A DNA stretch of 55,232 bases from a virus: positions 1 to 55,232 of the IMG/VR virus record IMGVR_UViG_3300021963_000158, one strand, 5' to 3'. The position numbers and the translations under genes were made by a program. Positions 1 to 55,232 of this stretch are shown piece by piece; position 1 is the first letter of the stretch, and the number at the start of each line of letters is the position of its first letter. The notes beneath the pieces were generated by a model, which saw nothing but the letters and a program-made list of their open reading frames with translations, was not told the origin of the DNA and made no database searches.

Positions 1-936
1 TAGTTCTTCTAGCTTGCCCAACATCTTGTTACTTAGATCTGGTTCATACAGCACAACAGGCCATCTCTGTAGGGCGTCAGCGTAGTCTAGCACACTTGCA
101 ATATTGTCTGTGCTTAATACTGTTGTTGGATTGATCTTGGTTTCTCTATTAGTTAATAGATTATAAAATCTAGGACCGTACTCAGAAATCAATGCTGTGG
201 CCAAATCCGAATCTACAGTATATCCAAGAATGGGTGCGGCATCCACTAGTGTTAATAAGTTAGTTAAATCAAGCCCACCCAATCTAGTTTGTACATAGTC
301 TAACAAAGTTTGTGGTGCATTTCTAATAGATAACTGATCTCCGTTGACAAATAACTCAATAGCATAATTAGTACGCTCAACTTCGGTGACAAGATTCATC
401 AACCCATTGACCTCATCACCAATTTCAAACTTGTTGGCCTGCGACCAAGTATGAATCCAACTTAGATTATATTCCGTTAACCCAATGCTCCATACTTTCT
501 TTTCTTTATCCCAATTTGCAGACCCTTGACTTTCTTTGGTGAAGGATCTGATGCTGGCAATTAAATCGTTGTCAAAAGGAAACTTTAATACTAACTTGTC
601 GTTTTCTACGTCTAGTCTACGACTATAATCCATTTTGCGTAAAGCCGTGCGCCAATTGGGTTTCTTTACCGGTTCCACACTTACACCTTTGTGTGCAAGT
701 TGGCGTTCGTATTTTAATATAATTTTTAAAGCTAAATCACCCTGACGTTCAGTTAATGCTAAGTTAGAAGTCACAGTATCTGTCATGCTTTCTAAAACCT
801 TAACATCATATCTGGCCAAATTAATAATTGGATTAAAAGAGAATATCCCCCATACGGATATTAGCTTTCCGGTGTCAAATTCTCGTACACCGGCAATCAC
901 TTCAATATAGTCTTCTACGTAGGTAAACTGTTTCAT
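1..936 (-). CDS. Helicase-like protein with HARP-like region, N-terminal 312 residues (runs off the window)
   Basis: An open frame starts at ATG 936 and stays open to base 1, so only the N-terminal part is here and the C-terminal end lies outside the window. Around residues 115-150 the protein reads KLVLKFPFDNDLIASI, then a stretch ending in WDKEKKVWSIGLTE. That resembles the HARP-type DNA-annealing motif found before SNF2/UvsW-like helicase domains (known of the family). The helicase motifs themselves would lie beyond the edge. A TATACT box lies 10-20 nt upstream of the start. A replication or recombination helicase would fit a T4-like phage, but the catalytic part is not visible, so the function is an inference. 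Confidence 0.55.
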   Translation of the reverse strand, partial: MKQFTYVEDYIEVIAGVREFDTGKLISVWGIFSFNPIINLARYDVKVLESMTDTVTSNLALTERQGDLALKIILKYERQLAHKGVSVEPVKKPNWRTALRKMDYSRRLDVENDKLVLKFPFDNDLIASIRSFTKESQGSANWDKEKKVWSIGLTEYNLSWIHTWSQANKFEIGDEVNGLMNLVTEVERTNYAIELFVNGDQLSIRNAPQTLLDYVQTRLGGLDLTNLLTLVDAAPILGYTVDSDLATALISEYGPRFYNLLTNRETKINPTTVLSTDNIASVLDYADALQRWPVVLYEPDLSNKMLGKLEEL

Positions 937-972
937 ATTAGTAGTATAGCACACTTCTAAAAAAAAGCAAAT

Positions 973-1006
973 AAAAAAAAACTCTGTATGTTGCCATACA
1001 GAGTTT
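973..1006 (-). terminator. Intrinsic terminator after the AAA ATPase gene
   Basis: A perfect 12-bp stem (979-990 with 995-1006, loop TTGC) is followed on the minus strand by a run of eight or more T residues. It ends the 1103-2128 gene transcript. The plus strand also has a short A/T tail, so weak bidirectional action is possible. Confidence 0.8.
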
Positions 1007-1102
1007 AAAAACTGCAATTCAGGAGCGAGAGAGCGAACTGCAGGGAAACAACTTTATCGGAAGAGGGCTTATTGACATTGCCTCTTACGCACACCGCAGG
1101 GG

Positions 1103-2128
1103 TTATGCTTTCATGCAAGTAACCTGTGCCATTGCCTTCCATTTAAGTGGGAAGCTCTTACGTAAGTCCGCAATCTTAATTGCCATACGCAAGCTCACCT
1201 CGCGCATTTTGTTTTTGTTTAGGTCCAAGAACTCCACAATCTCGTCCTTGACACAATCCTCAAAATTGTAGTCACTAAACAACTCGCCATCTTTGGCAAT
1301 TTGCTTGATACGGAGCACCTTGTCACGCATAGTGTCAAGTGTCAAATCCAAATAGTGGCAACGACTTTGGAGAGCGTCCAAGTGGTCCCGCAATTTCTGT
1401 GACTTCATTGTGTCAAACTTTAAGTTTGTAATGAAGATAACAGAACCATGGAACTCAAATTGGTCTGGCACGCCTTCACGACGCAACATGTGGCTGTCAG
1501 ACAACCAACTAATTTTACGCTTCTTGCCAGAATCCAGGGCACCTTTAAGCAAGTTTAAAGACACGTCATCTAACAAGATGCTGTCACAGTCGTCAAAAAC
1601 CAAAACACAATTCTCATCACTGTATTTGTACAGTTGGCAATAGAGACCTAGCGCAGAAGTAGAGCCTTTGATAACCTCTGCACGAAGCTTCTTACCTGAA
1701 ATCTGGTCAAAAAGTGTAGCCTTCTCAACAATGCGCTCTACACCAAAACTCTTACCAACGCCAGGTGGGCCACTGACAATCATAGCACGGATGTCACCGT
1801 TGGTAGCGGCAGTGGTCATCTCGTCTAGGATAGAGAAACGCTCACGAATACGCTCAATAATCTCTTCATCTGTCTCAACAGATTTAAATTGCACATCTTT
1901 AACTTCTGCTACCATATGGTCTCCTTCGGACACAAATTCGTAGGCGGCAACGCCATCTACTTTGACACGGATGTTATCAGGGAAGCCAGGAAATGCGCCA
2001 CCATTTTTAACTGTTACATAGCCACCTTTGCTGGTAGTCTTATATTGTTCTACTAATTGGAACACTTGACCAGATACGTCTGTAGTGCGATAAACACCAG
2101 ACTTAATACGAACAAATGCATTACTCAT
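1103..2128 (-). CDS. AAA-family ATPase
   Basis: 341 residues. A Walker A motif GPPGVGKS is at residues 120-127 and a Walker B motif VLVFDDCD at 175-182, followed by a sensor-1-like segment ending in FITN near residue 236. The N-terminal 85 residues form a separate beta-rich region with no motif I know. The ATPase core is of the AAA type that remodels or loads protein-nucleic acid complexes; the target is unknown. The start is supported by an AAGGAG ribosome site and by an early promoter (TTGACC-17-TACAAT) just upstream. The gene is monocistronic, with a terminator downstream. Confidence 0.8.
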   Translation of the reverse strand: MSNAFVRIKSGVYRTTDVSGQVFQLVEQYKTTSKGGYVTVKNGGAFPGFPDNIRVKVDGVAAYEFVSEGDHMVAEVKDVQFKSVETDEEIIERIRERFSILDEMTTAATNGDIRAMIVSGPPGVGKSFGVERIVEKATLFDQISGKKLRAEVIKGSTSALGLYCQLYKYSDENCVLVFDDCDSILLDDVSLNLLKGALDSGKKRKISWLSDSHMLRREGVPDQFEFHGSVIFITNLKFDTMKSQKLRDHLDALQSRCHYLDLTLDTMRDKVLRIKQIAKDGELFSDYNFEDCVKDEIVEFLDLNKNKMREVSLRMAIKIADLRKSFPLKWKAMAQVTCMKA

Positions 2129-2159
2129 TTACAGCTCCTTTTTTAGTTTCAATACATGT

Positions 2160-2188
2160 ATTGTATAGCATACTGAATTATGGGTCAA
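2160..2188 (-). promoter_or_regulatory. Early sigma70-like promoter of the AAA ATPase gene
   Basis: On the minus strand TTGACC is separated by 17 bp from TACAAT (2160-2165), followed by ACATGTATTG, the downstream sequence shared by several early promoters here. The leader is about 25-30 nt and carries a good ribosome site. Confidence 0.7.
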
Positions 2189-2204
2189 CCAAAATCAGCG
2201 TTTT

Positions 2205-2357
2205 TTACAAAAAATCTGCAGTTTTGTCTGTTGTTTTTTCGCTACAATCCAACACTTCATAGACCCATGACATGGGGACTTCTAAAATAGCTGAGATGGA
2301 CAACGGGGAAAATCCGCTATTGTACATTTCCTCAATCTCAATTGCAAGATCTGACAT
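2205..2357 (-). CDS. Small 50-residue protein, possible helix-turn-helix
   Basis: This 50-residue ORF starts MSDLAIEIEEMYNSGFSPLS and continues with a segment (about residues 18-36) shaped like a helix-turn-helix, with SISAILEVPMSWVYEV as the likely recognition region. Ribosome site AAGGAG lies 7 nt before the ATG and a near-consensus early promoter lies upstream, so the gene is convincing despite its size. Small proteins of this shape are frequent in early regions of marine and freshwater T4-like phages; a DNA-binding regulatory role is a guess. Confidence 0.7.
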   Translation of the reverse strand: MSDLAIEIEEMYNSGFSPLSISAILEVPMSWVYEVLDCSEKTTDKTADFL

Positions 2358-2386
2358 CTAGACTCCTTTTTAACTACAATACAAGT

Positions 2387-2415
2387 ATTATAGCACAGGA
2401 GCCTTTATTGGTCAA
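2387..2415 (-). promoter_or_regulatory. Early promoter, near-perfect consensus
   Basis: TTGACC (2410-2415), 17-bp spacer starting AATAAAGGC, then TATAAT (2387-2392) and the shared extension ACTTGTATTG. It drives the 50-residue gene and overlaps the tail of the upstream gene. Confidence 0.8.
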
Positions 2416-2631
2416 TTAAGAATTCACCGTTAAAAATGGGCTCAAATCCTCGTTGTTTTTATGCAACACAAAAGTAGTACTTTTTGTTACTCTAATTCCT
2501 GCTGAATTTTTAAGCATGTTTTCTGCCTGTGCTTCCGTTAAGAAGTCCTCATCCCGTGGAAACGCCTGGTCCCACTCTGTGGCATCAATAAAGTATTCTG
2601 GATCTTCTGTGATAAATGCAAAACGGCTCAT
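2416..2631 (-). CDS. Hypothetical protein, 71 residues
   Basis: A small acidic protein (MSRFAFITEDPEYFIDATEW at the start, then a charged helical stretch around residues 30-45). I recognise no family. It has its own early promoter (TTGACC-17-TATACT) and a start codon preceded by CAGGAG, so it is a real, probably immediate-early gene. It sits between two promoter-equipped small genes and just downstream of the pstS terminator. Small host-takeover proteins of phages often look like this, but nothing in the sequence points to a specific target. Confidence 0.65.
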   Translation of the reverse strand: MSRFAFITEDPEYFIDATEWDQAFPRDEDFLTEAQAENMLKNSAGIRVTKSTTFVLHKNNEDLSPFLTVNS

Positions 2632-2655
2632 TGTTACTCCTGTTATTGAAATACA

Positions 2656-2684
2656 AGTATAACAGCAATGTCTTTATTGGTCAA
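2656..2684 (-). promoter_or_regulatory. Early promoter of the 71-residue gene
   Basis: TTGACC (2679-2684), 17-bp spacer beginning AATAAAGAC, TATACT (2656-2661), then TTGTATT. It directly abuts the pstS terminator hairpin. Confidence 0.75.
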
Positions 2685-2709
2685 GAGAAAGCCCACGTTG
2701 GGTGGGCTT
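2685..2709 (-). terminator. Terminator of pstS
   Basis: Stem AAGCCCAC/GTGGGCTT (2689-2696 with 2702-2709), loop of 5, followed on the minus strand by TTTCTCTT. The same stem sequence recurs after groEL (3853-3874) and near 10009-10026. Confidence 0.7.
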
Positions 2710-2758
2710 ACTGCTGACTACTTATCACACTATACGCCGTCAGCAGGCGAGTATTATT

Positions 2759-3760
2759 TTACTTAATCTGTGTCCAAACACGTTCACGTATCTGCTTTGT
2801 CAAACTGTCTGGCAATGCCACATAGTCTAAGTCTGCGGCATCTTTCTTGCCATTCTTGAATGCCCAGTCAAAGAACTTTAACACTTCATCATTAGTGGCT
2901 TTGTTCTTGGACTCTTTGTACATGATAATAAAACTTGCTGAACTTACTGGCCAAGCATTAGGATTCTTTTGATCCACAATACTCAATCCCATACCAGGAA
3001 CACTAAACCAATCAGCACCATCTGCGGCGGCAGCAAATGTTAAGTCATCCGGACTAACATACCGGCCTGACTTGTTCTGTAACTGTAGGAATATCATATT
3101 GTTTTTCTTAACATAAGCATACTCTACATAACCAATTGAACCTTTGATTCTGTTAACGTTGGCTGCAACACCTTCATTGCCTTTGCCACCTACACTATTT
3201 GGTGAAGGCCATTTAACTGCGGCACCACGACCTACTTTAGCTAGCCAATCTGGACTCACTGTGGCAAGATAGTCTGTCCAGTTGAATGTTGTGCCCGAAC
3301 CATCAGCACGATGCACAACGGTAATTGCTTCATTAGGTAGATTCTTACCTGGATTCAATGCCACTAACTTAGGATCATTCCATTTAGCAATAGTACCCAT
3401 GAATACTTCGGCCATCACAGGTCCTGTAATCTTTAGTTCTCCTGGCTTGATACCGTCTAAGTTAACCACAGGGACAGTTCCGCCTATGATAGCAGGGAAC
3501 TGCACTTGTCCCATCTTGTCTAAGTTCTCTCCGCTTACTGGAGCATCAGTTGCACCAAAGTCAACTGTCTTTGCGTTGATTTGTCTAATACCACCCGAAC
3601 TACCAATGCTTTGATAGTTTAAACTAGTGCCGGTTGCTTTCTTGTATCCTTCAGCCCATTTAGAATAGATAGGCATTGGAAAAGTTGCGCCGGCACCTGT
3701 AATGTCTGCGTTTGCTGATACGGTTACTGCGGCTAATAAAATTGCTAATAGTTTTTTCAT
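2759..3760 (-). CDS. pstS: Phosphate ABC transporter substrate-binding protein PstS
   Basis: 333 residues, the usual length for PstS. A signal peptide (MKKLLAILLAAVTVSANA, cleavage near residue 18) targets it to the periplasm. The mature start DITGAGATFPMPIYSKWAEG is the family signature, and the phosphate-binding segments SIGSSGGIRQI and HRADGSGTTFNWTDYL are intact. It binds inorganic phosphate for the host PstCAB transporter, so the phage would raise phosphate uptake during infection. No pstCAB genes are nearby, as is usual for phage-borne pstS. A Pho box lies upstream, so host PhoB probably controls it. Sequence and context agree well. Confidence 0.95.
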   Translation of the reverse strand: MKKLLAILLAAVTVSANADITGAGATFPMPIYSKWAEGYKKATGTSLNYQSIGSSGGIRQINAKTVDFGATDAPVSGENLDKMGQVQFPAIIGGTVPVVNLDGIKPGELKITGPVMAEVFMGTIAKWNDPKLVALNPGKNLPNEAITVVHRADGSGTTFNWTDYLATVSPDWLAKVGRGAAVKWPSPNSVGGKGNEGVAANVNRIKGSIGYVEYAYVKKNNMIFLQLQNKSGRYVSPDDLTFAAAADGADWFSVPGMGLSIVDQKNPNAWPVSSASFIIMYKESKNKATNDEVLKFFDWAFKNGKKDAADLDYVALPDSLTKQIRERVWTQIK

Positions 3761-3785
3761 TGAATAATTTCCTTGTTACACATTT

Positions 3786-3819
3786 ATTTAAAGATATTTG
3801 TGTTACAGTTTTGTTACAA
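3786..3819 (-). promoter_or_regulatory. Pho box and -10 region of pstS
   Basis: On the minus strand TTGTAAC-AAAA-CTGTAAC (3802-3819) gives two 7-base half-sites with the 11-bp repeat spacing of PhoB binding sites (consensus CTGTCAT). Exactly 10 nt downstream is TTAAAT (3786-3791) as a -10 box, and no good -35 box is present, which is typical of PhoB-activated promoters. Confidence 0.65.
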
Positions 3820-3844
3820 AACACGTATTTCTTAAAATATTTTT

Positions 3845-3874
3845 GCCAAAAGAAAGCCCACCAAAGTGGGCTTT
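3845..3874 (-). terminator. Terminator of groESL
   Basis: Nine-base stem AAAGCCCAC/GTGGGCTTT (3853-3861 with 3866-3874), loop TTTG, then CTTTTGG on the minus strand. It ends the groES-groEL operon. Confidence 0.75.
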
Positions 3875-3890
3875 ACAAATGTAAACTAAA

Positions 3891-5809
<1,919 letters not shown>

Positions 5810-5843
5810 AAACTCCTTTAGTTAATTTTAATGATTTGTACGT

Positions 5844-5873
5844 ATTGTACACTTGAAAATGCCAGTATGTCAA
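5844..5873 (-). promoter_or_regulatory. groESL promoter
   Basis: TTGACA (5868-5873), 18-bp spacer, TACAAT (5844-5849) followed by ACGTAC. The leader is about 30 nt with AAAGGAG. No CIRCE-like inverted repeat is visible, so HrcA control is not supported. Confidence 0.65.
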
Positions 5874-5892
5874 CACCACTGGCAAAATTTAT

Positions 5893-6711
5893 TTAGTCAA
5901 TGACTAATTCTGTTTTTGGGTTTTGTGCATCACGTTCCAACCAAGATCCCACAAATTGTAGCAATTCTGGGCTATGCTCAATTAGTTTCCCAAGCATGTA
6001 TTCGTAGATATCCATTCGGTTACTACGTATAACTGCGGCCAATGTGTGATGCCATTTGTATCCATTCCATCCCCGGTAATCAATGCGTGTATAAAAATAA
6101 TCCATGTCCGCATCAGTCATTAAGTTAAACACATTCCACAGTCCATGGAATCCAAAACTTGGTTTGTGGACGCCCAACTCATAGCTAAATTTACGTGCAA
6201 GTTCTGTGGGTGCGTATTTGATACCGTATTCTGTTTCTAAGTAAGGACGTTTTTTAACTCCAATGACTCCATCTTCGGCCACTGTGGGATTTTCAAAATC
6301 TAGTTTAATAGATTCATCAAGGCAAGCATCTAGCAATCGTTTACTACGAAGACTAAATCCACCATTACCAATATTAGTTCCTTCTTTTTCCCAGGGCCAT
6401 ACTGCACCAATATAATCATAATCCAGGAATTCGTCTTGCCAACTTTCTTTGTTTAGTGCCATTCCGTCCCATTGGACATACAATGCATGGGCTGTGTTGA
6501 CATGTTCAGCAACCCCTTTTAACATAATGTGATTTAGTTCTCTCATGTCTGTACTGGCATCACGGATAATATGTCTTGCACCAGAAATAATTTCTCGATC
6601 ACTGATGATAACAATCTCTTTTGGCTCGATGTTTTTCAAAGTCTGTTCAATGGCATATTTTGTTAAATCGTGCCATACAAAATCGATTGCAACTAATGTA
6701 ATATCTTTCAT
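5893..6711 (-). CDS. DUF5672-type sugar-transferase-like protein
   Basis: 272 residues. The central part (HALYVQWDGMALNKESWQDE, then DYDYIGAVWPW and NGGFSLRSKRLLDAC, about residues 95-165) is the signature of the DUF5672 family, which is related in fold to glycosyltransferases and is common in capsule/LPS clusters and in aquatic phages. It is the last gene of a five-gene run, 9 bp after the GT9 gene, so it probably acts on the same glycan. Substrate unknown. Confidence 0.75.
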   Translation of the reverse strand: MKDITLVAIDFVWHDLTKYAIEQTLKNIEPKEIVIISDREIISGARHIIRDASTDMRELNHIMLKGVAEHVNTAHALYVQWDGMALNKESWQDEFLDYDYIGAVWPWEKEGTNIGNGGFSLRSKRLLDACLDESIKLDFENPTVAEDGVIGVKKRPYLETEYGIKYAPTELARKFSYELGVHKPSFGFHGLWNVFNLMTDADMDYFYTRIDYRGWNGYKWHHTLAAVIRSNRMDIYEYMLGKLIEHSPELLQFVGSWLERDAQNPKTELVID

Positions 6712-6720
6712 AAATTTCTC

Positions 6721-7632
6721 TTAGGTTAAATGTGTTAAAATTGTGTTAGCAATTAGGTCTGTATCCCAATTACTGGTACATGGATATGTAGATTTTTTAC
6801 AATCTATGAAACGTATAGGACGTTGCTGTACATCATTGCATCCACGACAGTCTTCCTGCGTTTGTATTGCTGTAAACTCAGCGTCAACTCTGTAAGGTTG
6901 AATAACTTCCGGGCGCAGATGTGTAAACAATCCCACTATAGGAGTTTTACTTGCACTTGCACACCAATACGGACCTGAGTCAATGCCAACAAAACATTGT
7001 GCATGATCACAGAGATACTTTAATTGCTGACTATTATACTTTGTTCTAGCGTCAACAAACAACGGATGATCTTCAATGTAAAAATCAGTTGCTCCACCAA
7101 CGCATACAATTTTAAAGTCGGCACGTTGTGTAAACAATTTGGTATAAACATCTAGCCAGGTTTGAATACTGATATTCTTGGCGGCCCAGTGCCAGTTACG
7201 CATATGGACAACAATAAACTTATCAATTTGATTAGCATCCAAATCGTTGATAACTTGCTTTCGATCATCCTCGCTAGGAAACAGTTCGACACTACGATCC
7301 ATGTCTGTTGTACCAAACGCACGATAAAAATAATTGTCTACATAGTTCTGTGTGGGATTAATTTCGTAGGCATCATCTAGATCAATGTAAATCTGATACT
7401 GTTGATCAACACGAGATAATGTGTCCACAGGGATGATATGCCTGATATGTGGGTTGTTACGATATACTTCAATTGCGTCTGTGGCAACATCGATGTTGGC
7501 ATTATCGCCATATCGACGTTTAAGTTCACGGACAACACCAGTGGACATAATAACATCGCCGATGGCGGCACGTCTACGCACTAGAATGTTAAATGGTTGG
7601 TCAGTCTTCAATTCGATTTCCGTTGGGACCAA
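6721..7632 (-). CDS. Glycosyltransferase family 9 (heptosyltransferase-like)
   Basis: About 303 residues. The N-terminal RRRAAIGDVIMSTGVVRELK (residues 19-38) and the C-terminal GIDSGPYWCASASKTPIVGLF (near 218-238) match the two halves of ADP-heptose:LPS heptosyltransferases. It would add a heptose or related sugar to a surface glycan. The frame has no ATG near its 5' end: the earliest possible start is TTG at 7632, inside the preceding gene, so the exact start is uncertain and translation is probably coupled to that gene. A cysteine-rich C-terminal tail (residues 260-290) is extra to the family core. Confidence 0.8.
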   Translation of the reverse strand: MVPTEIELKTDQPFNILVRRRAAIGDVIMSTGVVRELKRRYGDNANIDVATDAIEVYRNNPHIRHIIPVDTLSRVDQQYQIYIDLDDAYEINPTQNYVDNYFYRAFGTTDMDRSVELFPSEDDRKQVINDLDANQIDKFIVVHMRNWHWAAKNISIQTWLDVYTKLFTQRADFKIVCVGGATDFYIEDHPLFVDARTKYNSQQLKYLCDHAQCFVGIDSGPYWCASASKTPIVGLFTHLRPEVIQPYRVDAEFTAIQTQEDCRGCNDVQQRPIRFIDCKKSTYPCTSNWDTDLIANTILTHLT

Positions 7633-8317
7633 GTAAGCCCGTTAATCCAACCCGTGGAATTTCTGTTACAAGATTTTTAGGCAAATAAGCAAACAACATG
7701 TGCTCAATGTCAAAATAGCCGCCAGCATGCAACCGTTCTGCCATGGCCATGAATCCGGTATTGTAACTGTTAATAACTAACTGCGTTTCATTGGCTGGCC
7801 AAGACCACAAGCGACTCATATACTGAAAGTCCATTCCACCAGTTATGTCGATGGGAAATTGACTGCGTTTACGTTCGAGCACAACAATACGTCTCGGTAC
7901 TGTGTCGTAATAAGAAGGATCAAAGTTTTCAGTTAACTGATAACGACCAGACATCTTAAACACTCTATCGTATTCTTTAATTGCACCCTGTTCAGTTAGT
8001 GTAGTTAATGCCGCAGCAAATACCATAACCTCTGTGGTATTTTTAACAATATCCCAATTGTCTGTACTGTTGTAGATTCCCTTAACTGCTTCGTTTTGTG
8101 TGAAGTCTAATACATAATTAGCGTGAAGGTATAATGTTTTTAATTGCTCTTCGGTTGGCGACATTGCGCCCGACATTTCAATAACAGCAATTTTAGCACC
8201 AGGTGCATATTTCTTAATACTGTTAATTGTATCAATGGTTTGATTTAATCGTAGATCTGTTGGGTGTACCCCAAACTTAGTGTTAAGAGCACTAGTTACA
8301 ATGAATAGTGATTTCAT
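7601..8317 (-). CDS. Probable glycosyltransferase-like protein, family not certain
   Basis: 238 residues. It begins MKSLFIVTSALNTKFGVHPT and has a Rossmann-like first strand, a possible metal/nucleotide region DRVFKMSGRYQL (about 118-129), and ends with RVGLTGLLGPNGNRIED. Similar short proteins occur next to GT genes in aquatic phages, so I take it as a nucleotide-sugar transferase-like protein by context. It overlaps the GT9 frame by about 32 bp. A weak late-type box AATAAATA (8340-8347) lies 22 nt upstream of the ATG. Confidence 0.55.
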   Translation of the reverse strand: MKSLFIVTSALNTKFGVHPTDLRLNQTIDTINSIKKYAPGAKIAVIEMSGAMSPTEEQLKTLYLHANYVLDFTQNEAVKGIYNSTDNWDIVKNTTEVMVFAAALTTLTEQGAIKEYDRVFKMSGRYQLTENFDPSYYDTVPRRIVVLERKRSQFPIDITGGMDFQYMSRLWSWPANETQLVINSYNTGFMAMAERLHAGGYFDIEHMLFAYLPKNLVTEIPRVGLTGLLGPNGNRIED

Positions 8318-8357
8318 AAAATTCTTATAGTTGAATTCATATTTATTTTATGGGCAG

Positions 8358-9182
8358 TTACGGCAAATATTGTCTAGCCGAAGATGCTGTTTCATGATCA
8401 ATGATGTGTTGTGTGTAACGTCTAATGCTTGTCGGGAAGTATGCGTCAATCTTAACTGTCACAAACTTACGAGGATCGTTGCGATTAAATCCAAGATTGT
8501 TTTTTATGCTGTCGTCTACATCAATGGGCAGGTCATTTAATTCATTGTGTGAAAAACTTGTAATCTTGTTTTTAACAAATTCACTGTTGCCTAGGTAGGT
8601 AAAATGCCAACCTGCATGCTCAACAACTTCTACATTGTCATCTACATATCCAAATTCAAGACTGTTTAAATTTTGTCTAGTGCGTCTTAGCTCTTCGGGA
8701 CTGGTAATCAACCCAACCCTAGAAGCCATGGTCCATACACAATAAGTTTCCCAATTGTCAATCAACATATAGTTAAACTTAAAATTAAAGTATGGCATAC
8801 GGAAGCCATAAATTTGTGCAGGATCTCTACGAATACGTGCAACTACTTCGGCACGTATGATTTCATCAACATCACCAATGATTGCAAGGTCTGCAGGATT
8901 GGCATCTACTAATCCCCGCATAATTGCATCACGTTGGAAACGCTCGTTACTCCACGGATCCTCAGCCAAGGGCATATCCTCAACTACAACATGAATAATC
9001 TTATCGTGATACTGTGCGTATCTATCCCAATTGTCCTTAAGATAAAGTGCTTTAGGTTTGTTTTGAAATGTTGTGGTAGCTTCAACAATAACAAAATGAT
9101 CCACTGCATTGTGCAATTCTTTTAATCGAATATCCAATAAGTCTAGCTCATTGTAAAATGTAAAACAGTCGTAGATTTTCAT
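8358..9182 (-). CDS. Glycosyltransferase family 17
   Basis: 274 residues. The N-terminus MKIYDCFTFYNELDLLDIRL, the VEATTTFQNKPK segment (33-44) and the metal-binding IGDVDEI motif near residue 102 are hallmarks of GT17 (N-acetylglucosaminyltransferase III-like). It would transfer a hexosamine to a glycan. Its start overlaps the stop of the upstream methyltransferase (ATGA), so the two are translationally coupled. Part of the surface-sugar cassette that probably modifies host LPS or virion glycans. Confidence 0.85.
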   Translation of the reverse strand: MKIYDCFTFYNELDLLDIRLKELHNAVDHFVIVEATTTFQNKPKALYLKDNWDRYAQYHDKIIHVVVEDMPLAEDPWSNERFQRDAIMRGLVDANPADLAIIGDVDEIIRAEVVARIRRDPAQIYGFRMPYFNFKFNYMLIDNWETYCVWTMASRVGLITSPEELRRTRQNLNSLEFGYVDDNVEVVEHAGWHFTYLGNSEFVKNKITSFSHNELNDLPIDVDDSIKNNLGFNRNDPRKFVTVKIDAYFPTSIRRYTQHIIDHETASSARQYLP

Positions 9183-9781
9183 TGCTTAGTACACTCAAAT
9201 GTCATTGATTCTAGTTGAAGAAAGTTCGGTGGCATGCGCCAAGTAACTTCTAAATTCTTTAAGTTTTCGTCATTGCTTTCTAGCAAGCGATGTTCAGTGA
9301 TATTCACAAAGCCTGCGGCTTGCAAACAATTCGTCATAACATACTTATCATAGATAAATTGGTGTCCCCAATCTCTTACATAATTGTTGATTACAAAAAT
9401 AGGATCTGCGTACGGTGCCCACTTAATATCTCCGGTGGCCCAATTAACATAACTTGAAGACATTCCGCTGGGTTCTTTGTACATTCGAATTAGGAATTCA
9501 AAGTCCGGGCACGTCAGGCGGAATCTACCGCCGGGCTTCAATACTCGATATGTTTCGCTTAACATTACCTGCCCTTGAGCAAATGTCAAGTGCTCAATCA
9601 TGTGTTCCGAGTACACATAATCAAAGGTATTGTCCTCAAATGGAAAACGAGTAGATGCATCTAACTGATGCACCGCGGCAGTCATTGGTTGGTAATCAGT
9701 GTTTAACCAACCCTGCAATATGTTGCCACCGGCACCTAATTGTAACTTCTTAACTGCTGAGTTATTTAGATACTCTTGCAT
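9179..9781 (-). CDS. SAM-dependent methyltransferase (class I, type 11)
   Basis: 200 residues. The glycine-rich SAM motif reads KLQLGAGGNILQGWLNTDY (residues 13-31); FDYVYSEHMIEHL (53-65) and the RVLKPGGRFRLTCPD strand (78-93) complete a class I fold. It resembles methyltransferases that sit beside glycosyltransferases and cap or modify sugars. Coupled to the GT17 gene downstream and 2 bp after the small gene upstream, it is likely in the operon from the 9975 promoter. Confidence 0.8.
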   Translation of the reverse strand: MQEYLNNSAVKKLQLGAGGNILQGWLNTDYQPMTAAVHQLDASTRFPFEDNTFDYVYSEHMIEHLTFAQGQVMLSETYRVLKPGGRFRLTCPDFEFLIRMYKEPSGMSSSYVNWATGDIKWAPYADPIFVINNYVRDWGHQFIYDKYVMTNCLQAAGFVNITEHRLLESNDENLKNLEVTWRMPPNFLQLESMTFECTKQ

Positions 9782-9783
9782 TA

Positions 9784-9969
9784 TTAATCTTGATCCTCGG
9801 CTGTGACACGTTCTCCGAGGTATTGTTTAACTGCTCGCATTAGCTTACGCTCGGTATCGTAGACAAATTCACGTGTGTCATCTTCTGTGGTCACTGCAAG
9901 AATAAAACCATTTGCGGCACGTCTAATTTCTAAATTTTCAAACATAGTATTCCTTGGATTGTTGATCAA
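9784..9969 (-). CDS. Hypothetical protein, 61 residues
   Basis: A small protein with a predicted strand-rich first half (MFENLEIRRAANGFILAVTT, counting from the internal ATG) and a helical, charged second half. It is the first gene after an early promoter and leads into the glycan cassette. The ORF has an upstream ATG (MINNPRNTMFENLE); the ATG at residue 9 (9945) is preceded by CAAGGA, so it may be the true start. No family recognised. Confidence 0.6.
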   Translation of the reverse strand: MINNPRNTMFENLEIRRAANGFILAVTTEDDTREFVYDTERKLMRAVKQYLGERVTAEDQD

Positions 9970-9974
9970 GTACT

Positions 9975-10003
9975 ATAATAACACACACAGGAATTTTAGT
10001 CAA
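9975..10003 (-). promoter_or_regulatory. Early promoter of the glycan cassette
   Basis: TTGACT (9998-10003), 17-bp spacer, TATTAT (9975-9980), then AGTACTTGATC which echoes the shared ACTTGTA extension. The -35 box abuts the terminator hairpin of the preceding gene. Confidence 0.7.
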
Positions 10004-10026
10004 GAAAAAGCCCACCAAAGTGGGCT
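10004..10026 (-). terminator. Terminator of the dCMP deaminase transcript
   Basis: Stem AGCCCAC/GTGGGCT (10009-10015 with 10020-10026), loop TTTG, followed on the minus strand by TTTTTCTT. Third copy of this stem in the window. Confidence 0.75.
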
Positions 10027-10039
10027 ATTATTACCAAAA

Positions 10040-10468
10040 TTAAACTTGGGCTACCCCGATACCAGAATTTTTAAGGAATTCAACACCGTTATTGTCTCGG
10101 TAACTAGTTCGATAATACACACTATCAATGCCACTTTGGTAAATGAGTTTGGCGCAATCCAAGCACGGAGCATGGGTAATAAACATTGTTGCACCTAACC
10201 CACTTTCGGTGCTCTTGGCTAATTTTGCAATGGCATTGGTTTCTGCATGAAGAACTTCAGGTTTAGTTTTCAATTCATAGTCACCAGTTTTATCCCAAAT
10301 CTCATCTTCACAGTTGTTATCCCAACCTGCAGGCATACCATTATAGCCAATGCTAATAATACGATCGTCTTTGACTACAATAGCCCCAACGTGTAAACGA
10401 CGGGCCTGGCTTAGTTCAGCAAACACTTCTGCTGTATCCATGTACGCTTTGATTAATTTAACTTTCAT
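10040..10468 (-). CDS. dCMP deaminase
   Basis: 142 residues from the ATG at 10468 (MKVKLIKAYM); an ORF extension upstream overlaps the preceding gene and is unlikely. Zinc-site motifs are HAETN (74-78) and PCLDC (101-105), the arrangement of deoxycytidylate deaminases, as is the N-terminal RRLHVGAIVVKD. It converts dCMP to dUMP, feeding thymidylate synthesis for phage DNA, as T4 Cd does. It starts 7 bp after the 69-residue gene and ends at a terminator. Confidence 0.9.
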   Translation of the reverse strand: MKVKLIKAYMDTAEVFAELSQARRLHVGAIVVKDDRIISIGYNGMPAGWDNNCEDEIWDKTGDYELKTKPEVLHAETNAIAKLAKSTESGLGATMFITHAPCLDCAKLIYQSGIDSVYYRTSYRDNNGVEFLKNSGIGVAQV

Positions 10469-10475
10469 TACCAAC

Positions 10476-10685
10476 TTACGCTTTGGCTTTTTTTGCCCGG
10501 ATCTTAGTTGGTATTTCCGCCGAAGCCAATGCTGTCCTAACATCACGCATTAATGCGTCATCGTCCCAGAGCAGTTCTGTGCAACCATCCGGATATGTAG
10601 TAACAGTTAAATGACTGCCCACTGTTACTGTGGGCTCAGCTGAGACTGTGGATGCTATAGATTTTTTTGGTTTTTTAGTTGCCAT
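10476..10685 (-). CDS. Hypothetical basic protein, 69 residues
   Basis: Both ends are lysine-rich (MATKKPKKSIAST and RAKKAKA) around a short strand-rich middle with DGCTELLWDDDALMRDV. No family recognised. The basic termini suggest nucleic acid contact, but this is only a composition argument. It follows an early promoter and is co-transcribed with the dCMP deaminase. Confidence 0.6.
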   Translation of the reverse strand: MATKKPKKSIASTVSAEPTVTVGSHLTVTTYPDGCTELLWDDDALMRDVRTALASAEIPTKIRAKKAKA

Positions 10686-10710
10686 ATTAATACCTAGTTG
10701 AATTACAAGT

Positions 10711-10739
10711 ATTTAAACAGAATTTGACAAAGATGTCAA
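10711..10739 (-). promoter_or_regulatory. Early promoter of the 69-residue and dCMP deaminase genes
   Basis: TTGACA (10734-10739), 17-bp spacer, TTAAAT (10711-10716), then ACTTGTAATTC. The -35 box partly overlaps the end of the upstream gene. Confidence 0.6.
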
Positions 10740-11167
10740 ATATTTTTATATTCGTAGTTTACAGTTTCTAAATTGTCTTGCAGTACAGTGGCACCATTCT
10801 TCATATGGAACTTTCGTGCCATTTCAGTCTTAGGGCTTAGAGTAACAAAACGTTTGATGTTTGGATGTCTGGTCTTAATATCTTCGACTGTTTCACGTAG
10901 TAAACGAACTCCTGCACCAGGAGCATAACTCCAGATGGTGTAGAATACCGCAGTGGTTGGATCTTCGCTGTCTCCAAGTTCATCAACTCGAGTAGGTACA
11001 CGATCTAATAGATTGACACAGACCATTGCAGTCGGTTTGACATCTACTAGCGCACTTACGAATCTATTTTTTGCTACGCGAAATTCTCTGGTAATTTCTG
11101 GGCGAACGGGGTCATCCTTGACATAGTCAAGTAATGGATCTTGAATGTTTGTAATTATTGAAAGCAT
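10736..11167 (-). CDS. Acetyltransferase-like (GNAT-like) protein
   Basis: 143 residues from the ATG at 11167 (MLSIITNIQD), preceded by AGGTG. The second half, with VRLLRETVEDIKTRHPNIKR, KFHMKNGATVL and a strand-helix pattern between, is shaped like the C-terminal part of a GNAT acetyltransferase (arrangement L-E-..-A-..-F-..-NGA). The acetyl-CoA loop R/Q-x-x-G-x-G/A appears only loosely, as PGAGVRLL. Similar proteins are seen in marine T4-like phages. Substrate unknown. TTAAATACAACTATACT lies 15-30 nt upstream as a possible promoter. Confidence 0.45.
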   Translation of the reverse strand: MLSIITNIQDPLLDYVKDDPVRPEITREFRVAKNRFVSALVDVKPTAMVCVNLLDRVPTRVDELGDSEDPTTAVFYTIWSYAPGAGVRLLRETVEDIKTRHPNIKRFVTLSPKTEMARKFHMKNGATVLQDNLETVNYEYKNI

Positions 11168-11229
11168 GTGGCACCTACACAGTATAGTTGTATTTAACAA
11201 AATTTGAAAAAATCAACTAGTTGTGGCGC

Positions 11230-11457
11230 TTACTTGACCTTTCGCAAGTACTCCCTACCGACTTTTCCTTCTTGGATATCAAGCAATGCCGTCACTGGCG
11301 AGTGCCTGTGTTCATGACGCTCACTGTGATGGTTGAGTTGTGATTGCTCACGTGCTCTTGCAGAAGCAAGTACGACTAGATCAAATCGGTTGCCTCCGGT
11401 CATCTCAACGCATTGTTCAAGATCAATTTCGGTTCCGCGGCTTTGGCTTCTATTCAT
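11230..11457 (-). CDS. RNA polymerase omega subunit-like protein
   Basis: 75 residues. GGNRFDLVVLASARAREQSQ (21-40) and SPVTALLDIQEGKVGREYL (53-71) match the two conserved blocks of bacterial RpoZ (NRFDLV..ASxRARx and TVxALxEIxxGKI), with a His/Arg-rich spacer where hosts have a longer one. Omega binds the beta-prime subunit and helps assembly of RNA polymerase, and it affects ppGpp response in many bacteria. A phage copy could replace host omega in transcription takeover; that is inference. It sits directly downstream of tRNA-Pro with GGAAAC as a weak ribosome site. Confidence 0.8.
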   Translation of the reverse strand: MNRSQSRGTEIDLEQCVEMTGGNRFDLVVLASARAREQSQLNHHSERHEHRHSPVTALLDIQEGKVGREYLRKVK

Positions 11458-11477
11458 AATGTTTCCTTTAAAAACTT

Positions 11478-11554
11478 TGGTCGGAGTACAAGGATTCGAA
11501 CCTTGGACCCCCTGGTCCCAAACCAGGTGCGCTACCAGACTGCGCTACACTCCG
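11478..11554 (-). tRNA. tRNA-Pro (UGG)
   Basis: Cloverleaf with 5' end at 11554; acceptor CGGAGTG/TACTCCG, anticodon loop TTTGGGA, A73 and CCA encoded. Decodes all Pro codons if U34 is modified. Confidence 0.95.
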
Positions 11555-11556
11555 AA

Positions 11557-11706
11557 TTAACTTGGTATCATATGCGGTATGTATGGAACATTCCTGGGAC
11601 CGTGTCGCTGTTCAAGTAACCGTTTAGCTTCTTGAGCATTGGGTGCGTATACGCGATCTTTTTGTTCACCTTGCGGTGTTCTTACGGTTGTTTCATACAT
11701 TGGCAT
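11557..11706 (-). CDS. Hypothetical protein, 49 residues
   Basis: A small ORF (MPMYETTVRTPQGEQKDRVY, then APNAQEAKRLLEQRHG) exactly fills the gap between tRNA-Pro and tRNA-fMet, with AAGGAC before the ATG. The APNAQEAKRLLEQRHG segment looks like a short amphipathic helix of the kind seen in small phage proteins that act on nucleotide- or RNA-related partners. No family recognised. The tight packing between tRNAs argues it is real. Confidence 0.6.
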   Translation of the reverse strand: MPMYETTVRTPQGEQKDRVYAPNAQEAKRLLEQRHGPRNVPYIPHMIPS

Positions 11707-11716
11707 ATAATGTCCT

Positions 11717-11791
11717 TGGTTGCGGGGGACGGATTCGCACCGCCGATCTTCAGGTTATGAGCCTGACGAGTTACTTCTTCTCCACCCCGCG
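11717..11791 (-). tRNA. Initiator-like tRNA-Met (CAU)
   Basis: Acceptor CGCGGGG/CCCCGCA has the C1-A72 mismatch that marks initiator tRNAs; anticodon loop CTCATAA; CCA encoded. The anticodon stem ends AGG/CCT rather than the full GGG/CCC. Confidence 0.85.
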
Positions 11792-11798
11792 ATAAAAT

Positions 11799-11884
11799 TG
11801 GTGCGAGTACCCGGGGTCGAACCGGGATGCCATTACAGCGAGAGATTTTAAGTCTCTTGAGTCTACCAATTTCTCCATACTCGC
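11799..11884 (-). tRNA. tRNA-Leu (UAA)
   Basis: Class II cloverleaf, 5' end at 11884; anticodon loop CTTAAAA, long variable arm, A73, CCA encoded. Confidence 0.93.
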
Positions 11885-11894
11885 AATGTTCTAT

Positions 11895-12086
11895 TTAAGC
11901 CGCTTTGGCTTCTTTACGTGAGTTCTTGGTTTCTGTGATCTCGTTACGACGAGCTTTAACTGCTTTACCAAGTTCTGCTAGTGCTTTGCGGGCACGAGTA
12001 CCAGCGGCGCTGTTACCTGCTTCAAATTTAGTGTGCTCTGCCGTGTAGGCTTCAATTGCTGTTTCGATATCTGTATGTGCTGACAT
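11895..12086 (-). CDS. Histone H1-like (Hc1-type) DNA-binding protein
   Basis: 63 residues. The segment FEAGNSAAGTRARKALAELG and the following KAVKARRNEITETKNSRKEA match the bacterial histone H1-like (Hc1) pattern, known from Chlamydia, Bacteroidetes and others. Such proteins coat or compact DNA. In a phage it could help condense host or phage DNA or be packaged; the sequence does not say which. It lies between two tRNA genes, with a good ribosome site (AAGGAAACA) before the ATG. Confidence 0.7.
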   Translation of the reverse strand: MSAHTDIETAIEAYTAEHTKFEAGNSAAGTRARKALAELGKAVKARRNEITETKNSRKEAKAA

Positions 12087-12107
12087 GTTGTTTCCTTTGT
12101 TGAAATT

Positions 12108-12197
12108 TGGCGGAACGACTGAGACTCGAACTCAGAAAGCGGCTTTCACCACTCGACGGATTAGCAATCCGCTCCAATACCATTATGGGACCGTTCC
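12108..12197 (-). tRNA. tRNA-Ser (GCU)
   Basis: Class II cloverleaf, 5' end at 12197; anticodon loop TTGCTAA, G73, CCA encoded. A consensus promoter lies 14 nt upstream. Confidence 0.95.
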
Positions 12198-12206
12198 TTG
12201 CTTAGC

Positions 12207-12848
12207 CTATATTATAACTAACTTCTTTATTCTTGTCAAGTCTAAAGGTGGGTTACATACAGGAATTTTTTGATATTTGTTATAATAGTTACATAGCAAT
12301 TCTAGTTCGGTACTTTTACACAAACTTGGGTGCATGGGCAAGTATGCTTGATAACACTGATCTATTAGGTCTTTACCAAACGCTTCTTTGAATGCTGTTC
12401 CGCATCCATATGGACTTAGCCTATTATTCTTAACTGTGCCTTTGAAGTCTGTTCTACGTCCAAGCATACAATGTCTTGTGACTGCACGACTTTCTCCAAT
12501 GTAAAATACTTCCGGTGCTAGGAAGTCTGCGGGACCTGTGGGCGGAGTATGAAATAAACCATACACATAGCATCCAGGATGCTTTTTGTCAAACCCCCAG
12601 GATGCATTCCATGGTTCATCAATTTGATGCCAGGTAGTAAACTCAGTAAGCTCAGGTTTAACTTGTACTGTGTCTTGCGTTATAAAAAAGTCCGGGCCAC
12701 TTAATTCTGCACACTTCTTCAAACTGTAGGCAAATTGGTCAACATCTTTACAATGCTGAATAATTTCGTACAACTGCTGTTCAGTAAGTCCATGGTTACC
12801 CGAACCCACTCTAATATTACGTGCTAGTATCGCCGCTTTATCAGTCAT
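12207..12848 (-). CDS. GIY-YIG nuclease-like protein
   Basis: 213 residues. GCYVYGL (92-98) and FYIGES (115-120) are the two strands of the GIY-YIG nuclease fold, followed by a conserved-type Arg (in GRRTDF, 130-135). A 15-residue insertion sits between the strands. The N-terminal 75 residues are helical and unassigned. Free-standing GIY-YIG proteins in T4-like phages are often mobile (homing) endonucleases, and this one ends 10 bp from a tRNA, a usual insertion site. The last bases overlap the -35/-10 region of the tRNA-Ser promoter. Confidence 0.7.
   Translation of the reverse strand: MTDKAAILARNIRVGSGNHGLTEQQLYEIIQHCKDVDQFAYSLKKCAELSGPDFFITQDTVQVKPELTEFTTWHQIDEPWNASWGFDKKHPGCYVYGLFHTPPTGPADFLAPEVFYIGESRAVTRHCMLGRRTDFKGTVKNNRLSPYGCGTAFKEAFGKDLIDQCYQAYLPMHPSLCKSTELELLCNYYNKYQKIPVCNPPLDLTRIKKLVII
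12211..12239 (-). promoter_or_regulatory. Promoter of the tRNA-Ser/Leu/fMet/Pro group
   Basis: TTGACA (12234-12239), exact 17-bp spacer, TATAAT (12211-12216). It lies inside the 3' end of the GIY-YIG gene and can drive tRNA-Ser, the H1-like gene, tRNA-Leu, tRNA-fMet, the 49-residue gene, tRNA-Pro and the omega gene. Confidence 0.8.
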
Positions 12849-13731
12849 ATAACTTTTTAATAGTCTGCTCGTAACCGTTAGGAATAAGCATATCCCTGGG
12901 CAAATTAATCTGATGATTTAAACTTGCTATGGCCAAACGTTGTGCTCGAGGTCTATGTTTAGGCACTACATTACCTAACAACACATCAACGCAGAAGTCA
13001 TGATGTATAACTGCATCCGGATGTGGATCATCGTGTACGTAATCCATATATTCTACTGTTGTTTGTTTCTTAACCTTGTATTCCCACATCCCCGAATAGG
13101 TAACAGGGTCTAGCGCATTGGTAGGTCTAAGATAAAACTTATCCCAATCAATTGCTGTCAGCAAATTTTGCATGGGTTTTAAACGCATTATGGCAGCGGC
13201 TGTAACTATATCATTTTTGTTTAATTTGGTTTTATCTGCCCAAATGCTTTTCCAACTTGGCTCAAACTGTGGACGTACATCGTACCAAGGATTTTGCCAA
13301 AACATCATATGATATTTACATCCAATTGTATCGAGCAATAGTTGCATTTGATAGATGATGTTGAAGTTATCAACAATCATATGCGTTAGGCTAACATCAT
13401 GCTCTGGATGCAGTCTATAAAGACCGCGCCATGGATCAGACCCATGTTCGAGGTGTTCGTTGTTGTTAGGGAAAAATCCACGACAATTGTTCTTTTCGAT
13501 CCAGTCATTGTCGTACCACGCACATACACGATTGTTGCCAGTGAGCATAATATACACAGTATCGTCTTTGGTGATACTGTTACGCCGACTCAATAATTCC
13601 CAATAGATAGTTTCATTGGCAATACCCGGCCAACCTAGATTAACAACAGGCTCTGCAGAATATTCTGCAAGCCAATCGCTCCATGTGTGCCAGAACCATT
13701 TAGTAAAACTACAACCGAGAGTGTATGTCAT
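12841..13731 (-). CDS. SGNH/GDSL-type hydrolase-like protein
   Basis: 296 residues. The first strand reads TLGCSFT (residues 4-10; GxS nucleophile block I), LGWPGIANET (32-41) gives the Gly of block II, MLTGNNRV (62-69) the Asn of block III, and DDPHPDAVIHHDF (near 242-254) supplies the Asp/His pair of block V. These are the four catalytic positions of SGNH esterases. The likely reaction is removal or transfer of an acyl (often O-acetyl) group on a glycan. It overlaps the GIY-YIG frame by 8 bp. A distant relative lies at 15934 on the other strand. Confidence 0.65.
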   Translation of the reverse strand: MTYTLGCSFTKWFWHTWSDWLAEYSAEPVVNLGWPGIANETIYWELLSRRNSITKDDTVYIMLTGNNRVCAWYDNDWIEKNNCRGFFPNNNEHLEHGSDPWRGLYRLHPEHDVSLTHMIVDNFNIIYQMQLLLDTIGCKYHMMFWQNPWYDVRPQFEPSWKSIWADKTKLNKNDIVTAAAIMRLKPMQNLLTAIDWDKFYLRPTNALDPVTYSGMWEYKVKKQTTVEYMDYVHDDPHPDAVIHHDFCVDVLLGNVVPKHRPRAQRLAIASLNHQINLPRDMLIPNGYEQTIKKLYD

Positions 13732-13737
13732 TGAATT

Positions 13738-13822
13738 TGGTGCGGATGGTGAGACTCGAACTCACACACCTTTCGGCGACGGCTTCTAAGACCGTTGCGG
13801 CTACCAATTACGCCACATCCGC
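13738..13822 (-). tRNA. tRNA-Leu (UAG)
   Basis: Class II cloverleaf, 5' end at 13822; anticodon loop CTTAGAA, A73, CCA encoded. Its 5' end is 10 nt after the large structured RNA element. Confidence 0.95.
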
Positions 13823-13832
13823 ATGTACTTAC

Positions 13833-14128
13833 TTATAATATAAAAAGTTAGGCACTTAAAATCTGCTTTCCAACCGCGGACCAATATGCCCCCAAGTACG
13901 TCTCTCAGGAATGCCAACTATTCAAGTACTAACTGCCTGTAAGATGGCCTAAATGAATAGCTTGTTATCGGAATCTCAGGAGTTCATTGACTTTCAAAAT
14001 AACGGTGTCGCTTCGGGAATACCCGATATTCACAGAATTCTAGAGCGGCTTCTTACAAATGTCATTTACTATCCCTACCACTAGTATCAGATGGTTGTCG
14101 AACCAGTGCCTAACTTTTTATATTATAA
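13833..14128 (-). ncRNA. Putative structured RNA closed by a perfect 24-bp stem (element 1)
   Basis: A perfect 24-bp inverted repeat (13833-13856 with 14105-14128) encloses 248 bp without a plausible gene. A TTGACA-17-TATACT promoter lies just upstream, so the transcript would start a few bases before the stem. Internal hairpins are visible, for example GGTT-CGAC-AACC and CGGG-TATT-CCCG, and CTATTC/GAATAG can pair over a distance. The element ends 10 nt before tRNA-Leu(UAG). A transposon-like (MITE) origin is an alternative, but I see no target-site duplication. Class unknown. Confidence 0.55.
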
Positions 14129-14136
14129 CAGTACGT

Positions 14137-14165
14137 AGTATATGTGAAATACCACGTACTGTCAA
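14137..14165 (-). promoter_or_regulatory. Promoter of structured RNA 1 and tRNA-Leu
   Basis: TTGACA (14160-14165), 17-bp spacer, TATACT (14137-14142). The spacer and flanks form a hairpin (ACAGTACGT/ACGTACTGT), so the promoter DNA is itself palindromic and could bind a regulator or end the upstream transcript. Confidence 0.6.
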
Positions 14166-14168
14166 CCT

Positions 14169-14753
14169 CTACATTGTGGGACCATTGCCGTTTTTAAAAC
14201 CAACACTACCGCCTTCTGATTCGATGCGCTTGATAACGTCTTCAAATAAGATAGGTGCGTAGTCTGTGGTCTCTACACATACACAATGGTATCTAGGATC
14301 AACAACTGGAACACCATACTTACCAACTGGTTGCATCATCACTCGATTAGCATGCAAGTGTCCGTGAATGTTAACCCCAAATCGTCCCAGCGATTCTGTA
14401 TGAATTGGAATATGGCTCAAGATCATTCCGTTCATAACATGGTATGCACGTAATTCACGAAAGTGTTCTCTGTATTCCTCATCACGGAAGATGTCATGGT
14501 TGCCGCGGATCAACACCTTGTCACCGTTTAATCTTGACATGATTTTCAATGCTCGGCGGTTGATCACAACATCTCCCAAGTGGTAAACCTTGTCGTTGGG
14601 CCTAACACGTTCGTTCCAAGCCTTGACCATAAACTCATCCATCTCCTCTGCGTTGTCGAACGGGCGTAACTTGGTTACACCATCATTACGCATAAAATGG
14701 CAAACACCAGCATGTCCAAAATGTGTATCACTAACTAAAAAAACTGCTGGCAT
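14169..14753 (-). CDS. Calcineurin-like metallophosphoesterase
   Basis: 194 residues from the ATG at 14753 (MPAVFLVSDTHFGHAG), supported by AAGGAG; a longer reading overlaps the kinase gene. Metal-site motifs are in order: DTH (9-11), GD (60-61), GNHD (84-87), SHIPIH (113-118) and HGHLH (130-134), all intact. It is of the small phage type that hydrolyses phosphomonoesters, cyclic phosphates or nucleotides. It forms an operon with a P-loop kinase and a tyrosine phosphatase, together suggesting phosphate editing of nucleic acid ends or signalling molecules. Confidence 0.85.
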   Translation of the reverse strand: MPAVFLVSDTHFGHAGVCHFMRNDGVTKLRPFDNAEEMDEFMVKAWNERVRPNDKVYHLGDVVINRRALKIMSRLNGDKVLIRGNHDIFRDEEYREHFRELRAYHVMNGMILSHIPIHTESLGRFGVNIHGHLHANRVMMQPVGKYGVPVVDPRYHCVCVETTDYAPILFEDVIKRIESEGGSVGFKNGNGPTM

Positions 14754-14763
14754 AATATACTCC

Positions 14764-15225
14764 TTATGTGTACCAGACTTCGTCAAACCCTTCTTCTTCG
14801 GTGGGCGTAACATAATCTTCGATCATTTTATCAACCACTGCTTGTGGTATTACTTTATCCATCCTTGAGGATAATCTCATGTTTAGTTCTTCTGCAGCGG
14901 GTGTTGGAAACACTACAGCAATTTTATGGTATCCGGGCAACATTACAAGTTTCTTTTTGCGACTAGCAACTGTGGTACTAGTTTGGTCCCAGATAATATC
15001 TCGGCCTTCATCTCGTGCAGCAATGACTTCTTCGACCATTAACTCAACTGCGGTAGGCATGTAATCATCAAATACTTCGATATACATTTTATCAACAGAT
15101 GCCGCATAAGCTTCAACTATTTGGTCTGTGCTAATGTATGCACACTCAGCGGCCCATTCTTGGTCGGCTACCCATGTGCTTTTTCCTGCGGCAGGAACTC
15201 CAACTAATACATATACTTTTGGCAT
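14764..15225 (-). CDS. P-loop kinase (polynucleotide/nucleoside kinase-like)
   Basis: 153 residues. Walker A GVPAAGKS (9-16) at the N-terminus, then STDQIVEAYA (32-41), the DIIWDQTSTTVASRKKKL segment (75-92) and the typical lid-like Arg helix. This layout fits the T4 Pnk-type 5'-kinase domain and related small AAA_33 kinases, which phosphorylate RNA/DNA ends or small molecules. Stop and start overlap by one base with the phosphatase upstream. The exact substrate is not visible. Confidence 0.75.
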   Translation of the reverse strand: MPKVYVLVGVPAAGKSTWVADQEWAAECAYISTDQIVEAYAASVDKMYIEVFDDYMPTAVELMVEEVIAARDEGRDIIWDQTSTTVASRKKKLVMLPGYHKIAVVFPTPAAEELNMRLSSRMDKVIPQAVVDKMIEDYVTPTEEEGFDEVWYT

Positions 15226-15692
15226 TATTCTACACTCCTAAATGTGCGCCAATCATCAATGTTTGGCTTTTCGTTTTCATCATAGGTCCAATCCAAGACT
15301 CGCATCATGAGATGCTTGACCAGCAGATTGGGACTACGCCATCTTCCTACATCATCGAAGCCCATCATTACACCAACTTCGCAAACTGCACCACTACGAC
15401 AAATACCTGCAAAGCAATGAACAACAACATTCATTTGATTGTCCTTTGCATGCTGTAGCAAACGCACAAGCTCTACAGCTTGCTCGTAACTACATTTCAT
15501 TTCTTCTTCAAGTACTTCGTCGTGTTCTTCTACATCAAGGAATTCAAAGTTGTGAATTTCTTTAAATGTATGTGCGGGTGTTGGACGCCAACTTGCGGGA
15601 TCAACAATGCTGATCAGCATACTGTTGGGGCCGGCGTCATGATGAAATCTTTTCGGGATATCATCAGCGGCTACGTTTTCAATCCATGGCAT
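15225..15692 (-). CDS. Protein tyrosine / dual-specificity phosphatase-like protein
   Basis: 155 residues. The catalytic loop HCFAGICRSG (92-101) is a perfect HCx5RS active site, and the upstream Asp/Glu-rich region (53-65) could hold the general acid. It would remove phosphate from tyrosine residues or from RNA/phospholipid substrates. First gene of the phosphatase-kinase-phosphoesterase operon, just downstream of tRNA-Gly. Confidence 0.8.
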   Translation of the reverse strand: MPWIENVAADDIPKRFHHDAGPNSMLISIVDPASWRPTPAHTFKEIHNFEFLDVEEHDEVLEEEMKCSYEQAVELVRLLQHAKDNQMNVVVHCFAGICRSGAVCEVGVMMGFDDVGRWRSPNLLVKHLMMRVLDWTYDENEKPNIDDWRTFRSVE

Positions 15693-15712
15693 AATGATAC
15701 CTTTAAGTTAAA

Positions 15713-15788
15713 TGGAGCGGGAGGCGAGAGTCGAACTCGTCTATTTCTGCTTGGAAGGCAGACGTGTAACCAAAAACACTTCACCCGC
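15713..15788 (-). tRNA. tRNA-Gly (UCC)
   Basis: Cloverleaf, 5' end at 15788; anticodon loop CTTCCAA, U73 as usual for Gly, CCA encoded. Confidence 0.93.
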
Positions 15789-15835
15789 AATATTGCTATT
15801 GTAACACTTATTTAATTAAATGTCAATGATTATTT

Positions 15836-15909
15836 TGGCGACCCCCCGGGGACTCGAACCCCGACTAACGGTTTTGGAGACCGCAGTACTGCCATTATAC
15901 TAGAGAGCC
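15836..15909 (-). tRNA. tRNA-Trp (CCA)
   Basis: 5' end at 15909; anticodon loop CTCCAAA, G73, CCA encoded. The acceptor stem GGCTCTC/GGGGGTC pairs through several G-U wobbles, an unusually weak stem. Confidence 0.88.
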
Positions 15910-15920
15910 TAGAGCCTATA

Positions 15921-15928
15921 TATAAATA
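15921..15928 (+). promoter_or_regulatory. T4-type late promoter TATAAATA
   Basis: TATAAATA lies 5 nt before the ATG at 15934, so the transcript should begin at or next to the start codon. No ribosome site is present. Confidence 0.7.
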
Positions 15929-15933
15929 TAGTT

Positions 15934-16647
15934 ATGAAAAATTTCCATCGCTTCCAAGAATTTGCCAATCAAGAACTATTATGGAGTCCGGGTGATTCCG
16001 AAGAACTGTATTTAAATAATCTAAAAACTAATTACGATAAATTAAAAGATAATGGATGGATTAATCATTCGTTTACTTACAAATATAACAGTCACGGGTT
16101 TCGTTGCAACGAGTTTGATGCGTCACCCTCAATTGTTGCACTCGGATGCAGTAATACCATGGGTACCGGATTACCAATAGAACATACTTGGTCATACATT
16201 TTAGCAGAAAATTTAAATTTAACTTGTTTTAATCTAGGTGTCGGCGGTGGAGCAAATGATACTTCGTTTAGACTTGCATATATTTGGTTAGAACTAATTA
16301 AACCTAAAATTGTTGTATTATGGAATCCACACCCTGACCGAATTGAACTGTTAGATGAAACAAAAAATTATACATATCAACCGATCAACCCTGATATTAG
16401 GATGCCAGGTAGTGATTGGTATAAACACTGGGTTAGTACTAGTGATAATGGGGAATTAAACAAAATAAAAAATAGTTATGCTATTGCCCAATTATGCAAA
16501 AGACTTGGTATTAAATTTTTTTCTAAGGAACAAATCTTAACTGAAGATTTCCCTTATGTCCTCGGGAATGATCGTGCCCGTGATTTACTGCATTCCGGTA
16601 GTCAATCTAATCTAAATATAGCAAATTGTATTTTAGACTATTTGTAA
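15934..16647 (+). CDS. SGNH/GDSL hydrolase-like protein, plus strand
   Basis: 237 residues. IVALGCSNTMGTGLP (residues 69-83) carries the GCS nucleophile, FNLGVGGGANDTS (104-116) the Gly/Asn block, VVLWNPHPDRIEL the block III-like Asn, and DLLHSGSQSN (near 218-227) the DxxH pair. It resembles a common phage protein of this fold and shares the same general plan as the 12841 protein. It is one of few plus-strand genes, with its own late promoter and no ribosome site. A role in editing surface acylation is an inference. Confidence 0.65.
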   Translation: MKNFHRFQEFANQELLWSPGDSEELYLNNLKTNYDKLKDNGWINHSFTYKYNSHGFRCNEFDASPSIVALGCSNTMGTGLPIEHTWSYILAENLNLTCFNLGVGGGANDTSFRLAYIWLELIKPKIVVLWNPHPDRIELLDETKNYTYQPINPDIRMPGSDWYKHWVSTSDNGELNKIKNSYAIAQLCKRLGIKFFSKEQILTEDFPYVLGNDRARDLLHSGSQSNLNIANCILDYL

Positions 16648-16648
16648 A

Positions 16649-16724
16649 TGGTAGGACCTGCCAGGTTCGAACTGACGACATTCTGCGTGTAAGGCAGACG
16701 CTCTACCAACTGAGCTAAGGTCCT
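16649..16724 (-). tRNA. tRNA-Val (UAC)
   Basis: 5' end at 16724; acceptor AGGACCT/AGGTCCT, anticodon loop CTTACAC, A73, CCA encoded. It lies convergent to, and almost touching, the stop of the plus-strand gene. Confidence 0.95.
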
Positions 16725-16729
16725 AAATT

Positions 16730-16805
16730 TGGAGCGGCTAACCGGGTTCGAACCGGTGACGTCTTGCTTGGCAAGCAAGTACTCTACCAACTGAGCTACA
16801 GCCGC
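16730..16805 (-). tRNA. tRNA-Gly (GCC)
   Basis: 5' end at 16805; anticodon loop TTGCCAA, U73, CCA encoded. Confidence 0.95.
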
Positions 16806-16810
16806 ATGTT

Positions 16811-18247
16811 TTATTTAACACAGAGGAATGTAACAAATCCCCGATCTGAGTTAATTATATCTGAAGTTGCAAATCCTGTCAACCTCAATTGTTTCAAATA
16901 CCATTCAACGGATACACTATGCATAACGCCTACCAGTTTTTGTTCTTTTTCTTTGATGTACTCTTCAGATAATCCCTGTTGTCGTTTAAAATCATAGTAG
17001 AGATTTTTAACTATGTTGGACTGTGTGGTTTTGTCTGACAGTATTAAATATCCACTGGGTGTTAAACTGCGGTATATATCCTGTAGGTACTGTGCCTTGT
17101 CTTTTACAAAATGTAATGTCCAATTGGCCAATACTAATTTGTATTTGTCTGCAGGAAAGGTATCGCTGTTAATAACACAGTTTGAATGTAAACTGTGCGC
17201 TATCATAGCAGAGCTATTATCTACACCAACTACGTCAGTGTATCCTGCATTGATAAATTTATCTATAGTAAATCCTAGCGCACTCCCAACATCAATGACT
17301 CGATCAGTTTTGTTGATATTCTCATTGGCAAAATCCAAACACCAATCTATAACATGATTGTATGATGGTATGTTTGCAACTGCTTCTTCTTGAAACCGTA
17401 CAGCCACAGTATCATCAAATACCCAAGCATTTTCTTGTTTAATAACTTGTACATTATCAACAACTGTTTGATGTAATGTAGTTAATGTTGTGGTTGTACG
17501 TTGATACCTTGCCATATAACGCAATGACGATGTTCTACCATTTTCGTACAAAGTATCTTTGGTGTTATAGGCATCATGTACACCTGTTATTAACTCAGGT
17601 AATAACAAAGGCTCTGTTCTTTGAAAAGAACAAGTTCCCATTATTAAATCTAATGCTGGTGTAGAAATCCTTGCCCTAACACCGTAATACGATTCTTCAA
17701 ATTTATTATCAGTGCCGGGATTGTTCATATACCCACGGCGGTCAATTAATATCTCACCAAAGTTATCATTGTAACTAAATGTTGGCCAGTTTAAATTGTC
17801 AAACACCACTGCTTCTTTGGTCACTAGATTGATTTTTTTAATAATAGATATAATATCAAGAAAGCAATAAATGACCCCGGATGCAACAACATAATCGTAC
17901 GTTTTGCCAACGGCAATTGCATTGTCTAAAAATTCTTCTATGTCTTGTTGTACAATTTTAAATTGATGTTGCACCCAATATCTAGACAATATACTGTTAC
18001 TATGTTCAACATAATAGTCTTGAATTTCAACTCCGGTATACTCCCTGGCACCATGTGTTAACGCATAATGCCCTGCGGCACCCAGGCAACTTCCTAGATC
18101 TAACACAGATCGGCCTGCAATCAATTCTGCAGGCAACTGTACTTGCAGTCTCTTGTACAAAGATTCTGCTGTTACTATGGCAAATGTTGGGCGAAGCCTA
18201 CGTGGATCCATACTAATAAACTCAGTATGCTCGTTGAAAATGTTCAT
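16811..18247 (-). CDS. Double methyltransferase-domain protein
   Basis: 478 residues from the ATG at 18247 (MNIFNEHTEF). Two class I SAM domains lie in one chain: VLDLGSCLGAAGHYALTHGA (near 50-69) followed by YTGVEI, and RVIDVGSALGFTIDKFINAG (near 325-344) followed by VVGVDNSS and ANWTLHFV (near 398). A late promoter TATAAATA lies only 4 nt before this ATG, which decides the start; a longer reading frame would run into tRNA-Ser. Two methylations of one substrate, or one active and one substrate-binding domain, are possible. Target unknown. Confidence 0.75.
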   Translation of the reverse strand: MNIFNEHTEFISMDPRRLRPTFAIVTAESLYKRLQVQLPAELIAGRSVLDLGSCLGAAGHYALTHGAREYTGVEIQDYYVEHSNSILSRYWVQHQFKIVQQDIEEFLDNAIAVGKTYDYVVASGVIYCFLDIISIIKKINLVTKEAVVFDNLNWPTFSYNDNFGEILIDRRGYMNNPGTDNKFEESYYGVRARISTPALDLIMGTCSFQRTEPLLLPELITGVHDAYNTKDTLYENGRTSSLRYMARYQRTTTTLTTLHQTVVDNVQVIKQENAWVFDDTVAVRFQEEAVANIPSYNHVIDWCLDFANENINKTDRVIDVGSALGFTIDKFINAGYTDVVGVDNSSAMIAHSLHSNCVINSDTFPADKYKLVLANWTLHFVKDKAQYLQDIYRSLTPSGYLILSDKTTQSNIVKNLYYDFKRQQGLSEEYIKEKEQKLVGVMHSVSVEWYLKQLRLTGFATSDIINSDRGFVTFLCVK

Positions 18248-18251
18248 ACGG

Positions 18252-18259
18252 TATTTATA
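18252..18259 (-). promoter_or_regulatory. Late promoter TATAAATA of the double methyltransferase
   Basis: TATAAATA, then CCGT, then ATG: the start site would coincide with the start codon. It is wedged between the gene and the CCA end of tRNA-Ser. Confidence 0.7.
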
Positions 18260-18260
18260 G

Positions 18261-18352
18261 TGGCGGAAGGCAGAAGAGTCGAACTCCATCCCATTTCTGA
18301 GAACCTGGTTTTCAAGGCCAGTCGCAGGACCATCCCCGCTGCATTACCTTCC
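18261..18352 (-). tRNA. tRNA-Ser (UGA)
   Basis: Class II, 5' end at 18352; anticodon loop CTTGAAA with a C-A mismatch closing the loop, G73, CCA encoded. Confidence 0.9.
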
Positions 18353-18357
18353 TTATT

Positions 18358-18421
18358 TGGTGCAACCCCCAGGGATCGAACCTGGTTCAATGGCTCTTCA
18401 GACCACATCAGCTAGAGTTGC
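18358..18421 (-). tRNA. tRNA-Phe (GAA) lacking the D-arm
   Basis: 5' end at 18421. Acceptor GCAACTC/GGGTTGC, then TA, only six bases (GCTGAT) in place of the D-arm, anticodon arm GTGGT-CTGAAGA-GCCAT, variable TGAA, T-arm CCAGG-TTCGATC-CCTGG, A73, CCA encoded. Everything but the D-arm is sound. It is the only Phe tRNA in the window. Confidence 0.75.
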
Positions 18422-18423
18422 AT

Positions 18424-18499
18424 TGGTCCGGCCTACAGGAATCGAACCCATATTCACGGTGTAGAAGACCGCTGTATTATCCATTATACTAAGGCCGGC
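18424..18499 (-). tRNA. tRNA-Arg (UCU)
   Basis: 5' end at 18499; acceptor GCCGGCC/GGCCGGA region, anticodon loop CTTCTAC, CCA encoded. Confidence 0.92.
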
Positions 18500-18504
18500 T
18501 AAAT

Positions 18505-18578
18505 TGGTGCCCCTACACAGAATCGAACTGCAAACTACGGATTACAAAACCGTCGTTATACCATTTAACTATAAGGGC
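18505..18578 (-). tRNA. tRNA-Thr (UGU)
   Basis: 5' end at 18578; anticodon loop TTTGTAA closed by a T-T mismatch, A73, CCA encoded. Confidence 0.9.
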
Positions 18579-18584
18579 AATATC

Positions 18585-18658
18585 TGGCACCCGGAGTAGG
18601 AATCGAACCTACAATAGCAGAGTCAAAGTCTGTTGTGTTACCACTACACTATCCGGGA
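18585..18658 (-). tRNA. tRNA-Gln (UUG)
   Basis: 5' end at 18658; anticodon loop CTTTGAC, G73, CCA encoded. The first pair is U1-U72, in keeping with the weak 1-72 pair that glutaminyl-tRNA synthetase prefers. Confidence 0.92.
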
Positions 18659-18666
18659 TTAAATTT

Positions 18667-18742
18667 TGGTGGTGATAGAGAGATTCGAACTCCCGACAGT
18701 CTCCGTATGAAGGAGGTGTTCTACCAACTGAACTACATCACC
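18667..18742 (-). tRNA. tRNA-Met elongator (CAU), or tRNA-Ile2
   Basis: 5' end at 18742; acceptor GGTGATG/TATCACC, anticodon loop TTCATAC, A73, CCA encoded. Anticodon CAT could be Met or, if lysidine-modified, Ile reading AUA; the sequence alone does not decide. Confidence 0.9.
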
Positions 18743-18744
18743 AG

Positions 18745-18820
18745 TGGGGTAACCAATGGGTAACGATCCCATACTACCAGTTTCACAGACTAGGGTGCAA
18801 ACCTCTACACTATGGTCACC
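18745..18820 (-). tRNA. tRNA-His (GUG)
   Basis: 5' end at 18820; the extra G-1 pairs with C73, the hallmark of His tRNA; anticodon loop CTGTGAA; CCA encoded. The T-loop ATCGTTA is unusual. Its 5' end overlaps the last 16 bases of the QueC-like gene. Confidence 0.88.
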
Positions 18821-19338
18821 ATATCTTTAAATTCTACGCACTTGGGGCACTTCCCGCAGTCAGAGTCTGTTATACACCAACTAACCAACGGCTGGATATT
18901 TTTAGGAATTAAACTCCACTGTTCGGTCTTGGATAGATGATCCAAGGGATGATTGAATGCAACTGCGGGATGCATTGTCGCCCATACTGCCATCATTTCT
19001 TCAATGAAAGGTTTTATATTTCCACTTGGTTCTGCGCTGTTACGTCCACACCAAATTTCTGTAACACTAGAATCTCTGGCCACCCAAAGACTAGCAACAA
19101 ATATAAAATATCTCATCTGATGCACAAACTCACCACCACCGGCAGGTATAGACAAGGTGCTGTACTGTACCTGCTTGTTAAATGCTTGTGCTATTTTTTC
19201 TGCTTTAATGCTGTTAGGCGACAATATTGCGCCAGGATAGACGTGATCAATGTTTAAAAGAATATCTGCGTCTCGAGCAATAGTCAGCATAGCTGTACTT
19301 TCTACGCCGCCGCTGAATAAAATTAAAGCCTTAGACAT
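18805..19338 (-). CDS. QueC-like 7-cyano-7-deazaguanine synthase, short form
   Basis: 177 residues, shorter than the usual 220-230. The PP-loop motif SGGVES is at 9-14, IWCGRNSAEPSG near 94-105 matches the ATP/substrate region, and four cysteines (155, 161, 164, 167; CGKCPKC) form the zinc site. QueC makes preQ0, used for queuosine in tRNA or for deazaguanine DNA modification. No other queuosine or Dpd genes are visible in the window, so the product may be used with host enzymes or elsewhere in the genome. The gene sits in a tRNA cluster and runs into tRNA-His. Confidence 0.7.
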   Translation of the reverse strand: MSKALILFSGGVESTAMLTIARDADILLNIDHVYPGAILSPNSIKAEKIAQAFNKQVQYSTLSIPAGGGEFVHQMRYFIFVASLWVARDSSVTEIWCGRNSAEPSGNIKPFIEEMMAVWATMHPAVAFNHPLDHLSKTEQWSLIPKNIQPLVSWCITDSDCGKCPKCVEFKDMVTIV

Positions 19339-19394
19339 TGTTATTCCTTATTGTACTAAATATTTTTGTGAGAACCTATCAAAATCTTACCCCA

Positions 19395-19532
19395 ATGGGA
19401 CTTAACTTTCAATTAAGTTTAAGCAATGACGGTGTCTGTTGTATCCTAGTATACGACATTTACAACTGCGAAGCAACCATGCGGTACTTTACCAATGTAA
19501 ACAAGGCACTTAGGTTTATTAATAATCTTTGA
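19395..19532 (+). CDS. Possible small plus-strand protein, 45 residues
   Basis: MGLNFQLSLSNDGVCCILVY leads a short strand-rich protein ending in NKALRFINNL. It fits exactly between two minus-strand genes, and ACTAAATAT (a late-type box) lies about 40 nt upstream, but there is no ribosome site. The ending is like small phage proteins, and the frame stays open without reason otherwise. Existence is uncertain. Confidence 0.4.
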   Translation: MGLNFQLSLSNDGVCCILVYDIYNCEATMRYFTNVNKALRFINNL

Positions 19533-19533
19533 A

Positions 19534-19719
19534 TTATGCTCGAACGTCAACAGTTCGAGGTTTGACTGTGGGATCTAATTCGCCCATTTTGTTGTACAAG
19601 TATTGCACAACTTCTATAACTTTCTTTTGCGAAACAGGATCAACTAGAGTTTTGTACTCTATGTTACGGAATTGGTTATAAACCATATCCCAATTGTTTG
19701 CTATGCTTTGTACTATCAT
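19534..19719 (-). CDS. Hypothetical protein, 61 residues
   Basis: Helical first part (MIVQSIANNWDMVYNQFRNI), then KKVIEVVQYLYNKMGELDPT. No family recognised. A late-type box AATAAATA (19724-19731) lies 4 nt before the ATG, so it probably makes a leaderless late mRNA. It is directly downstream of the tRNA-Lys trailer hairpin. Confidence 0.6.
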   Translation of the reverse strand: MIVQSIANNWDMVYNQFRNIEYKTLVDPVSQKKVIEVVQYLYNKMGELDPTVKPRTVDVRA

Positions 19720-19723
19720 ATAG

Positions 19724-19731
19724 TATTTATT
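19724..19731 (-). promoter_or_regulatory. Late-type promoter AATAAATA
   Basis: AATAAATA, then four bases, then the ATG of the 61-residue gene. Confidence 0.55.
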
Positions 19732-19808
19732 TTACCATACAAAAACACACCACTTTCTCTTTATATGCCACGGACGCCACGTGTACGGTGATGTGTTTTT
19801 GTATGGTA
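19732..19808 (-). ncRNA. Hairpin element after tRNA-Lys (element 3)
   Basis: A 16-17-bp inverted repeat (ACCATACAAAAACACA and its complement, about 19732-19749 with 19791-19808) closes a roughly 40-base loop. The 5' arm overlaps the CCA end of tRNA-Lys. It may end or process the tRNA array transcript; a T-run follows within the arm. Confidence 0.45.
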
Positions 19809-19877
19809 GGGGTGCTCGGGAACGATCCGAGTTTTACTGGTTAAAAGCCAGTTACTTCACCTTAAAGTTTCACCCCC
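19804..19877 (-). tRNA. tRNA-Lys (UUU)
   Basis: 5' end at 19877; anticodon loop CTTTTAA, A73, CCA encoded; first pair G1-U72. Confidence 0.92.
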
Positions 19878-19928
19878 GCTATCTTATCACTCTTGTCACT
19901 TGTCATGACAGATCTCCTTTAAAAAATT

Positions 19929-20003
19929 TGGTACCCGGAGCAAGATTTGAACTTGCGGCCAACGCCTTATCAAGGCGCTGCTCTACCACTGAGCTACCCG
20001 GGT
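19929..20003 (-). tRNA. tRNA-Ile (GAU)
   Basis: 5' end at 20003; anticodon loop TTGATAA, A73, CCA encoded. Confidence 0.94.
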
Positions 20004-20007
20004 GCAT

Positions 20008-20084
20008 TGGTCGGCCCTGAGAGACTCGAACTCCCAACCTCTAGTTTCGAAGACTAGCACTCTAATCCATTGAGTTAAGGACCG
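20008..20084 (-). tRNA. tRNA-Arg (UCG)
   Basis: 5' end at 20084; acceptor CGGTCCT/AGGGCCG, anticodon loop CTTCGAA, A73, CCA encoded. Confidence 0.94.
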
Positions 20085-20149
20085 TAAAATTGTTGCCGGG
20101 TAGGTGCTCCGGCGCCGAATCGTCTTGATATTATCTCACGGCCCTTGTT

Positions 20150-20234
20150 TGGTGGAGATGATAGGGATCGAACCTATCGTGACCGAAGTCGGAGGAGTTA
20201 CAGTCCCCTGCCACACCATTGCGGCGGCATCTCC
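20150..20234 (-). tRNA. tRNA-Tyr (GUA)
   Basis: Class II, 5' end at 20234; acceptor GGAGATG/CATCTCC, anticodon loop CTGTAAC, A73, CCA encoded. Confidence 0.95.
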
Positions 20235-20239
20235 ATGTG

Positions 20240-20315
20240 TGGTACTCGATAGCGGAGTCGAACCGCTCTTGCCTGGATGAAAACCAGATGTCCTAACCGA
20301 TAGACGAATCGAGCA
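20240..20315 (-). tRNA. tRNA-Glu (UUC)
   Basis: 5' end at 20315; anticodon loop TTTTCAT, A73, CCA encoded; first pair G1-U72. Confidence 0.92.
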
Positions 20316-20325
20316 AAATACTTGT

Positions 20326-20397
20326 GGAAGTGACAGGGATCGAACCTGCGACCTACTGGTTGCAAACCAGTCGCTCTCCCAATTGAGCTACACCCCC
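20326..20397 (-). tRNA. tRNA-Ala (UGC), CCA not encoded
   Basis: 5' end at 20397; acceptor GGGGGTG/CACTTCC, anticodon loop TTTGCAA, A73. CAA follows instead of CCA, so CCA must be added by the host enzyme; nearly all other tRNAs here encode CCA. Confidence 0.93.
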
Positions 20398-20403
20398 ATA
20401 AAC

Positions 20404-20479
20404 TGGCTCCCCAACGTGGGCTCGAACCACGGACCAACAGATTAACAGTCTGCTACTCTACCGACTGAGCTATTGGGGA
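20404..20479 (-). tRNA. tRNA-Asn (GUU)
   Basis: 5' end at 20479; acceptor TCCCCAA/TTGGGGA, anticodon loop CTGTTAA, G73, CCA encoded. Confidence 0.95.
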
Positions 20480-20665
20480 ATACACAAAATTGGTTGGCTG
20501 TGCTCTGCACATTTAATCGTTCCTGCTTGACGTTTTGCTTTCGCGTGTCTTGCGTTTTAAACGAACCATAATTAATCGTTGCCTCACCTAAGTGCCCTAG
20601 TTCCTCTAGGGCTTTACCGCTGTTCCTCAGCGGACCTAAATGCTGTTTACTTCAGCAACCGTATT
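20480..20665 (-). other. tRNA spacer with GGA-loop hairpins
   Basis: 186 bp between tRNA-Asp and tRNA-Asn with no clear gene. Two strong hairpins show loop AGGAA: CCGCTG/CAGCGG (20617-20633) and GCCCTAG/CTAGGGC (20594-20612). AACGATTAA occurs twice as a direct repeat. A 18-codon ORF (MVRLKRKTRESKTSSRND) lies between the two repeats, very basic, without a good ribosome site. Confidence 0.5.
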
Positions 20666-20740
20666 TGGCGGTCTGTGGGGGAATCGAACCCCCGTAAGTG
20701 GATAGACAATCCACAGTAATAACCTCTATACGAACAGACC
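20666..20740 (-). tRNA. tRNA-Asp (GUC)
   Basis: 5' end at 20740; acceptor GGTCTGT/ACAGACC, anticodon loop TTGTCTA, G73, CCA encoded. It begins 8-10 nt after structured RNA 2. Confidence 0.94.
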
Positions 20741-20748
20741 AAAATCTA

Positions 20749-21013
20749 CTATTTTAAAAAGTACTATAGGGAGGATATAAACTCAGCACCACCTGTTAGT
20801 TTACATTTTTTCTCATTACAGCCCACTGTTTATTCTGTCGCATTCCCGGAAGATGTTCCCTATTTCAACCGCTCGTTGCCTTTGGTATAGGCTCAGGTAT
20901 CTATTTCGGGCTTCCTGCTTCATGGGTATCAAGGCCGTGTACCGAAGTACTTCTGAAACACCTTTTCGTTCACCCCTAACAGAGTAGGTAACCTATAATA
21001 CGTTTTAAAATAG
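20749..21013 (-). ncRNA. Putative structured RNA upstream of tRNA-Asp (element 2)
   Basis: A 22-base terminal stem (20749-20770 with 20992-21013, one C-T mismatch and one G-U pair) closes about 220 bases with no gene. Inside, in transcript order: GGGGTGAACGAAAAGG, a perfect hairpin GTAC-TTCG-GTAC with a stable UUCG loop, ACACGGCC, then CATGAAGCAGGAAGCCCG, further purine-rich loops, and GGGAATGCGACAGAA. The GAAGCAGGAAGCCC string resembles the 3' scaffold of IS200/IS605-type guide RNAs, but no nuclease gene is adjacent. The G-U pair in the stem argues for RNA structure. Class unknown. Confidence 0.6.
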
Positions 21014-21030
21014 CAACCCCTGCGGGTTAC

Positions 21031-21057
21031 TTAAAACAACAACTTTTTAAAGAACAT
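21031..21057 (-). CDS. Possible 8-codon mini-ORF MFFKKLLF
   Basis: ATG at 21057, stop TAA at 21031-21033, reading M-F-F-K-K-L-L-F. It follows a hairpin with AGGA in the loop, about 12 nt upstream, which could act as a ribosome site. A short GC hairpin (AACCC/GGGTT, 21014-21029) and T-rich stretch follow. Such a run of Phe/Lys/Leu codons recalls attenuation leader peptides, but it is very short and could be chance. Confidence 0.25.
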   Translation of the reverse strand: MFFKKLLF

Positions 21058-21058
21058 T

Positions 21059-21111
21059 TAGTTAATTTCCTAACTAGCTTCTAGTATAGCACTTTTGCCT
21101 TTATGGCACAA
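21059..21111 (-). promoter_or_regulatory. Promoter plus hairpin module, downstream copy
   Basis: TTGTGC (21106-21111), 17-bp spacer with CATAAAGGC, TATACT (21083-21088), then hairpin TAGTTA-GGAAAT-TAACTA (21059-21076) in the 5' leader. Near-duplicate of the module at 21147-21200. Confidence 0.65.
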
Positions 21112-21146
21112 CCTTTTTATGTGTTGTATTTTTGCTACACCGTCCG

Positions 21147-21200
21147 CTAGTTAATTTCCTAACTAGTCTCTATTGTATAGCAGATGCCTTTATTGGACAA
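21147..21200 (-). promoter_or_regulatory. Promoter plus hairpin module, upstream copy
   Basis: TTGTCC (21195-21200), 17-bp spacer with AATAAAGGC, TACAAT (21172-21177), then hairpin CTAGTTA-GGAAAT-TAACTAG (21147-21166). It drives structured RNA 2 and tRNA-Asp together with the copy below. Confidence 0.65.
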
Positions 21201-21231
21201 CCATTATTTTGTTGTATTTTTACAACATATA

Positions 21232-21309
21232 TGGAAGTGCGGGTCGGATTTGAACCGACGGTTTTGCGGATTTGCAATCCACTGCATTGGGCCACTCTGC
21301 CACCGCACT
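21232..21309 (-). tRNA. tRNA-Cys (GCA)
   Basis: 5' end at 21309; acceptor AGTGCGG/CCGCACT, anticodon loop TTGCAAA, U73 as usual for Cys, CCA encoded. First tRNA after the attenuator-like leader. Confidence 0.93.
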
Positions 21310-21570
21310 ATATTATGGTACTCCTTGGTTCCTAGGTGATGCCCGGCCTGCCGTGGGCGCCTTTCCTTGGCGCTCGGCATGTTCATCCTCGGAGTATTCT
21401 AAAGCATACGTGGTTATATGCTTTAGAATACCCTGTGCTGACACAGGATATGATAGGGTTGATGCCCTACCCAGGAGTCTATTGTTCCACATATGGAACT
21501 CCATGTATCCTGTCCGCCCGTTTAGCTTGTTTAATGTGTTGCCTGGGACCTCGTTTCCCATTCCACATAA
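21310..21570 (-). ncRNA. Hairpin-rich leader between attenuator and tRNA-Cys
   Basis: About 260 bases without a supported gene, folding into a string of hairpins in transcript order: GGGA/TCCC, GTTCCA/TGGAAC, TAGGG/CCCTA, CCTGTG-TCAG-CACAGG, a 14-bp stem TATTCTAAAGCATA with its complement (21395-21430), and GCGCC-AAGGAAA-GGCGC (21357-21373). Open frames crossing it lack ribosome sites and I do not call them. Confidence 0.5.
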
Positions 21571-21603
21571 CAAAAAACCCTAGGGTTTTTAGTCCTAGGG
21601 TCC
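21571..21603 (-). terminator. Intrinsic terminator of a putative attenuator
   Basis: Arm B ACCCTAGG (94-101 of 215xx-216xx) pairs with arm C CCTAGGGT (21577-21584), 9-base loop, followed by TTTTTG. The same arm B can instead pair with CTAGGGTCC (21646-21654) in the upstream ORF, which would block the terminator. Confidence 0.7.
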
Positions 21604-21628
21604 TTGAAGTTTGTTGTGAACTTGTGTG

Positions 21629-21769
21629 TTACACTACCATCTCCTGGACCCTAGATTTTTCTGAACCACGATCATTACTAAACATCGGTGCACAGATCGT
21701 TGACCAATAGGCTAACAAGCCTGTTGTGGGCAACGTATGCTGTGTGGATTGTTTAATAATTTGCGTCAT
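21629..21769 (-). CDS. Putative 46-residue leader peptide containing all 20 amino acids
   Basis: ORF from ATG 21769 to TAA 21629. It starts MTQIIKQSTQHTLPTTGLLA, continues YWSTICAPMFSNDRGSEKSR and ends VQEMVV. Each of the 20 amino acids occurs at least once (single or rare: H11, P14, Y21, W22, C26, F30, N32, D33, E37, V41). The ATG lies 6 nt after a TATAAT box, so the mRNA is probably leaderless. Codons 39-42 include the sequence CTAGGGTCC that can pair with the terminator arm. The peptide itself need have no function; its translation would set the attenuator upstream of the tRNA array. Alternative: an ordinary small early gene. Confidence 0.65.
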   Translation of the reverse strand: MTQIIKQSTQHTLPTTGLLAYWSTICAPMFSNDRGSEKSRVQEMVV

Positions 21770-21775
21770 GTCCGT

Positions 21776-21804
21776 ATTATAACTTCTTTTTTGTTTCTTG
21801 TCAA
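21776..21804 (-). promoter_or_regulatory. Promoter of the leader and tRNA array
   Basis: TTGACA (21799-21804), exact 17-bp spacer, TATAAT (21776-21781): a perfect consensus. The start point predicted 6-7 nt downstream is the A or the base before the ATG of the 46-codon ORF. Confidence 0.8.
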
Positions 21805-21823
21805 CGCTTTTGGGCGTTAACAT

Positions 21824-21935
21824 AAAAATATTTATTTTGTTGCTACCACCATTGATAGCAATTTCATGTATTGTAGTTTATTTAGCATTTGTTGTCAACC
21901 ACGGTGTTAAATGGGGTAATTGTAGTGCTTTTGTA
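21824..21935 (-). other. Short AT-rich intergenic region
   Basis: About 110 bp between the tRNA-array promoter and the radical SAM gene; apart from TATTTATT near 21828-21835 (late-type box, minus strand AATAAATA) I see nothing defined in it. Confidence 0.4.
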
Positions 21936-23201
21936 TTAAGCTTCTGTTACGTTGTGCTTCTTAAACTCGTTAACTAACCAAGGAAACACCTCACGCCAAT
22001 TTGTATTACGTCTACGATCCATTTCAGTTAAAAAGTCGTGCATTTTTTGTATTTGATCAACTCTTGGTCCTGTGCTAGCTGATTGCTGTGCTATGCCACG
22101 CAGGTAATCTTTGTTTGAAATTTGTTCAGGAAATTCAGTGGGCTTTAATGCCAATGCACGATCAAAATCTTCGGCAAATATGTCTCCAAAAATGTCAATG
22201 AAGAACGGGCTAGGCCCATTTACTGAATTTTGATAATGGTATACCGGACGCACAGAATTCCACTCATTGATTTTTATCAATAGTTCAGGCAAGGTTTTGA
22301 TAGTTAACGGAGTCACTGTAGAACTAATAATCAACTTAATCCAACGTTGTGACACTAGATAGTTAAAGTTTTCTTCCCATACTTTTAAGTCCAGAGGGAA
22401 TCTTACATATTCCTGTGCGGCTCCCCAACAATCTAAACTAGCAGTAATGTCCAACCCAGCAATTTTTTTACGTGCCACTAAATTACGTATACGTGTGACT
22501 ATTTTTTGTAAGTGTGGCAGTTTGGCGTTTAAGTTGGTAATGATCTGCAACTTTAAATTAGGTGCAGGATAATTTTCAAATAAATCCAAGCATTGTTCTA
22601 ATTCTGGCTGGAACAACGGTTCGCCGCCCAGGATATTAAAATTTGTTAACTTACTTCCATTATCTTTGAGCCAATCAAAAATTTTAACTTTGTTTGCTTC
22701 TATATGCGAGCTTTTTTGAAACTCATCAGAAATACGTAGGTCGCCTTTAGTAAAATACCCATGACGTTTGTTTTCTGCATCCCATAAAGAACTAAATGTG
22801 GGTCCGCAGTAAACACATTTTAAATTACAAGTATTGTCGAAATAAATTTCAAGAATCCTAGGAGTCACTGTTGTTGCAGTGGGATCTATATCTAATTCTA
22901 CCGGGGCATGAATGCCTGGAAAATTATTATTAGTGATTCTATCGCTTTGGCCGCCGGCTGTCTCAATGTCACGGCAATAGTTGCAACCAATTGTGGGCCA
23001 TTGCCCATCGAGCATGCGTTCTCTATCGTTAATCTTTGTGGGAGTATTGTGAAAATTGAAACTGCTAGTGTCGAACGTATGTTTATTCGTTCTATGACAA
23101 CTAGCAGTTTCATCTGTGGTCAGGAACAAAGTGCTCCATGTCCACTTTAATTGGCAAGCAGTTTCCGTTTTAATCGGGAATACTTTTTGCGGTAATGACA
23201 T
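21936..23201 (-). CDS. Radical SAM enzyme with N-terminal cysteine cluster
   Basis: 421 residues. The [4Fe-4S]/SAM motif is CNLKCVYC (C125, C129, C132), followed by NILGGEPLFQPELEQCLDLF (GGEP motif near 190). Upstream of it are C16, C35, C73 and C76, which could hold an auxiliary cluster, a SPASM-like part placed before rather than after the barrel. Such twitch/SPASM-type enzymes modify peptides or sugars. Its ATG overlaps the stop of the DUF4214-like gene (TAATG), so the two are translationally coupled and may form enzyme and substrate or a shared pathway. Known in marine phages without assigned function. Confidence 0.85.
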   Translation of the reverse strand: MSLPQKVFPIKTETACQLKWTWSTLFLTTDETASCHRTNKHTFDTSSFNFHNTPTKINDRERMLDGQWPTIGCNYCRDIETAGGQSDRITNNNFPGIHAPVELDIDPTATTVTPRILEIYFDNTCNLKCVYCGPTFSSLWDAENKRHGYFTKGDLRISDEFQKSSHIEANKVKIFDWLKDNGSKLTNFNILGGEPLFQPELEQCLDLFENYPAPNLKLQIITNLNAKLPHLQKIVTRIRNLVARKKIAGLDITASLDCWGAAQEYVRFPLDLKVWEENFNYLVSQRWIKLIISSTVTPLTIKTLPELLIKINEWNSVRPVYHYQNSVNGPSPFFIDIFGDIFAEDFDRALALKPTEFPEQISNKDYLRGIAQQSASTGPRVDQIQKMHDFLTEMDRRRNTNWREVFPWLVNEFKKHNVTEA

Positions 23202-24100
23202 TACACAGTAACTGGGGTGTACTCAATGCCGGTGGTAGCAAGACCAACAAGACCGATTGCAGTTTCGAATGTGGCCAACTCGCTGGCAATAACCAATACG
23301 TCTGCTTGACTATATTTGTTACCATTCATCCAATTTGTCAATGCTGTTACATCATCTAATGTAGCAGTTGTGCCGGTTACATTCTTGTAAACATGTTTGA
23401 TGAATGTTTCATCGCTGACACCGCCGGCATCAGTTTTGTAAGTGTCAGTGGCCAATAATGCTTCTGCCAATTGTTTGTTAGTCCAACCTGCGTCAGCAAG
23501 GTGGATGCCAATGCCTGTGTAGGCCTTGGTAACGTCGGCTGTGCCAAGAGCGGCCGCTAACAATGCATACACATCACCTGCACGACCTGCGGCATCATAA
23601 GCAACGGCCTTGTCTGTGAATACTACACGTTCGTGGTCAGCAAGATTGAATTCCATGTTGCTGACTAATGTGCTGGCTAAGTTTACTTTGTCGGCAGTTT
23701 TAGTTGTTGTGTACTCAGTACTAGCACCACCCATGGTGTAAGTGTCGATACCAGCAGTACCGGTAACGTCAACTTGAATATCAACTGTGCCATCGCCGAC
23801 ACGGCCTGTACCTACTACACCGAATGTAGCAATCTTACCTGCTGTGCCAACTGTGGCCACAGTAACAATCAAGTTATTAAGATTAGTACCACCCAGGGCT
23901 GTACCAGCAAGAGTAATTGTGTCACCTGCAACATAACCTGTGCCTGCACTCGCCGCTAATGAATCGAGAACAACAGAATATGTTCCGTTGGTTTTTGTAA
24001 CATCAAATGTAGCACCGTCGCCACTTCCGCCTGTTAAGCCAGTAACATTTTGGTATGTAGTGTTAACTGCCTTGTCTTTGATTGTAATTGTAGTAGTCAT
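23201..24100 (-). CDS. DUF4214-like secreted/structural protein with Gly-Thr-rich N-terminus
   Basis: 299 residues. Residues 1-130 are low in charge and rich in G, T and V (segments such as AGTGYVAGDTITLAGTALGG near 51-70), like repeats of phage fibres and secreted adhesins. Residues 155-290 resemble the DUF4214 helical domain often found in RTX and S-layer-type exoproteins (DVYALLAAALG, LAEALLATDTYK, FIKHVYKNVTG). Possibly a displayed or secreted protein of the virion or host surface. Its pairing with the radical SAM gene downstream is the striking feature. Confidence 0.6.
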   Translation of the reverse strand: MTTTITIKDKAVNTTYQNVTGLTGGSGDGATFDVTKTNGTYSVVLDSLAASAGTGYVAGDTITLAGTALGGTNLNNLIVTVATVGTAGKIATFGVVGTGRVGDGTVDIQVDVTGTAGIDTYTMGGASTEYTTTKTADKVNLASTLVSNMEFNLADHERVVFTDKAVAYDAAGRAGDVYALLAAALGTADVTKAYTGIGIHLADAGWTNKQLAEALLATDTYKTDAGGVSDETFIKHVYKNVTGTTATLDDVTALTNWMNGNKYSQADVLVIASELATFETAIGLVGLATTGIEYTPVTV

Positions 24101-24183
24101 TGAATTTTCCTTATGTTGAATAATGATTAAGTATATAGTAGTTTCACTAAGAAGTCAAAAATAAATTTAACCATTTTAAATGG

Positions 24184-24269
24184 TGGTAGAACGGGTGGGA
24201 TTTGAACCCACAATGTCTTTCGAACTGGATTATGAGTCCAGGGCCTGCAACCAATACGGCGTCCGTTCT
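24184..24269 (-). tRNA. Class II tRNA with anticodon CAU
   Basis: 5' end at 24269; acceptor AGAACGG/CCGTTCT, 3-bp D-stem GCC/GGC, anticodon arm CTGGA-CTCATAA-TCCAG, 13-base variable region TTCGAAAGACATT, T-arm GTGGG-TTCAAAT-CCCAC, A73, CCA encoded. The long variable region and A73 are as in tRNA-Leu of this array, yet the anticodon reads Met (or AUA-Ile if lysidinylated). Amino acid identity is uncertain. Confidence 0.8.
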
Positions 24270-24927
24270 ATTTAAAACTTTTACCATGTTGACGATTTTG
24301 ATTATACTCATCAACATACTTTTTCCAAAGCATACACAATCTAGGTTGGGTAGTATTGTTAGCTTCGGCAAAGGCACATATTGAATTATACTTTGATTCT
24401 TTAAATTTGTCAAATAGTTTGTTAGCCAATATTTTTGCTTCTTCTTTTTTGCGACCATAAGCGGCCTTTTTGTAATCAAATTCAGGATCTTTGATTGGTT
24501 TATCAAAATTTACTATTCTACCTTTTTGCCAACCAGTAGGAATGGTTTCTGTTTTACTAATTTTTTTATTTTCCTTAAGAGACTTATTACAAATCCACAT
24601 CGATCCGAATTGAGTGTTTCCTGTTCCTGTTTGCCGAATCGACATAGAGGCCGAAAGTCTTCTTTTCAACCATCCGTAGAGTTTATTTGAAGGTCTACTG
24701 GGAATCATCATAACAGCAGCATTAATTAACTTATGACTTGATGGATAAATTTTAACCAGTAATTGGTGCGCTACATAATGCTCTTCGGGGGTTAGACGCA
24801 CAAGATTTTCTATAGAATCAGATCCGCCCATGCACCTAGGTATAACATGATGCAACTCCGTATAACCGTCTATGTTACGATTTTTTGCTTTTTCTATTAA
24901 TCTAGAATAGTGTAACTCATAATTCAT
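24268..24927 (-). CDS. HNH endonuclease, probably homing type
   Basis: 219 residues. ELHHVIPRCMGGSDSIENLV (24-43) with H26/H27, N41 and H50/H54 gives the HNH active site in the form seen in phage mobile nucleases; residues 65-219 are a basic DNA-binding region. The stop overlaps the 5' end of the class II CAU tRNA by 2 bp, a usual position for mobile nucleases next to tRNAs. A late promoter TATAAATA lies 4 nt upstream of the ATG. Confidence 0.85.
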   Translation of the reverse strand: MNYELHYSRLIEKAKNRNIDGYTELHHVIPRCMGGSDSIENLVRLTPEEHYVAHQLLVKIYPSSHKLINAAVMMIPSRPSNKLYGWLKRRLSASMSIRQTGTGNTQFGSMWICNKSLKENKKISKTETIPTGWQKGRIVNFDKPIKDPEFDYKKAAYGRKKEEAKILANKLFDKFKESKYNSICAFAEANNTTQPRLCMLWKKYVDEYNQNRQHGKSFK

Positions 24928-24931
24928 ACTT

Positions 24932-24939
24932 TATTTATA
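24932..24939 (-). promoter_or_regulatory. Late promoter TATAAATA of the HNH gene
   Basis: TATAAATA, then AAGT, then ATG; predicts a leaderless late transcript. Confidence 0.65.
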
Positions 24940-24961
24940 TGAATTATGAGTAATTTAGCTG

Positions 24962-26344
24962 TCAAGCAGGACGGAAGTCAAACACGTATTTTTGGTTAAT
25001 ACCGGATGCGTAGTAGCTCTTACCTGCTACGAGTACAATAGTACCCTGAAAGTTTGGCGGATATACTGCGTTGAATCCGGTAATAGCAACATCTTCGCCA
25101 TTGGCTCGAGCACTGGTATACATCTGCATCATACTAGCGTAGTTTAGAAATTCAATACATCCATTGCTAAAGTCTGGTGTTGAGTTTACACGTTCTGCCA
25201 CAGCGGCGGCCACGGCACTCATAACCCAATAACCATAATTCCATCCTTGTGCAGATTTCATCTTAAATGCATCAGTCCAAGGCTTGGTCCACTCTGGAGG
25301 ATTTTCGGTAGTGTGTGCTCTAATCATGCGAACAACGTCTTGTGCTTGTTCTTCTGTAATTAATTCAAAACTAATAGCTAGCTTCAACGGGCCATCAATC
25401 ATTGATGCTCCAGAAATAGTCTTAACAATGTTGGCCGCAATAGGATATTCTGCTTCTAAATCTTGATTAGCGGCTTTTGCATTAGCAATACCCTCAAGTA
25501 AATTCTTAACACTAGCAGGGGCACCTTTGCCGCCTTTACTACTAACACCCAAACTAAATTTACCAGAACGTAGATAAAAATCTACTAGTCCGTATGTTTT
25601 ACCACCCGGGAAGTGTATCTGAAGTTTATTCCATGGTGCATCTTTTAGAATTTGTTTTCTAGCATCGTCGGCTTCTCCGCCAACTATACCATAAGTCAAT
25701 GCAATACTTTGTAATACTTCGCCTAGATTATCACGTATGGCTTCGAGGTTGGCCTTTTCGCCTGTAAATACCGGAAGTTGTTTTTTACCCATCATTGCAA
25801 TACCTTCAATGATGTTAGGGGCAACTGTTGTTACGCCTTGTATATGTTGTAACATTGCCGCACCATTGGTAAATGTATCTGTGGCGCCCAACAAGTCTTG
25901 TGGTTTAAATCCTGCACGAGCTTTTTTACTTGCTTTGAGTTCGGGGCGCAGGCCAGGCAATTCATCGTTGTCCCATTTGTGCATCATACTGGGAAGAATC
26001 TCTTCAAAGTATTTGCCAAAGTATAAAGGTTTATTGTTTGGCCCAACAAACTGTGCAAGTGCAAACCCACGATGACGTGACGTTGGTTTATTTGCCCAGA
26101 CAATCGGGTTGCCTGCTTGTGCAACTGCCTGCTGATCAACATGTGCTACATCAGCGGTTAAAGAATCTGCATCCGGGTATTTGCCCACCGGGGGATAACT
26201 TTGTACACCCTGGAATTGGTAGGGGTCGCCTTGCGTGGCTTTAAATGTGTTACCCACAACTGCGGTAAATGGAGGATCGTTGGGACTACGTGCATAGATG
26301 CCGCGGCCTTCAAGTAAAGTAGTGATAACGTCAGAAATTTTCAT
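24962..26344 (-). CDS. Unknown protein with capsid-targeting-like N-terminus and possible nuclease-like site
   Basis: 460 residues. It starts MKISDVITTLLEGRG, which looks like the T4 capsid-targeting sequence (MKTYQEFIAE) cut by the prohead protease after I/L-x-E; a cut after E12 is possible. Near residues 250-272 the sequence KTYGLVDFYLRSGKFSLGVS then SKGG gives D255 and K270 in a D-x14-K arrangement reminiscent of PD-(D/E)xK nucleases (inference only). The rest is Ala/Gly-rich and helical. It could be an internal head protein injected with DNA. A late-type box AATAAATA (26352-26359) lies 7 nt upstream. Confidence 0.5.
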   Translation of the reverse strand: MKISDVITTLLEGRGIYARSPNDPPFTAVVGNTFKATQGDPYQFQGVQSYPPVGKYPDADSLTADVAHVDQQAVAQAGNPIVWANKPTSRHRGFALAQFVGPNNKPLYFGKYFEEILPSMMHKWDNDELPGLRPELKASKKARAGFKPQDLLGATDTFTNGAAMLQHIQGVTTVAPNIIEGIAMMGKKQLPVFTGEKANLEAIRDNLGEVLQSIALTYGIVGGEADDARKQILKDAPWNKLQIHFPGGKTYGLVDFYLRSGKFSLGVSSKGGKGAPASVKNLLEGIANAKAANQDLEAEYPIAANIVKTISGASMIDGPLKLAISFELITEEQAQDVVRMIRAHTTENPPEWTKPWTDAFKMKSAQGWNYGYWVMSAVAAAVAERVNSTPDFSNGCIEFLNYASMMQMYTSARANGEDVAITGFNAVYPPNFQGTIVLVAGKSYYASGINQKYVFDFRPA

Positions 26345-26351
26345 AATAAAG

Positions 26352-26359
26352 TATTTATT
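26352..26359 (-). promoter_or_regulatory. Late-type promoter AATAAATA
   Basis: AATAAATA 7 nt before the ATG of the 460-residue gene; leader of at most 1-2 bases predicted. Confidence 0.55.
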
Positions 26360-27110
26360 ACTTACGTTCTATATCGTCTTCTGAGCAGTCTGTGCCGTAC
26401 TGTATTTCCACTATTGTGCATGGTTCTGCGTATGAATTGCTTAGTTTATGCCATTCCCCCTGTGGTACACGATAATTTTCATGAGTTTTTAGCTCTACCC
26501 CGGGTAATCTATATCCATTGGGTAAGTAGCTTTCTGCAAAAGCTCTGCCACTGCTAACATGCCAATATTCGTGTCTATTTTGATGTCGTTGTAAACTAAT
26601 ACTCTGCCCAGGGTCTAAGGTCAGTTCCTTGACTTTGGTGCCAGAAACCTCATGTAACACACGGTAATATCCCCACGTGCGCTCAGTCTTGGGTGCTTTC
26701 CACTCCTCGAGGATCCATGAACTACTATTGGCCTTAACTTCTCCACCTACACCAAAAGCAAATATAACTTCTGGTACATCCATTTCTGGAATATTATCTT
26801 CTGTACGGTCGCCGCCGTTGGCAAAAATAATATCTGCGTAAGGAAATTCACGTTTAACCCCCACTAACAAATCACGAGCCGATCCATCATCGTCATTAAA
26901 GGTCATTGTAGCGTGTACACTTTTCAATGCCCCAATTATTGTTCTACGTTCGCCAATTGGCATAAACGCACGACTTTTTTTACGCTCAAGCCAGGCGTCG
27001 CTGTTAACGCCAACAATGAGCATATCGCCCAATGTGGCGGCTGCATTAAGATACGCAATGTGTCCGCTGTGTACGGGATCAAACCCGCCTGTGCATACAA
27101 CTATTTTCAT
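26358..27110 (-). CDS. Nucleotidyltransferase-cupin fusion (sugar-nucleotide related)
   Basis: 250 residues. N-terminal GGFDPVHSGH (8-17, HxGH motif) and the downstream RRTIIGALKSV are of the cytidylyl/adenylyltransferase fold, closest in style to RfaE2-type heptose-1-phosphate adenylyltransferases. Residues 165-240 (GQSISLQRHQNRHEYWHVSS near 168-187) match the cupin domain of mannose-6-phosphate isomerase/GDP-mannose pyrophosphorylase. Fusing an activating enzyme to an isomerase-like cupin suggests one-protein supply of an activated sugar, perhaps for the GT9 enzyme of the glycan cassette (inference). Confidence 0.75.
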   Translation of the reverse strand: MKIVVCTGGFDPVHSGHIAYLNAAATLGDMLIVGVNSDAWLERKKSRAFMPIGERRTIIGALKSVHATMTFNDDDGSARDLLVGVKREFPYADIIFANGGDRTEDNIPEMDVPEVIFAFGVGGEVKANSSSWILEEWKAPKTERTWGYYRVLHEVSGTKVKELTLDPGQSISLQRHQNRHEYWHVSSGRAFAESYLPNGYRLPGVELKTHENYRVPQGEWHKLSNSYAEPCTIVEIQYGTDCSEDDIERK

Positions 27111-27111
27111 A

Positions 27112-27864
27112 TTAGTTTGTTATTTGATAAAGTCCACGGTCTAACCAACGCACAACTAAATCGTCTAATCGTGCATGGCCGTATTTGTTTACACTAGCCA
27201 CGAGGTAGTCATTGATTAATTTCTTTTCTGCTAGTTCATACCATGTGGTGTGTTCTGGCATAGGGTCGTAACTTGATGCGTAGACTGCGGCATACAACCA
27301 AGGACTGTTTTCTTTTCTATAAAAGTATGCATCGTTACAATCAAACCCAGATATAGCTAACAGGTATATTAAATTTAAAATATTGTAACTATAATACTGC
27401 CCGTGGTGTGTTTCAATTTGTAATCTATTATTTTTTAAGTAGGTGGTTTGCGGAACCATCATTACTAGCATACCATTGACATTTAAACTATTTTTCCAAC
27501 TTGCTAAACATTTAATAGGATTCCTGGCATACTGAAATGCATCATGACTCCATATTAAATCAACTTTCTTTGGAAGTATCTTTGCTTCAAAGTCACCTTT
27601 AAAAGGAATAACATTTTTATTTTCTAAGACATGTGGTTCAATTTTACTAATGTCTTGATCAACTGCATAGACGAGGAAGTTTCTGGGTTCCGGCGGGTCA
27701 TCTCTAGTTTGCAATGTGGCCCACCAGTGTGAGTCAAGTCCTTGACCACATCCCAGGTCGGCAATTGTTTGTATACCATCTAAAAAGCTGTCGTAGCCGT
27801 AGATTGTGTCTAACACTTCTAAACTATGTGCGTGACTGTCGTATGCGTTTTTAAATAGTGCCAT
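27112..27864 (-). CDS. SAM-dependent methyltransferase-like protein
   Basis: 250 residues. TIADLGCGQGLDSHWWATL (near 33-51) is the SAM-binding motif, DLIWSHDAFQYARNPIKCLA (about 104-123) the acidic/catalytic region, and NVNGMLVMMVPQT the strand after it. It is 1 bp after the nucleotidyltransferase-cupin gene, so likely in the same operon. Substrate unknown; sugar or small-molecule methylation fits the neighbourhood. Confidence 0.75.
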   Translation of the reverse strand: MALFKNAYDSHAHSLEVLDTIYGYDSFLDGIQTIADLGCGQGLDSHWWATLQTRDDPPEPRNFLVYAVDQDISKIEPHVLENKNVIPFKGDFEAKILPKKVDLIWSHDAFQYARNPIKCLASWKNSLNVNGMLVMMVPQTTYLKNNRLQIETHHGQYYSYNILNLIYLLAISGFDCNDAYFYRKENSPWLYAAVYASSYDPMPEHTTWYELAEKKLINDYLVASVNKYGHARLDDLVVRWLDRGLYQITN

Positions 27865-28102
27865 GCTTTAGTACTTCAAATATTAATTTTTCTTTTAACT
27901 GCTTTAGTCTTGGTTCAAGTTGGTGACATGCTTCGGCAATTTCAATATCTGTTCCCCATCCGCGTTGAGTGGCTAGATTATAAGCAAACGTAGCACATCT
28001 ATCTTTTTCTAATTGCACATCAACAGCATTGTGTTTTGGGCGTGCCTGCATACACAAATTAAATTCTTCTAATAAGTGGTCTGCTTGACTGTACCAGTTC
28101 AT
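27851..28102 (-). CDS. Hypothetical helical protein, 83 residues
   Basis: Charged helical protein (MNWYSQADHLLEEFNLCMQA ... RLKQLKEKLIFEVLKHGTI) overlapping both neighbours (14 bp with the methyltransferase, 1 bp ATGA with uvsY). No family recognised. The tight overlaps make it a credible member of the operon. Confidence 0.6.
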   Translation of the reverse strand: MNWYSQADHLLEEFNLCMQARPKHNAVDVQLEKDRCATFAYNLATQRGWGTDIEIAEACHQLEPRLKQLKEKLIFEVLKHGTI

Positions 28103-28554
28103 TATACTATAACATCTTCCATGCCAGCAGTCCTTAGACGAACTACGTGACCAAGCATAAAGTTTTTACTCTCTATGCCTTTCATTACACCTAACCATTT
28201 GTTGCGTACCAACGCAACTTCGTTGATGATAGTTTCCATGTCGATTACTTCATCCTCAGCTTCTGCATATTTTTCAGCATCTCTGCTAGTTAATGCACGG
28301 GCATAGGCTTCAAGGTATTTTTTGTAATGGGTTTGCTTGATCTTCCGTAACTGAATATTAAGAAAATTTAATACAGCTTCAATCTCTTGTAGTTGATTAA
28401 AACGTTGTTCTGTAACGCCAGGCAAATTACTTAATGCTCGCTCAACATTACCCTGAATCTTAATTTCACCCCTGGCTAAGATAAGTTCATTTTCGTAATA
28501 GTCAATAAAGTTAGGAATCTCACCTAAGTTAGTAACAACTCTGTTATACCACAT
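28102..28554 (-). CDS. uvsY: Recombination mediator UvsY
   Basis: 150 residues. The C-terminal stretch NKWLGVMKGIESKNFMLGHV followed by VRLRTAGMEDVIV is typical of UvsY proteins of aquatic T4-like phages, and the rest is helical. UvsY loads UvsX onto gp32-covered ssDNA; genes for both partners, uvsX (30229) and gp32 (35336), are close by, which supports the call. Confidence 0.75.
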   Translation of the reverse strand: MWYNRVVTNLGEIPNFIDYYENELILARGEIKIQGNVERALSNLPGVTEQRFNQLQEIEAVLNFLNIQLRKIKQTHYKKYLEAYARALTSRDAEKYAEAEDEVIDMETIINEVALVRNKWLGVMKGIESKNFMLGHVVRLRTAGMEDVIV

Positions 28555-28556
28555 TG

Positions 28557-28784
28557 TTAGTCTTCGTAGTCGTAGGGTTCTTCTTCGTCGTCATCTGTTA
28601 AGTATTCCTTAAGAGCACGTTTTAGGGTGTTATTAGTGCCACCAAACTCACGCAACTCCTGGTCACCCAACATATCAACCATAATACTCATTAAATTATC
28701 TGCACATTCCTGGCGATCTTTTTGTGGAATATACTGTGACATAATAGTGTACATTTCGCTTAATACATCTACATCAATACTCAT
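28557..28784 (-). CDS. Hypothetical protein, 75 residues, acidic tail
   Basis: Helical body (MSIDVDVLSEMYTIMSQYIP, then KDRQECADNLMSIMVDMLGD) and a strongly acidic C-terminus (DDDEEEPYDYED). Similar small proteins accompany uvsY in cyanophage-like genomes. Stop and start are within 4 bp of the neighbouring ANL gene. Function unknown. Confidence 0.65.
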   Translation of the reverse strand: MSIDVDVLSEMYTIMSQYIPQKDRQECADNLMSIMVDMLGDQELREFGGTNNTLKRALKEYLTDDDEEEPYDYED

Positions 28785-30232
28785 AATGTTTTACCTTCTG
28801 CAATTAATTGTTTAACTCTACCCATGGTTATTCTACCAGCAAATAAACTTGCGTCATCAACAATACTATGTATCACAATTTGTTCTAAATCAGATTTTTC
28901 TAATAGAGTATTAATTGCTTTGAGTACGTTGCTAGAATTTCTTGTTAGTGTTTCTTTTGCTACTTTACTCAATGGATATATATTAACTACGCCATTGACA
29001 AATTCGTACATATATTCCGAATGAAATAAATCTACATCTAGAACTGATTGGATAGTATTGTTTATATCTACACTAAACACTTTATTTCCCGATATTGTAT
29101 CTAATCTCTCTCTACCCAAAAAATGGTAAACACCGTGATCATCAACTCTAACATAATCGTGTGTGCAAAAATATCCATCATTATCTAAATTTTTTGTGTA
29201 TTTGCTTTGGCTAGGTGATCGAACCCAAAGTTTGTCATCAACAATTTTAATGTCAACTCCCTTTGTAATTTTACCTAGTCCCGATGTATAAACATCGTGT
29301 TTGTTAGAAGCAATTTCTAATTCAAATAACGGACTTGCAGCTAAAAAGGTACCAAAGCAACTATAAATTTTATCCGCGCCGCAATTGAATATACTGTCCA
29401 TTAATTTTGGTGTCGGTGCGAACCCGGCTGTAAAAACTGTACATCCTTTGAATGCATTAATAGGGATTTTAAAATTTGGATGCCATTCTGTTAGCTTTAA
29501 ATGCACTTCGTAAAAGAATACTTTGGTAAAAATATTTCTACAAGCAAGAAATACCACATCAAAAAATCCATTAAGTGTGTATAACATTGCACCTGCAAAC
29601 AATGGACCTAACACCGTTTGTGTTATCAGTCCGATGTGCGTAATGCCATTCATTGCACCGAATCTGTCTTCGGTATTATACATATGAGTGCATAGTAACC
29701 CGCCGTGCATAAATCTTCCGGATGTGTGTGCAATTTTAGAATCAGGGAAACCATTGATTTCACCTGTGATCAAATCTGCGTCCGGATTAATTAAGTTGGG
29801 TACATAGGTAGGCATTGTAGATTCAAAATCTTGGGTGATATCTGCTTCATTTAAAACATATAACGGTATACCATTTAATGGTCCTCGATTTGGGTCACGT
29901 TGGTCAAACCAATCTGATTCAAAAAACGGATTGATAAAATGCATATCTGCGCCTGCAGATCTACGTAGGAACGCCTCGGGTCCATCAATCAAGTTTGATG
30001 TTGCAATTAACACACCACATTCAGCTGATGCAAAAAATAATGCAATAGTATCAATGCTAGGGTTGCTAGCAATCAAAATAGTTTTGTGGTTATGTTTCTT
30101 TAAATAATTTTTCCAATATTGTACTCGATTAAGAAAATATTGTTTATCTCGTTTAATAAATTTTAAATCCACAATAGATGCATTGTTGTGGATTAACTCA
30201 GCCGATGTAAACGGCTTTGTTGTATCTATCAT
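28781..30232 (-). CDS. Adenylate-forming enzyme (ANL superfamily), copy 1
   Basis: 483 residues. Core motifs of acyl-CoA/amino-acid ligases are visible: KIAHTSGRFMHGG (near 165-177, a diverged P-loop A3), YSCFGTF (near 292, A5 position), DGYFCTHDYVRV (near 356, A7), LGRERLDTISGNKVFSVDIN (near 374-393, A8) and GRITMGRVKQL (near 467-477) with the A10 lysine. It should activate a carboxylic acid as an acyl-adenylate; substrate unknown. It overlaps uvsX by 4 bp. A more diverged paralogue lies on the other side of uvsX. No carrier protein is visible. Confidence 0.8.
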   Translation of the reverse strand: MIDTTKPFTSAELIHNNASIVDLKFIKRDKQYFLNRVQYWKNYLKKHNHKTILIASNPSIDTIALFFASAECGVLIATSNLIDGPEAFLRRSAGADMHFINPFFESDWFDQRDPNRGPLNGIPLYVLNEADITQDFESTMPTYVPNLINPDADLITGEINGFPDSKIAHTSGRFMHGGLLCTHMYNTEDRFGAMNGITHIGLITQTVLGPLFAGAMLYTLNGFFDVVFLACRNIFTKVFFYEVHLKLTEWHPNFKIPINAFKGCTVFTAGFAPTPKLMDSIFNCGADKIYSCFGTFLAASPLFELEIASNKHDVYTSGLGKITKGVDIKIVDDKLWVRSPSQSKYTKNLDNDGYFCTHDYVRVDDHGVYHFLGRERLDTISGNKVFSVDINNTIQSVLDVDLFHSEYMYEFVNGVVNIYPLSKVAKETLTRNSSNVLKAINTLLEKSDLEQIVIHSIVDDASLFAGRITMGRVKQLIAEGKTL

Positions 30233-31308
30233 TCTTCTTCCTTATCTATCACCGGCTCTTCTACATTAGTTGTTTTATCAAACATGTGTGGGTTAGAAGT
30301 AATATTTGCCATTACAGTATCCAAACATCCGTCATCATTGCGTTCCCAACCTTTACGGAACTTCTTAATAATCTCGCCTTCGGCTGTTGTGTAAAGCAAG
30401 CTGTTACCTTCTTTCTTTAACAGTCCTTTAGCTTCAATCAGGTCAGTTAGACCCGAATAAGGGTTCATTCCTGTTTCGTATGGGATCTTAACTTGTACGC
30501 TTTCAAACGGTTTAGCATAACGTGTTTTCATGATTTTACATGCGGCACGGATACCTTTGACTTCAGAAATCTTGTTGCCATCCTCATCTTCCTTGAGCTT
30601 TAGTTTACGCATAGCAACCACGATAGAACTTGCATAGATGAAACCTTGTCCACCACTAATCTTGTCATCTGGGTCAAACATATCTTGACTAGCGTATGTA
30701 TGGTTGGTTGCGACCAACCCCAGATTCAAATCACCAAACATGTTTACGCAATTACGAACTAATGCTGTAAGTGCTTTGGGCTTACGACCCATGTCACCTT
30801 TCATGTCACCTGCATTAAACTGGTTAACGTCAGTTGGCGTCAACAACATGCCCAAAGAGTCAAGCACAAACAAAATCTTAGGGCGGCCTTCTTCAGGCAA
30901 CGTTTTATATTCTTTAACAAACTCGCTGATCATTTTAGCAACATCGTCAATCATCGCCATGTTCAACTTTAGTAGTTTGTCCTCGCTTGTATCAACGTTC
31001 AATGCGTGTAACCACTTTTCATCTAGGGCGTTTTCTGTGTCAATTAAGATAGGAAAGATTCCTTGCTTTTGTGCATTGGCAACCAAGTTACCAGAACAAA
31101 TAAAGCTCTTGCCTGCCCCTGACTCGCCGGCGAATACAGTGACCTTGCCTAGCGGAATTCCTTTGTTAAAGTCCCCACTGATCAAATAGTTTAGTGCAAA
31201 GTTGTTTGTTGAGACCCAATCAGTTGGGTCATTAAACCCCACACTAAGTCCTTCAATTGATTTTGTAATGCTTTTACGAAATTTGCTTACGTCAAATGGT
31301 TTTGCCAT
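30229..31308 (-). CDS. uvsX: RecA-like recombinase UvsX
   Basis: 359 residues. Walker A GESGAGKS (61-68), RPKILFVLDSLGMLLTP (Walker B, near 143-159) and the L2-like region SGGQGFIYASSIVVAM (near 218-233) are as in T4 UvsX and phage RecA proteins; the C-terminus is acidic. It catalyses strand exchange in phage recombination-dependent replication with UvsY and gp32. It sits between the two ANL genes and shares 4 bp with the one downstream. AAAGGAA ribosome site before the ATG. Confidence 0.95.
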   Translation of the reverse strand: MAKPFDVSKFRKSITKSIEGLSVGFNDPTDWVSTNNFALNYLISGDFNKGIPLGKVTVFAGESGAGKSFICSGNLVANAQKQGIFPILIDTENALDEKWLHALNVDTSEDKLLKLNMAMIDDVAKMISEFVKEYKTLPEEGRPKILFVLDSLGMLLTPTDVNQFNAGDMKGDMGRKPKALTALVRNCVNMFGDLNLGLVATNHTYASQDMFDPDDKISGGQGFIYASSIVVAMRKLKLKEDEDGNKISEVKGIRAACKIMKTRYAKPFESVQVKIPYETGMNPYSGLTDLIEAKGLLKKEGNSLLYTTAEGEIIKKFRKGWERNDDGCLDTVMANITSNPHMFDKTTNVEEPVIDKEEE

Positions 31309-31325
31309 GATAATTTTCCTTTAAT

Positions 31326-32606
31326 TTAAATTTTGTATGTTTGAGATTTATCAACATAATAATATTGAACGGTAGCAAGATTGCTAAAATTCAATAATTC
31401 CCGAGTCAGTGTGTCTTGCATGCTACAAAACTTTTCGTACACATATTCTCTATAAGTTAGAACTTGTAGACAATTATTTTCAACTTTAATTTCAAAATCA
31501 GACATGCCAATGTTAGTATCCAGTACTGTGCCACATAAAAATTCTTCTATATCGCTGATATAAAGATTGTTGATTTTTTCTTTCCCTTTTAATACCAATT
31601 GTCCATTTGTGTTATCGACAACGTTCTTAGTATTATGCCACAAATCATCCGACTTGTCAAGATATTTGATTAACAATTCATTGTCCTGATTCAGAGTGTA
31701 GTCAATACCTGGTATCAATGTCCCTAATGTACGCGAATACAAATCAGATTTTGATGAAGAAATTTCGTTTACAAATAGTGGTGCAATATCCGCAACAAAT
31801 ATAGTCTGTATCTTTTGTGCGCCCCGCATTAATGCCCAATCCAATACATCCGGTGGGGGGAGTTTTCCGGTTGTCATCATAGTAGTATTGTTAAATTCGA
31901 ATGCAAAAGATTTCTTACCAAACGGACTAAACTTGTTTATGTTTTGTTCCATTAGGCAGAGTGTATGTAAATGCATTGGGTACAGTCCGACAACATCAAC
32001 AATACCTTTATATAGTAGACTACTTAAATCTATTAGATGAGCACAGGCATAAATGTTAGTTCCCGCTAATACAGGGGATAGCAACCATACTGCATTAGTT
32101 TTTAAGTTACTTATGTGTTGGATAGTAGCAATATTTTGTCCTATGCTAAAAAGACTCTTACCTAATAGTCCTGCATAGATAAACTCTCCTACTGTATATA
32201 CATCTGTTCCATTGATAATAAATGGTGCTTGTATATCTATTTCATTTTCTTTATAACTATTTCCATGATAGCCTAATTGCAAATTGTCAGCTATTAATAC
32301 AGATTTTGAATTTCTATCATTGTGTACCTGTTTCTTGCAGTAACCAATTATAGCCATATCAACACTAGCAGTTACTGAGTGATGCTCTGTGATGTTTATT
32401 GATATTGATTTTTCAAAACATGCAAACATAATAGCAGTTTGTGTTATTCCTTGATAACACAATAGATTCACTGACGTAACTCGATGCTGTGTAAAGTAAT
32501 CTTTCCAATACTGTATACGTTGTAATAGTTCGGTCTTATCCACCGTGATATAATTAAAATCATATACTGTAGTGCTAGTATGAATTAACGTATTACTTGA
32601 GAGCAT
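31326..32606 (-). CDS. Adenylate-forming enzyme-like protein, copy 2 (diverged)
   Basis: 426 residues from ATG 32606 (MLSSNTLIHTSTTVYDF), which overlaps the radical SAM stop by 14 bp; a longer reading would extend further into that gene. It aligns by eye with copy 1: ELLQRIQYWKDYFTQHR versus YFLNRVQYWKNYLKKHN, and LPPPDVLDWALMRGAQKIQ versus TPKLMDSIFNCGADKIY. The A8 motif is reduced to LKGKEKINNLYISDIEEFL and the A3 loop and the A10 lysine are not clear, so it may be non-catalytic or act as a partner of copy 1. Confidence 0.65.
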   Translation of the reverse strand: MLSSNTLIHTSTTVYDFNYITVDKTELLQRIQYWKDYFTQHRVTSVNLLCYQGITQTAIMFACFEKSISINITEHHSVTASVDMAIIGYCKKQVHNDRNSKSVLIADNLQLGYHGNSYKENEIDIQAPFIINGTDVYTVGEFIYAGLLGKSLFSIGQNIATIQHISNLKTNAVWLLSPVLAGTNIYACAHLIDLSSLLYKGIVDVVGLYPMHLHTLCLMEQNINKFSPFGKKSFAFEFNNTTMMTTGKLPPPDVLDWALMRGAQKIQTIFVADIAPLFVNEISSSKSDLYSRTLGTLIPGIDYTLNQDNELLIKYLDKSDDLWHNTKNVVDNTNGQLVLKGKEKINNLYISDIEEFLCGTVLDTNIGMSDFEIKVENNCLQVLTYREYVYEKFCSMQDTLTRELLNFSNLATVQYYYVDKSQTYKI

Positions 32607-33741
32607 ATAATTCTTTAAAAATTTTACTACTATCAAGGTGTCTGCGTTGATCTAATTTAGAAAGTTCATTAAATGATGCTGGTAAATTCTTTGTCCATGG
32701 CTCATCTAAGTATGATAGAATGTTTCTATAACTGTTCTCTAATAGAAACCCGGGTCCAAGATCAATGCGCCTGGCAAATTCTTGTTTGAGTTCATTTATC
32801 GTTCCAATTGGTAAGTTGCGTACATTAAGATATTCTGGCGTGACAATTCCGCCGATGATAAAACTATTATTATGAAAACCTAACCCTTGTAGGTACTCAA
32901 CACAGTCAAACAAACTGCGATAGTTTAACAAAAAATAAAGCATATTGAAACTTATCTTATGATTAAGACTCTTGATAATTGTTAGGCTGTCAAGAAAGTC
33001 TGTCCAAGATCCACCATAACGAATGTATTCATACTCTGCTTCTATGGTTTCTAAACTAACTGTCCAGTGTACGTTTTTAAACTGGCAGACTAAGTCAAAT
33101 ACTCGTGTATCTGTTTTACTTAGGTTGCTGTTAATTCGTAGGTTAACCGCGGGATTAGTTTTAAGTAATCGTTCCAGTAGTTCTACATTCTCTTTCATTA
33201 ATAATGGTTCGCCGCCAGCAAGGTACACATGGTTTAATTGTGCAGAACGTTCAAATATATAATCTTTAAATGTGTCACGCTGTGCTTCTGTAGGGGTTTC
33301 TTGCTGTATGTTTAACTCACTGGCCCATTTACTGCTAAATCTAGGAAAACAATATACGCAGGCAAAGTTACATAGATTAGTCCAACGTATATCAGTCTTA
33401 TGTAAATCAAATGTATTTGGACTATCATACAATGTGCGATCTACGTGTTTCATTTCTTTCAGATAGAATACGCGGTCACTGATTATATCAAAACTACGTT
33501 CATTCTTTTCTAAAGTATAACAAGTATCGCAGGTAGCGCAGGCTTCACCTGAGCGCATCTGCGTCTTATTCATTGTGTTAACGGCGCCAATGACAATTTC
33601 TTCTATGCTGTTATCTTTAATATTACCTATCTCTCCTGTGCTACGAATACAGTTCTTAACTGCACCATCATAGTTGTACATGAGCCCAGTCCACGGAATG
33701 GGACAAAAGTTTTTATTGGTTAAGTATTCTTTACTCTCCAT
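32593..33741 (-). CDS. Radical SAM enzyme with N-terminal SPASM-like cysteines
   Basis: 382 residues. The cluster motif is CNFACVYC (C124, C128, C131), followed by HVYLAGGEPLLMKENVELLE (GGEP). Preceding it: C13 (FCPIPW), C31, C68, C71 and C74, able to bind an auxiliary Fe-S cluster. The order (auxiliary Cys first, SAM barrel second) is the same in all three radical SAM proteins of this window. Such enzymes modify peptides or make C-C/C-S bonds. It overlaps both neighbours, so it is part of one operon with the second radical SAM gene and the ANL gene. Confidence 0.85.
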   Translation of the reverse strand: MESKEYLTNKNFCPIPWTGLMYNYDGAVKNCIRSTGEIGNIKDNSIEEIVIGAVNTMNKTQMRSGEACATCDTCYTLEKNERSFDIISDRVFYLKEMKHVDRTLYDSPNTFDLHKTDIRWTNLCNFACVYCFPRFSSKWASELNIQQETPTEAQRDTFKDYIFERSAQLNHVYLAGGEPLLMKENVELLERLLKTNPAVNLRINSNLSKTDTRVFDLVCQFKNVHWTVSLETIEAEYEYIRYGGSWTDFLDSLTIIKSLNHKISFNMLYFLLNYRSLFDCVEYLQGLGFHNNSFIIGGIVTPEYLNVRNLPIGTINELKQEFARRIDLGPGFLLENSYRNILSYLDEPWTKNLPASFNELSKLDQRRHLDSSKIFKELYALK

Positions 33742-34729
33742 AATAAACTTTTCTATAATCTTGTTCTATGTCGATGTTACGTAAAGCATTTTGTTCTACC
33801 AGATGCTTTTCAAATGTATCCGAATTATCTTCACCAACAGCAATGTGCTCAGCAATAGGATGATTACCTAGTTTGTCTTTAGCCTTTAGTGTTAGGCCGT
33901 TTTTATGTTTGACACTAAGAACATCGGGGCTGTGTAATAATGCATAAGAATGATTAAACTCATATTTCTTAACAAAGTCAAAAATTTCTATTAGGTTACA
34001 AACATTCAATACGCTAACTGTGGTCCACAAATTTAAATCATGCAAGTCCATGGACTTATATGTCATTAGGTTATTATAAAACTTATCCCATTTAATAGGC
34101 CAACGTAGATAATCATGGTATTCATTGATGCCATCCAAACTTACTGTTACTGTAACTTGTACTCTGCGATCTATAATTGACTGTAACTCGGGCATAGCAA
34201 TACTGCAATTTGTGTTGATACGAATTGATTGTACATTTGCAGGAAGGTTAGCTAGAACTTGTTTGTAATTTTTACTGGCACTAGGCTCGCCACCATTAAT
34301 ATCTAAATGTGTTATCCTATCCTGTGGTAATTGCCAAAACTTATTAGTGTTATCAATGATTGGATATTCTTTACCATATAGACTACCAATTTTTGTACTA
34401 CAATTAGGATTACAAGTTTGACAACCACTATTACATATATTGTCTAAGACTCCGCCCACACATAGATAATCTTTTTTCTCTTGTGTTAAGTCAAACTCAA
34501 CAGCATTTAATCTAATGCTTGTTTTATTAATTTGCTCAGTTTGTTGACAACGAATACACTCTGGCGGGAATGTACCATTTAGGAACGAATGCTCTAAATT
34601 ACGTTGCCACCCACTGTCGTTCATTTCTTCAATCGAATCGAACTGCGGAGGTGCGACCATATGACCGCATCTGCTTACTCGGCCGCTGGGGTTTAATCTT
34701 ACAAAATGCTTTATTCTAGGACACCACAT
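33731..34729 (-). CDS. Radical SAM enzyme, short form
   Basis: 332 residues. The SAM cluster motif is CNSGCQTC (C99, C103, C106), then HLDINGGEPSASKNYKQVLA (GGEP near 141). N-terminal cysteines C3, C21, C58 and C61 (CIRCQQ) form a SPASM-like set. Starts 19 bp inside the sulfotransferase gene and overlaps the next radical SAM gene by 11 bp. Two different radical SAM enzymes in succession suggest sequential modification of one substrate. Confidence 0.85.
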   Translation of the reverse strand: MWCPRIKHFVRLNPSGRVSRCGHMVAPPQFDSIEEMNDSGWQRNLEHSFLNGTFPPECIRCQQTEQINKTSIRLNAVEFDLTQEKKDYLCVGGVLDNICNSGCQTCNPNCSTKIGSLYGKEYPIIDNTNKFWQLPQDRITHLDINGGEPSASKNYKQVLANLPANVQSIRINTNCSIAMPELQSIIDRRVQVTVTVSLDGINEYHDYLRWPIKWDKFYNNLMTYKSMDLHDLNLWTTVSVLNVCNLIEIFDFVKKYEFNHSYALLHSPDVLSVKHKNGLTLKAKDKLGNHPIAEHIAVGEDNSDTFEKHLVEQNALRNIDIEQDYRKVYYGE

Positions 34730-35328
34730 AAATCAATTGAACGCTGTATTACTTCTTTATATACCATTGGGTATTCTGATTTAATTGTACCAACAATTTC
34801 GTCAAAGCTCACCGTTTTACCTAATAAATTATTAATTAAAACTTTGTCTATTTCTAAATAGAAATGCACTTTGTCGTTGTTTTCAAAATACTCAACTAGT
34901 TCAGGGTCAGGTTCAGATTGATTTCTAACTTCTGAGGTTATTGTACTTACGTAATGCAATGGCTTGATAGTTATCTTTGCTGTAGTATATCTACGTAAAT
35001 TAACTAGCCAATGAAACTGGGGGCAAAAGTGTCTATTTAAAAATAAATGATTCTCAACAAAGTGTAGTGCAGTTGTTCTATGCAATTTAGGATCTAATGT
35101 ATCCAAGTACGTTTGTACCCCAGATATAAATCTTTCAAATGGATTTCTAACTAGCACTTCGACTTCGTTTATTCCCTGTATTTCATCTTGATTGAGGAGT
35201 CGAAGGCCAGAGTTCATTAAAGAACTACTGGCATTTTTGAAAATCGGATAGATGTACCGCTGTGACGGAACTATTTCTAGTACATCACAACGGTCCGGGA
35301 ATATAATGTTATCTAATTGCGATAACAT
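34711..35328 (-). CDS. Sulfotransferase-like protein
   Basis: 205 residues. IYPIFKNASSSLMNSGLRLL (about 26-45) fits the 5'-phosphosulfate loop of sulfotransferase family 2 and VEVLVRNPFERFISGVQTY (56-74) the 3'-phosphate site. It would move a sulfuryl group from PAPS to a hydroxyl or amine on a sugar or peptide. It heads the sulfotransferase-radical SAM-radical SAM-ANL operon, 8 bp after gp32. Confidence 0.75.
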   Translation of the reverse strand: MLSQLDNIIFPDRCDVLEIVPSQRYIYPIFKNASSSLMNSGLRLLNQDEIQGINEVEVLVRNPFERFISGVQTYLDTLDPKLHRTTALHFVENHLFLNRHFCPQFHWLVNLRRYTTAKITIKPLHYVSTITSEVRNQSEPDPELVEYFENNDKVHFYLEIDKVLINNLLGKTVSFDEIVGTIKSEYPMVYKEVIQRSIDLCGVLE

Positions 35329-35335
35329 CGGAGTC

Positions 35336-36319
35336 TTACTGCTTACGGTTTCGAATCATTGCCAAGATATCCTCAGCACGTTGATTTGATGGTTTAGCTT
35401 GAACTGGTGCTGTAGGAGCAGGAGTTTCATCCACATCAAATGGTGGGATGTCGTCTTCTGTGACTACCGGAGCCTTAGCCACTGGAGCAGGGGCACTGGC
35501 TGTGCTGTCTGCAGCAGGCTTGTTGCTTTGGAAGCCCGCAGGCTTAAAGTATGCACCCCACTTGTCAGCGTCGTATGCTTGGCCATCCACAGATGCTTCA
35601 AACATCTCTTTCATAACCTTCAACTCTACATCGCTGGGCTTCTTGGGCAAGAAGTCTGCCAGGTCATACAATCCAAACTTCTCAATTGCTTCTGCTTCAT
35701 CGGCAGTTACAGCAGTTTCTTTACGTGCCCATGTGCTGGTGTTGTAATCAGCATACCCGCCTTTGCTGGTCTTCTTAATAGAGAAGTCCAAGCCCGCGGC
35801 ATAATCTGTTGGGAGGTTTTCCATTTCTGGGTCCATCAATGCGTTCTTGATCAAGTTAAAGATCTGTGGGCTAATGATGAAACGACGAATTGGATTCTCT
35901 GGTGTCTTGTCATCTGACAATGGATTGTCATGTACAAACCCTTGGAACAAGTAACTACGTTTCTTCCAATACTTACGACCCATTTCTTCGAGATTGGGAT
36001 CTTTAAACCAGGTGCGAACCTCTGCAAGAATTGGGCAGGACTCTCCCCACATTTCAACACATGGTACTTGTACAATCACAGGCTTACTGTCAGACTGGCC
36101 TTTGATGCCAGCAAACGGAAGTTTGATCATTGCACGTTCAACCCAGAAGAAAGAATTCTTTGAGTTTGCGTCAGGTAGAAACCGTACGCGAGCTGTTGTG
36201 TTTTCGGGAATATTCCAGTGAGCGTAAATGGCGTTATCGCCTTGCCCTTGTGAGTCACCGCTTTTGCGGCCTTCTGATGCTTGTAGTTTTGCGCGAATCT
36301 CTGCTAATGTCATTGCCAT
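35336..36319 (-). CDS. Single-stranded DNA-binding protein gp32
   Basis: 327 residues. N-terminal MTLAEIRAKLQ (LAST-like motif for cooperative binding), an OB-fold core with VQVPCVEMWGESCPILAEVRT, here a Cys pair but no full zinc site, and an acidic C-terminal tail (EDDIPPFDVDE near 288-298) that recruits replication proteins. It covers ssDNA for replication, recombination and repair with UvsX/UvsY. Ribosome site AAAGGACA. Its leader holds a hairpin that may be an autoregulatory site as in T4. Confidence 0.85.
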   Translation of the reverse strand: MAMTLAEIRAKLQASEGRKSGDSQGQGDNAIYAHWNIPENTTARVRFLPDANSKNSFFWVERAMIKLPFAGIKGQSDSKPVIVQVPCVEMWGESCPILAEVRTWFKDPNLEEMGRKYWKKRSYLFQGFVHDNPLSDDKTPENPIRRFIISPQIFNLIKNALMDPEMENLPTDYAAGLDFSIKKTSKGGYADYNTSTWARKETAVTADEAEAIEKFGLYDLADFLPKKPSDVELKVMKEMFEASVDGQAYDADKWGAYFKPAGFQSNKPAADSTASAPAPVAKAPVVTEDDIPPFDVDETPAPTAPVQAKPSNQRAEDILAMIRNRKQ

Positions 36320-36365
36320 GATATATGTCCTTTATAAATTAAGATGGTCTTTTTGTGTGCCTGAA

Positions 36366-36391
36366 TGTATACAGCACTCTCGCAGTATACA
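36366..36391 (-). promoter_or_regulatory. Hairpin in gp32 leader, possible operator
   Basis: Stem TGTATAC with its complement plus an inner GC pair (36366-36391), about 50 nt before the gp32 ATG, next to an ATAAATAG late-type box (36397-36404). T4 gp32 represses its own translation by binding its leader; whether this hairpin does so is unknown. Confidence 0.35.
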
Positions 36392-36426
36392 ATACTATTT
36401 ATCTAAATCCTAGAGATTTGGTAAAT

Positions 36427-37896
36427 TTATTTTTTTAATCCTGCCAAACTTTTTAGGAAGTCTAGATTGTCGGATTCTTTAACAACTGGATTTTCTAGTG
36501 GCCAATCCATTCCGGTTGCACCATACTCACGTGAGTTGTCCGGTTGTGGACTTGTTTGTGGTGCAAAATTGGTTTGAGCATCACGTCCTGTTTTTTCTAA
36601 AGTTGCTTTTACTTGTGCAAATATAGCTGGCATGTTATCTTGTAACCAGGCTTTGACCAATGGTGTTGCATCTGCGTCGGGGCCTTGCGAACCAGCAAGA
36701 TCTGTAATTTGTGCGTTTAACTCATCGCTACCAATCAATTGGGATAAGTCACTGGTGGCATCCAGGCCGTCCATGCCAACTTTAATTGGGCGTTGCAACA
36801 ATACCTTTAAGGCTTTAACTTTATCTGCTGTGTCCGGAATACTCCAAGTGCCTTCTGTTACTGTGTCTGCCCATTCTTCTAGCTCGCTACCAAGTTGGCC
36901 TGCGGCTTCAGCTTTTTGTTTTTTGTGAGCACGGTATACAATAGGTAGCGCATCAGTAAAACGATCATCGTAGACCTTTTTAACAAAGCGTTCTTTTAAT
37001 GCATCGACGTCGATATCTTCATTGTCCAAATCTTCCGGATGATATCTTTCTTTAAATTCATCGTAGTGACGCTTAGATGCTAGGTGTCGTAGACTGCCTT
37101 TTACTTTTTGGTAATGCTGAATTGCAGATCGTGACATGTCTGCTGTTTCTTGATCTTCAAATTGTCTATTCTTTGTGGCACGCACAAAATGGCGCATTGC
37201 ACTCATTTCGTAGACCATAGTATTAATACATTCTGCAATATCGTCATACATACTACCACCCTCACTGAGGTGGCGTGCCATTGCGCGGGCACCATGCAAG
37301 TTAGTGTGGTCTAAACGGAACCGTTCTCCACGGCCGGTTTCAATGAAAATTGATTCAATTTGACGGCTACGAGAACCATGCACATCATCATTGACCATGC
37401 TGGTATGTTTAATCATTACGCGACATTCGCCCATGTCAGCATAGCTTTTATGCGACGTGCCGTATAAGCGGCTTTCACTCATTGACACATCTTTTGCTGT
37501 TGCTACAATATCTGTTTTAGCTTGTTGTTTAACATCTTGTAATTCTAAATTGGATTTATTAATATCACGAACATCAAACGTTTTAAGTATAGGATGTCGT
37601 TTTGTAAATTTTCTTAAATTTCGCATAAATGCGTACCATTCTAGTCGTTGGTCGCGGTCCATGTTCTTTGTGATATTTTGCGAAAAGTATACTTTTAAAC
37701 TTTTTTCGTCTACTAGACTTAACGTTACCTGACCGTATTCTGTGCCAGATGTGTCAGTATAGGTAAAATTAAAAAATCGTGCCTGGGTGGGATCTTTTGT
37801 GTCATTGGCGGTTTCGTTGCCCAATGTAACAGCAGGAAAACGCGAGCGTACTTTATTAAATAGCTCGTCGGATATGGATTCAATTTCTTTACTCAT
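36427..37896 (-). CDS. Unknown large protein between terminase and gp32
   Basis: 489 residues, mostly helical and charged, with no motif I recognise. It holds a His-rich middle (RHLSEGGSMYDDIAECINTM) and a Pro/Asn-rich C-terminus ending FLKSLAGLKK. Because it follows gp17 within 22 bp it is probably a late structural or packaging accessory protein. A late-type box CTAAATAG sits 4 nt before the ATG. Confidence 0.6.
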   Translation of the reverse strand: MSKEIESISDELFNKVRSRFPAVTLGNETANDTKDPTQARFFNFTYTDTSGTEYGQVTLSLVDEKSLKVYFSQNITKNMDRDQRLEWYAFMRNLRKFTKRHPILKTFDVRDINKSNLELQDVKQQAKTDIVATAKDVSMSESRLYGTSHKSYADMGECRVMIKHTSMVNDDVHGSRSRQIESIFIETGRGERFRLDHTNLHGARAMARHLSEGGSMYDDIAECINTMVYEMSAMRHFVRATKNRQFEDQETADMSRSAIQHYQKVKGSLRHLASKRHYDEFKERYHPEDLDNEDIDVDALKERFVKKVYDDRFTDALPIVYRAHKKQKAEAAGQLGSELEEWADTVTEGTWSIPDTADKVKALKVLLQRPIKVGMDGLDATSDLSQLIGSDELNAQITDLAGSQGPDADATPLVKAWLQDNMPAIFAQVKATLEKTGRDAQTNFAPQTSPQPDNSREYGATGMDWPLENPVVKESDNLDFLKSLAGLKK

Positions 37897-37900
37897 AATA

Positions 37901-37908
37901 CTATTTAG
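37901..37908 (-). promoter_or_regulatory. Late-type promoter CTAAATAG
   Basis: CTAAATAG, then four bases, then ATG of the 489-residue gene; lies in the gap after gp17. Confidence 0.5.
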
Positions 37909-37917
37909 TGTTCTTTA

Positions 37918-39486
37918 TTACATTCCGCTTATCATAATAAACGGCATTGGTTCTATAAATGTGTCTGCATTATCCCGCAGTTCTGCATCAAAACTTGCAT
38001 CAAAATTCTGCATAAATTGCACCATGCGTACAACCAACAATGTACTCATTACCAAATCGTCGTGCTCACCAATTTTTGCAGCATAACTTGTTCCGCTGGC
38101 AACAAAGGTTTTTAACTCAGATATTAATGCTTTACTGGCAATGGCCATACGTTTAGTCTCAACCAAACTTTTTAATTTGGCACAGGCTGCAAGTTTTGAT
38201 TTATTGGTTGTAGTAAATCCTTTACGGTGTCTACTGTTTCCGGCTTTTTTGGGCTCGCTTAAGAATATACCTGGAATATTTTCTTCTCCAATTTCGTTGA
38301 TGGCAACCAGGGCTGCTTCGCCCAGGGTATTGTTTTCTACACTATAGTACACGTTGTTGTTGCCCGCGGTATCTGCCAAATACTGACATATTTCTCTAAG
38401 AATAACAACCTGTCTCTGAACAATTGTTTTATTATGGCTCCATTCGCCAACTTGTTTAAATCCTGGTAATTCGAATACCTGTATGGCTGCGGGATCTGAT
38501 CCTGTGCCCAGACTAGGATCTAATCCAACCACGTATGTTCTATCTTTTTCAGGTTTCTTATACCAACGTATTTGTCCCTGTTTTTCAGTTGGATCTATGC
38601 CTGCCATTTCAACTAGGTGTAAAGGATTAATCAACGTTTCATCAAAGATAATAAATTCGCATTCCATTTCTCGACGGAAACGTTCTTCGCCCAACTGCGC
38701 CCGCATGCCCGATGCCCATTTTTCATCACGGTCTGGATGTTCTTGCCATTTGCTACGGTATGCTTTAAATCCGTTGACACCGATATCAGTTTCGTTGCCA
38801 AAATCATCAAAACATTTATTGGCACTACGCCAAATTTGTGCAAACTGGTCTTCATCACTGTTTGGCGTTGATGTAATAATACACTTACCACCTGTACTCA
38901 ACGTAGGTGTAATACTAGTCCAAAACTCACTTGCAATGGTAGGTCTTACAAACGCAAACTCATCACAGTATAATAATGATATACTCATACCACGACCTGT
39001 GTTTTCTGTGGTTGTTTGACTTACAATACGACTACCATTTTCAAAGTCCAACGATCCTTTGTTGTAACTAGTAACTCCTGCCCGGATAAAGTTTGGACAG
39101 TTTTCATATGCATAACGGATACGTTGCATGATCTCTTGTGCGCCAAGGTATTTGTGTGCGGCCACTAGGATGGTCGAATCAGGGATAAACATTGCATACC
39201 ATAGCAAGTACCCTGCAGCCGATGTTGACTTACCAGTCTGTCGCGGCATCATTGATATCGAATAACGGTAGTTATGGTAAGTGTGTAATAACTTTTTTTG
39301 GTATTCAAACGGATGATATTGAATACTACCCTTGGTTGGATGTTGGATGTAAAAGTAATTATCCATAAAATATTCTGGCCCAGAGTCTGGGTCAGCACAT
39401 TTAGCAATCTCCCGAATTTGTTGTTCGGTATAAGACATCTTTTGATAAGGTGTCTTGATAATTGCTGATTCTAGGTCTTTACTCAT
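37918..39486 (-). CDS. Terminase large subunit gp17
   Basis: 522 residues. ATPase motifs PRQTGKST (81-88, Walker A) and LLYCDEFAF (171-179, Walker B), plus the C-terminal RNase H-type nuclease with VVGLDPSLGTG (319-329, first Asp at 323) and GEHDDLVMST (near 478-487). It is the packaging motor that cuts and pumps DNA into the prohead, working with gp16 (44336). An HNH gene lies just beyond its start on the other strand. Confidence 0.96.
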   Translation of the reverse strand: MSKDLESAIIKTPYQKMSYTEQQIREIAKCADPDSGPEYFMDNYFYIQHPTKGSIQYHPFEYQKKLLHTYHNYRYSISMMPRQTGKSTSAAGYLLWYAMFIPDSTILVAAHKYLGAQEIMQRIRYAYENCPNFIRAGVTSYNKGSLDFENGSRIVSQTTTENTGRGMSISLLYCDEFAFVRPTIASEFWTSITPTLSTGGKCIITSTPNSDEDQFAQIWRSANKCFDDFGNETDIGVNGFKAYRSKWQEHPDRDEKWASGMRAQLGEERFRREMECEFIIFDETLINPLHLVEMAGIDPTEKQGQIRWYKKPEKDRTYVVGLDPSLGTGSDPAAIQVFELPGFKQVGEWSHNKTIVQRQVVILREICQYLADTAGNNNVYYSVENNTLGEAALVAINEIGEENIPGIFLSEPKKAGNSRHRKGFTTTNKSKLAACAKLKSLVETKRMAIASKALISELKTFVASGTSYAAKIGEHDDLVMSTLLVVRMVQFMQNFDASFDAELRDNADTFIEPMPFIMISGM

Positions 39487-39546
39487 AATGAAGTTTTGTA
39501 TATAATATAAGTATATTTAACATCAATCAGAAAACGGTAAATCAAA

Positions 39547-40080
39547 ATGTCAGATACCTTGTTGCTAAACAGTAACTATGAACCAATCAGCATCTTGCCA
39601 TTGAGTGTAATCAATTGGCAACATGCAATCAAATTAATGTACTTGGGTCGTGTTCATGTACTTGAAACATATCCAAATTGGTTAATTCACAGTGAGCATA
39701 TAACCATCAATGTTCCCAGTGTCTGTGTAACAAAAGAATACTTTCATTACAAGAAGAATGTTAAGTTTAGTAGATATAACATGTATATGCGCGACCTGTT
39801 TAAGTGTCAGTACTGCGATGATGTATTTGACTTCGACGAACTAACCATTGATCATGTAGTGCCTCGTTCTGAGGGCGGTACTACTAAATGGGAAAACTGT
39901 GTAACTGCATGTAAACCTTGTAATCACCGCAAAGGCTCGAGTACTAAAATTAAACCAATGGTTAAACCTTATAAGCCAGACTACTACAGTCTTGTTAACC
40001 GCTGGAAGGAAATGCCCTTTACTGTAAAGCAAGAATCATGGAATCAGTATCTAGGAATTAAACGCCCGGTTGCTGCGTAG
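39547..40080 (+). CDS. HNH endonuclease, McrA-like, plus strand
   Basis: 177 residues. CQYC (87-90) and CKPCNH (122-127) hold a zinc, TIDHVVPRSEGGTTKWENC (100-118) carries the HNH catalytic His/Asn. Proteins with this exact layout are widespread beside terminase genes of T4-like aquatic phages, where an HNH protein often assists DNA cutting for packaging; mobile nuclease is the alternative. Convergent with the next gene: the last 23 bp overlap. Confidence 0.85.
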   Translation: MSDTLLLNSNYEPISILPLSVINWQHAIKLMYLGRVHVLETYPNWLIHSEHITINVPSVCVTKEYFHYKKNVKFSRYNMYMRDLFKCQYCDDVFDFDELTIDHVVPRSEGGTTKWENCVTACKPCNHRKGSSTKIKPMVKPYKPDYYSLVNRWKEMPFTVKQESWNQYLGIKRPVAA

Positions 40081-40450
40081 GCAGGCGGTATTGAGGATTC
40101 TTTTCTAGATACGCTTCAACGTGATCTTTAAGACTTCCATTTAAAAATGGTTTAGTAAAGTTAATTATAAACCAAAGGTCGGAACCTGGCATTGCATGAT
40201 ATTCACGCTCCATGTTCCTTCTTTCTTGTGCGGTGTTACTTATGTTACTACCAACCGGACTTTCAATACCTGCGTCAATTGCCTGTGGAACTGTGTTTTG
40301 TCCAGTGTACATGCCAGCTTCGGCTTCTGTGATTGGCATTCCTGCCAGTCGTTTTAATTCGTTTAAATCCGCTAGGTCCATAACTGCGTCTTGTTCCCCA
40401 GTCTCACCTTGAGGAACAAAATGTTCGCTGGTTATGCGATACTGTTTCAT
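40058..40450 (-). CDS. Probable internal head or structural protein, 130 residues
   Basis: Acidic and polar, probably partly disordered. Residues 28-44 (DLNELKRLAGMPITEAE) repeat a motif seen in the 654-residue protein (ELNELARLAGLTVAE), with a possible prohead-protease site I-x-E. The C-terminus WFIINFTKPFLNGSLKDHVE is likely folded. Overlaps its upstream neighbour by 4 bp (ATGA), so it is coupled to it. Role in the head is inferred from context. Confidence 0.6.
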   Translation of the reverse strand: MKQYRITSEHFVPQGETGEQDAVMDLADLNELKRLAGMPITEAEAGMYTGQNTVPQAIDAGIESPVGSNISNTAQERRNMEREYHAMPGSDLWFIINFTKPFLNGSLKDHVEAYLEKNPQYRLPTQQPGV

Positions 40451-40839
40451 CTTAGTTTAGTAATAGCACCAACTTTGCGTGTCGGGCTCACTCGATGTAT
40501 TTCCGGCGATTCAATGCTTGCTTTTTCTCTGCTGACTTGATGTTTACTGTGATCGCCGACATGTGTGGCAGCATTGTCAATCATTTCTTCTTCTATGGGA
40601 TGGTACGGACTAGCCACCGGATTACCTGCGGCCCAGTTCTCATCTCCTAAATTCATACTTTCAACATTGCCTGCGCCGGCACCCGCAATGGCTTTCATAA
40701 ACTGTGAATGTTTATATGCGCTACCGTGATACATGTTTTGATCAGGCATGGTAAAAGTATTGCTCATTGATTTTTCAACGCCATCGTCGATGACATTCTT
40801 TTTCATACCAGATTCAGTGATGATGTCTTTGATTTTCAT
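40447..40839 (-). CDS. Putative internal head protein with capsid-targeting N-terminus
   Basis: 130 residues. It starts MKIKDIITESGMKKN; the first nine residues have the T4 CTS form (MK-x-x-x-x-I-x-E) with a cut possible after ITE. The rest is polar with no known fold. Overlaps by 4 bp with both neighbours in a run of genes that share this N-terminal pattern. Probably packaged in the head and perhaps injected (inference). Confidence 0.6.
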   Translation of the reverse strand: MKIKDIITESGMKKNVIDDGVEKSMSNTFTMPDQNMYHGSAYKHSQFMKAIAGAGAGNVESMNLGDENWAAGNPVASPYHPIEEEMIDNAATHVGDHSKHQVSREKASIESPEIHRVSPTRKVGAITKLR

Positions 40840-41210
40840 TTTTTCTTCTTGTTAAGTGCAATAGGTTCCCGACCTCTGGCAATACTTTGTTTATTGATCA
40901 TATCCATCTCTTGAGATTTTTTACCTGAGATTTTAGCAGGTGTAATTCCCATTCCTTTGGCAGCAAATTCAATTTTTTCTGCATCTGCGCTGGTGTACGC
41001 CAGTGTAATAAGCTGACCACCAATTGGGCCAACATCTGCGGTTTCAATATCCGGAGACCCGGCTAGCAATAATCCAAATCGATATTGTAGATACGGAACA
41101 TTACCGTTATCTAGGTCGGGCCAAGACTGAGCACCAGTTGCACCTTTTTGGAACGATTTACGTAGTTGTGTGCCTTTTGCGTTTTCAGTTACAATTTCAT
41201 TAATTTTCAT
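40836..41210 (-). CDS. Putative internal head protein with capsid-targeting N-terminus
   Basis: 124 residues, start MKINEIVTENAKGTQLRK, cut site possible after VTE. It ends with a lysine-rich tail (KISGKKSQEM... LNKKKK), which could contact DNA. A central strand-rich section (VPYLQYRFGLLLAG, residues about 39-52) may fold. Function unknown; grouped with its neighbours by the shared leader peptide. Confidence 0.6.
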   Translation of the reverse strand: MKINEIVTENAKGTQLRKSFQKGATGAQSWPDLDNGNVPYLQYRFGLLLAGSPDIETADVGPIGGQLITLAYTSADAEKIEFAAKGMGITPAKISGKKSQEMDMINKQSIARGREPIALNKKKK

Positions 41211-41213
41211 ATA

Positions 41214-41747
41214 TTACCATGCCCTGCAAGACCAATAACGTGCTTTGGTACGGGGACCAGGATTAGCACAATTATGTCTAGCGCGAAAGCTCTTGCGGTG
41301 CTTGGGGCTAGTCTTTTTGATACGCATTTTTTTATCACCAAAGTTCACTTTAATTATTTTTCCCGTCTTGGGATTTTTTACATAAACTTTAGATTTTTTA
41401 ACATCACCGGCCATTGGTTTACCTAGCGGTACATTTCGGCCTTGATATTCAGCTTCGTCAACCTCGTCTTCAATCTCAACAATAGCGTTATCTGAAACTT
41501 TCTTGTTAATAAAGTCGTACACACTAGACGCTTTATCACTGTCGCTTTCTAATAGTATTCCTGTTGCAGTTAATATTTCAAGCACTGATTCATTGACAGC
41601 AATGACTATGCCATCGTCAACCAATTCAATGACTTCGGATTCTACCAATGACAATTCATCAATGATTAAATCAAAGTAATCACCCACCACTGGGTTGTGG
41701 CTAGCGTACTCTGCTTCTGACAAATAATCTGTTAAAGATTTTTTCAT
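41214..41747 (-). CDS. Head-associated protein with conserved basic C-terminal domain
   Basis: 177 residues. It starts MKKSLTDYLSEAEYASHN, again CTS-like with a cut possible after LSE. The acidic middle (about 25-105) is followed by a basic C-terminal domain (KVYVKNPKTGKIIKVNFGDK near 121-140, then RKSFRARHNC and ARYWSCRAW at the end) that is conserved in T4-like phage head proteins. The Cys/Trp-rich ending suggests a small metal or DNA-binding fold. Confidence 0.65.
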   Translation of the reverse strand: MKKSLTDYLSEAEYASHNPVVGDYFDLIIDELSLVESEVIELVDDGIVIAVNESVLEILTATGILLESDSDKASSVYDFINKKVSDNAIVEIEDEVDEAEYQGRNVPLGKPMAGDVKKSKVYVKNPKTGKIIKVNFGDKKMRIKKTSPKHRKSFRARHNCANPGPRTKARYWSCRAW

Positions 41748-43708
41748 CGTACAGACTTTTTAATGCTTTCGTACTCCGCGGCTAATTGTGCTTCAAGCGC
41801 AATAACAGCTTCATTGGCAGGCTTTGCCAATGCATTATCGCCGTTGTTCATTGTAGGACGATCTGGGTGCATAGCTTTCTCGCCGTTGTCACCTTCGCCG
41901 GGGCCCATTGTGCTGGCTCTCATTGAGTAGTATTTTTCATCAGGGGCATTAACTGGGTTTGCACCTGCATCGTCGACTTCAATGCCTTCGTCGGCAACAA
42001 CATCCATTTGCGGCTCACCAACTTCGGGTTGTGACATTTGGCCTGCACCGCCGCCTAGGCCGGCCAATGCCAACATCTGCATTAGTGCTTCAGCTTCTGC
42101 ACCATTGGCTGTAACTGTAACACTCTTGTCACCGTTACTACTCATGTTTGTACTAACGTTAATATTGCTGTTGGAATCATCTTCCATACCACATTCTTCC
42201 ATGCCTTCTTCTTTGACAGGAAGATTTTGTCCGCCTGTGGTAATACGTTGTTGGCTGTTAGGAATGTCATCTAATTTCTTTTGACGAACCTCGTTGCCAT
42301 ATGCATTACCTTCGTCGGCCATTGTTGCACCGGTAATTTTATCTGCATAAGTGATTTCGTCTTTGGGTTCTGCTAATGCAGCAAACTTGGCTTTATCAAC
42401 ATTCTCGGCCACAGTTAACCCGGCCAAACGTGCTAGTTCATTTAATTCTTCATCTTCATTATAATGATTGCCACCAACTTGTTGCTTTAGTGGATCTAGA
42501 ATTTTGTCATCATCAGGGTGTCCAACTACGTCCATGAACTTTTTACCCATTGACTTGGCTCGGTCTAAGAATGTAGGTTGTGGTGCAGGGCTTGCAGGGA
42601 ATTGTGGTGCAAAACTATCACCACGTTGTGCAGCTTCATCGGCAACCATTCTACCATGTGCGCCTTTGATTTCCATGCAATCACGCAACAGTTCACTCAT
42701 GTGCCCTGTTTCTTTGAATGTATTCATGTCATCGCTTAATTCACCCAACATCTCTTCAACTGTTTGATGTTTTTCTCTAAGCATAGATTGTAAGTTAACA
42801 CCTTCGGAAATGCGGCTTAATTTTGTACTCATTGTCTTTAAACTTTCGTCCATAGAATGTACTACGCCTTTCTTACCTTTTGGTGGCTCACCAGGAACAC
42901 GACCAAACGGATCATTAAATTTCTTACCAAACTGTGGTAGGCTTGCTGCGGATCTTTCGCTGTCGGCTTTCTTTGGGCGACCACGTTGTCCTGCGGGATT
43001 CTTCGCTTTAACTGGAGTTGCGCCAGTAAAGTCTGGGTCATTGTAATAGCTACGTCCGTATGTATCTGGACCTTTGGTTACAGTCTCTCCCACTGGGCCA
43101 CGTGTGTCCGGAATGCCAGCAGCTTTATAAGCATCTTCGCGATCACTGTAACCCGGAATGCCGGACTTCATATCTTTGGTTGCTTTACCGATTGCGGCTT
43201 TTTCTTTTGCAGAAGCATTGCTGGCATTAACATGTTTCATCGTAGATCGAGCTTGATGACTAGTTTCTTGACACGTGCCAGCTTCGCACATCACACACTC
43301 ATCCATTTCTGGTTTGCCATACAAGTGAGTAGTAGATCCCATTGGGCTCACGACGTGAGCTTCGTCAAATACTTGGCTCGTAGAATAACCGTCTTCTTCT
43401 GGATTCGGAACATTATTGTTAATCCACATCTGTGCTTGTTGTTCGTTGGAAAACGGTCCGGCAACACGATCTGCATCGCCGGATCTTAATTCTTGTGTGA
43501 CATACCATCCAGGCGCTTGGCTTTCATTAAATTGCTTTGCTAACTTGGCCTCGACTCGGTCAACACCACTAAGGATAGATCCTTGAGCTTCAACACTTTC
43601 GTAGATACGTTTAACTGTGTCTGCACGAGTTTGGTCCGGTGTAGGCTTTAGTGCATTTAGTTTGCCTAAGATGCTGTAAATGTTATCGTGTGGGTGATTC
43701 TGGCTCAT
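41744..43708 (-). CDS. Large, mostly disordered head-associated protein with AT-hook
   Basis: 654 residues, rich in N, D, E, G, P and A. An AT-hook-like RGRPKK lies at 242-247 and could bind the minor groove of DNA. ELNELARLAGLTVAE (421-435) is the motif shared with the 40058 protein, followed by an acidic tail with Met/Glu repeats. It overlaps the CTS-gene downstream by 4 bp. It may be a scaffold or DNA-condensing protein of the prohead; no catalytic motif is seen. Confidence 0.55.
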   Translation of the reverse strand: MSQNHPHDNIYSILGKLNALKPTPDQTRADTVKRIYESVEAQGSILSGVDRVEAKLAKQFNESQAPGWYVTQELRSGDADRVAGPFSNEQQAQMWINNNVPNPEEDGYSTSQVFDEAHVVSPMGSTTHLYGKPEMDECVMCEAGTCQETSHQARSTMKHVNASNASAKEKAAIGKATKDMKSGIPGYSDREDAYKAAGIPDTRGPVGETVTKGPDTYGRSYYNDPDFTGATPVKAKNPAGQRGRPKKADSERSAASLPQFGKKFNDPFGRVPGEPPKGKKGVVHSMDESLKTMSTKLSRISEGVNLQSMLREKHQTVEEMLGELSDDMNTFKETGHMSELLRDCMEIKGAHGRMVADEAAQRGDSFAPQFPASPAPQPTFLDRAKSMGKKFMDVVGHPDDDKILDPLKQQVGGNHYNEDEELNELARLAGLTVAENVDKAKFAALAEPKDEITYADKITGATMADEGNAYGNEVRQKKLDDIPNSQQRITTGGQNLPVKEEGMEECGMEDDSNSNINVSTNMSSNGDKSVTVTANGAEAEALMQMLALAGLGGGAGQMSQPEVGEPQMDVVADEGIEVDDAGANPVNAPDEKYYSMRASTMGPGEGDNGEKAMHPDRPTMNNGDNALAKPANEAVIALEAQLAAEYESIKKSVR

Positions 43709-44301
43709 TATTTCTTTCCTTTTAAGGGATTATACATTTTATTCTGTTGAGTCATTGGACTTGCGCTACCAGTTGGAACAGAGTTTGTGTCTTTAACTGC
43801 TTCAGTGTTTGGTGAAGCATATTCAAACTTACGGCTTTCTAATTCTTTTAACAAACTGCCGATGCGACTTTGACCTGCCAGGGGCTGACCGTCGGCGTCA
43901 CATTTTAAATCAGGTTGTTCAAGCAATGCGCCAGTGTTATCTGTGCCATATGCTTCAGCTTCGTCTGTGTAGTTTGCTTCGTTCAAGTTGCGAACACAAA
44001 TCCAATCAGGATTTATTTGAGCACGTTCTTTGATCAATTGGCGTACTGTTACTGTGGTGGCAGGGTAGGCAACTTTAACATCAAATTGCCAGCACTCGCA
44101 AGGGCCGCCCCACTGTGGGAATTCTCTGTGTTCTTGTATTGGAAGGCTTTTCACTGGGCTAACGCTTTCAAGTTGGAAAGACTCAAGGGCATGTTTAATC
44201 TTGTCCATGACCTCACCTTGTGGGTTAACACCGGCCAACTTAATGCGGAATTCATACGGCTTGCTAAGTTCGTATATGTAAGTTTGGAATGGTTTCATCA
44301 T
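43708..44301 (-). CDS. Conserved structural protein with CTS-like start, 197 residues
   Basis: The second ATG (44298) begins MKPFQTYIYELSKPYEFRIK, close in pattern to T4 MKTYQEFIAE, and the following YEFRIKLAGVNPQGEVMDKI segment is typical of T4-like aquatic phages. Residues 50-100 contain WGGPCECWQFDVKVAYP. It ends with a Pro/Ser-rich tail. Location between gp16 and the 654-residue gene points to a head or packaging role. Confidence 0.6.
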   Translation of the reverse strand: MMKPFQTYIYELSKPYEFRIKLAGVNPQGEVMDKIKHALESFQLESVSPVKSLPIQEHREFPQWGGPCECWQFDVKVAYPATTVTVRQLIKERAQINPDWICVRNLNEANYTDEAEAYGTDNTGALLEQPDLKCDADGQPLAGQSRIGSLLKELESRKFEYASPNTEAVKDTNSVPTGSASPMTQQNKMYNPLKGKK

Positions 44302-44335
44302 TATAATCCTATATTCTATATTTAGTCGAAAAGAC

Positions 44336-44827
44336 TTATTTGTCTTGCTTGCCTAATATCTGTTTAAGCAGTTCGTTGCGATCTAAAACAATGCCTTGTC
44401 CCTCAATTGGGGCATCGCTTTCCGCAGCTTTGCCTGCGTCTTTTTTAACTTGGTGATCATGCTTGGCTTTGGCTAACTGTAGCTGTACCATTTTTAGCTT
44501 TTTATCTAATTTTGCTGTTTTAGCAGTGATACTGTGCCCAAACATTTGACTTGCTGTTTGTAATATAACACCGGCAAAGCGTGGATCTACATTCATCCCC
44601 AGATCAATTAAATCTTGTGCTCGATCTTTGGCTAGTGCGGCTAGTTCATCTAGTTCTTGATCTCCGGTATCTAGGTCATGGACTCCGGGTAGTGCAGCAT
44701 CAATTTTATCAATTGCTGAATTTACTTCAGACAACAATAATTTGTTTTCCTCTATCATAGCCGCAGATTCTTCAGGCGTAGCATCAAAGCTAGGTAGGTT
44801 TAACAGTTCTTCAAGTTTTTTGGTCAT
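44336..44827 (-). CDS. Terminase small subunit gp16
   Basis: 163 residues. The central helical pair (ALAKDRAQDLIDLGMNVDPR and LQTASQMFGHSITAKTAKLD, about 66-110) resembles the oligomerising coiled coil of gp16 proteins. It would recognise phage DNA and regulate gp17. Position beside gp4 and upstream of the head genes supports it. A late-type box AATAAATA lies 5 nt before the ATG. Confidence 0.7.
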   Translation of the reverse strand: MTKKLEELLNLPSFDATPEESAAMIEENKLLLSEVNSAIDKIDAALPGVHDLDTGDQELDELAALAKDRAQDLIDLGMNVDPRFAGVILQTASQMFGHSITAKTAKLDKKLKMVQLQLAKAKHDHQVKKDAGKAAESDAPIEGQGIVLDRNELLKQILGKQDK

Positions 44828-44832
44828 ACCAA

Positions 44833-44840
44833 TATTTATT
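44833..44840 (-). promoter_or_regulatory. Late-type promoter AATAAATA of gp16
   Basis: AATAAATA, then TTGGT, then ATG; leaderless transcript predicted. It overlaps the end of the gp4 gene (stop at 44836). Confidence 0.55.
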
Positions 44841-45270
44841 TGGCACGGCCCTGGTGGAACAAATCATTTTCCGTGATAATACGGAATTTAACGTTGTTGG
44901 CCTTGCACCAAGCACTTGCGGCCTGCCATTTGGACATATTAAGTATGGCTGCCGCTTTGTCCCTAACAGATTTAGCATTTTCCAATGTGGTTTCTTTTGA
45001 GGGTTTGATTTCCCACAATTCCCCGTGTTGTGTGCCACCAGCATCAACAAATGTTACAAAGAAATCAGGTATGTATATTGTGTTCTTTCCTGTAAATGGA
45101 TTGCGATAGTTGATGTGTATGGCTTCGTTGGCCCATTGTAGGATGGCAGGATTGTTGTCACACATGGTCATTACACTATGTTCCCAGCTACTGCGGTAAT
45201 GGGGAGTTTTTTTACCTACATATTTTTGTGGATTCTTCATCTGAAAGAACCCATTGGCATACTTGCTCAT
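44836..45270 (-). CDS. Head completion protein gp4 (nuclease-like fold)
   Basis: 144 residues. KKTPHYRSSWEHSVMTMCDN, NPAILQWANEAIHINYRNP, YIPDFFVTFVDAGG and LWEIKPSKET follow in the order of T4 gp4/gp50 (PIIYRSSWE..., VVEWASEP, YFPDFYVKF, LIEIKPYKQT). The D/ExK-like pairs PDF and EIK are those of TnsA/PD-(D/E)xK folds. It helps complete the filled head before tail joining. Confidence 0.85.
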   Translation of the reverse strand: MSKYANGFFQMKNPQKYVGKKTPHYRSSWEHSVMTMCDNNPAILQWANEAIHINYRNPFTGKNTIYIPDFFVTFVDAGGTQHGELWEIKPSKETTLENAKSVRDKAAAILNMSKWQAASAWCKANNVKFRIITENDLFHQGRAK

Positions 45271-45659
45271 ACTAGTATTGTTCGTTGAATTAACGGATTA
45301 GTCTTACTTGAATTTTTAATACCAATGATACTGGTTGGTATTCTATTGATGTTTAAGAACGCAGCCAGATATGCATTTAACTGTCCTTTGGGCAATTTCT
45401 TAAAGTCTGTTAATACCTGCATTGGATTTATTTGCTGTGCCAACGCTGTGTACAGTACTGCGGCGGCCAAGTTTTCAGCGGCGGCTTTGTTACTGGTATA
45501 TTCTTCAAAGAAAGCAACAATAGCATCGTTGGCGGGTCCTGTACTTAAATCTACAGAAAAAAGATTATTGAAATATTTGTTTGCGTTGGCATTTGCAGCC
45601 ACTGCTGATACATTAGGGCCTACTACGTTAGTTGCTGTTGTTGTTTGAATGTTTGCCAT
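45267..45659 (-). CDS. Small structural protein candidate, 130 residues
   Basis: Ala/Asn-rich and uncharged (MANIQTTTATNVVGPNVSAV, then ANANANKYF), with a Leu/Ala helix in the middle and IPTSIIGIKNSSKTNPLIQR near the end. Overlaps gp4 by 4 bp and is 1 bp from the tail protein upstream. Likely part of the tail or head; no family recognised. Confidence 0.6.
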   Translation of the reverse strand: MANIQTTTATNVVGPNVSAVAANANANKYFNNLFSVDLSTGPANDAIVAFFEEYTSNKAAAENLAAAVLYTALAQQINPMQVLTDFKKLPKGQLNAYLAAFLNINRIPTSIIGIKNSSKTNPLIQRTILV

Positions 45660-45660
45660 A

Positions 45661-47118
45661 TTAGAAATCTCCCCATGTTATCGAAGATGCATCGTACGGG
45701 CCAATGCTATTAGCAAACTGCCAATCTCTGAATCCGCTGACCACCGATGTACTTATATTATTCCAGGCTAGTTCTAACGGCTTTGATACAAAATCACTAA
45801 CTGCGCCCGACACAGTTTTACCAAGTTCATTTAAGTACGGTGTGGTAAATTCTTGTATCTTCTGTGATGCATAACTTACGCCAATACCGACTGCCATGTT
45901 AGTTGCTGTGGTCAGCAATGCTTTAGGATTAGTTAGACCTTGCGCCACTAATCCAACAATAGCACTACCATTTGGTCCAAGGCCTTGTGCAATGCTGCCA
46001 ACCACTTTATTGCTTAATTGGCCGGTTAATGATCCGGCCAAGTTAGTTGCCCCAGCAGATAGTTGTTGAGATATGCTTGCACCAGTCGGCAGTCCGGATG
46101 GTAGGTTACCCAAACTTGGTATACTAAATCCGCCAACGTTTACTCCACTGTTAAAAGTAGAATAACTAGTACCACCCAATAAGTTAGTGCTACCCAGGCT
46201 AGTAATACCAGTTAGGGTGCTGTTAAACAACGGTGCGGAAATAGTTTTAAATAAATTTGCTGTTGCCAAATCTGTAATCTTATCCGTGGCATGTGCAAAT
46301 CCTCCATTGTTGTTGTCAATCAAATCTGTGCCGTCTTCGGGACTAATAGGACTTGGTTGATTATCGTAGTGTAAATCAATATACCCACCAACTGTGTTGG
46401 ACGTGGTGTAGCCTGTGTAATACTTTACAGTTTCAAACTGTACACTCATTGAGTGCTGTAGTAAACTTGTGTTCTCGCCATTGGCGTGTTCGCCATGATC
46501 AAATTTAGTAATTGTAGGATTAATTAATTCGTACTCTGAGAAATTCTTTTGGTATAAACTATAAATTCGAATAGCCTGTATGTATTGATAGGGTTGGCTA
46601 CCATTGGCATTGTTATATCCTACTGTGGCCTTGGGACTGTATCCCCAATCAAAACTTGGACGATTTTGATATTTGTGAGGACTCGAGTAGGTTGAATCGG
46701 CATAGTCTGGATCACGATAATAAAAGTTATAATAATCAAACCAGAAGTTTCTTACATTGTCGGCCTGGTCGTCATGGAATACAATACTAATTGGATCGTA
46801 TTTAATTTTGTTCTGTACAATGTTTACACGATTGTAGGCATTGTGAGTTTTTGTTTCTACTGAATATTTTGGTAACGTAACATTCTTAACAATCATTCCC
46901 AACTCTTGCGCTGTGGTATTACTAAGGCTGGTAATTAAGGGATTAAAATCAAACTCTACGTAAAATAAGAAGCCGTATTTTGGGCTTAGTCTATAATCAG
47001 CATCTGTGAAGATACGTGCGGCATGTTGGTAACTGCGTAGCGTTACTGCGCCACGGTCGCCGTTATTCATATTGGCCACAAAGCCGCCTGCAGGTCTAAG
47101 ATACTTATTAATACTCAT
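45661..47118 (-). CDS. Tail tube-like / baseplate-tail tube junction protein
   Basis: 485 residues. The first half (YGFLFYVEFDFNP, VKNVTLPKYSVETKTHNAYN, IKYDPISIVFHDDQADNVRN) is like the gp19/gp54 tail tube-type beta barrel in T4-like phages, with the usual LPKYS/T segment. The second half is Gly/Ser/Ala-rich and probably flexible. Right after gp19, it may be the tube initiator on the baseplate (gp48/gp54 role); order and fold support a tail role, exact part uncertain. Late-type box CTAAATAA 5 nt upstream of ATG. Confidence 0.65.
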   Translation of the reverse strand: MSINKYLRPAGGFVANMNNGDRGAVTLRSYQHAARIFTDADYRLSPKYGFLFYVEFDFNPLITSLSNTTAQELGMIVKNVTLPKYSVETKTHNAYNRVNIVQNKIKYDPISIVFHDDQADNVRNFWFDYYNFYYRDPDYADSTYSSPHKYQNRPSFDWGYSPKATVGYNNANGSQPYQYIQAIRIYSLYQKNFSEYELINPTITKFDHGEHANGENTSLLQHSMSVQFETVKYYTGYTTSNTVGGYIDLHYDNQPSPISPEDGTDLIDNNNGGFAHATDKITDLATANLFKTISAPLFNSTLTGITSLGSTNLLGGTSYSTFNSGVNVGGFSIPSLGNLPSGLPTGASISQQLSAGATNLAGSLTGQLSNKVVGSIAQGLGPNGSAIVGLVAQGLTNPKALLTTATNMAVGIGVSYASQKIQEFTTPYLNELGKTVSGAVSDFVSKPLELAWNNISTSVVSGFRDWQFANSIGPYDASSITWGDF

Positions 47119-47123
47119 ATTAA

Positions 47124-47131
47124 TTATTTAG
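47124..47131 (-). promoter_or_regulatory. Late-type promoter CTAAATAA
   Basis: CTAAATAA, TTAAT, then ATG of the tail tube-like gene. Confidence 0.5.
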
Positions 47132-47136
47132 CCCAT

Positions 47137-47167
47137 AAAAAAACCTGGGTTTTTTAGTCCCAGGTTT
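47137..47167 (-). terminator. Terminator of gp19
   Basis: Stem AAACCTGGG/CCCAGGTTT (47141-47149 with 47159-47167), 9-base loop, followed by TTTT on the minus strand. Confidence 0.75.
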
Positions 47168-47184
47168 TTATTAGTCGCTGTATT

Positions 47185-47799
47185 TTAGCTTACTGTATTG
47201 CCGCCTGTTTGAGACTGTACAGTTTTACCAACGCCACCACCAATTAATTGGGTAGCATTATCAAACTTAATCTCACACATGATAATAACTGGATCACTGC
47301 TGTTATACGCCATGTCACCGTAGTCAACATTACTTAAGAAGCAACCTTCTAAGTCCCATTGCTCTAAGATGTTAGGTGTAGTTTGACCATTACCACCATC
47401 TAAAATATCAAATGTCATTGAGAACTTATAGTCAATGCCGCTCGGTGCGCTTGCTTGTTCCATGAAATCAAATTGCTTCTGGATTTGTTCACCGACTAAC
47501 TTGCTTACCTGACCTGTTGCGTCATCGCGGAAGTTTATTGTAGTGGCTTGCCATTCTGGTTTGCCCTGCAAAAATACTTTGCTGTTGTAAACATCAATTG
47601 TAATTGGATTGAAGTTTACGCTTGGACGCTTGATATCCTGAACTTGTTTTGTTAGTTCGGTTGTTGTTTTGGTAACACCAAAGTTGATAAAGTTTGCACG
47701 AAAGCGATACTTTAACTTTGGCATTAATAAGCCCTGACTAGCATTACTCTGTTGAGTTGATAGTGGAACTGTAAATTTGTTTAACGATGCGACTGCCAT
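47185..47799 (-). CDS. Tail tube protein gp19
   Basis: 204 residues. ASQGLLMPKLKYRFRANFIN, TKQVQDIKRPSVNFNPITID, the long beta region to INFRDDATGQVSKLVGEQIQ, and LSNVDYGDMAYNSSDPVIIM near the end follow the tail tube fold of T4 gp19. It stacks inside the sheath. Placed directly after gp18. AGGAGAA ribosome site; GTAAATAA (late-type) lies 20 nt further upstream. Confidence 0.9.
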   Translation of the reverse strand: MAVASLNKFTVPLSTQQSNASQGLLMPKLKYRFRANFINFGVTKTTTELTKQVQDIKRPSVNFNPITIDVYNSKVFLQGKPEWQATTINFRDDATGQVSKLVGEQIQKQFDFMEQASAPSGIDYKFSMTFDILDGGNGQTTPNILEQWDLEGCFLSNVDYGDMAYNSSDPVIIMCEIKFDNATQLIGGGVGKTVQSQTGGNTVS

Positions 47800-47827
47800 A
47801 TTGTTCTCCTGTTACTCTTATTTACCA

Positions 47828-50800
47828 TTAAGTCGATGCGATTTGTAAGGCACCAATATCGCCAGGATTGTACAATGCAATTGGGATATAGATGAACTCT
47901 ACATCACGCATTGGTTCAATCGCTACGTCAACATATAGTTGTTTATTAGCAATTGTAGCACTAGTATTATTACTTGTGTCACAGATAACCAAGAAGTCGT
48001 AAACACCTCTCTTAGCTAATATATCGTTTAATGCACCTTCAATTTGACGTGCAATACTTGTACGTGTAATTGTATCATTTGGCTCAAACAAGTAACCATG
48101 TGATATACTACGGAAGATTGTTCTTAGATAGTTTTCTAAACGAACAACGTTGATACTATCACGTGAGCTTGTAGTAGCTGAACGAGTCTGCTGACCCCAA
48201 ACAACAATACCTGTGCCAGGCAATTGTGTTAAAGGATTAATCTTTAAAGGATACAATGCATCACGTAGACCCTGATTAATACCATTGTGTATAAACGAAC
48301 CACTATTTGCATCAATGTAGCCAATGTTGTTCATGTTGCTTACCAGGCCGCGGTTAACACCAGCTGGTGCAAACCATGGATAGCTAACTTGGTCACTGTA
48401 CAAGAATGTACGTAATGCGGCATGGCTAGCAGGAACCACTACGCTGTTGCCAGCTAAGTCGTTTGTTAAACCAGCTGGATAGTAAATTCCGGTATATGGA
48501 TCACTTGCAGCTACACCAGGTAGACCTGTGCCGTCTGCGTTATTAACCCAATTGCTGATTGCAACTGCATTTGGTGTCAATGTCATTGGTGTGTCACCAA
48601 TGATGAAACCTGTATTACTGCGGTTGTTGTTTAAGTTAATTAAGTTACTTGTAACTTCTGAATAACCTGGGCAAACTAACAAGTTGAAGTTGTAAATATC
48701 TTCAAGTACATCAGTATTACTATCAATTGCGCTTGCCATTGCAGCCACAACAATTGCTCGTTGTGCTGCTTTTCCAGCATTCATTGCACCATTTGCATTT
48801 AATCCACTTACTGTAACCCATGAGTCTTTGACTGCCGGTAGACTAGAGCTTGCACCAGGGACTGTTGGCAATGTTGATGACGGATATGAAGTTAAATTAA
48901 ACTTGTCTGCTACAAATTGCTTAACGCTGTAACCACTGCGGCGTAGGTTAAACAACAATGTACCACGTGGATACAAGCGATAGTCGGGTGCATCTTGATC
49001 AATGTAATTGCTGATTAGCAAATCGGTGATTGTTGGTAAGTTACCAGTGATAACGTCGGTTGTACCATTGGTATCCCACCGTGCATCAGCAAATACAATA
49101 CCGTTGCTTGATGTGTGGTCTGTATTATCAATTTGGATCCAAGCACTACCATTCCAACGTCTTAATGCTGGGAAGTTTACTAGATCAGAAACATCCAACC
49201 ACAGATCGCCTGCTGCCAACGAATCTCCATTTGTTTGTGCAACTGGTGCTGTGCCTGCGCTAACAATAACTCCGTTTGCATCAGTATTACCTAAGTCATA
49301 CCCGCGGACATCACTAGTAACGTTTTGGTAACCTTTCCACCCGTTGTTGTTGATCATAATATCAACTTCAGTTGGTGTGCTGTAATACCAGTAAGTACCT
49401 GTTGCAGGAGCGGTATAAGGCTCGCTAACTTGATACTTAACCATATCTGTAATATGATCCCAGTTGTTAATTGACACTTTACCCAATGCTGCATTAATAT
49501 CTAAATTGCTACCAACACCGGCAATAAACTTAGCATCAACAGTTGGAGTTCCAACTGTATTACGTATTGTAATATCGCCACCAGCAGCATGAATAAAGCT
49601 GATGCTACCGTAAGGGCCGTCATCTGGATTAAATCTAGCTGATACATAAGGAATACCTGCGGCTAAAACTGCGGCAACAAATGACTGCGGAGTCTGCGAC
49701 CCTGTACCAGAAATAATAACTGTTGTAGTTGTAGTAGCTAAAATTCCAGGTGTACTAGAAATAATTATAAATGCGTCATCTGGCGTAAACGGTGTGTTTG
49801 ATGCCAATTGACCTCCGGTACCAACTGTTACTGTTGAGTTTGATTGTGCAATAAAGTTTATTCCATTTGCAGTTTGGTCTCTAGAACTGTATACCGCAAC
49901 CACTTGTCCGTGGGTAATATTAATGCCGCCACCCGTTGTATCCAATGCATAAATTGCATCAGTTTCCGAATAATACAACGGGGCATTTTTTGTTACCCAA
50001 GAATCTGTAATTGCGTCGTACTCTTTAAATACTGCGTTAAATCCGCCACCAGTGTTGGTTGTTTTCCACCATACACTACCCGTTGGGCGCGGCTCGTCAT
50101 CAGTGGCAAACCAGCCGCCTGTTGGAGTCTGAGCGTATGTGCCATAAAAGAAGTAAGGAGTATAGTAAGTACCTTCGTCGGCGCCAGCGGCTTCCAATGG
50201 CGAATGGGTACCGTCAACAATAATCATTTTACCATCAACAGTTACACCGTTACTTGTAGCATCACTAGTTGCATAAATTGTTAGATGTCCATCAACTGTA
50301 GAAGCTGCAATACCAGTAATGTTTGCACCGTTGATATAATCAGCAATGGTACTAATATCTAAGGTTCCTTCAGATGGTAATGTAACTTCATCGCCATTAA
50401 TAGTTAGTGTACTATTGTTAGTAATGACTGCGCTAACTTCTGTGCCTGTAATTACAGGAATTGCATTCTGCCACTCTGTAGAACCAACTTCAACCCAAAC
50501 GTTTGCACCCGGTCCACCTACATCTGCAGGTAATGCACGAGCATCAGTTTTGTAGTACAAACGAATTTGTTCTGGTGCTACACCCGCTGCAGTCACTAAC
50601 ACTAATGCAAATTCACCAGGGCTACCAATGGAGTTAATTGGTTTAAACACATCGTATGGATAGCTATTGTCGTTAATTACGTATGTGCTGTCAGTAATTA
50701 AAGTAGGCGAAATATGTGAGAACGAGCTTGTTGCGCTGTCTAACATATATAAACCAAATTCGGTGGCATCAATGTCTAACCAGTAAGTGCTGTCCTCTGG

Positions 50801-51181
50801 ACTGCCAACTGGACGAATAGATGTCCCTGTTAGTTGTGCTAAGTCGATATCAGCACGAATTGCATACATCTGGTTTGATACACCTAGTGCGCTATAAGCT
50901 GCCAATAACCCATATTCGTTCAATTCGCTACCGTTCACTGGGGTACCAGTTGCACTCAATTGGAATTTTGGTGTTCCGAGTGCAGTAACTAATTCACGCT
51001 GACTTGTAAAAGACTGTAGCTTTCCTGCGTTAGCTTTGCTTGTACCGGTTGCGGCTGCATTATTATAGGTTTTGTCTTGGGCAGTTGCCAATACAACTAG
51101 TGGGACTGAGCCAACGTTGCTGTTAACATATTGGCTTTGATCATTTATGGAAATCTGAATTCCTGGAGAAACTAGTGCCAT
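47828..51181 (-). CDS. Tail sheath protein gp18, extended
   Basis: 1117 residues, far longer than T4 gp18 (659). The N-terminus (VSPGIQISINDQSQYVNSNV) and the C-terminal contraction core (VVWGQQTRSATTSSRDSINV, FRSISHGYLFEPNDTITRTS, DVAIEPMRDVEFIYIPIALY) are those of sheath proteins; residues about 150-700 are variable beta-rich insertions, probably surface domains. It contracts to drive the tube through the envelope. A CTAAATAT late-type box lies about 30 nt before the ATG, with AAAGGAAA. Confidence 0.95.
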   Translation of the reverse strand: MALVSPGIQISINDQSQYVNSNVGSVPLVVLATAQDKTYNNAAATGTSKANAGKLQSFTSQRELVTALGTPKFQLSATGTPVNGSELNEYGLLAAYSALGVSNQMYAIRADIDLAQLTGTSIRPVGSPEDSTYWLDIDATEFGLYMLDSATSSFSHISPTLITDSTYVINDNSYPYDVFKPINSIGSPGEFALVLVTAAGVAPEQIRLYYKTDARALPADVGGPGANVWVEVGSTEWQNAIPVITGTEVSAVITNNSTLTINGDEVTLPSEGTLDISTIADYINGANITGIAASTVDGHLTIYATSDATSNGVTVDGKMIIVDGTHSPLEAAGADEGTYYTPYFFYGTYAQTPTGGWFATDDEPRPTGSVWWKTTNTGGGFNAVFKEYDAITDSWVTKNAPLYYSETDAIYALDTTGGGINITHGQVVAVYSSRDQTANGINFIAQSNSTVTVGTGGQLASNTPFTPDDAFIIISSTPGILATTTTTVIISGTGSQTPQSFVAAVLAAGIPYVSARFNPDDGPYGSISFIHAAGGDITIRNTVGTPTVDAKFIAGVGSNLDINAALGKVSINNWDHITDMVKYQVSEPYTAPATGTYWYYSTPTEVDIMINNNGWKGYQNVTSDVRGYDLGNTDANGVIVSAGTAPVAQTNGDSLAAGDLWLDVSDLVNFPALRRWNGSAWIQIDNTDHTSSNGIVFADARWDTNGTTDVITGNLPTITDLLISNYIDQDAPDYRLYPRGTLLFNLRRSGYSVKQFVADKFNLTSYPSSTLPTVPGASSSLPAVKDSWVTVSGLNANGAMNAGKAAQRAIVVAAMASAIDSNTDVLEDIYNFNLLVCPGYSEVTSNLINLNNNRSNTGFIIGDTPMTLTPNAVAISNWVNNADGTGLPGVAASDPYTGIYYPAGLTNDLAGNSVVVPASHAALRTFLYSDQVSYPWFAPAGVNRGLVSNMNNIGYIDANSGSFIHNGINQGLRDALYPLKINPLTQLPGTGIVVWGQQTRSATTSSRDSINVVRLENYLRTIFRSISHGYLFEPNDTITRTSIARQIEGALNDILAKRGVYDFLVICDTSNNTSATIANKQLYVDVAIEPMRDVEFIYIPIALYNPGDIGALQIAST

Positions 51182-51211
51182 GGTTATTTTCCTTTATAAT
51201 ACATGTTATCA

Positions 51212-51219
51212 ATATTTAG
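51212..51219 (-). promoter_or_regulatory. Late-type promoter CTAAATAT of gp18
   Basis: CTAAATAT about 30 nt upstream of the gp18 ATG, leaving room for the AAAGGAAA ribosome site; unlike other late genes here the leader is normal. Confidence 0.5.
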
Positions 51220-51271
51220 TTATAACGACAAAAAAATGGTGGCTATACTGCCCTTAATTAAGGTTTATGTG

Positions 51272-51278
51272 TTAAATA
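51272..51278 (+). promoter_or_regulatory. Late-type promoter TTAAATA, plus strand
   Basis: TTAAATA, then CACT, then ATG at 51283; leaderless transcript predicted. Confidence 0.5.
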
Positions 51279-51282
51279 CACT

Positions 51283-51636
51283 ATGAACACAAGAAAACTT
51301 TGTCCTACTTGCAATCAGCGCCCCGTTGCAATCAATTGCATTAAAGAAGGGCGTACATACTATCGACAAGTCTGCGATGCATGCGCCAGAGCAGGAAAGA
51401 AACTTAAACCCAAACCACCGGCATGGGCACAAAGTGGTTACATAAAAAAACCACAATGCGAACGTTGTGGTTTTAAAGCCAAGTATCCTGCAGAACAGAT
51501 TGGTGTGTTCTATGTTGATGGTAATTTAAAAAATAATAACTGGCTTAATTTAAAAACAGTTTGTTTAAACTGTCAACAGGAAATTTATAAATCAAGGTTA
51601 CCATGGAAGCCGGCACCTATTGTGCCAGACTTTTAA
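51283..51636 (+). CDS. Zinc-ribbon protein with degenerate HNH-like fold
   Basis: 117 residues. Four CxxC pairs: CPTC (8-11), CDAC (31-34), CERC (59-62) and CLNC (92-95). VFYVDGNLKNNNWLNLKTVC aligns with HNH consensus HHIDGNxxNNxxxNLxxLC, but the catalytic His is Tyr and the last His is Gln, so it is likely an inactive DNA-binding relative. Plus strand, convergent with the dNMP kinase gene (20 bp overlap). Similar small proteins occur in cyanophages. Confidence 0.65.
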   Translation: MNTRKLCPTCNQRPVAINCIKEGRTYYRQVCDACARAGKKLKPKPPAWAQSGYIKKPQCERCGFKAKYPAEQIGVFYVDGNLKNNNWLNLKTVCLNCQQEIYKSRLPWKPAPIVPDF

Positions 51637-52231
51637 GTTGCTTGTATAAGTTCTCAATGCTACCATTGTTATCTACAATAGCATCAAATTGAGTACCTGC
51701 CCAGGAGTATTCGCTGGCATGTATATTTTCTTTTTCTAGCCAGGTTTGGGCTTTCATATCACCTTTATTAGCTTGTTCAGCAATACTATACCAATGCGGC
51801 GTAATACCACGTTGGACCCAAACAACTGTGGCGCCTTGTTGTTTTAGTCCCGTAATTTCGTTAGGGAAACGACAATCACTGATAACAATGCTGTCTTTGG
51901 CTGTACGCAGTTTGTTTTCTAAACTAGCAATCCATATATCATCGTGGAAGTGCTGTCGTAGTACGTTTGTGCCCCAATGCTGTAAAACATATCGAGGAGT
52001 CAAGTGTGGGATATTCAGTCTTGTGGCCCACCATTCGTCAACTTGCTCACGCCATTGCCTACTAGTTTGAGTGCGGCCCTCAAGCAGGTCTCTATCCCAG
52101 CCAAATACATTGGCTACTGCATCTTTTAATGTAGATGCAAAACTCTCTCGTTTAAAGTTATGAAAGTTACAAAGATAGTCTGCGGCTGTATCTTTGCCGC
52201 TGCCAATCAAACCACAAATACCAATGATCAT
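51617..52231 (-). CDS. Deoxynucleoside monophosphate kinase (gp1-like)
   Basis: 204 residues. P-loop GLIGSGKDT (7-15), the Arg-rich QTSRQWREQVDEWWA region, IVISDCRFPNEI (near 116-127, the DxRFxNE motif of this family) and VVWVQR. It phosphorylates dNMPs for phage DNA synthesis, as T4 gp1 does. Terminated or preceded by a strong hairpin at 52232-52255. Confidence 0.88.
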   Translation of the reverse strand: MIIGICGLIGSGKDTAADYLCNFHNFKRESFASTLKDAVANVFGWDRDLLEGRTQTSRQWREQVDEWWATRLNIPHLTPRYVLQHWGTNVLRQHFHDDIWIASLENKLRTAKDSIVISDCRFPNEITGLKQQGATVVWVQRGITPHWYSIAEQANKGDMKAQTWLEKENIHASEYSWAGTQFDAIVDNNGSIENLYKQLKSLAQ

Positions 52232-52255
52232 AAAAAAATGCCCCTTAGGGGCATT
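52232..52255 (-). terminator. Terminator after neck gene gp13
   Basis: Stem AATGCCCC/GGGGCATT (52237-52244 with 52248-52255), loop TAA, followed by TTTTTT on the minus strand. It overlaps the promoter/start region of the dNMP kinase gene. Confidence 0.8.
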
Positions 52256-52261
52256 ATAGCA

Positions 52262-53176
52262 TTAACCTGTTATCCAGGTCAACGGTTGACTACCATCAAC
52301 AAAGGTTTTTAAATCCTCTTCTAGCTTGAGCATTTCTTCTTTGGCTTCTGCTACCATTCCTGCGCCATTCAAACTTGCTCCGCCTTGTGGGCCAGCAATT
52401 TGACTAAACTTGCTATATGCTTGCCCCAACAGCATCTTAGAGAAGCTGTAAGCATATTCTTGTATCCATGGAAACGACTGTACATCATTTAGAATCATCT
52501 GGTCGGGCTTGGAGTTGAACAGCCACAATATAATAGATTCTTGTTGAGCCAGATTTGGGTTTACGCCCTGGAATGGCATTTTACGCATTATTGTTAGTTT
52601 TTTGGTAGTAGGATTAAACGTAAAATTCATGTAACCACCAAACATTTTCATTGTTAGCTTTTGATAATCAACAAACAACTCATAGTTTGTTAACCCGCCT
52701 ACACGGCCTGCAACCAACATGTAAGTGTTTAAGTATCCACTTGCAAAAGGTTCAAATTGGCTTGCTGATGTACCTGTTACACTACCAATGCCACGTCGGA
52801 AAATTTGGCGCACACTTTGCACTTCTTTAGGGAGAATGTACTCTTGTGTTTCTGGTAGTAACACCATACTTGCATAGCTTTCTTCCACAGCGTTTTGAGC
52901 ACGTTGACGGTACTTAACTAGGGCCTGTTTAATAGCCATTTCATAGTGTTCCTTCTCTAGCTCAACATCCACAATACCGTCACCCAACCGCATACGCACA
53001 TAGTCTGTGATCTCGGCTCTTTGTGCATTTGCTGTTTCTAGCACACTTCCATCAAAGGCAATATGACTTGCAGATTGAGTACCTAACTCAGGGTCAAACA
53101 GATTTCCTGTTTGAATGTGGTTTTGTGCATCAAAGCCTGTTTCGGCTGTGGGCGTATTTGGATATGGAGTAGACAT
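52262..53176 (-). CDS. Neck protein gp13-like
   Basis: 304 residues. RMRLGDGIVDVELEKEHYEM (62-81) and the C-terminal WIQEYAYSFSKMLLGQAYSK followed by GPQGGASLNGAGMVAEAKEE match the plan of T4 gp13 ([45 protein letters not shown]). It connects head and tail. A clear late promoter TATAAATA lies 20 nt upstream, with TAGGAA as ribosome site. Confidence 0.8.
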   Translation of the reverse strand: MSTPYPNTPTAETGFDAQNHIQTGNLFDPELGTQSASHIAFDGSVLETANAQRAEITDYVRMRLGDGIVDVELEKEHYEMAIKQALVKYRQRAQNAVEESYASMVLLPETQEYILPKEVQSVRQIFRRGIGSVTGTSASQFEPFASGYLNTYMLVAGRVGGLTNYELFVDYQKLTMKMFGGYMNFTFNPTTKKLTIMRKMPFQGVNPNLAQQESIILWLFNSKPDQMILNDVQSFPWIQEYAYSFSKMLLGQAYSKFSQIAGPQGGASLNGAGMVAEAKEEMLKLEEDLKTFVDGSQPLTWITG

Positions 53177-53195
53177 TATAGGTTCCTATGTACAG

Positions 53196-53203
53196 TATTT
53201 ATA
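53196..53203 (-). promoter_or_regulatory. Late promoter TATAAATA of gp13
   Basis: Perfect TATAAATA, followed by CTG; the start is about 12-13 nt before a normal ribosome site. Best match to the T4 late consensus in the structural region. Confidence 0.75.
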
Positions 53204-53219
53204 ACTGCACATAAGAACG

Positions 53220-54395
53220 TTATGCCGTTTTAAGTAACACAATATCTGCGTTAATGCGGCCGGTCAGGCGTGTCTCTGTGGATTTGATATCCTCAATAAA
53301 TTTGCGTAATGCAATCTTACCTGCTTTAGCAAATTCTTTGAGTTTTTCCTCAGGCTTACGTAGTGTTTTACACACCGACTTAGCTTCATCAAACCCAATG
53401 ATTGTTGTACCCTTAACATTTAAGGGACCTTTGAGAGCATCTGCAACATACTTGCCTAACTTACGTGACTTGGTGTTGTAGATCCACAGCTCTTGTGCAT
53501 TAATGATGTCAGCAGGGTTAATGCTAATGATCTTTAATGTTTTATCTTCTTTGGCATACTTGAGCTTGGCTACTACTTTTTCCTTACTCACTGCACGTGG
53601 GGCACGGATTTTCTTAGTGGCCTTTTTAACGCCTCTATACTGCTCAATATCGGATAGAATCTTATCCATAAACGTAAAAAGACGCTTGAAATCTGCGGCT
53701 TTGTAGTGCTTGTATCCTTCCACTACCTGTGCATCCACTTTCTCAAATGCTTGCTTTAATTCATCAAACCTACGTTGGTAGACTGCTTCATATTTGCTAA
53801 GTTGACTTTGTGGTACATTGTTTGCTACCAAAAAGTCGTAGACTTTAAAAGTGTACTTTGGGTCAGCAACTATTTGATCGTAGTGCCCTTCTAACTCGCC
53901 AATTGTCTCGCTGGTCTTTTCGTTTAAGCGATCTTGGATAGTAGGCACGTAGGCTTTAACCTTTTCTGTGGCTATTTCCTCAACAGCCTCGGGCTCTGCG
54001 TCACCAATTGCGGTGGCAATTGAATCCTTTAAGAACTGTACATGGCGTCCTCGGAACGGCATACCTTGACGATGTGCCATAACCAAACTGCAGGCTGTCA
54101 TACTCATTGAGCGGTCGGGGCTACGGATAAATGCCGTAATGTCGGACTTGGTAAAGTCCTTTTCTTGTTTTTGCATCCACTCTACCACATACTTTTTACA
54201 ATCTTTTTGACTGTAATAATAATTGTAATAGTAAAAGCTCTTGCGGAGCATGTTGTCAAACTTGGCATCGTCCCAGGACGTGGCCAGCTCTGTGTTCCAC
54301 TCGGGCTCGGAGCCTGTGTACTTCTCATCTGCAAATCCAACATTGCGTGTTTTTGCAACTTTGGTCTTAATTTTAATTCCTGCTACTGTAGCCAT
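53220..54395 (-). CDS. Unknown protein, 391 residues
   Basis: Charged, helical protein with a Tyr-rich early patch (KSFYYYNYYYSQKDCKKYVV, 53-72) and a Lys-rich linker (KKATKKIRAPRAVSKEK near 254-270). The C-terminal third has strands (TLKIISINPADI, ELWIYNTKSRKLGKYVADAL). I recognise no family. It is the gene after gp13 in the transcript order reversed, coupled by TAATG to a small early gene upstream. It could be a structural or nucleic-acid protein. Confidence 0.55.
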   Translation of the reverse strand: MATVAGIKIKTKVAKTRNVGFADEKYTGSEPEWNTELATSWDDAKFDNMLRKSFYYYNYYYSQKDCKKYVVEWMQKQEKDFTKSDITAFIRSPDRSMSMTACSLVMAHRQGMPFRGRHVQFLKDSIATAIGDAEPEAVEEIATEKVKAYVPTIQDRLNEKTSETIGELEGHYDQIVADPKYTFKVYDFLVANNVPQSQLSKYEAVYQRRFDELKQAFEKVDAQVVEGYKHYKAADFKRLFTFMDKILSDIEQYRGVKKATKKIRAPRAVSKEKVVAKLKYAKEDKTLKIISINPADIINAQELWIYNTKSRKLGKYVADALKGPLNVKGTTIIGFDEAKSVCKTLRKPEEKLKEFAKAGKIALRKFIEDIKSTETRLTGRINADIVLLKTA

Positions 54396-54622
54396 TACAT
54401 TCTCTCCTTTTTCACTCTGCCAATGCGGCTTGCTTTATTCCAATCATAGGCAACGCCATCTGGGCACTTGCCGTCCTTAACTGAGTCCACTCCAAACATG
54501 CCAACAATCTCAAATTCACTGCCTTTAATTGTAACAAACACATTTAGTGTTTTGGCATAGGCCATTGCTAAATTTAAAGTACTAAAATTTGTCTCGTTGT
54601 TGTTTGCTATTACTTTGAACAT
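54395..54622 (-). CDS. Hypothetical protein, 75 residues, probable leaderless mRNA
   Basis: From ATG 54622 (MFKVIANNNETNFSTLNLAM); the upstream part of the frame lies in its own promoter. Strand-rich first half, then GKCPDGVAYDWNKASR. No family recognised. TATAAT is 6 nt before the ATG, so no leader is expected. Its stop shares bases with the start of the 391-residue gene. Confidence 0.65.
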   Translation of the reverse strand: MFKVIANNNETNFSTLNLAMAYAKTLNVFVTIKGSEFEIVGMFGVDSVKDGKCPDGVAYDWNKASRIGRVKKERM

Positions 54623-54628
54623 AGATGT

Positions 54629-54657
54629 ATTATAGCACACTACCCATTTAGGGTCAA
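54629..54657 (-). promoter_or_regulatory. Early promoter TTGACC-17-TATAAT
   Basis: TTGACC (54652-54657), 17-bp spacer, TATAAT (54629-54634), 6 nt, ATG at 54622. Confidence 0.8.
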
Positions 54658-54658
54658 G

Positions 54659-54907
54659 TCAGTACAAAAGTGCGGCAAACATAGCCCATTGTTCAAAATT
54701 AGTTATATTTTCTTGTAGCTTCTGCTCTAATTCTGTATACTTATGTGTTACTTTTTGGTAACGTCGGCATTCTACCAATTCTTTGCTCATTTCTGTGTGT
54801 ACGGACTTGCAGGTTGTGTACATCTTAAACAGTTGGCTACGGGCCCGCATGTCTTTGGTAGTTCGTACCAAAAGTAACAGTTCTTCTAGCTTAGATTCGT
54901 AGTCCAT
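54659..54907 (-). CDS. Hypothetical coiled-coil protein, 82 residues, probable leaderless mRNA
   Basis: From ATG 54907 (MDYESKLEELLLLVRTTKDM). Mostly helical with heptad-like Leu spacing and cysteines at CKS and ECRR. A longer reading (starting MIFIVQYS) would begin upstream of the promoter and cannot be translated from it. No family recognised. Confidence 0.65.
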   Translation of the reverse strand: MDYESKLEELLLLVRTTKDMRARSQLFKMYTTCKSVHTEMSKELVECRRYQKVTHKYTELEQKLQENITNFEQWAMFAALLY

Positions 54908-54912
54908 GCTGT

Positions 54913-54941
54913 ATTGTACTATAAAAATCATTATGGGTCAA
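54913..54941 (-). promoter_or_regulatory. Early promoter TTGACC-17-TACAAT
   Basis: TTGACC (54936-54941), 17-bp spacer, TACAAT (54913-54918), 5 nt, ATG at 54907. It stands back to back with a late promoter on the plus strand. Confidence 0.75.
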
Positions 54942-54944
54942 GTC

Positions 54945-54952
54945 CATAAATA
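54945..54952 (+). promoter_or_regulatory. Late-type promoter CATAAATA, plus strand
   Basis: CATAAATA, 20 nt before ATG 54973, with AGGGA between as ribosome site. Confidence 0.55.
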
Positions 54953-54972
54953 CTACAATATTAGGGACAATT

Positions 54973-55232
54973 ATGGCACGGTTAAGCCTTTGGAAAGACG
55001 GTAAACACAGCAACGATTACAAGTTTATGGATAGACGCATATCCGAAATGTTTACCATTGGCGGTACAGGCATATTGGTTAACAAGTATCTTGGGCCAAT
55101 TGCACAAGGTACACAGGTTGCTACTAGTGCCGCACAAACTTCAACTACTGCTCCATTAATTTTTAGTAACACAAATGGTATCAATTTAAATGATTTTGTG
55201 TTTGGGGATAACGTTCCTGCTAACACTACTGT
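54973..55232 (+). CDS. Virion structural protein, N-terminal part (runs off the window)
   Basis: 86 codons are present. The start MARLSLWKDGKHSNDYKFMD and the following RRISEMFTIGGTGILVNKYL, then GPIAQG, recall a conserved T4-like protein of aquatic phages (SxxYKFxDxRIxExFxIGGTxxxxxKYLGP) annotated as structural; I cannot name the exact component. Plus strand, late promoter and ribosome site support a late gene continuing beyond the window. Confidence 0.65.
   Translation, partial: MARLSLWKDGKHSNDYKFMDRRISEMFTIGGTGILVNKYLGPIAQGTQVATSAAQTSTTAPLIFSNTNGINLNDFVFGDNVPANTT

Follow-up and report, generated by a model that had tools for sequence, protein, structure and literature searches.

A putative ribosome-mediated attenuator with a leader peptide containing all 20 amino acids upstream of a phage tRNA array

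Analysis of a 55,232-nucleotide stretch of viral DNA (IMG/VR record IMGVR_UViG_3300021963_000158, hereafter called the window) indicated that the element preceding its tRNA genes is very probably a ribosome-mediated transcription attenuator of the phage tRNA operon, multivalent in the sense that it would respond to nearly any uncharged or missing tRNA. The reading is wholly computational. Since relatives of the element keep both an ORF encoding all the amino acids and the alternative RNA folds, the phage probably turns on its own tRNAs when any charged tRNA runs short and ribosomes stall. All leader elements lie on the minus strand, and the features of the region are as follows.

21776..21804, minus strand: sigma-70-type promoter, TTGACA-17-TATAAT, with 12/12 consensus matches
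21629..21769, minus strand: leader ORF MTQIIKQSTQHTLPTTGLLAYWSTICAPMFSNDRGSEKSRVQEMVV, 46 codons, all 20 amino acids, ATG at 21769 and TAA at 21629
21646..21654, minus strand: segment A (CTAGGGTCC), within the 3' portion of the ORF, the antiterminator arm that pairs with segment B in the predicted fold
21640..21643, minus strand: extension of A, GGAG, pairing with CTTC (21609-21606) in the predicted fold
21594..21609, minus strand: segment B, both the 3' arm of the antiterminator and the 5' arm of the terminator in the predicted folds
21572..21584, minus strand: segment C (CCTAGGGT) with a T-run, forming the 3' arm of an intrinsic terminator whose predicted fold has -17.3 kcal/mol
21312..21559, minus strand: conserved untranslated RNA located between the attenuator and the first tRNA, core GGAAACGAGGTCC..AACGGGCGGA, strongly structured (z = -6.3)
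21232..21309, minus strand: tRNA-Cys, the first tRNA of the array
11478..20740, minus strand: remainder of the array, 22 more tRNAs among protein genes

The consensus promoter and the 46-codon ORF containing each of the 20 amino acids, both described in the original prediction, were found at these positions. The ATG of the ORF is located 6 nt past the -10 box, i.e. on the predicted +1, and the leader mRNA is therefore predicted to be leaderless, with AUG at +1. Another promoter-like site, TTGACA-17-TACAAT, was observed upstream of the first promoter (21898-21870, minus strand); a transcript from this site would carry an in-frame extended ORF of 64 codons.

The stems were predicted with ViennaRNA, and the A:B pairing was located by folding each leader. 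In the window, the core of B, GGACCCTAG (21603-21595), is the partner of A (21654-21646), and the terminator consists of a 5' arm (21605-21594), a loop (21593-21585), a 3' arm (21584-21573), and a T-run (21577-21572). The A:B and B:C pairings are mutually exclusive, B being common to both. The fold of the leader RNA (21769-21570) was better than those of all 200 shuffled sequences (z = -6.1), and folding confirmed the claim that A pairs with B, that B pairs with C to form a terminator with the T-run, and that the two pairings exclude each other.

In the mechanism that we propose, transcription would start at the AUG of the ORF, with a ribosome trailing the RNA polymerase. Smooth reading would bring the ribosome to the stop codon, where it would mask A and let the B:C terminator form, so that transcription would end before the tRNAs. 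The usual footprint of a ribosome at the window stop codon covers A only partly. A stall upstream of A, at a codon whose tRNA is uncharged, cleaved or missing, would leave A free to pair with B; with the terminator blocked, the structured RNA and the tRNA array would be transcribed. The peptide would then act as a code-wide sensor, each amino acid being found at least once upstream of or near A in most members of the family. We infer translation of the ORF, termination at 21572 and the response to tRNA shortage from the sequence.

To find relatives of the leader, we scanned 2.9 million viral contigs (IMG/VR). A search with a neighbouring gene gave one diverged copy (L061), which has a different peptide, again with all 20 amino acids, and in which both stems are altered compatibly. 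The motif of the downstream RNA led to 88 IMG/VR stretches, which together with the window provided 59 distinct leaders, located at the same site, with enough upstream DNA. The leader ORFs of the relatives were chosen by promoter and terminator, and composition was ignored. The leaders were 22 to 59 codons long, mostly 35-59. All 20 amino acids were present in 40/59 leaders, where approximately one was expected, and at least 19 in 52/59. Related leaders are not independent of one another; when they were grouped into clusters at 70% identity, 24 of the 38 clusters still contained all 20 amino acids, the expected number being 0.62 from the window proteome and 1.10 from the pooled composition of the leaders.

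The same completeness was found in 0.6% of real protein windows of 44 residues each, and in 2/59 and 0/59 of the other reading frames of the leader DNA. ORFs chosen by a closely similar rule contained all 20 amino acids in 38/56 cases near the motif and in 0/13 cases elsewhere in the same contigs. Every leader had Trp, as one residue in 53 leaders and as two in six. Residues present in a single copy were substituted half as often as others between related leaders, a comparison with a partial confounder, namely the general tendency of rare residues to be conserved. In 38 of 42 cases in which such a residue had been substituted, the amino acid was present elsewhere in the partner peptide, most clearly with Cys. 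Three leaders (L105, L120, and L135) have little peptide sequence in common with the window but have kept the 20-letter set. These results argue that the amino-acid composition of the leaders is selected.

The stems were conserved as well. When the terminator 3' arm was withheld from folding, B found its partner at the ORF end in 59/59 leaders, and A always fell among the final codons. The longest perfect A/B complement had a mean length of 7.8 bases within the leader's own sequence, 5.5 bases with other loci, and 4.7 bases with shuffled sequences, and across the clusters several pair types were seen at most positions of both stems. Conservation in related phages, which the original prediction had named as a check, was thus borne out both for the ORF with its all-amino-acid content (40/59 complete) and for the two stems, each of which showed compensatory changes. 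The element accordingly has a promoter-driven short ORF, an antiterminator and a terminator predicted to be exclusive (59/59), an ORF end overlapping the antiterminator arm, and, as described below, control codons cognate to the genes controlled, as is the case in attenuators.

The promoter spacer was 17 nt in 57/59 leaders. In approximately half of the 59 leaders, the ORF starts 6-10 nt past the -10 box, making them leaderless or nearly so; in the remaining ones the gap after the -10 box is 22-77 nt, and many have an AAGGA- or AGAGAAAAC-like stretch. The leader family thus appears to comprise two initiation modes. Neither DNA nor peptide similarity revealed members of the all-20 family among annotated phages. 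Six pattern matches in bacteria were rejected as homologues, since all lay within unrelated sequence and their number was about that expected by chance.

We compared the leader peptides with the tRNA sets that they precede. ARAGORN detected 23 tRNAs of 19 isotypes in the window array, including tRNA-Cys, and did not find tRNA-Phe in the window; the earlier description of the array as containing all 20 isotypes did not hold. In the family, the leader lacked the amino acid in 5/677 cases where the corresponding tRNA was present versus 24/343 cases where none was seen (stratified CMH z = 5.4; permutation P = 0.0002), and the incomplete arrays of short contigs should blur such a match, not create it. 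The five cells with a tRNA present and the amino acid absent from the leader, which count against the reading, include those of L103 and L159. The clearest match was displayed by a 357-kb phage (L096) with a leader of only 22 codons, MTKQIFKHMFCIRWYQPGGGIS. Its array is limited to tRNAs for Ile, Trp, Cys, Lys, Gln, Met, Arg, His, and Phe; the leader contains all nine, and neither the leader nor the array has A, D, E, L, N, or V. Where a locus had 18 or more tRNAs, the phage's own set could read slightly fewer of the leader codons than expected (840 versus 876). Codon choice, as if tuned to the host tRNAs, was rejected as evidence, because the signal was too weak and depended on the method.

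Independent support came from leaders of a similar kind in unrelated phages. A match to one terminator led to LR756504, a 636-kb phage with eight leaders, one for each main tRNA or tRNA/aminoacyl-tRNA synthetase cluster and each rich in the codons of that cluster. An LSLCLSLSLSL leader precedes the Leu, Ser, and Cys tRNAs, an IFWHFHF leader the His and Phe tRNAs, and TTIIRNMNNNINRTRTT the Thr, Asn, Arg, Ile, and Met tRNAs together with the ThrRS gene (operon in L178). The lysine operon (L180, 265-1747, minus strand) consists of a KKKK leader, three tRNA-Lys genes, the LysRS gene, and one more tRNA-Lys gene. In seven of the leaders every isotype of the own cluster was present, a match reached by the true assignment alone of 5040. 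The only relatives of LR756504 among the viral contigs were 100% identical contigs, seemingly of the same phage.

Codon-matched leaders were also found in Bacillus phage G (Cys, Asp, Phe, Tyr, Glu, Thr, and Ser), CcrColossus (two clusters), phiCbK, and CcrKarma, and in Brevundimonas phage Gurke the presence of tRNA-Tyr in the cluster is accompanied by an additional Tyr codon in the leader. Weaker cases were Atu_ph07 and the KVP40 group, in which a leader of 37 codons with 18-19 amino acids is conserved across Vibrio phages. The phiCbK, CcrKarma and Gurke leaders were found as homologues, and those of phage G, Atu_ph07, and KVP40, as well as the other LR756504 and CcrColossus leaders, by terminator position. 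For ten operons, none of 200000 random assignments equalled the observed match between leader and cluster; the leader of CcrColossus cluster 1 and one LR756504 leader had been found by ranking on composition (872 nested ORFs tested), and the P values of these two need that correction. Leader 2 of phiCbK, a phage without tRNA-Arg (PMC3556154), is Arg-rich, which counts against codon matching. Phosso gave a weak leader candidate only, and no convincing leader was found in PA5oct, XacN1, T5, GAP32, or BF.

The proposal that stalling at any starved codon would turn on the tRNA genes was supported: the content of the ORF, the compensatory stems, and the codon-matched leaders of other phages speak for it, with Val as a probable exception. 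The only Val codons of the window leader are codons 41, 45, and 46, all of them inside or past segment A, so that a shortage of Val would probably go unsensed by the window copy.

The possibility exists that the leader senses a general slowdown of translation, like an ermC-type or drug-response attenuator, and that its amino-acid content is incidental. Any stall upstream of A would serve such a function, and one codon per amino acid means weak amino-acid-specific sensitivity (PMC1183508). However, full sets of amino acids in 40/59 leaders, with rare residues kept or relocated, are not what incidental content would lead one to expect; neither the other frames nor the control ORFs show such completeness, and arrays with a subset of tRNAs are preceded by leaders with the matching subset. 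An ermC-type leader has no amino-acid specificity, whereas the composition of the present leaders appears selected and matched to the tRNA set, and we consider this explanation improbable. It is even less probable that the product of the ORF is a small protein with a function of its own, made together with the tRNA operon, and that the hairpin serves as an ordinary terminator. In favour of this, related leaders have similar stretches of peptide, YWS and NDR. Against it, the peptides drift apart until they have little in common while the 20-letter set persists (the three leaders mentioned above), the length ranges from 22 to 59 codons, and RNA pairing constrains the ORF end. Moreover, the peptides of codon-matched leaders in other phages are of low complexity, e.g. 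KKKK and LSLSLSL.

It is also conceivable that the switch is run not by the ribosome but by another ligand or a phage antiterminator protein, as in a riboswitch or an N-like system, and the large structured RNA past the attenuator could join in antitermination. We regard this as the least probable explanation of all, because no Rfam riboswitch or T-box matched and because A is always at the 3' end of an ORF whose codons track the tRNA array. The T-box covariance model had no match in the leader region, and the only matches above the Rfam gathering score in the window were tRNAs. A weak match to mir-137 was discarded as a chance hairpin.

Attenuation by the ribosome, the reading preferred here, has known counterparts. 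The trp, his, pheA, and leu attenuators likewise have a short leader ORF with control codons and competing stems that include an intrinsic terminator, the position of the ribosome being decisive. They differ in that they respond to one amino acid through runs of its codons, control biosynthetic genes, and have a four-segment layout, whereas the phage leader covers up to all 20 amino acids, precedes phage tRNA genes, and has two stems and an ORF that is often leaderless. In the multivalent attenuators of ilvGMEDA and thrABC, one leader covers several amino acids matched to the operon products; these are two or three in number, compared with up to 20 in the phage leader, where they are matched to the tRNA array. 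In pheST/pheM-type attenuation of aminoacyl-tRNA synthetase genes, a shortage of charged tRNA raises the expression of genes of the translation apparatus. In LR756504, the operons with LysRS and ThrRS are of a similar type, but the system is phage-borne, joined with tRNA genes, and has either a leader for each cluster or a single one for the complete set. T-box riboswitches also sense uncharged tRNA and choose between terminator and antiterminator; they bind the tRNA directly and have no ORF, while the phage leader has an ORF and no T-box match in Rfam. It would be the first regulator known to us to cover the entire amino-acid alphabet simultaneously. The phage leader is filed here as a variant within ribosome-mediated attenuation. 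The original prediction had suggested that a general sensor of charged tRNA controlling a phage tRNA set would be new, and no earlier report of such a sensor or of attenuators of phage tRNA arrays was found in the open-access literature. Full texts on huge phages (PMC7162821) and phiCbK (PMC3556154) mention neither attenuators nor leader peptides.

The reason for the presence of tRNA genes in phages has been debated for decades. If the present reading is true, the stall-triggered sensor would show the purpose of the tRNA array, i.e. to replace tRNAs that become limiting. The benefit would presumably be the replacement of host tRNAs lost to tRNA-cutting defences of the host or to infection itself. 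Some phage tRNA genes have been tied to the evasion of tRNA-cutting defences (PMC10264068, PMC11555353). Since the synthesis of tRNA is useful only if the tRNA, not the amino acid, is limiting, we favour tRNA loss, caused by such defences or by infection, over amino-acid starvation as the natural signal. According to modelling, few control codons per amino acid result in low sensitivity (PMC1183508), and single codons should therefore answer only to strong depletion, a behaviour that suits an alarm.

On a wider scale, we lean towards the view that leader-peptide attenuators, sensing which tRNAs are lacking, are in wide use for the control of phage tRNA arrays, with one leader per cluster in split arrays and, in full arrays, one whole-alphabet leader as an alarm for the loss of any charged tRNA. 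Replacement tRNAs would be turned on when antiviral nucleases cut the host tRNAs or when these become depleted in the course of infection. A practical rule suggested by this view is that the leader peptide predicts which tRNAs a phage replaces. Isolates open to testing are phiCbK and CcrColossus (on Caulobacter crescentus), phage G, and Atu_ph07.

The structured RNA between the attenuator and the first tRNA (21312-21559, minus strand) is perhaps a cis-acting antitermination element for the long tRNA operon, or else a free non-coding RNA. It had no match in Rfam, and a consensus fold of its core from the sequence alignment gave nothing informative. The core, AGTGY..GGAAACGAGGTCC..GCACT..AAACGGGCGGAC..GGATGA, was seen in the window and at 88 loci (L083-L170). 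Many members of the family have an ORF of approximately 45-60 codons with the pattern LTPEQ..LI..K..RA between the terminator and the structured RNA (L083, L085, L090, L111, L163, and others). Elsewhere in the window, the translated ORFs at 3891-5507 and 2759-3760 (both minus strand), as judged by eye, resemble a chaperonin of the GroEL type and a phosphate-binding protein of the PstS type, respectively.
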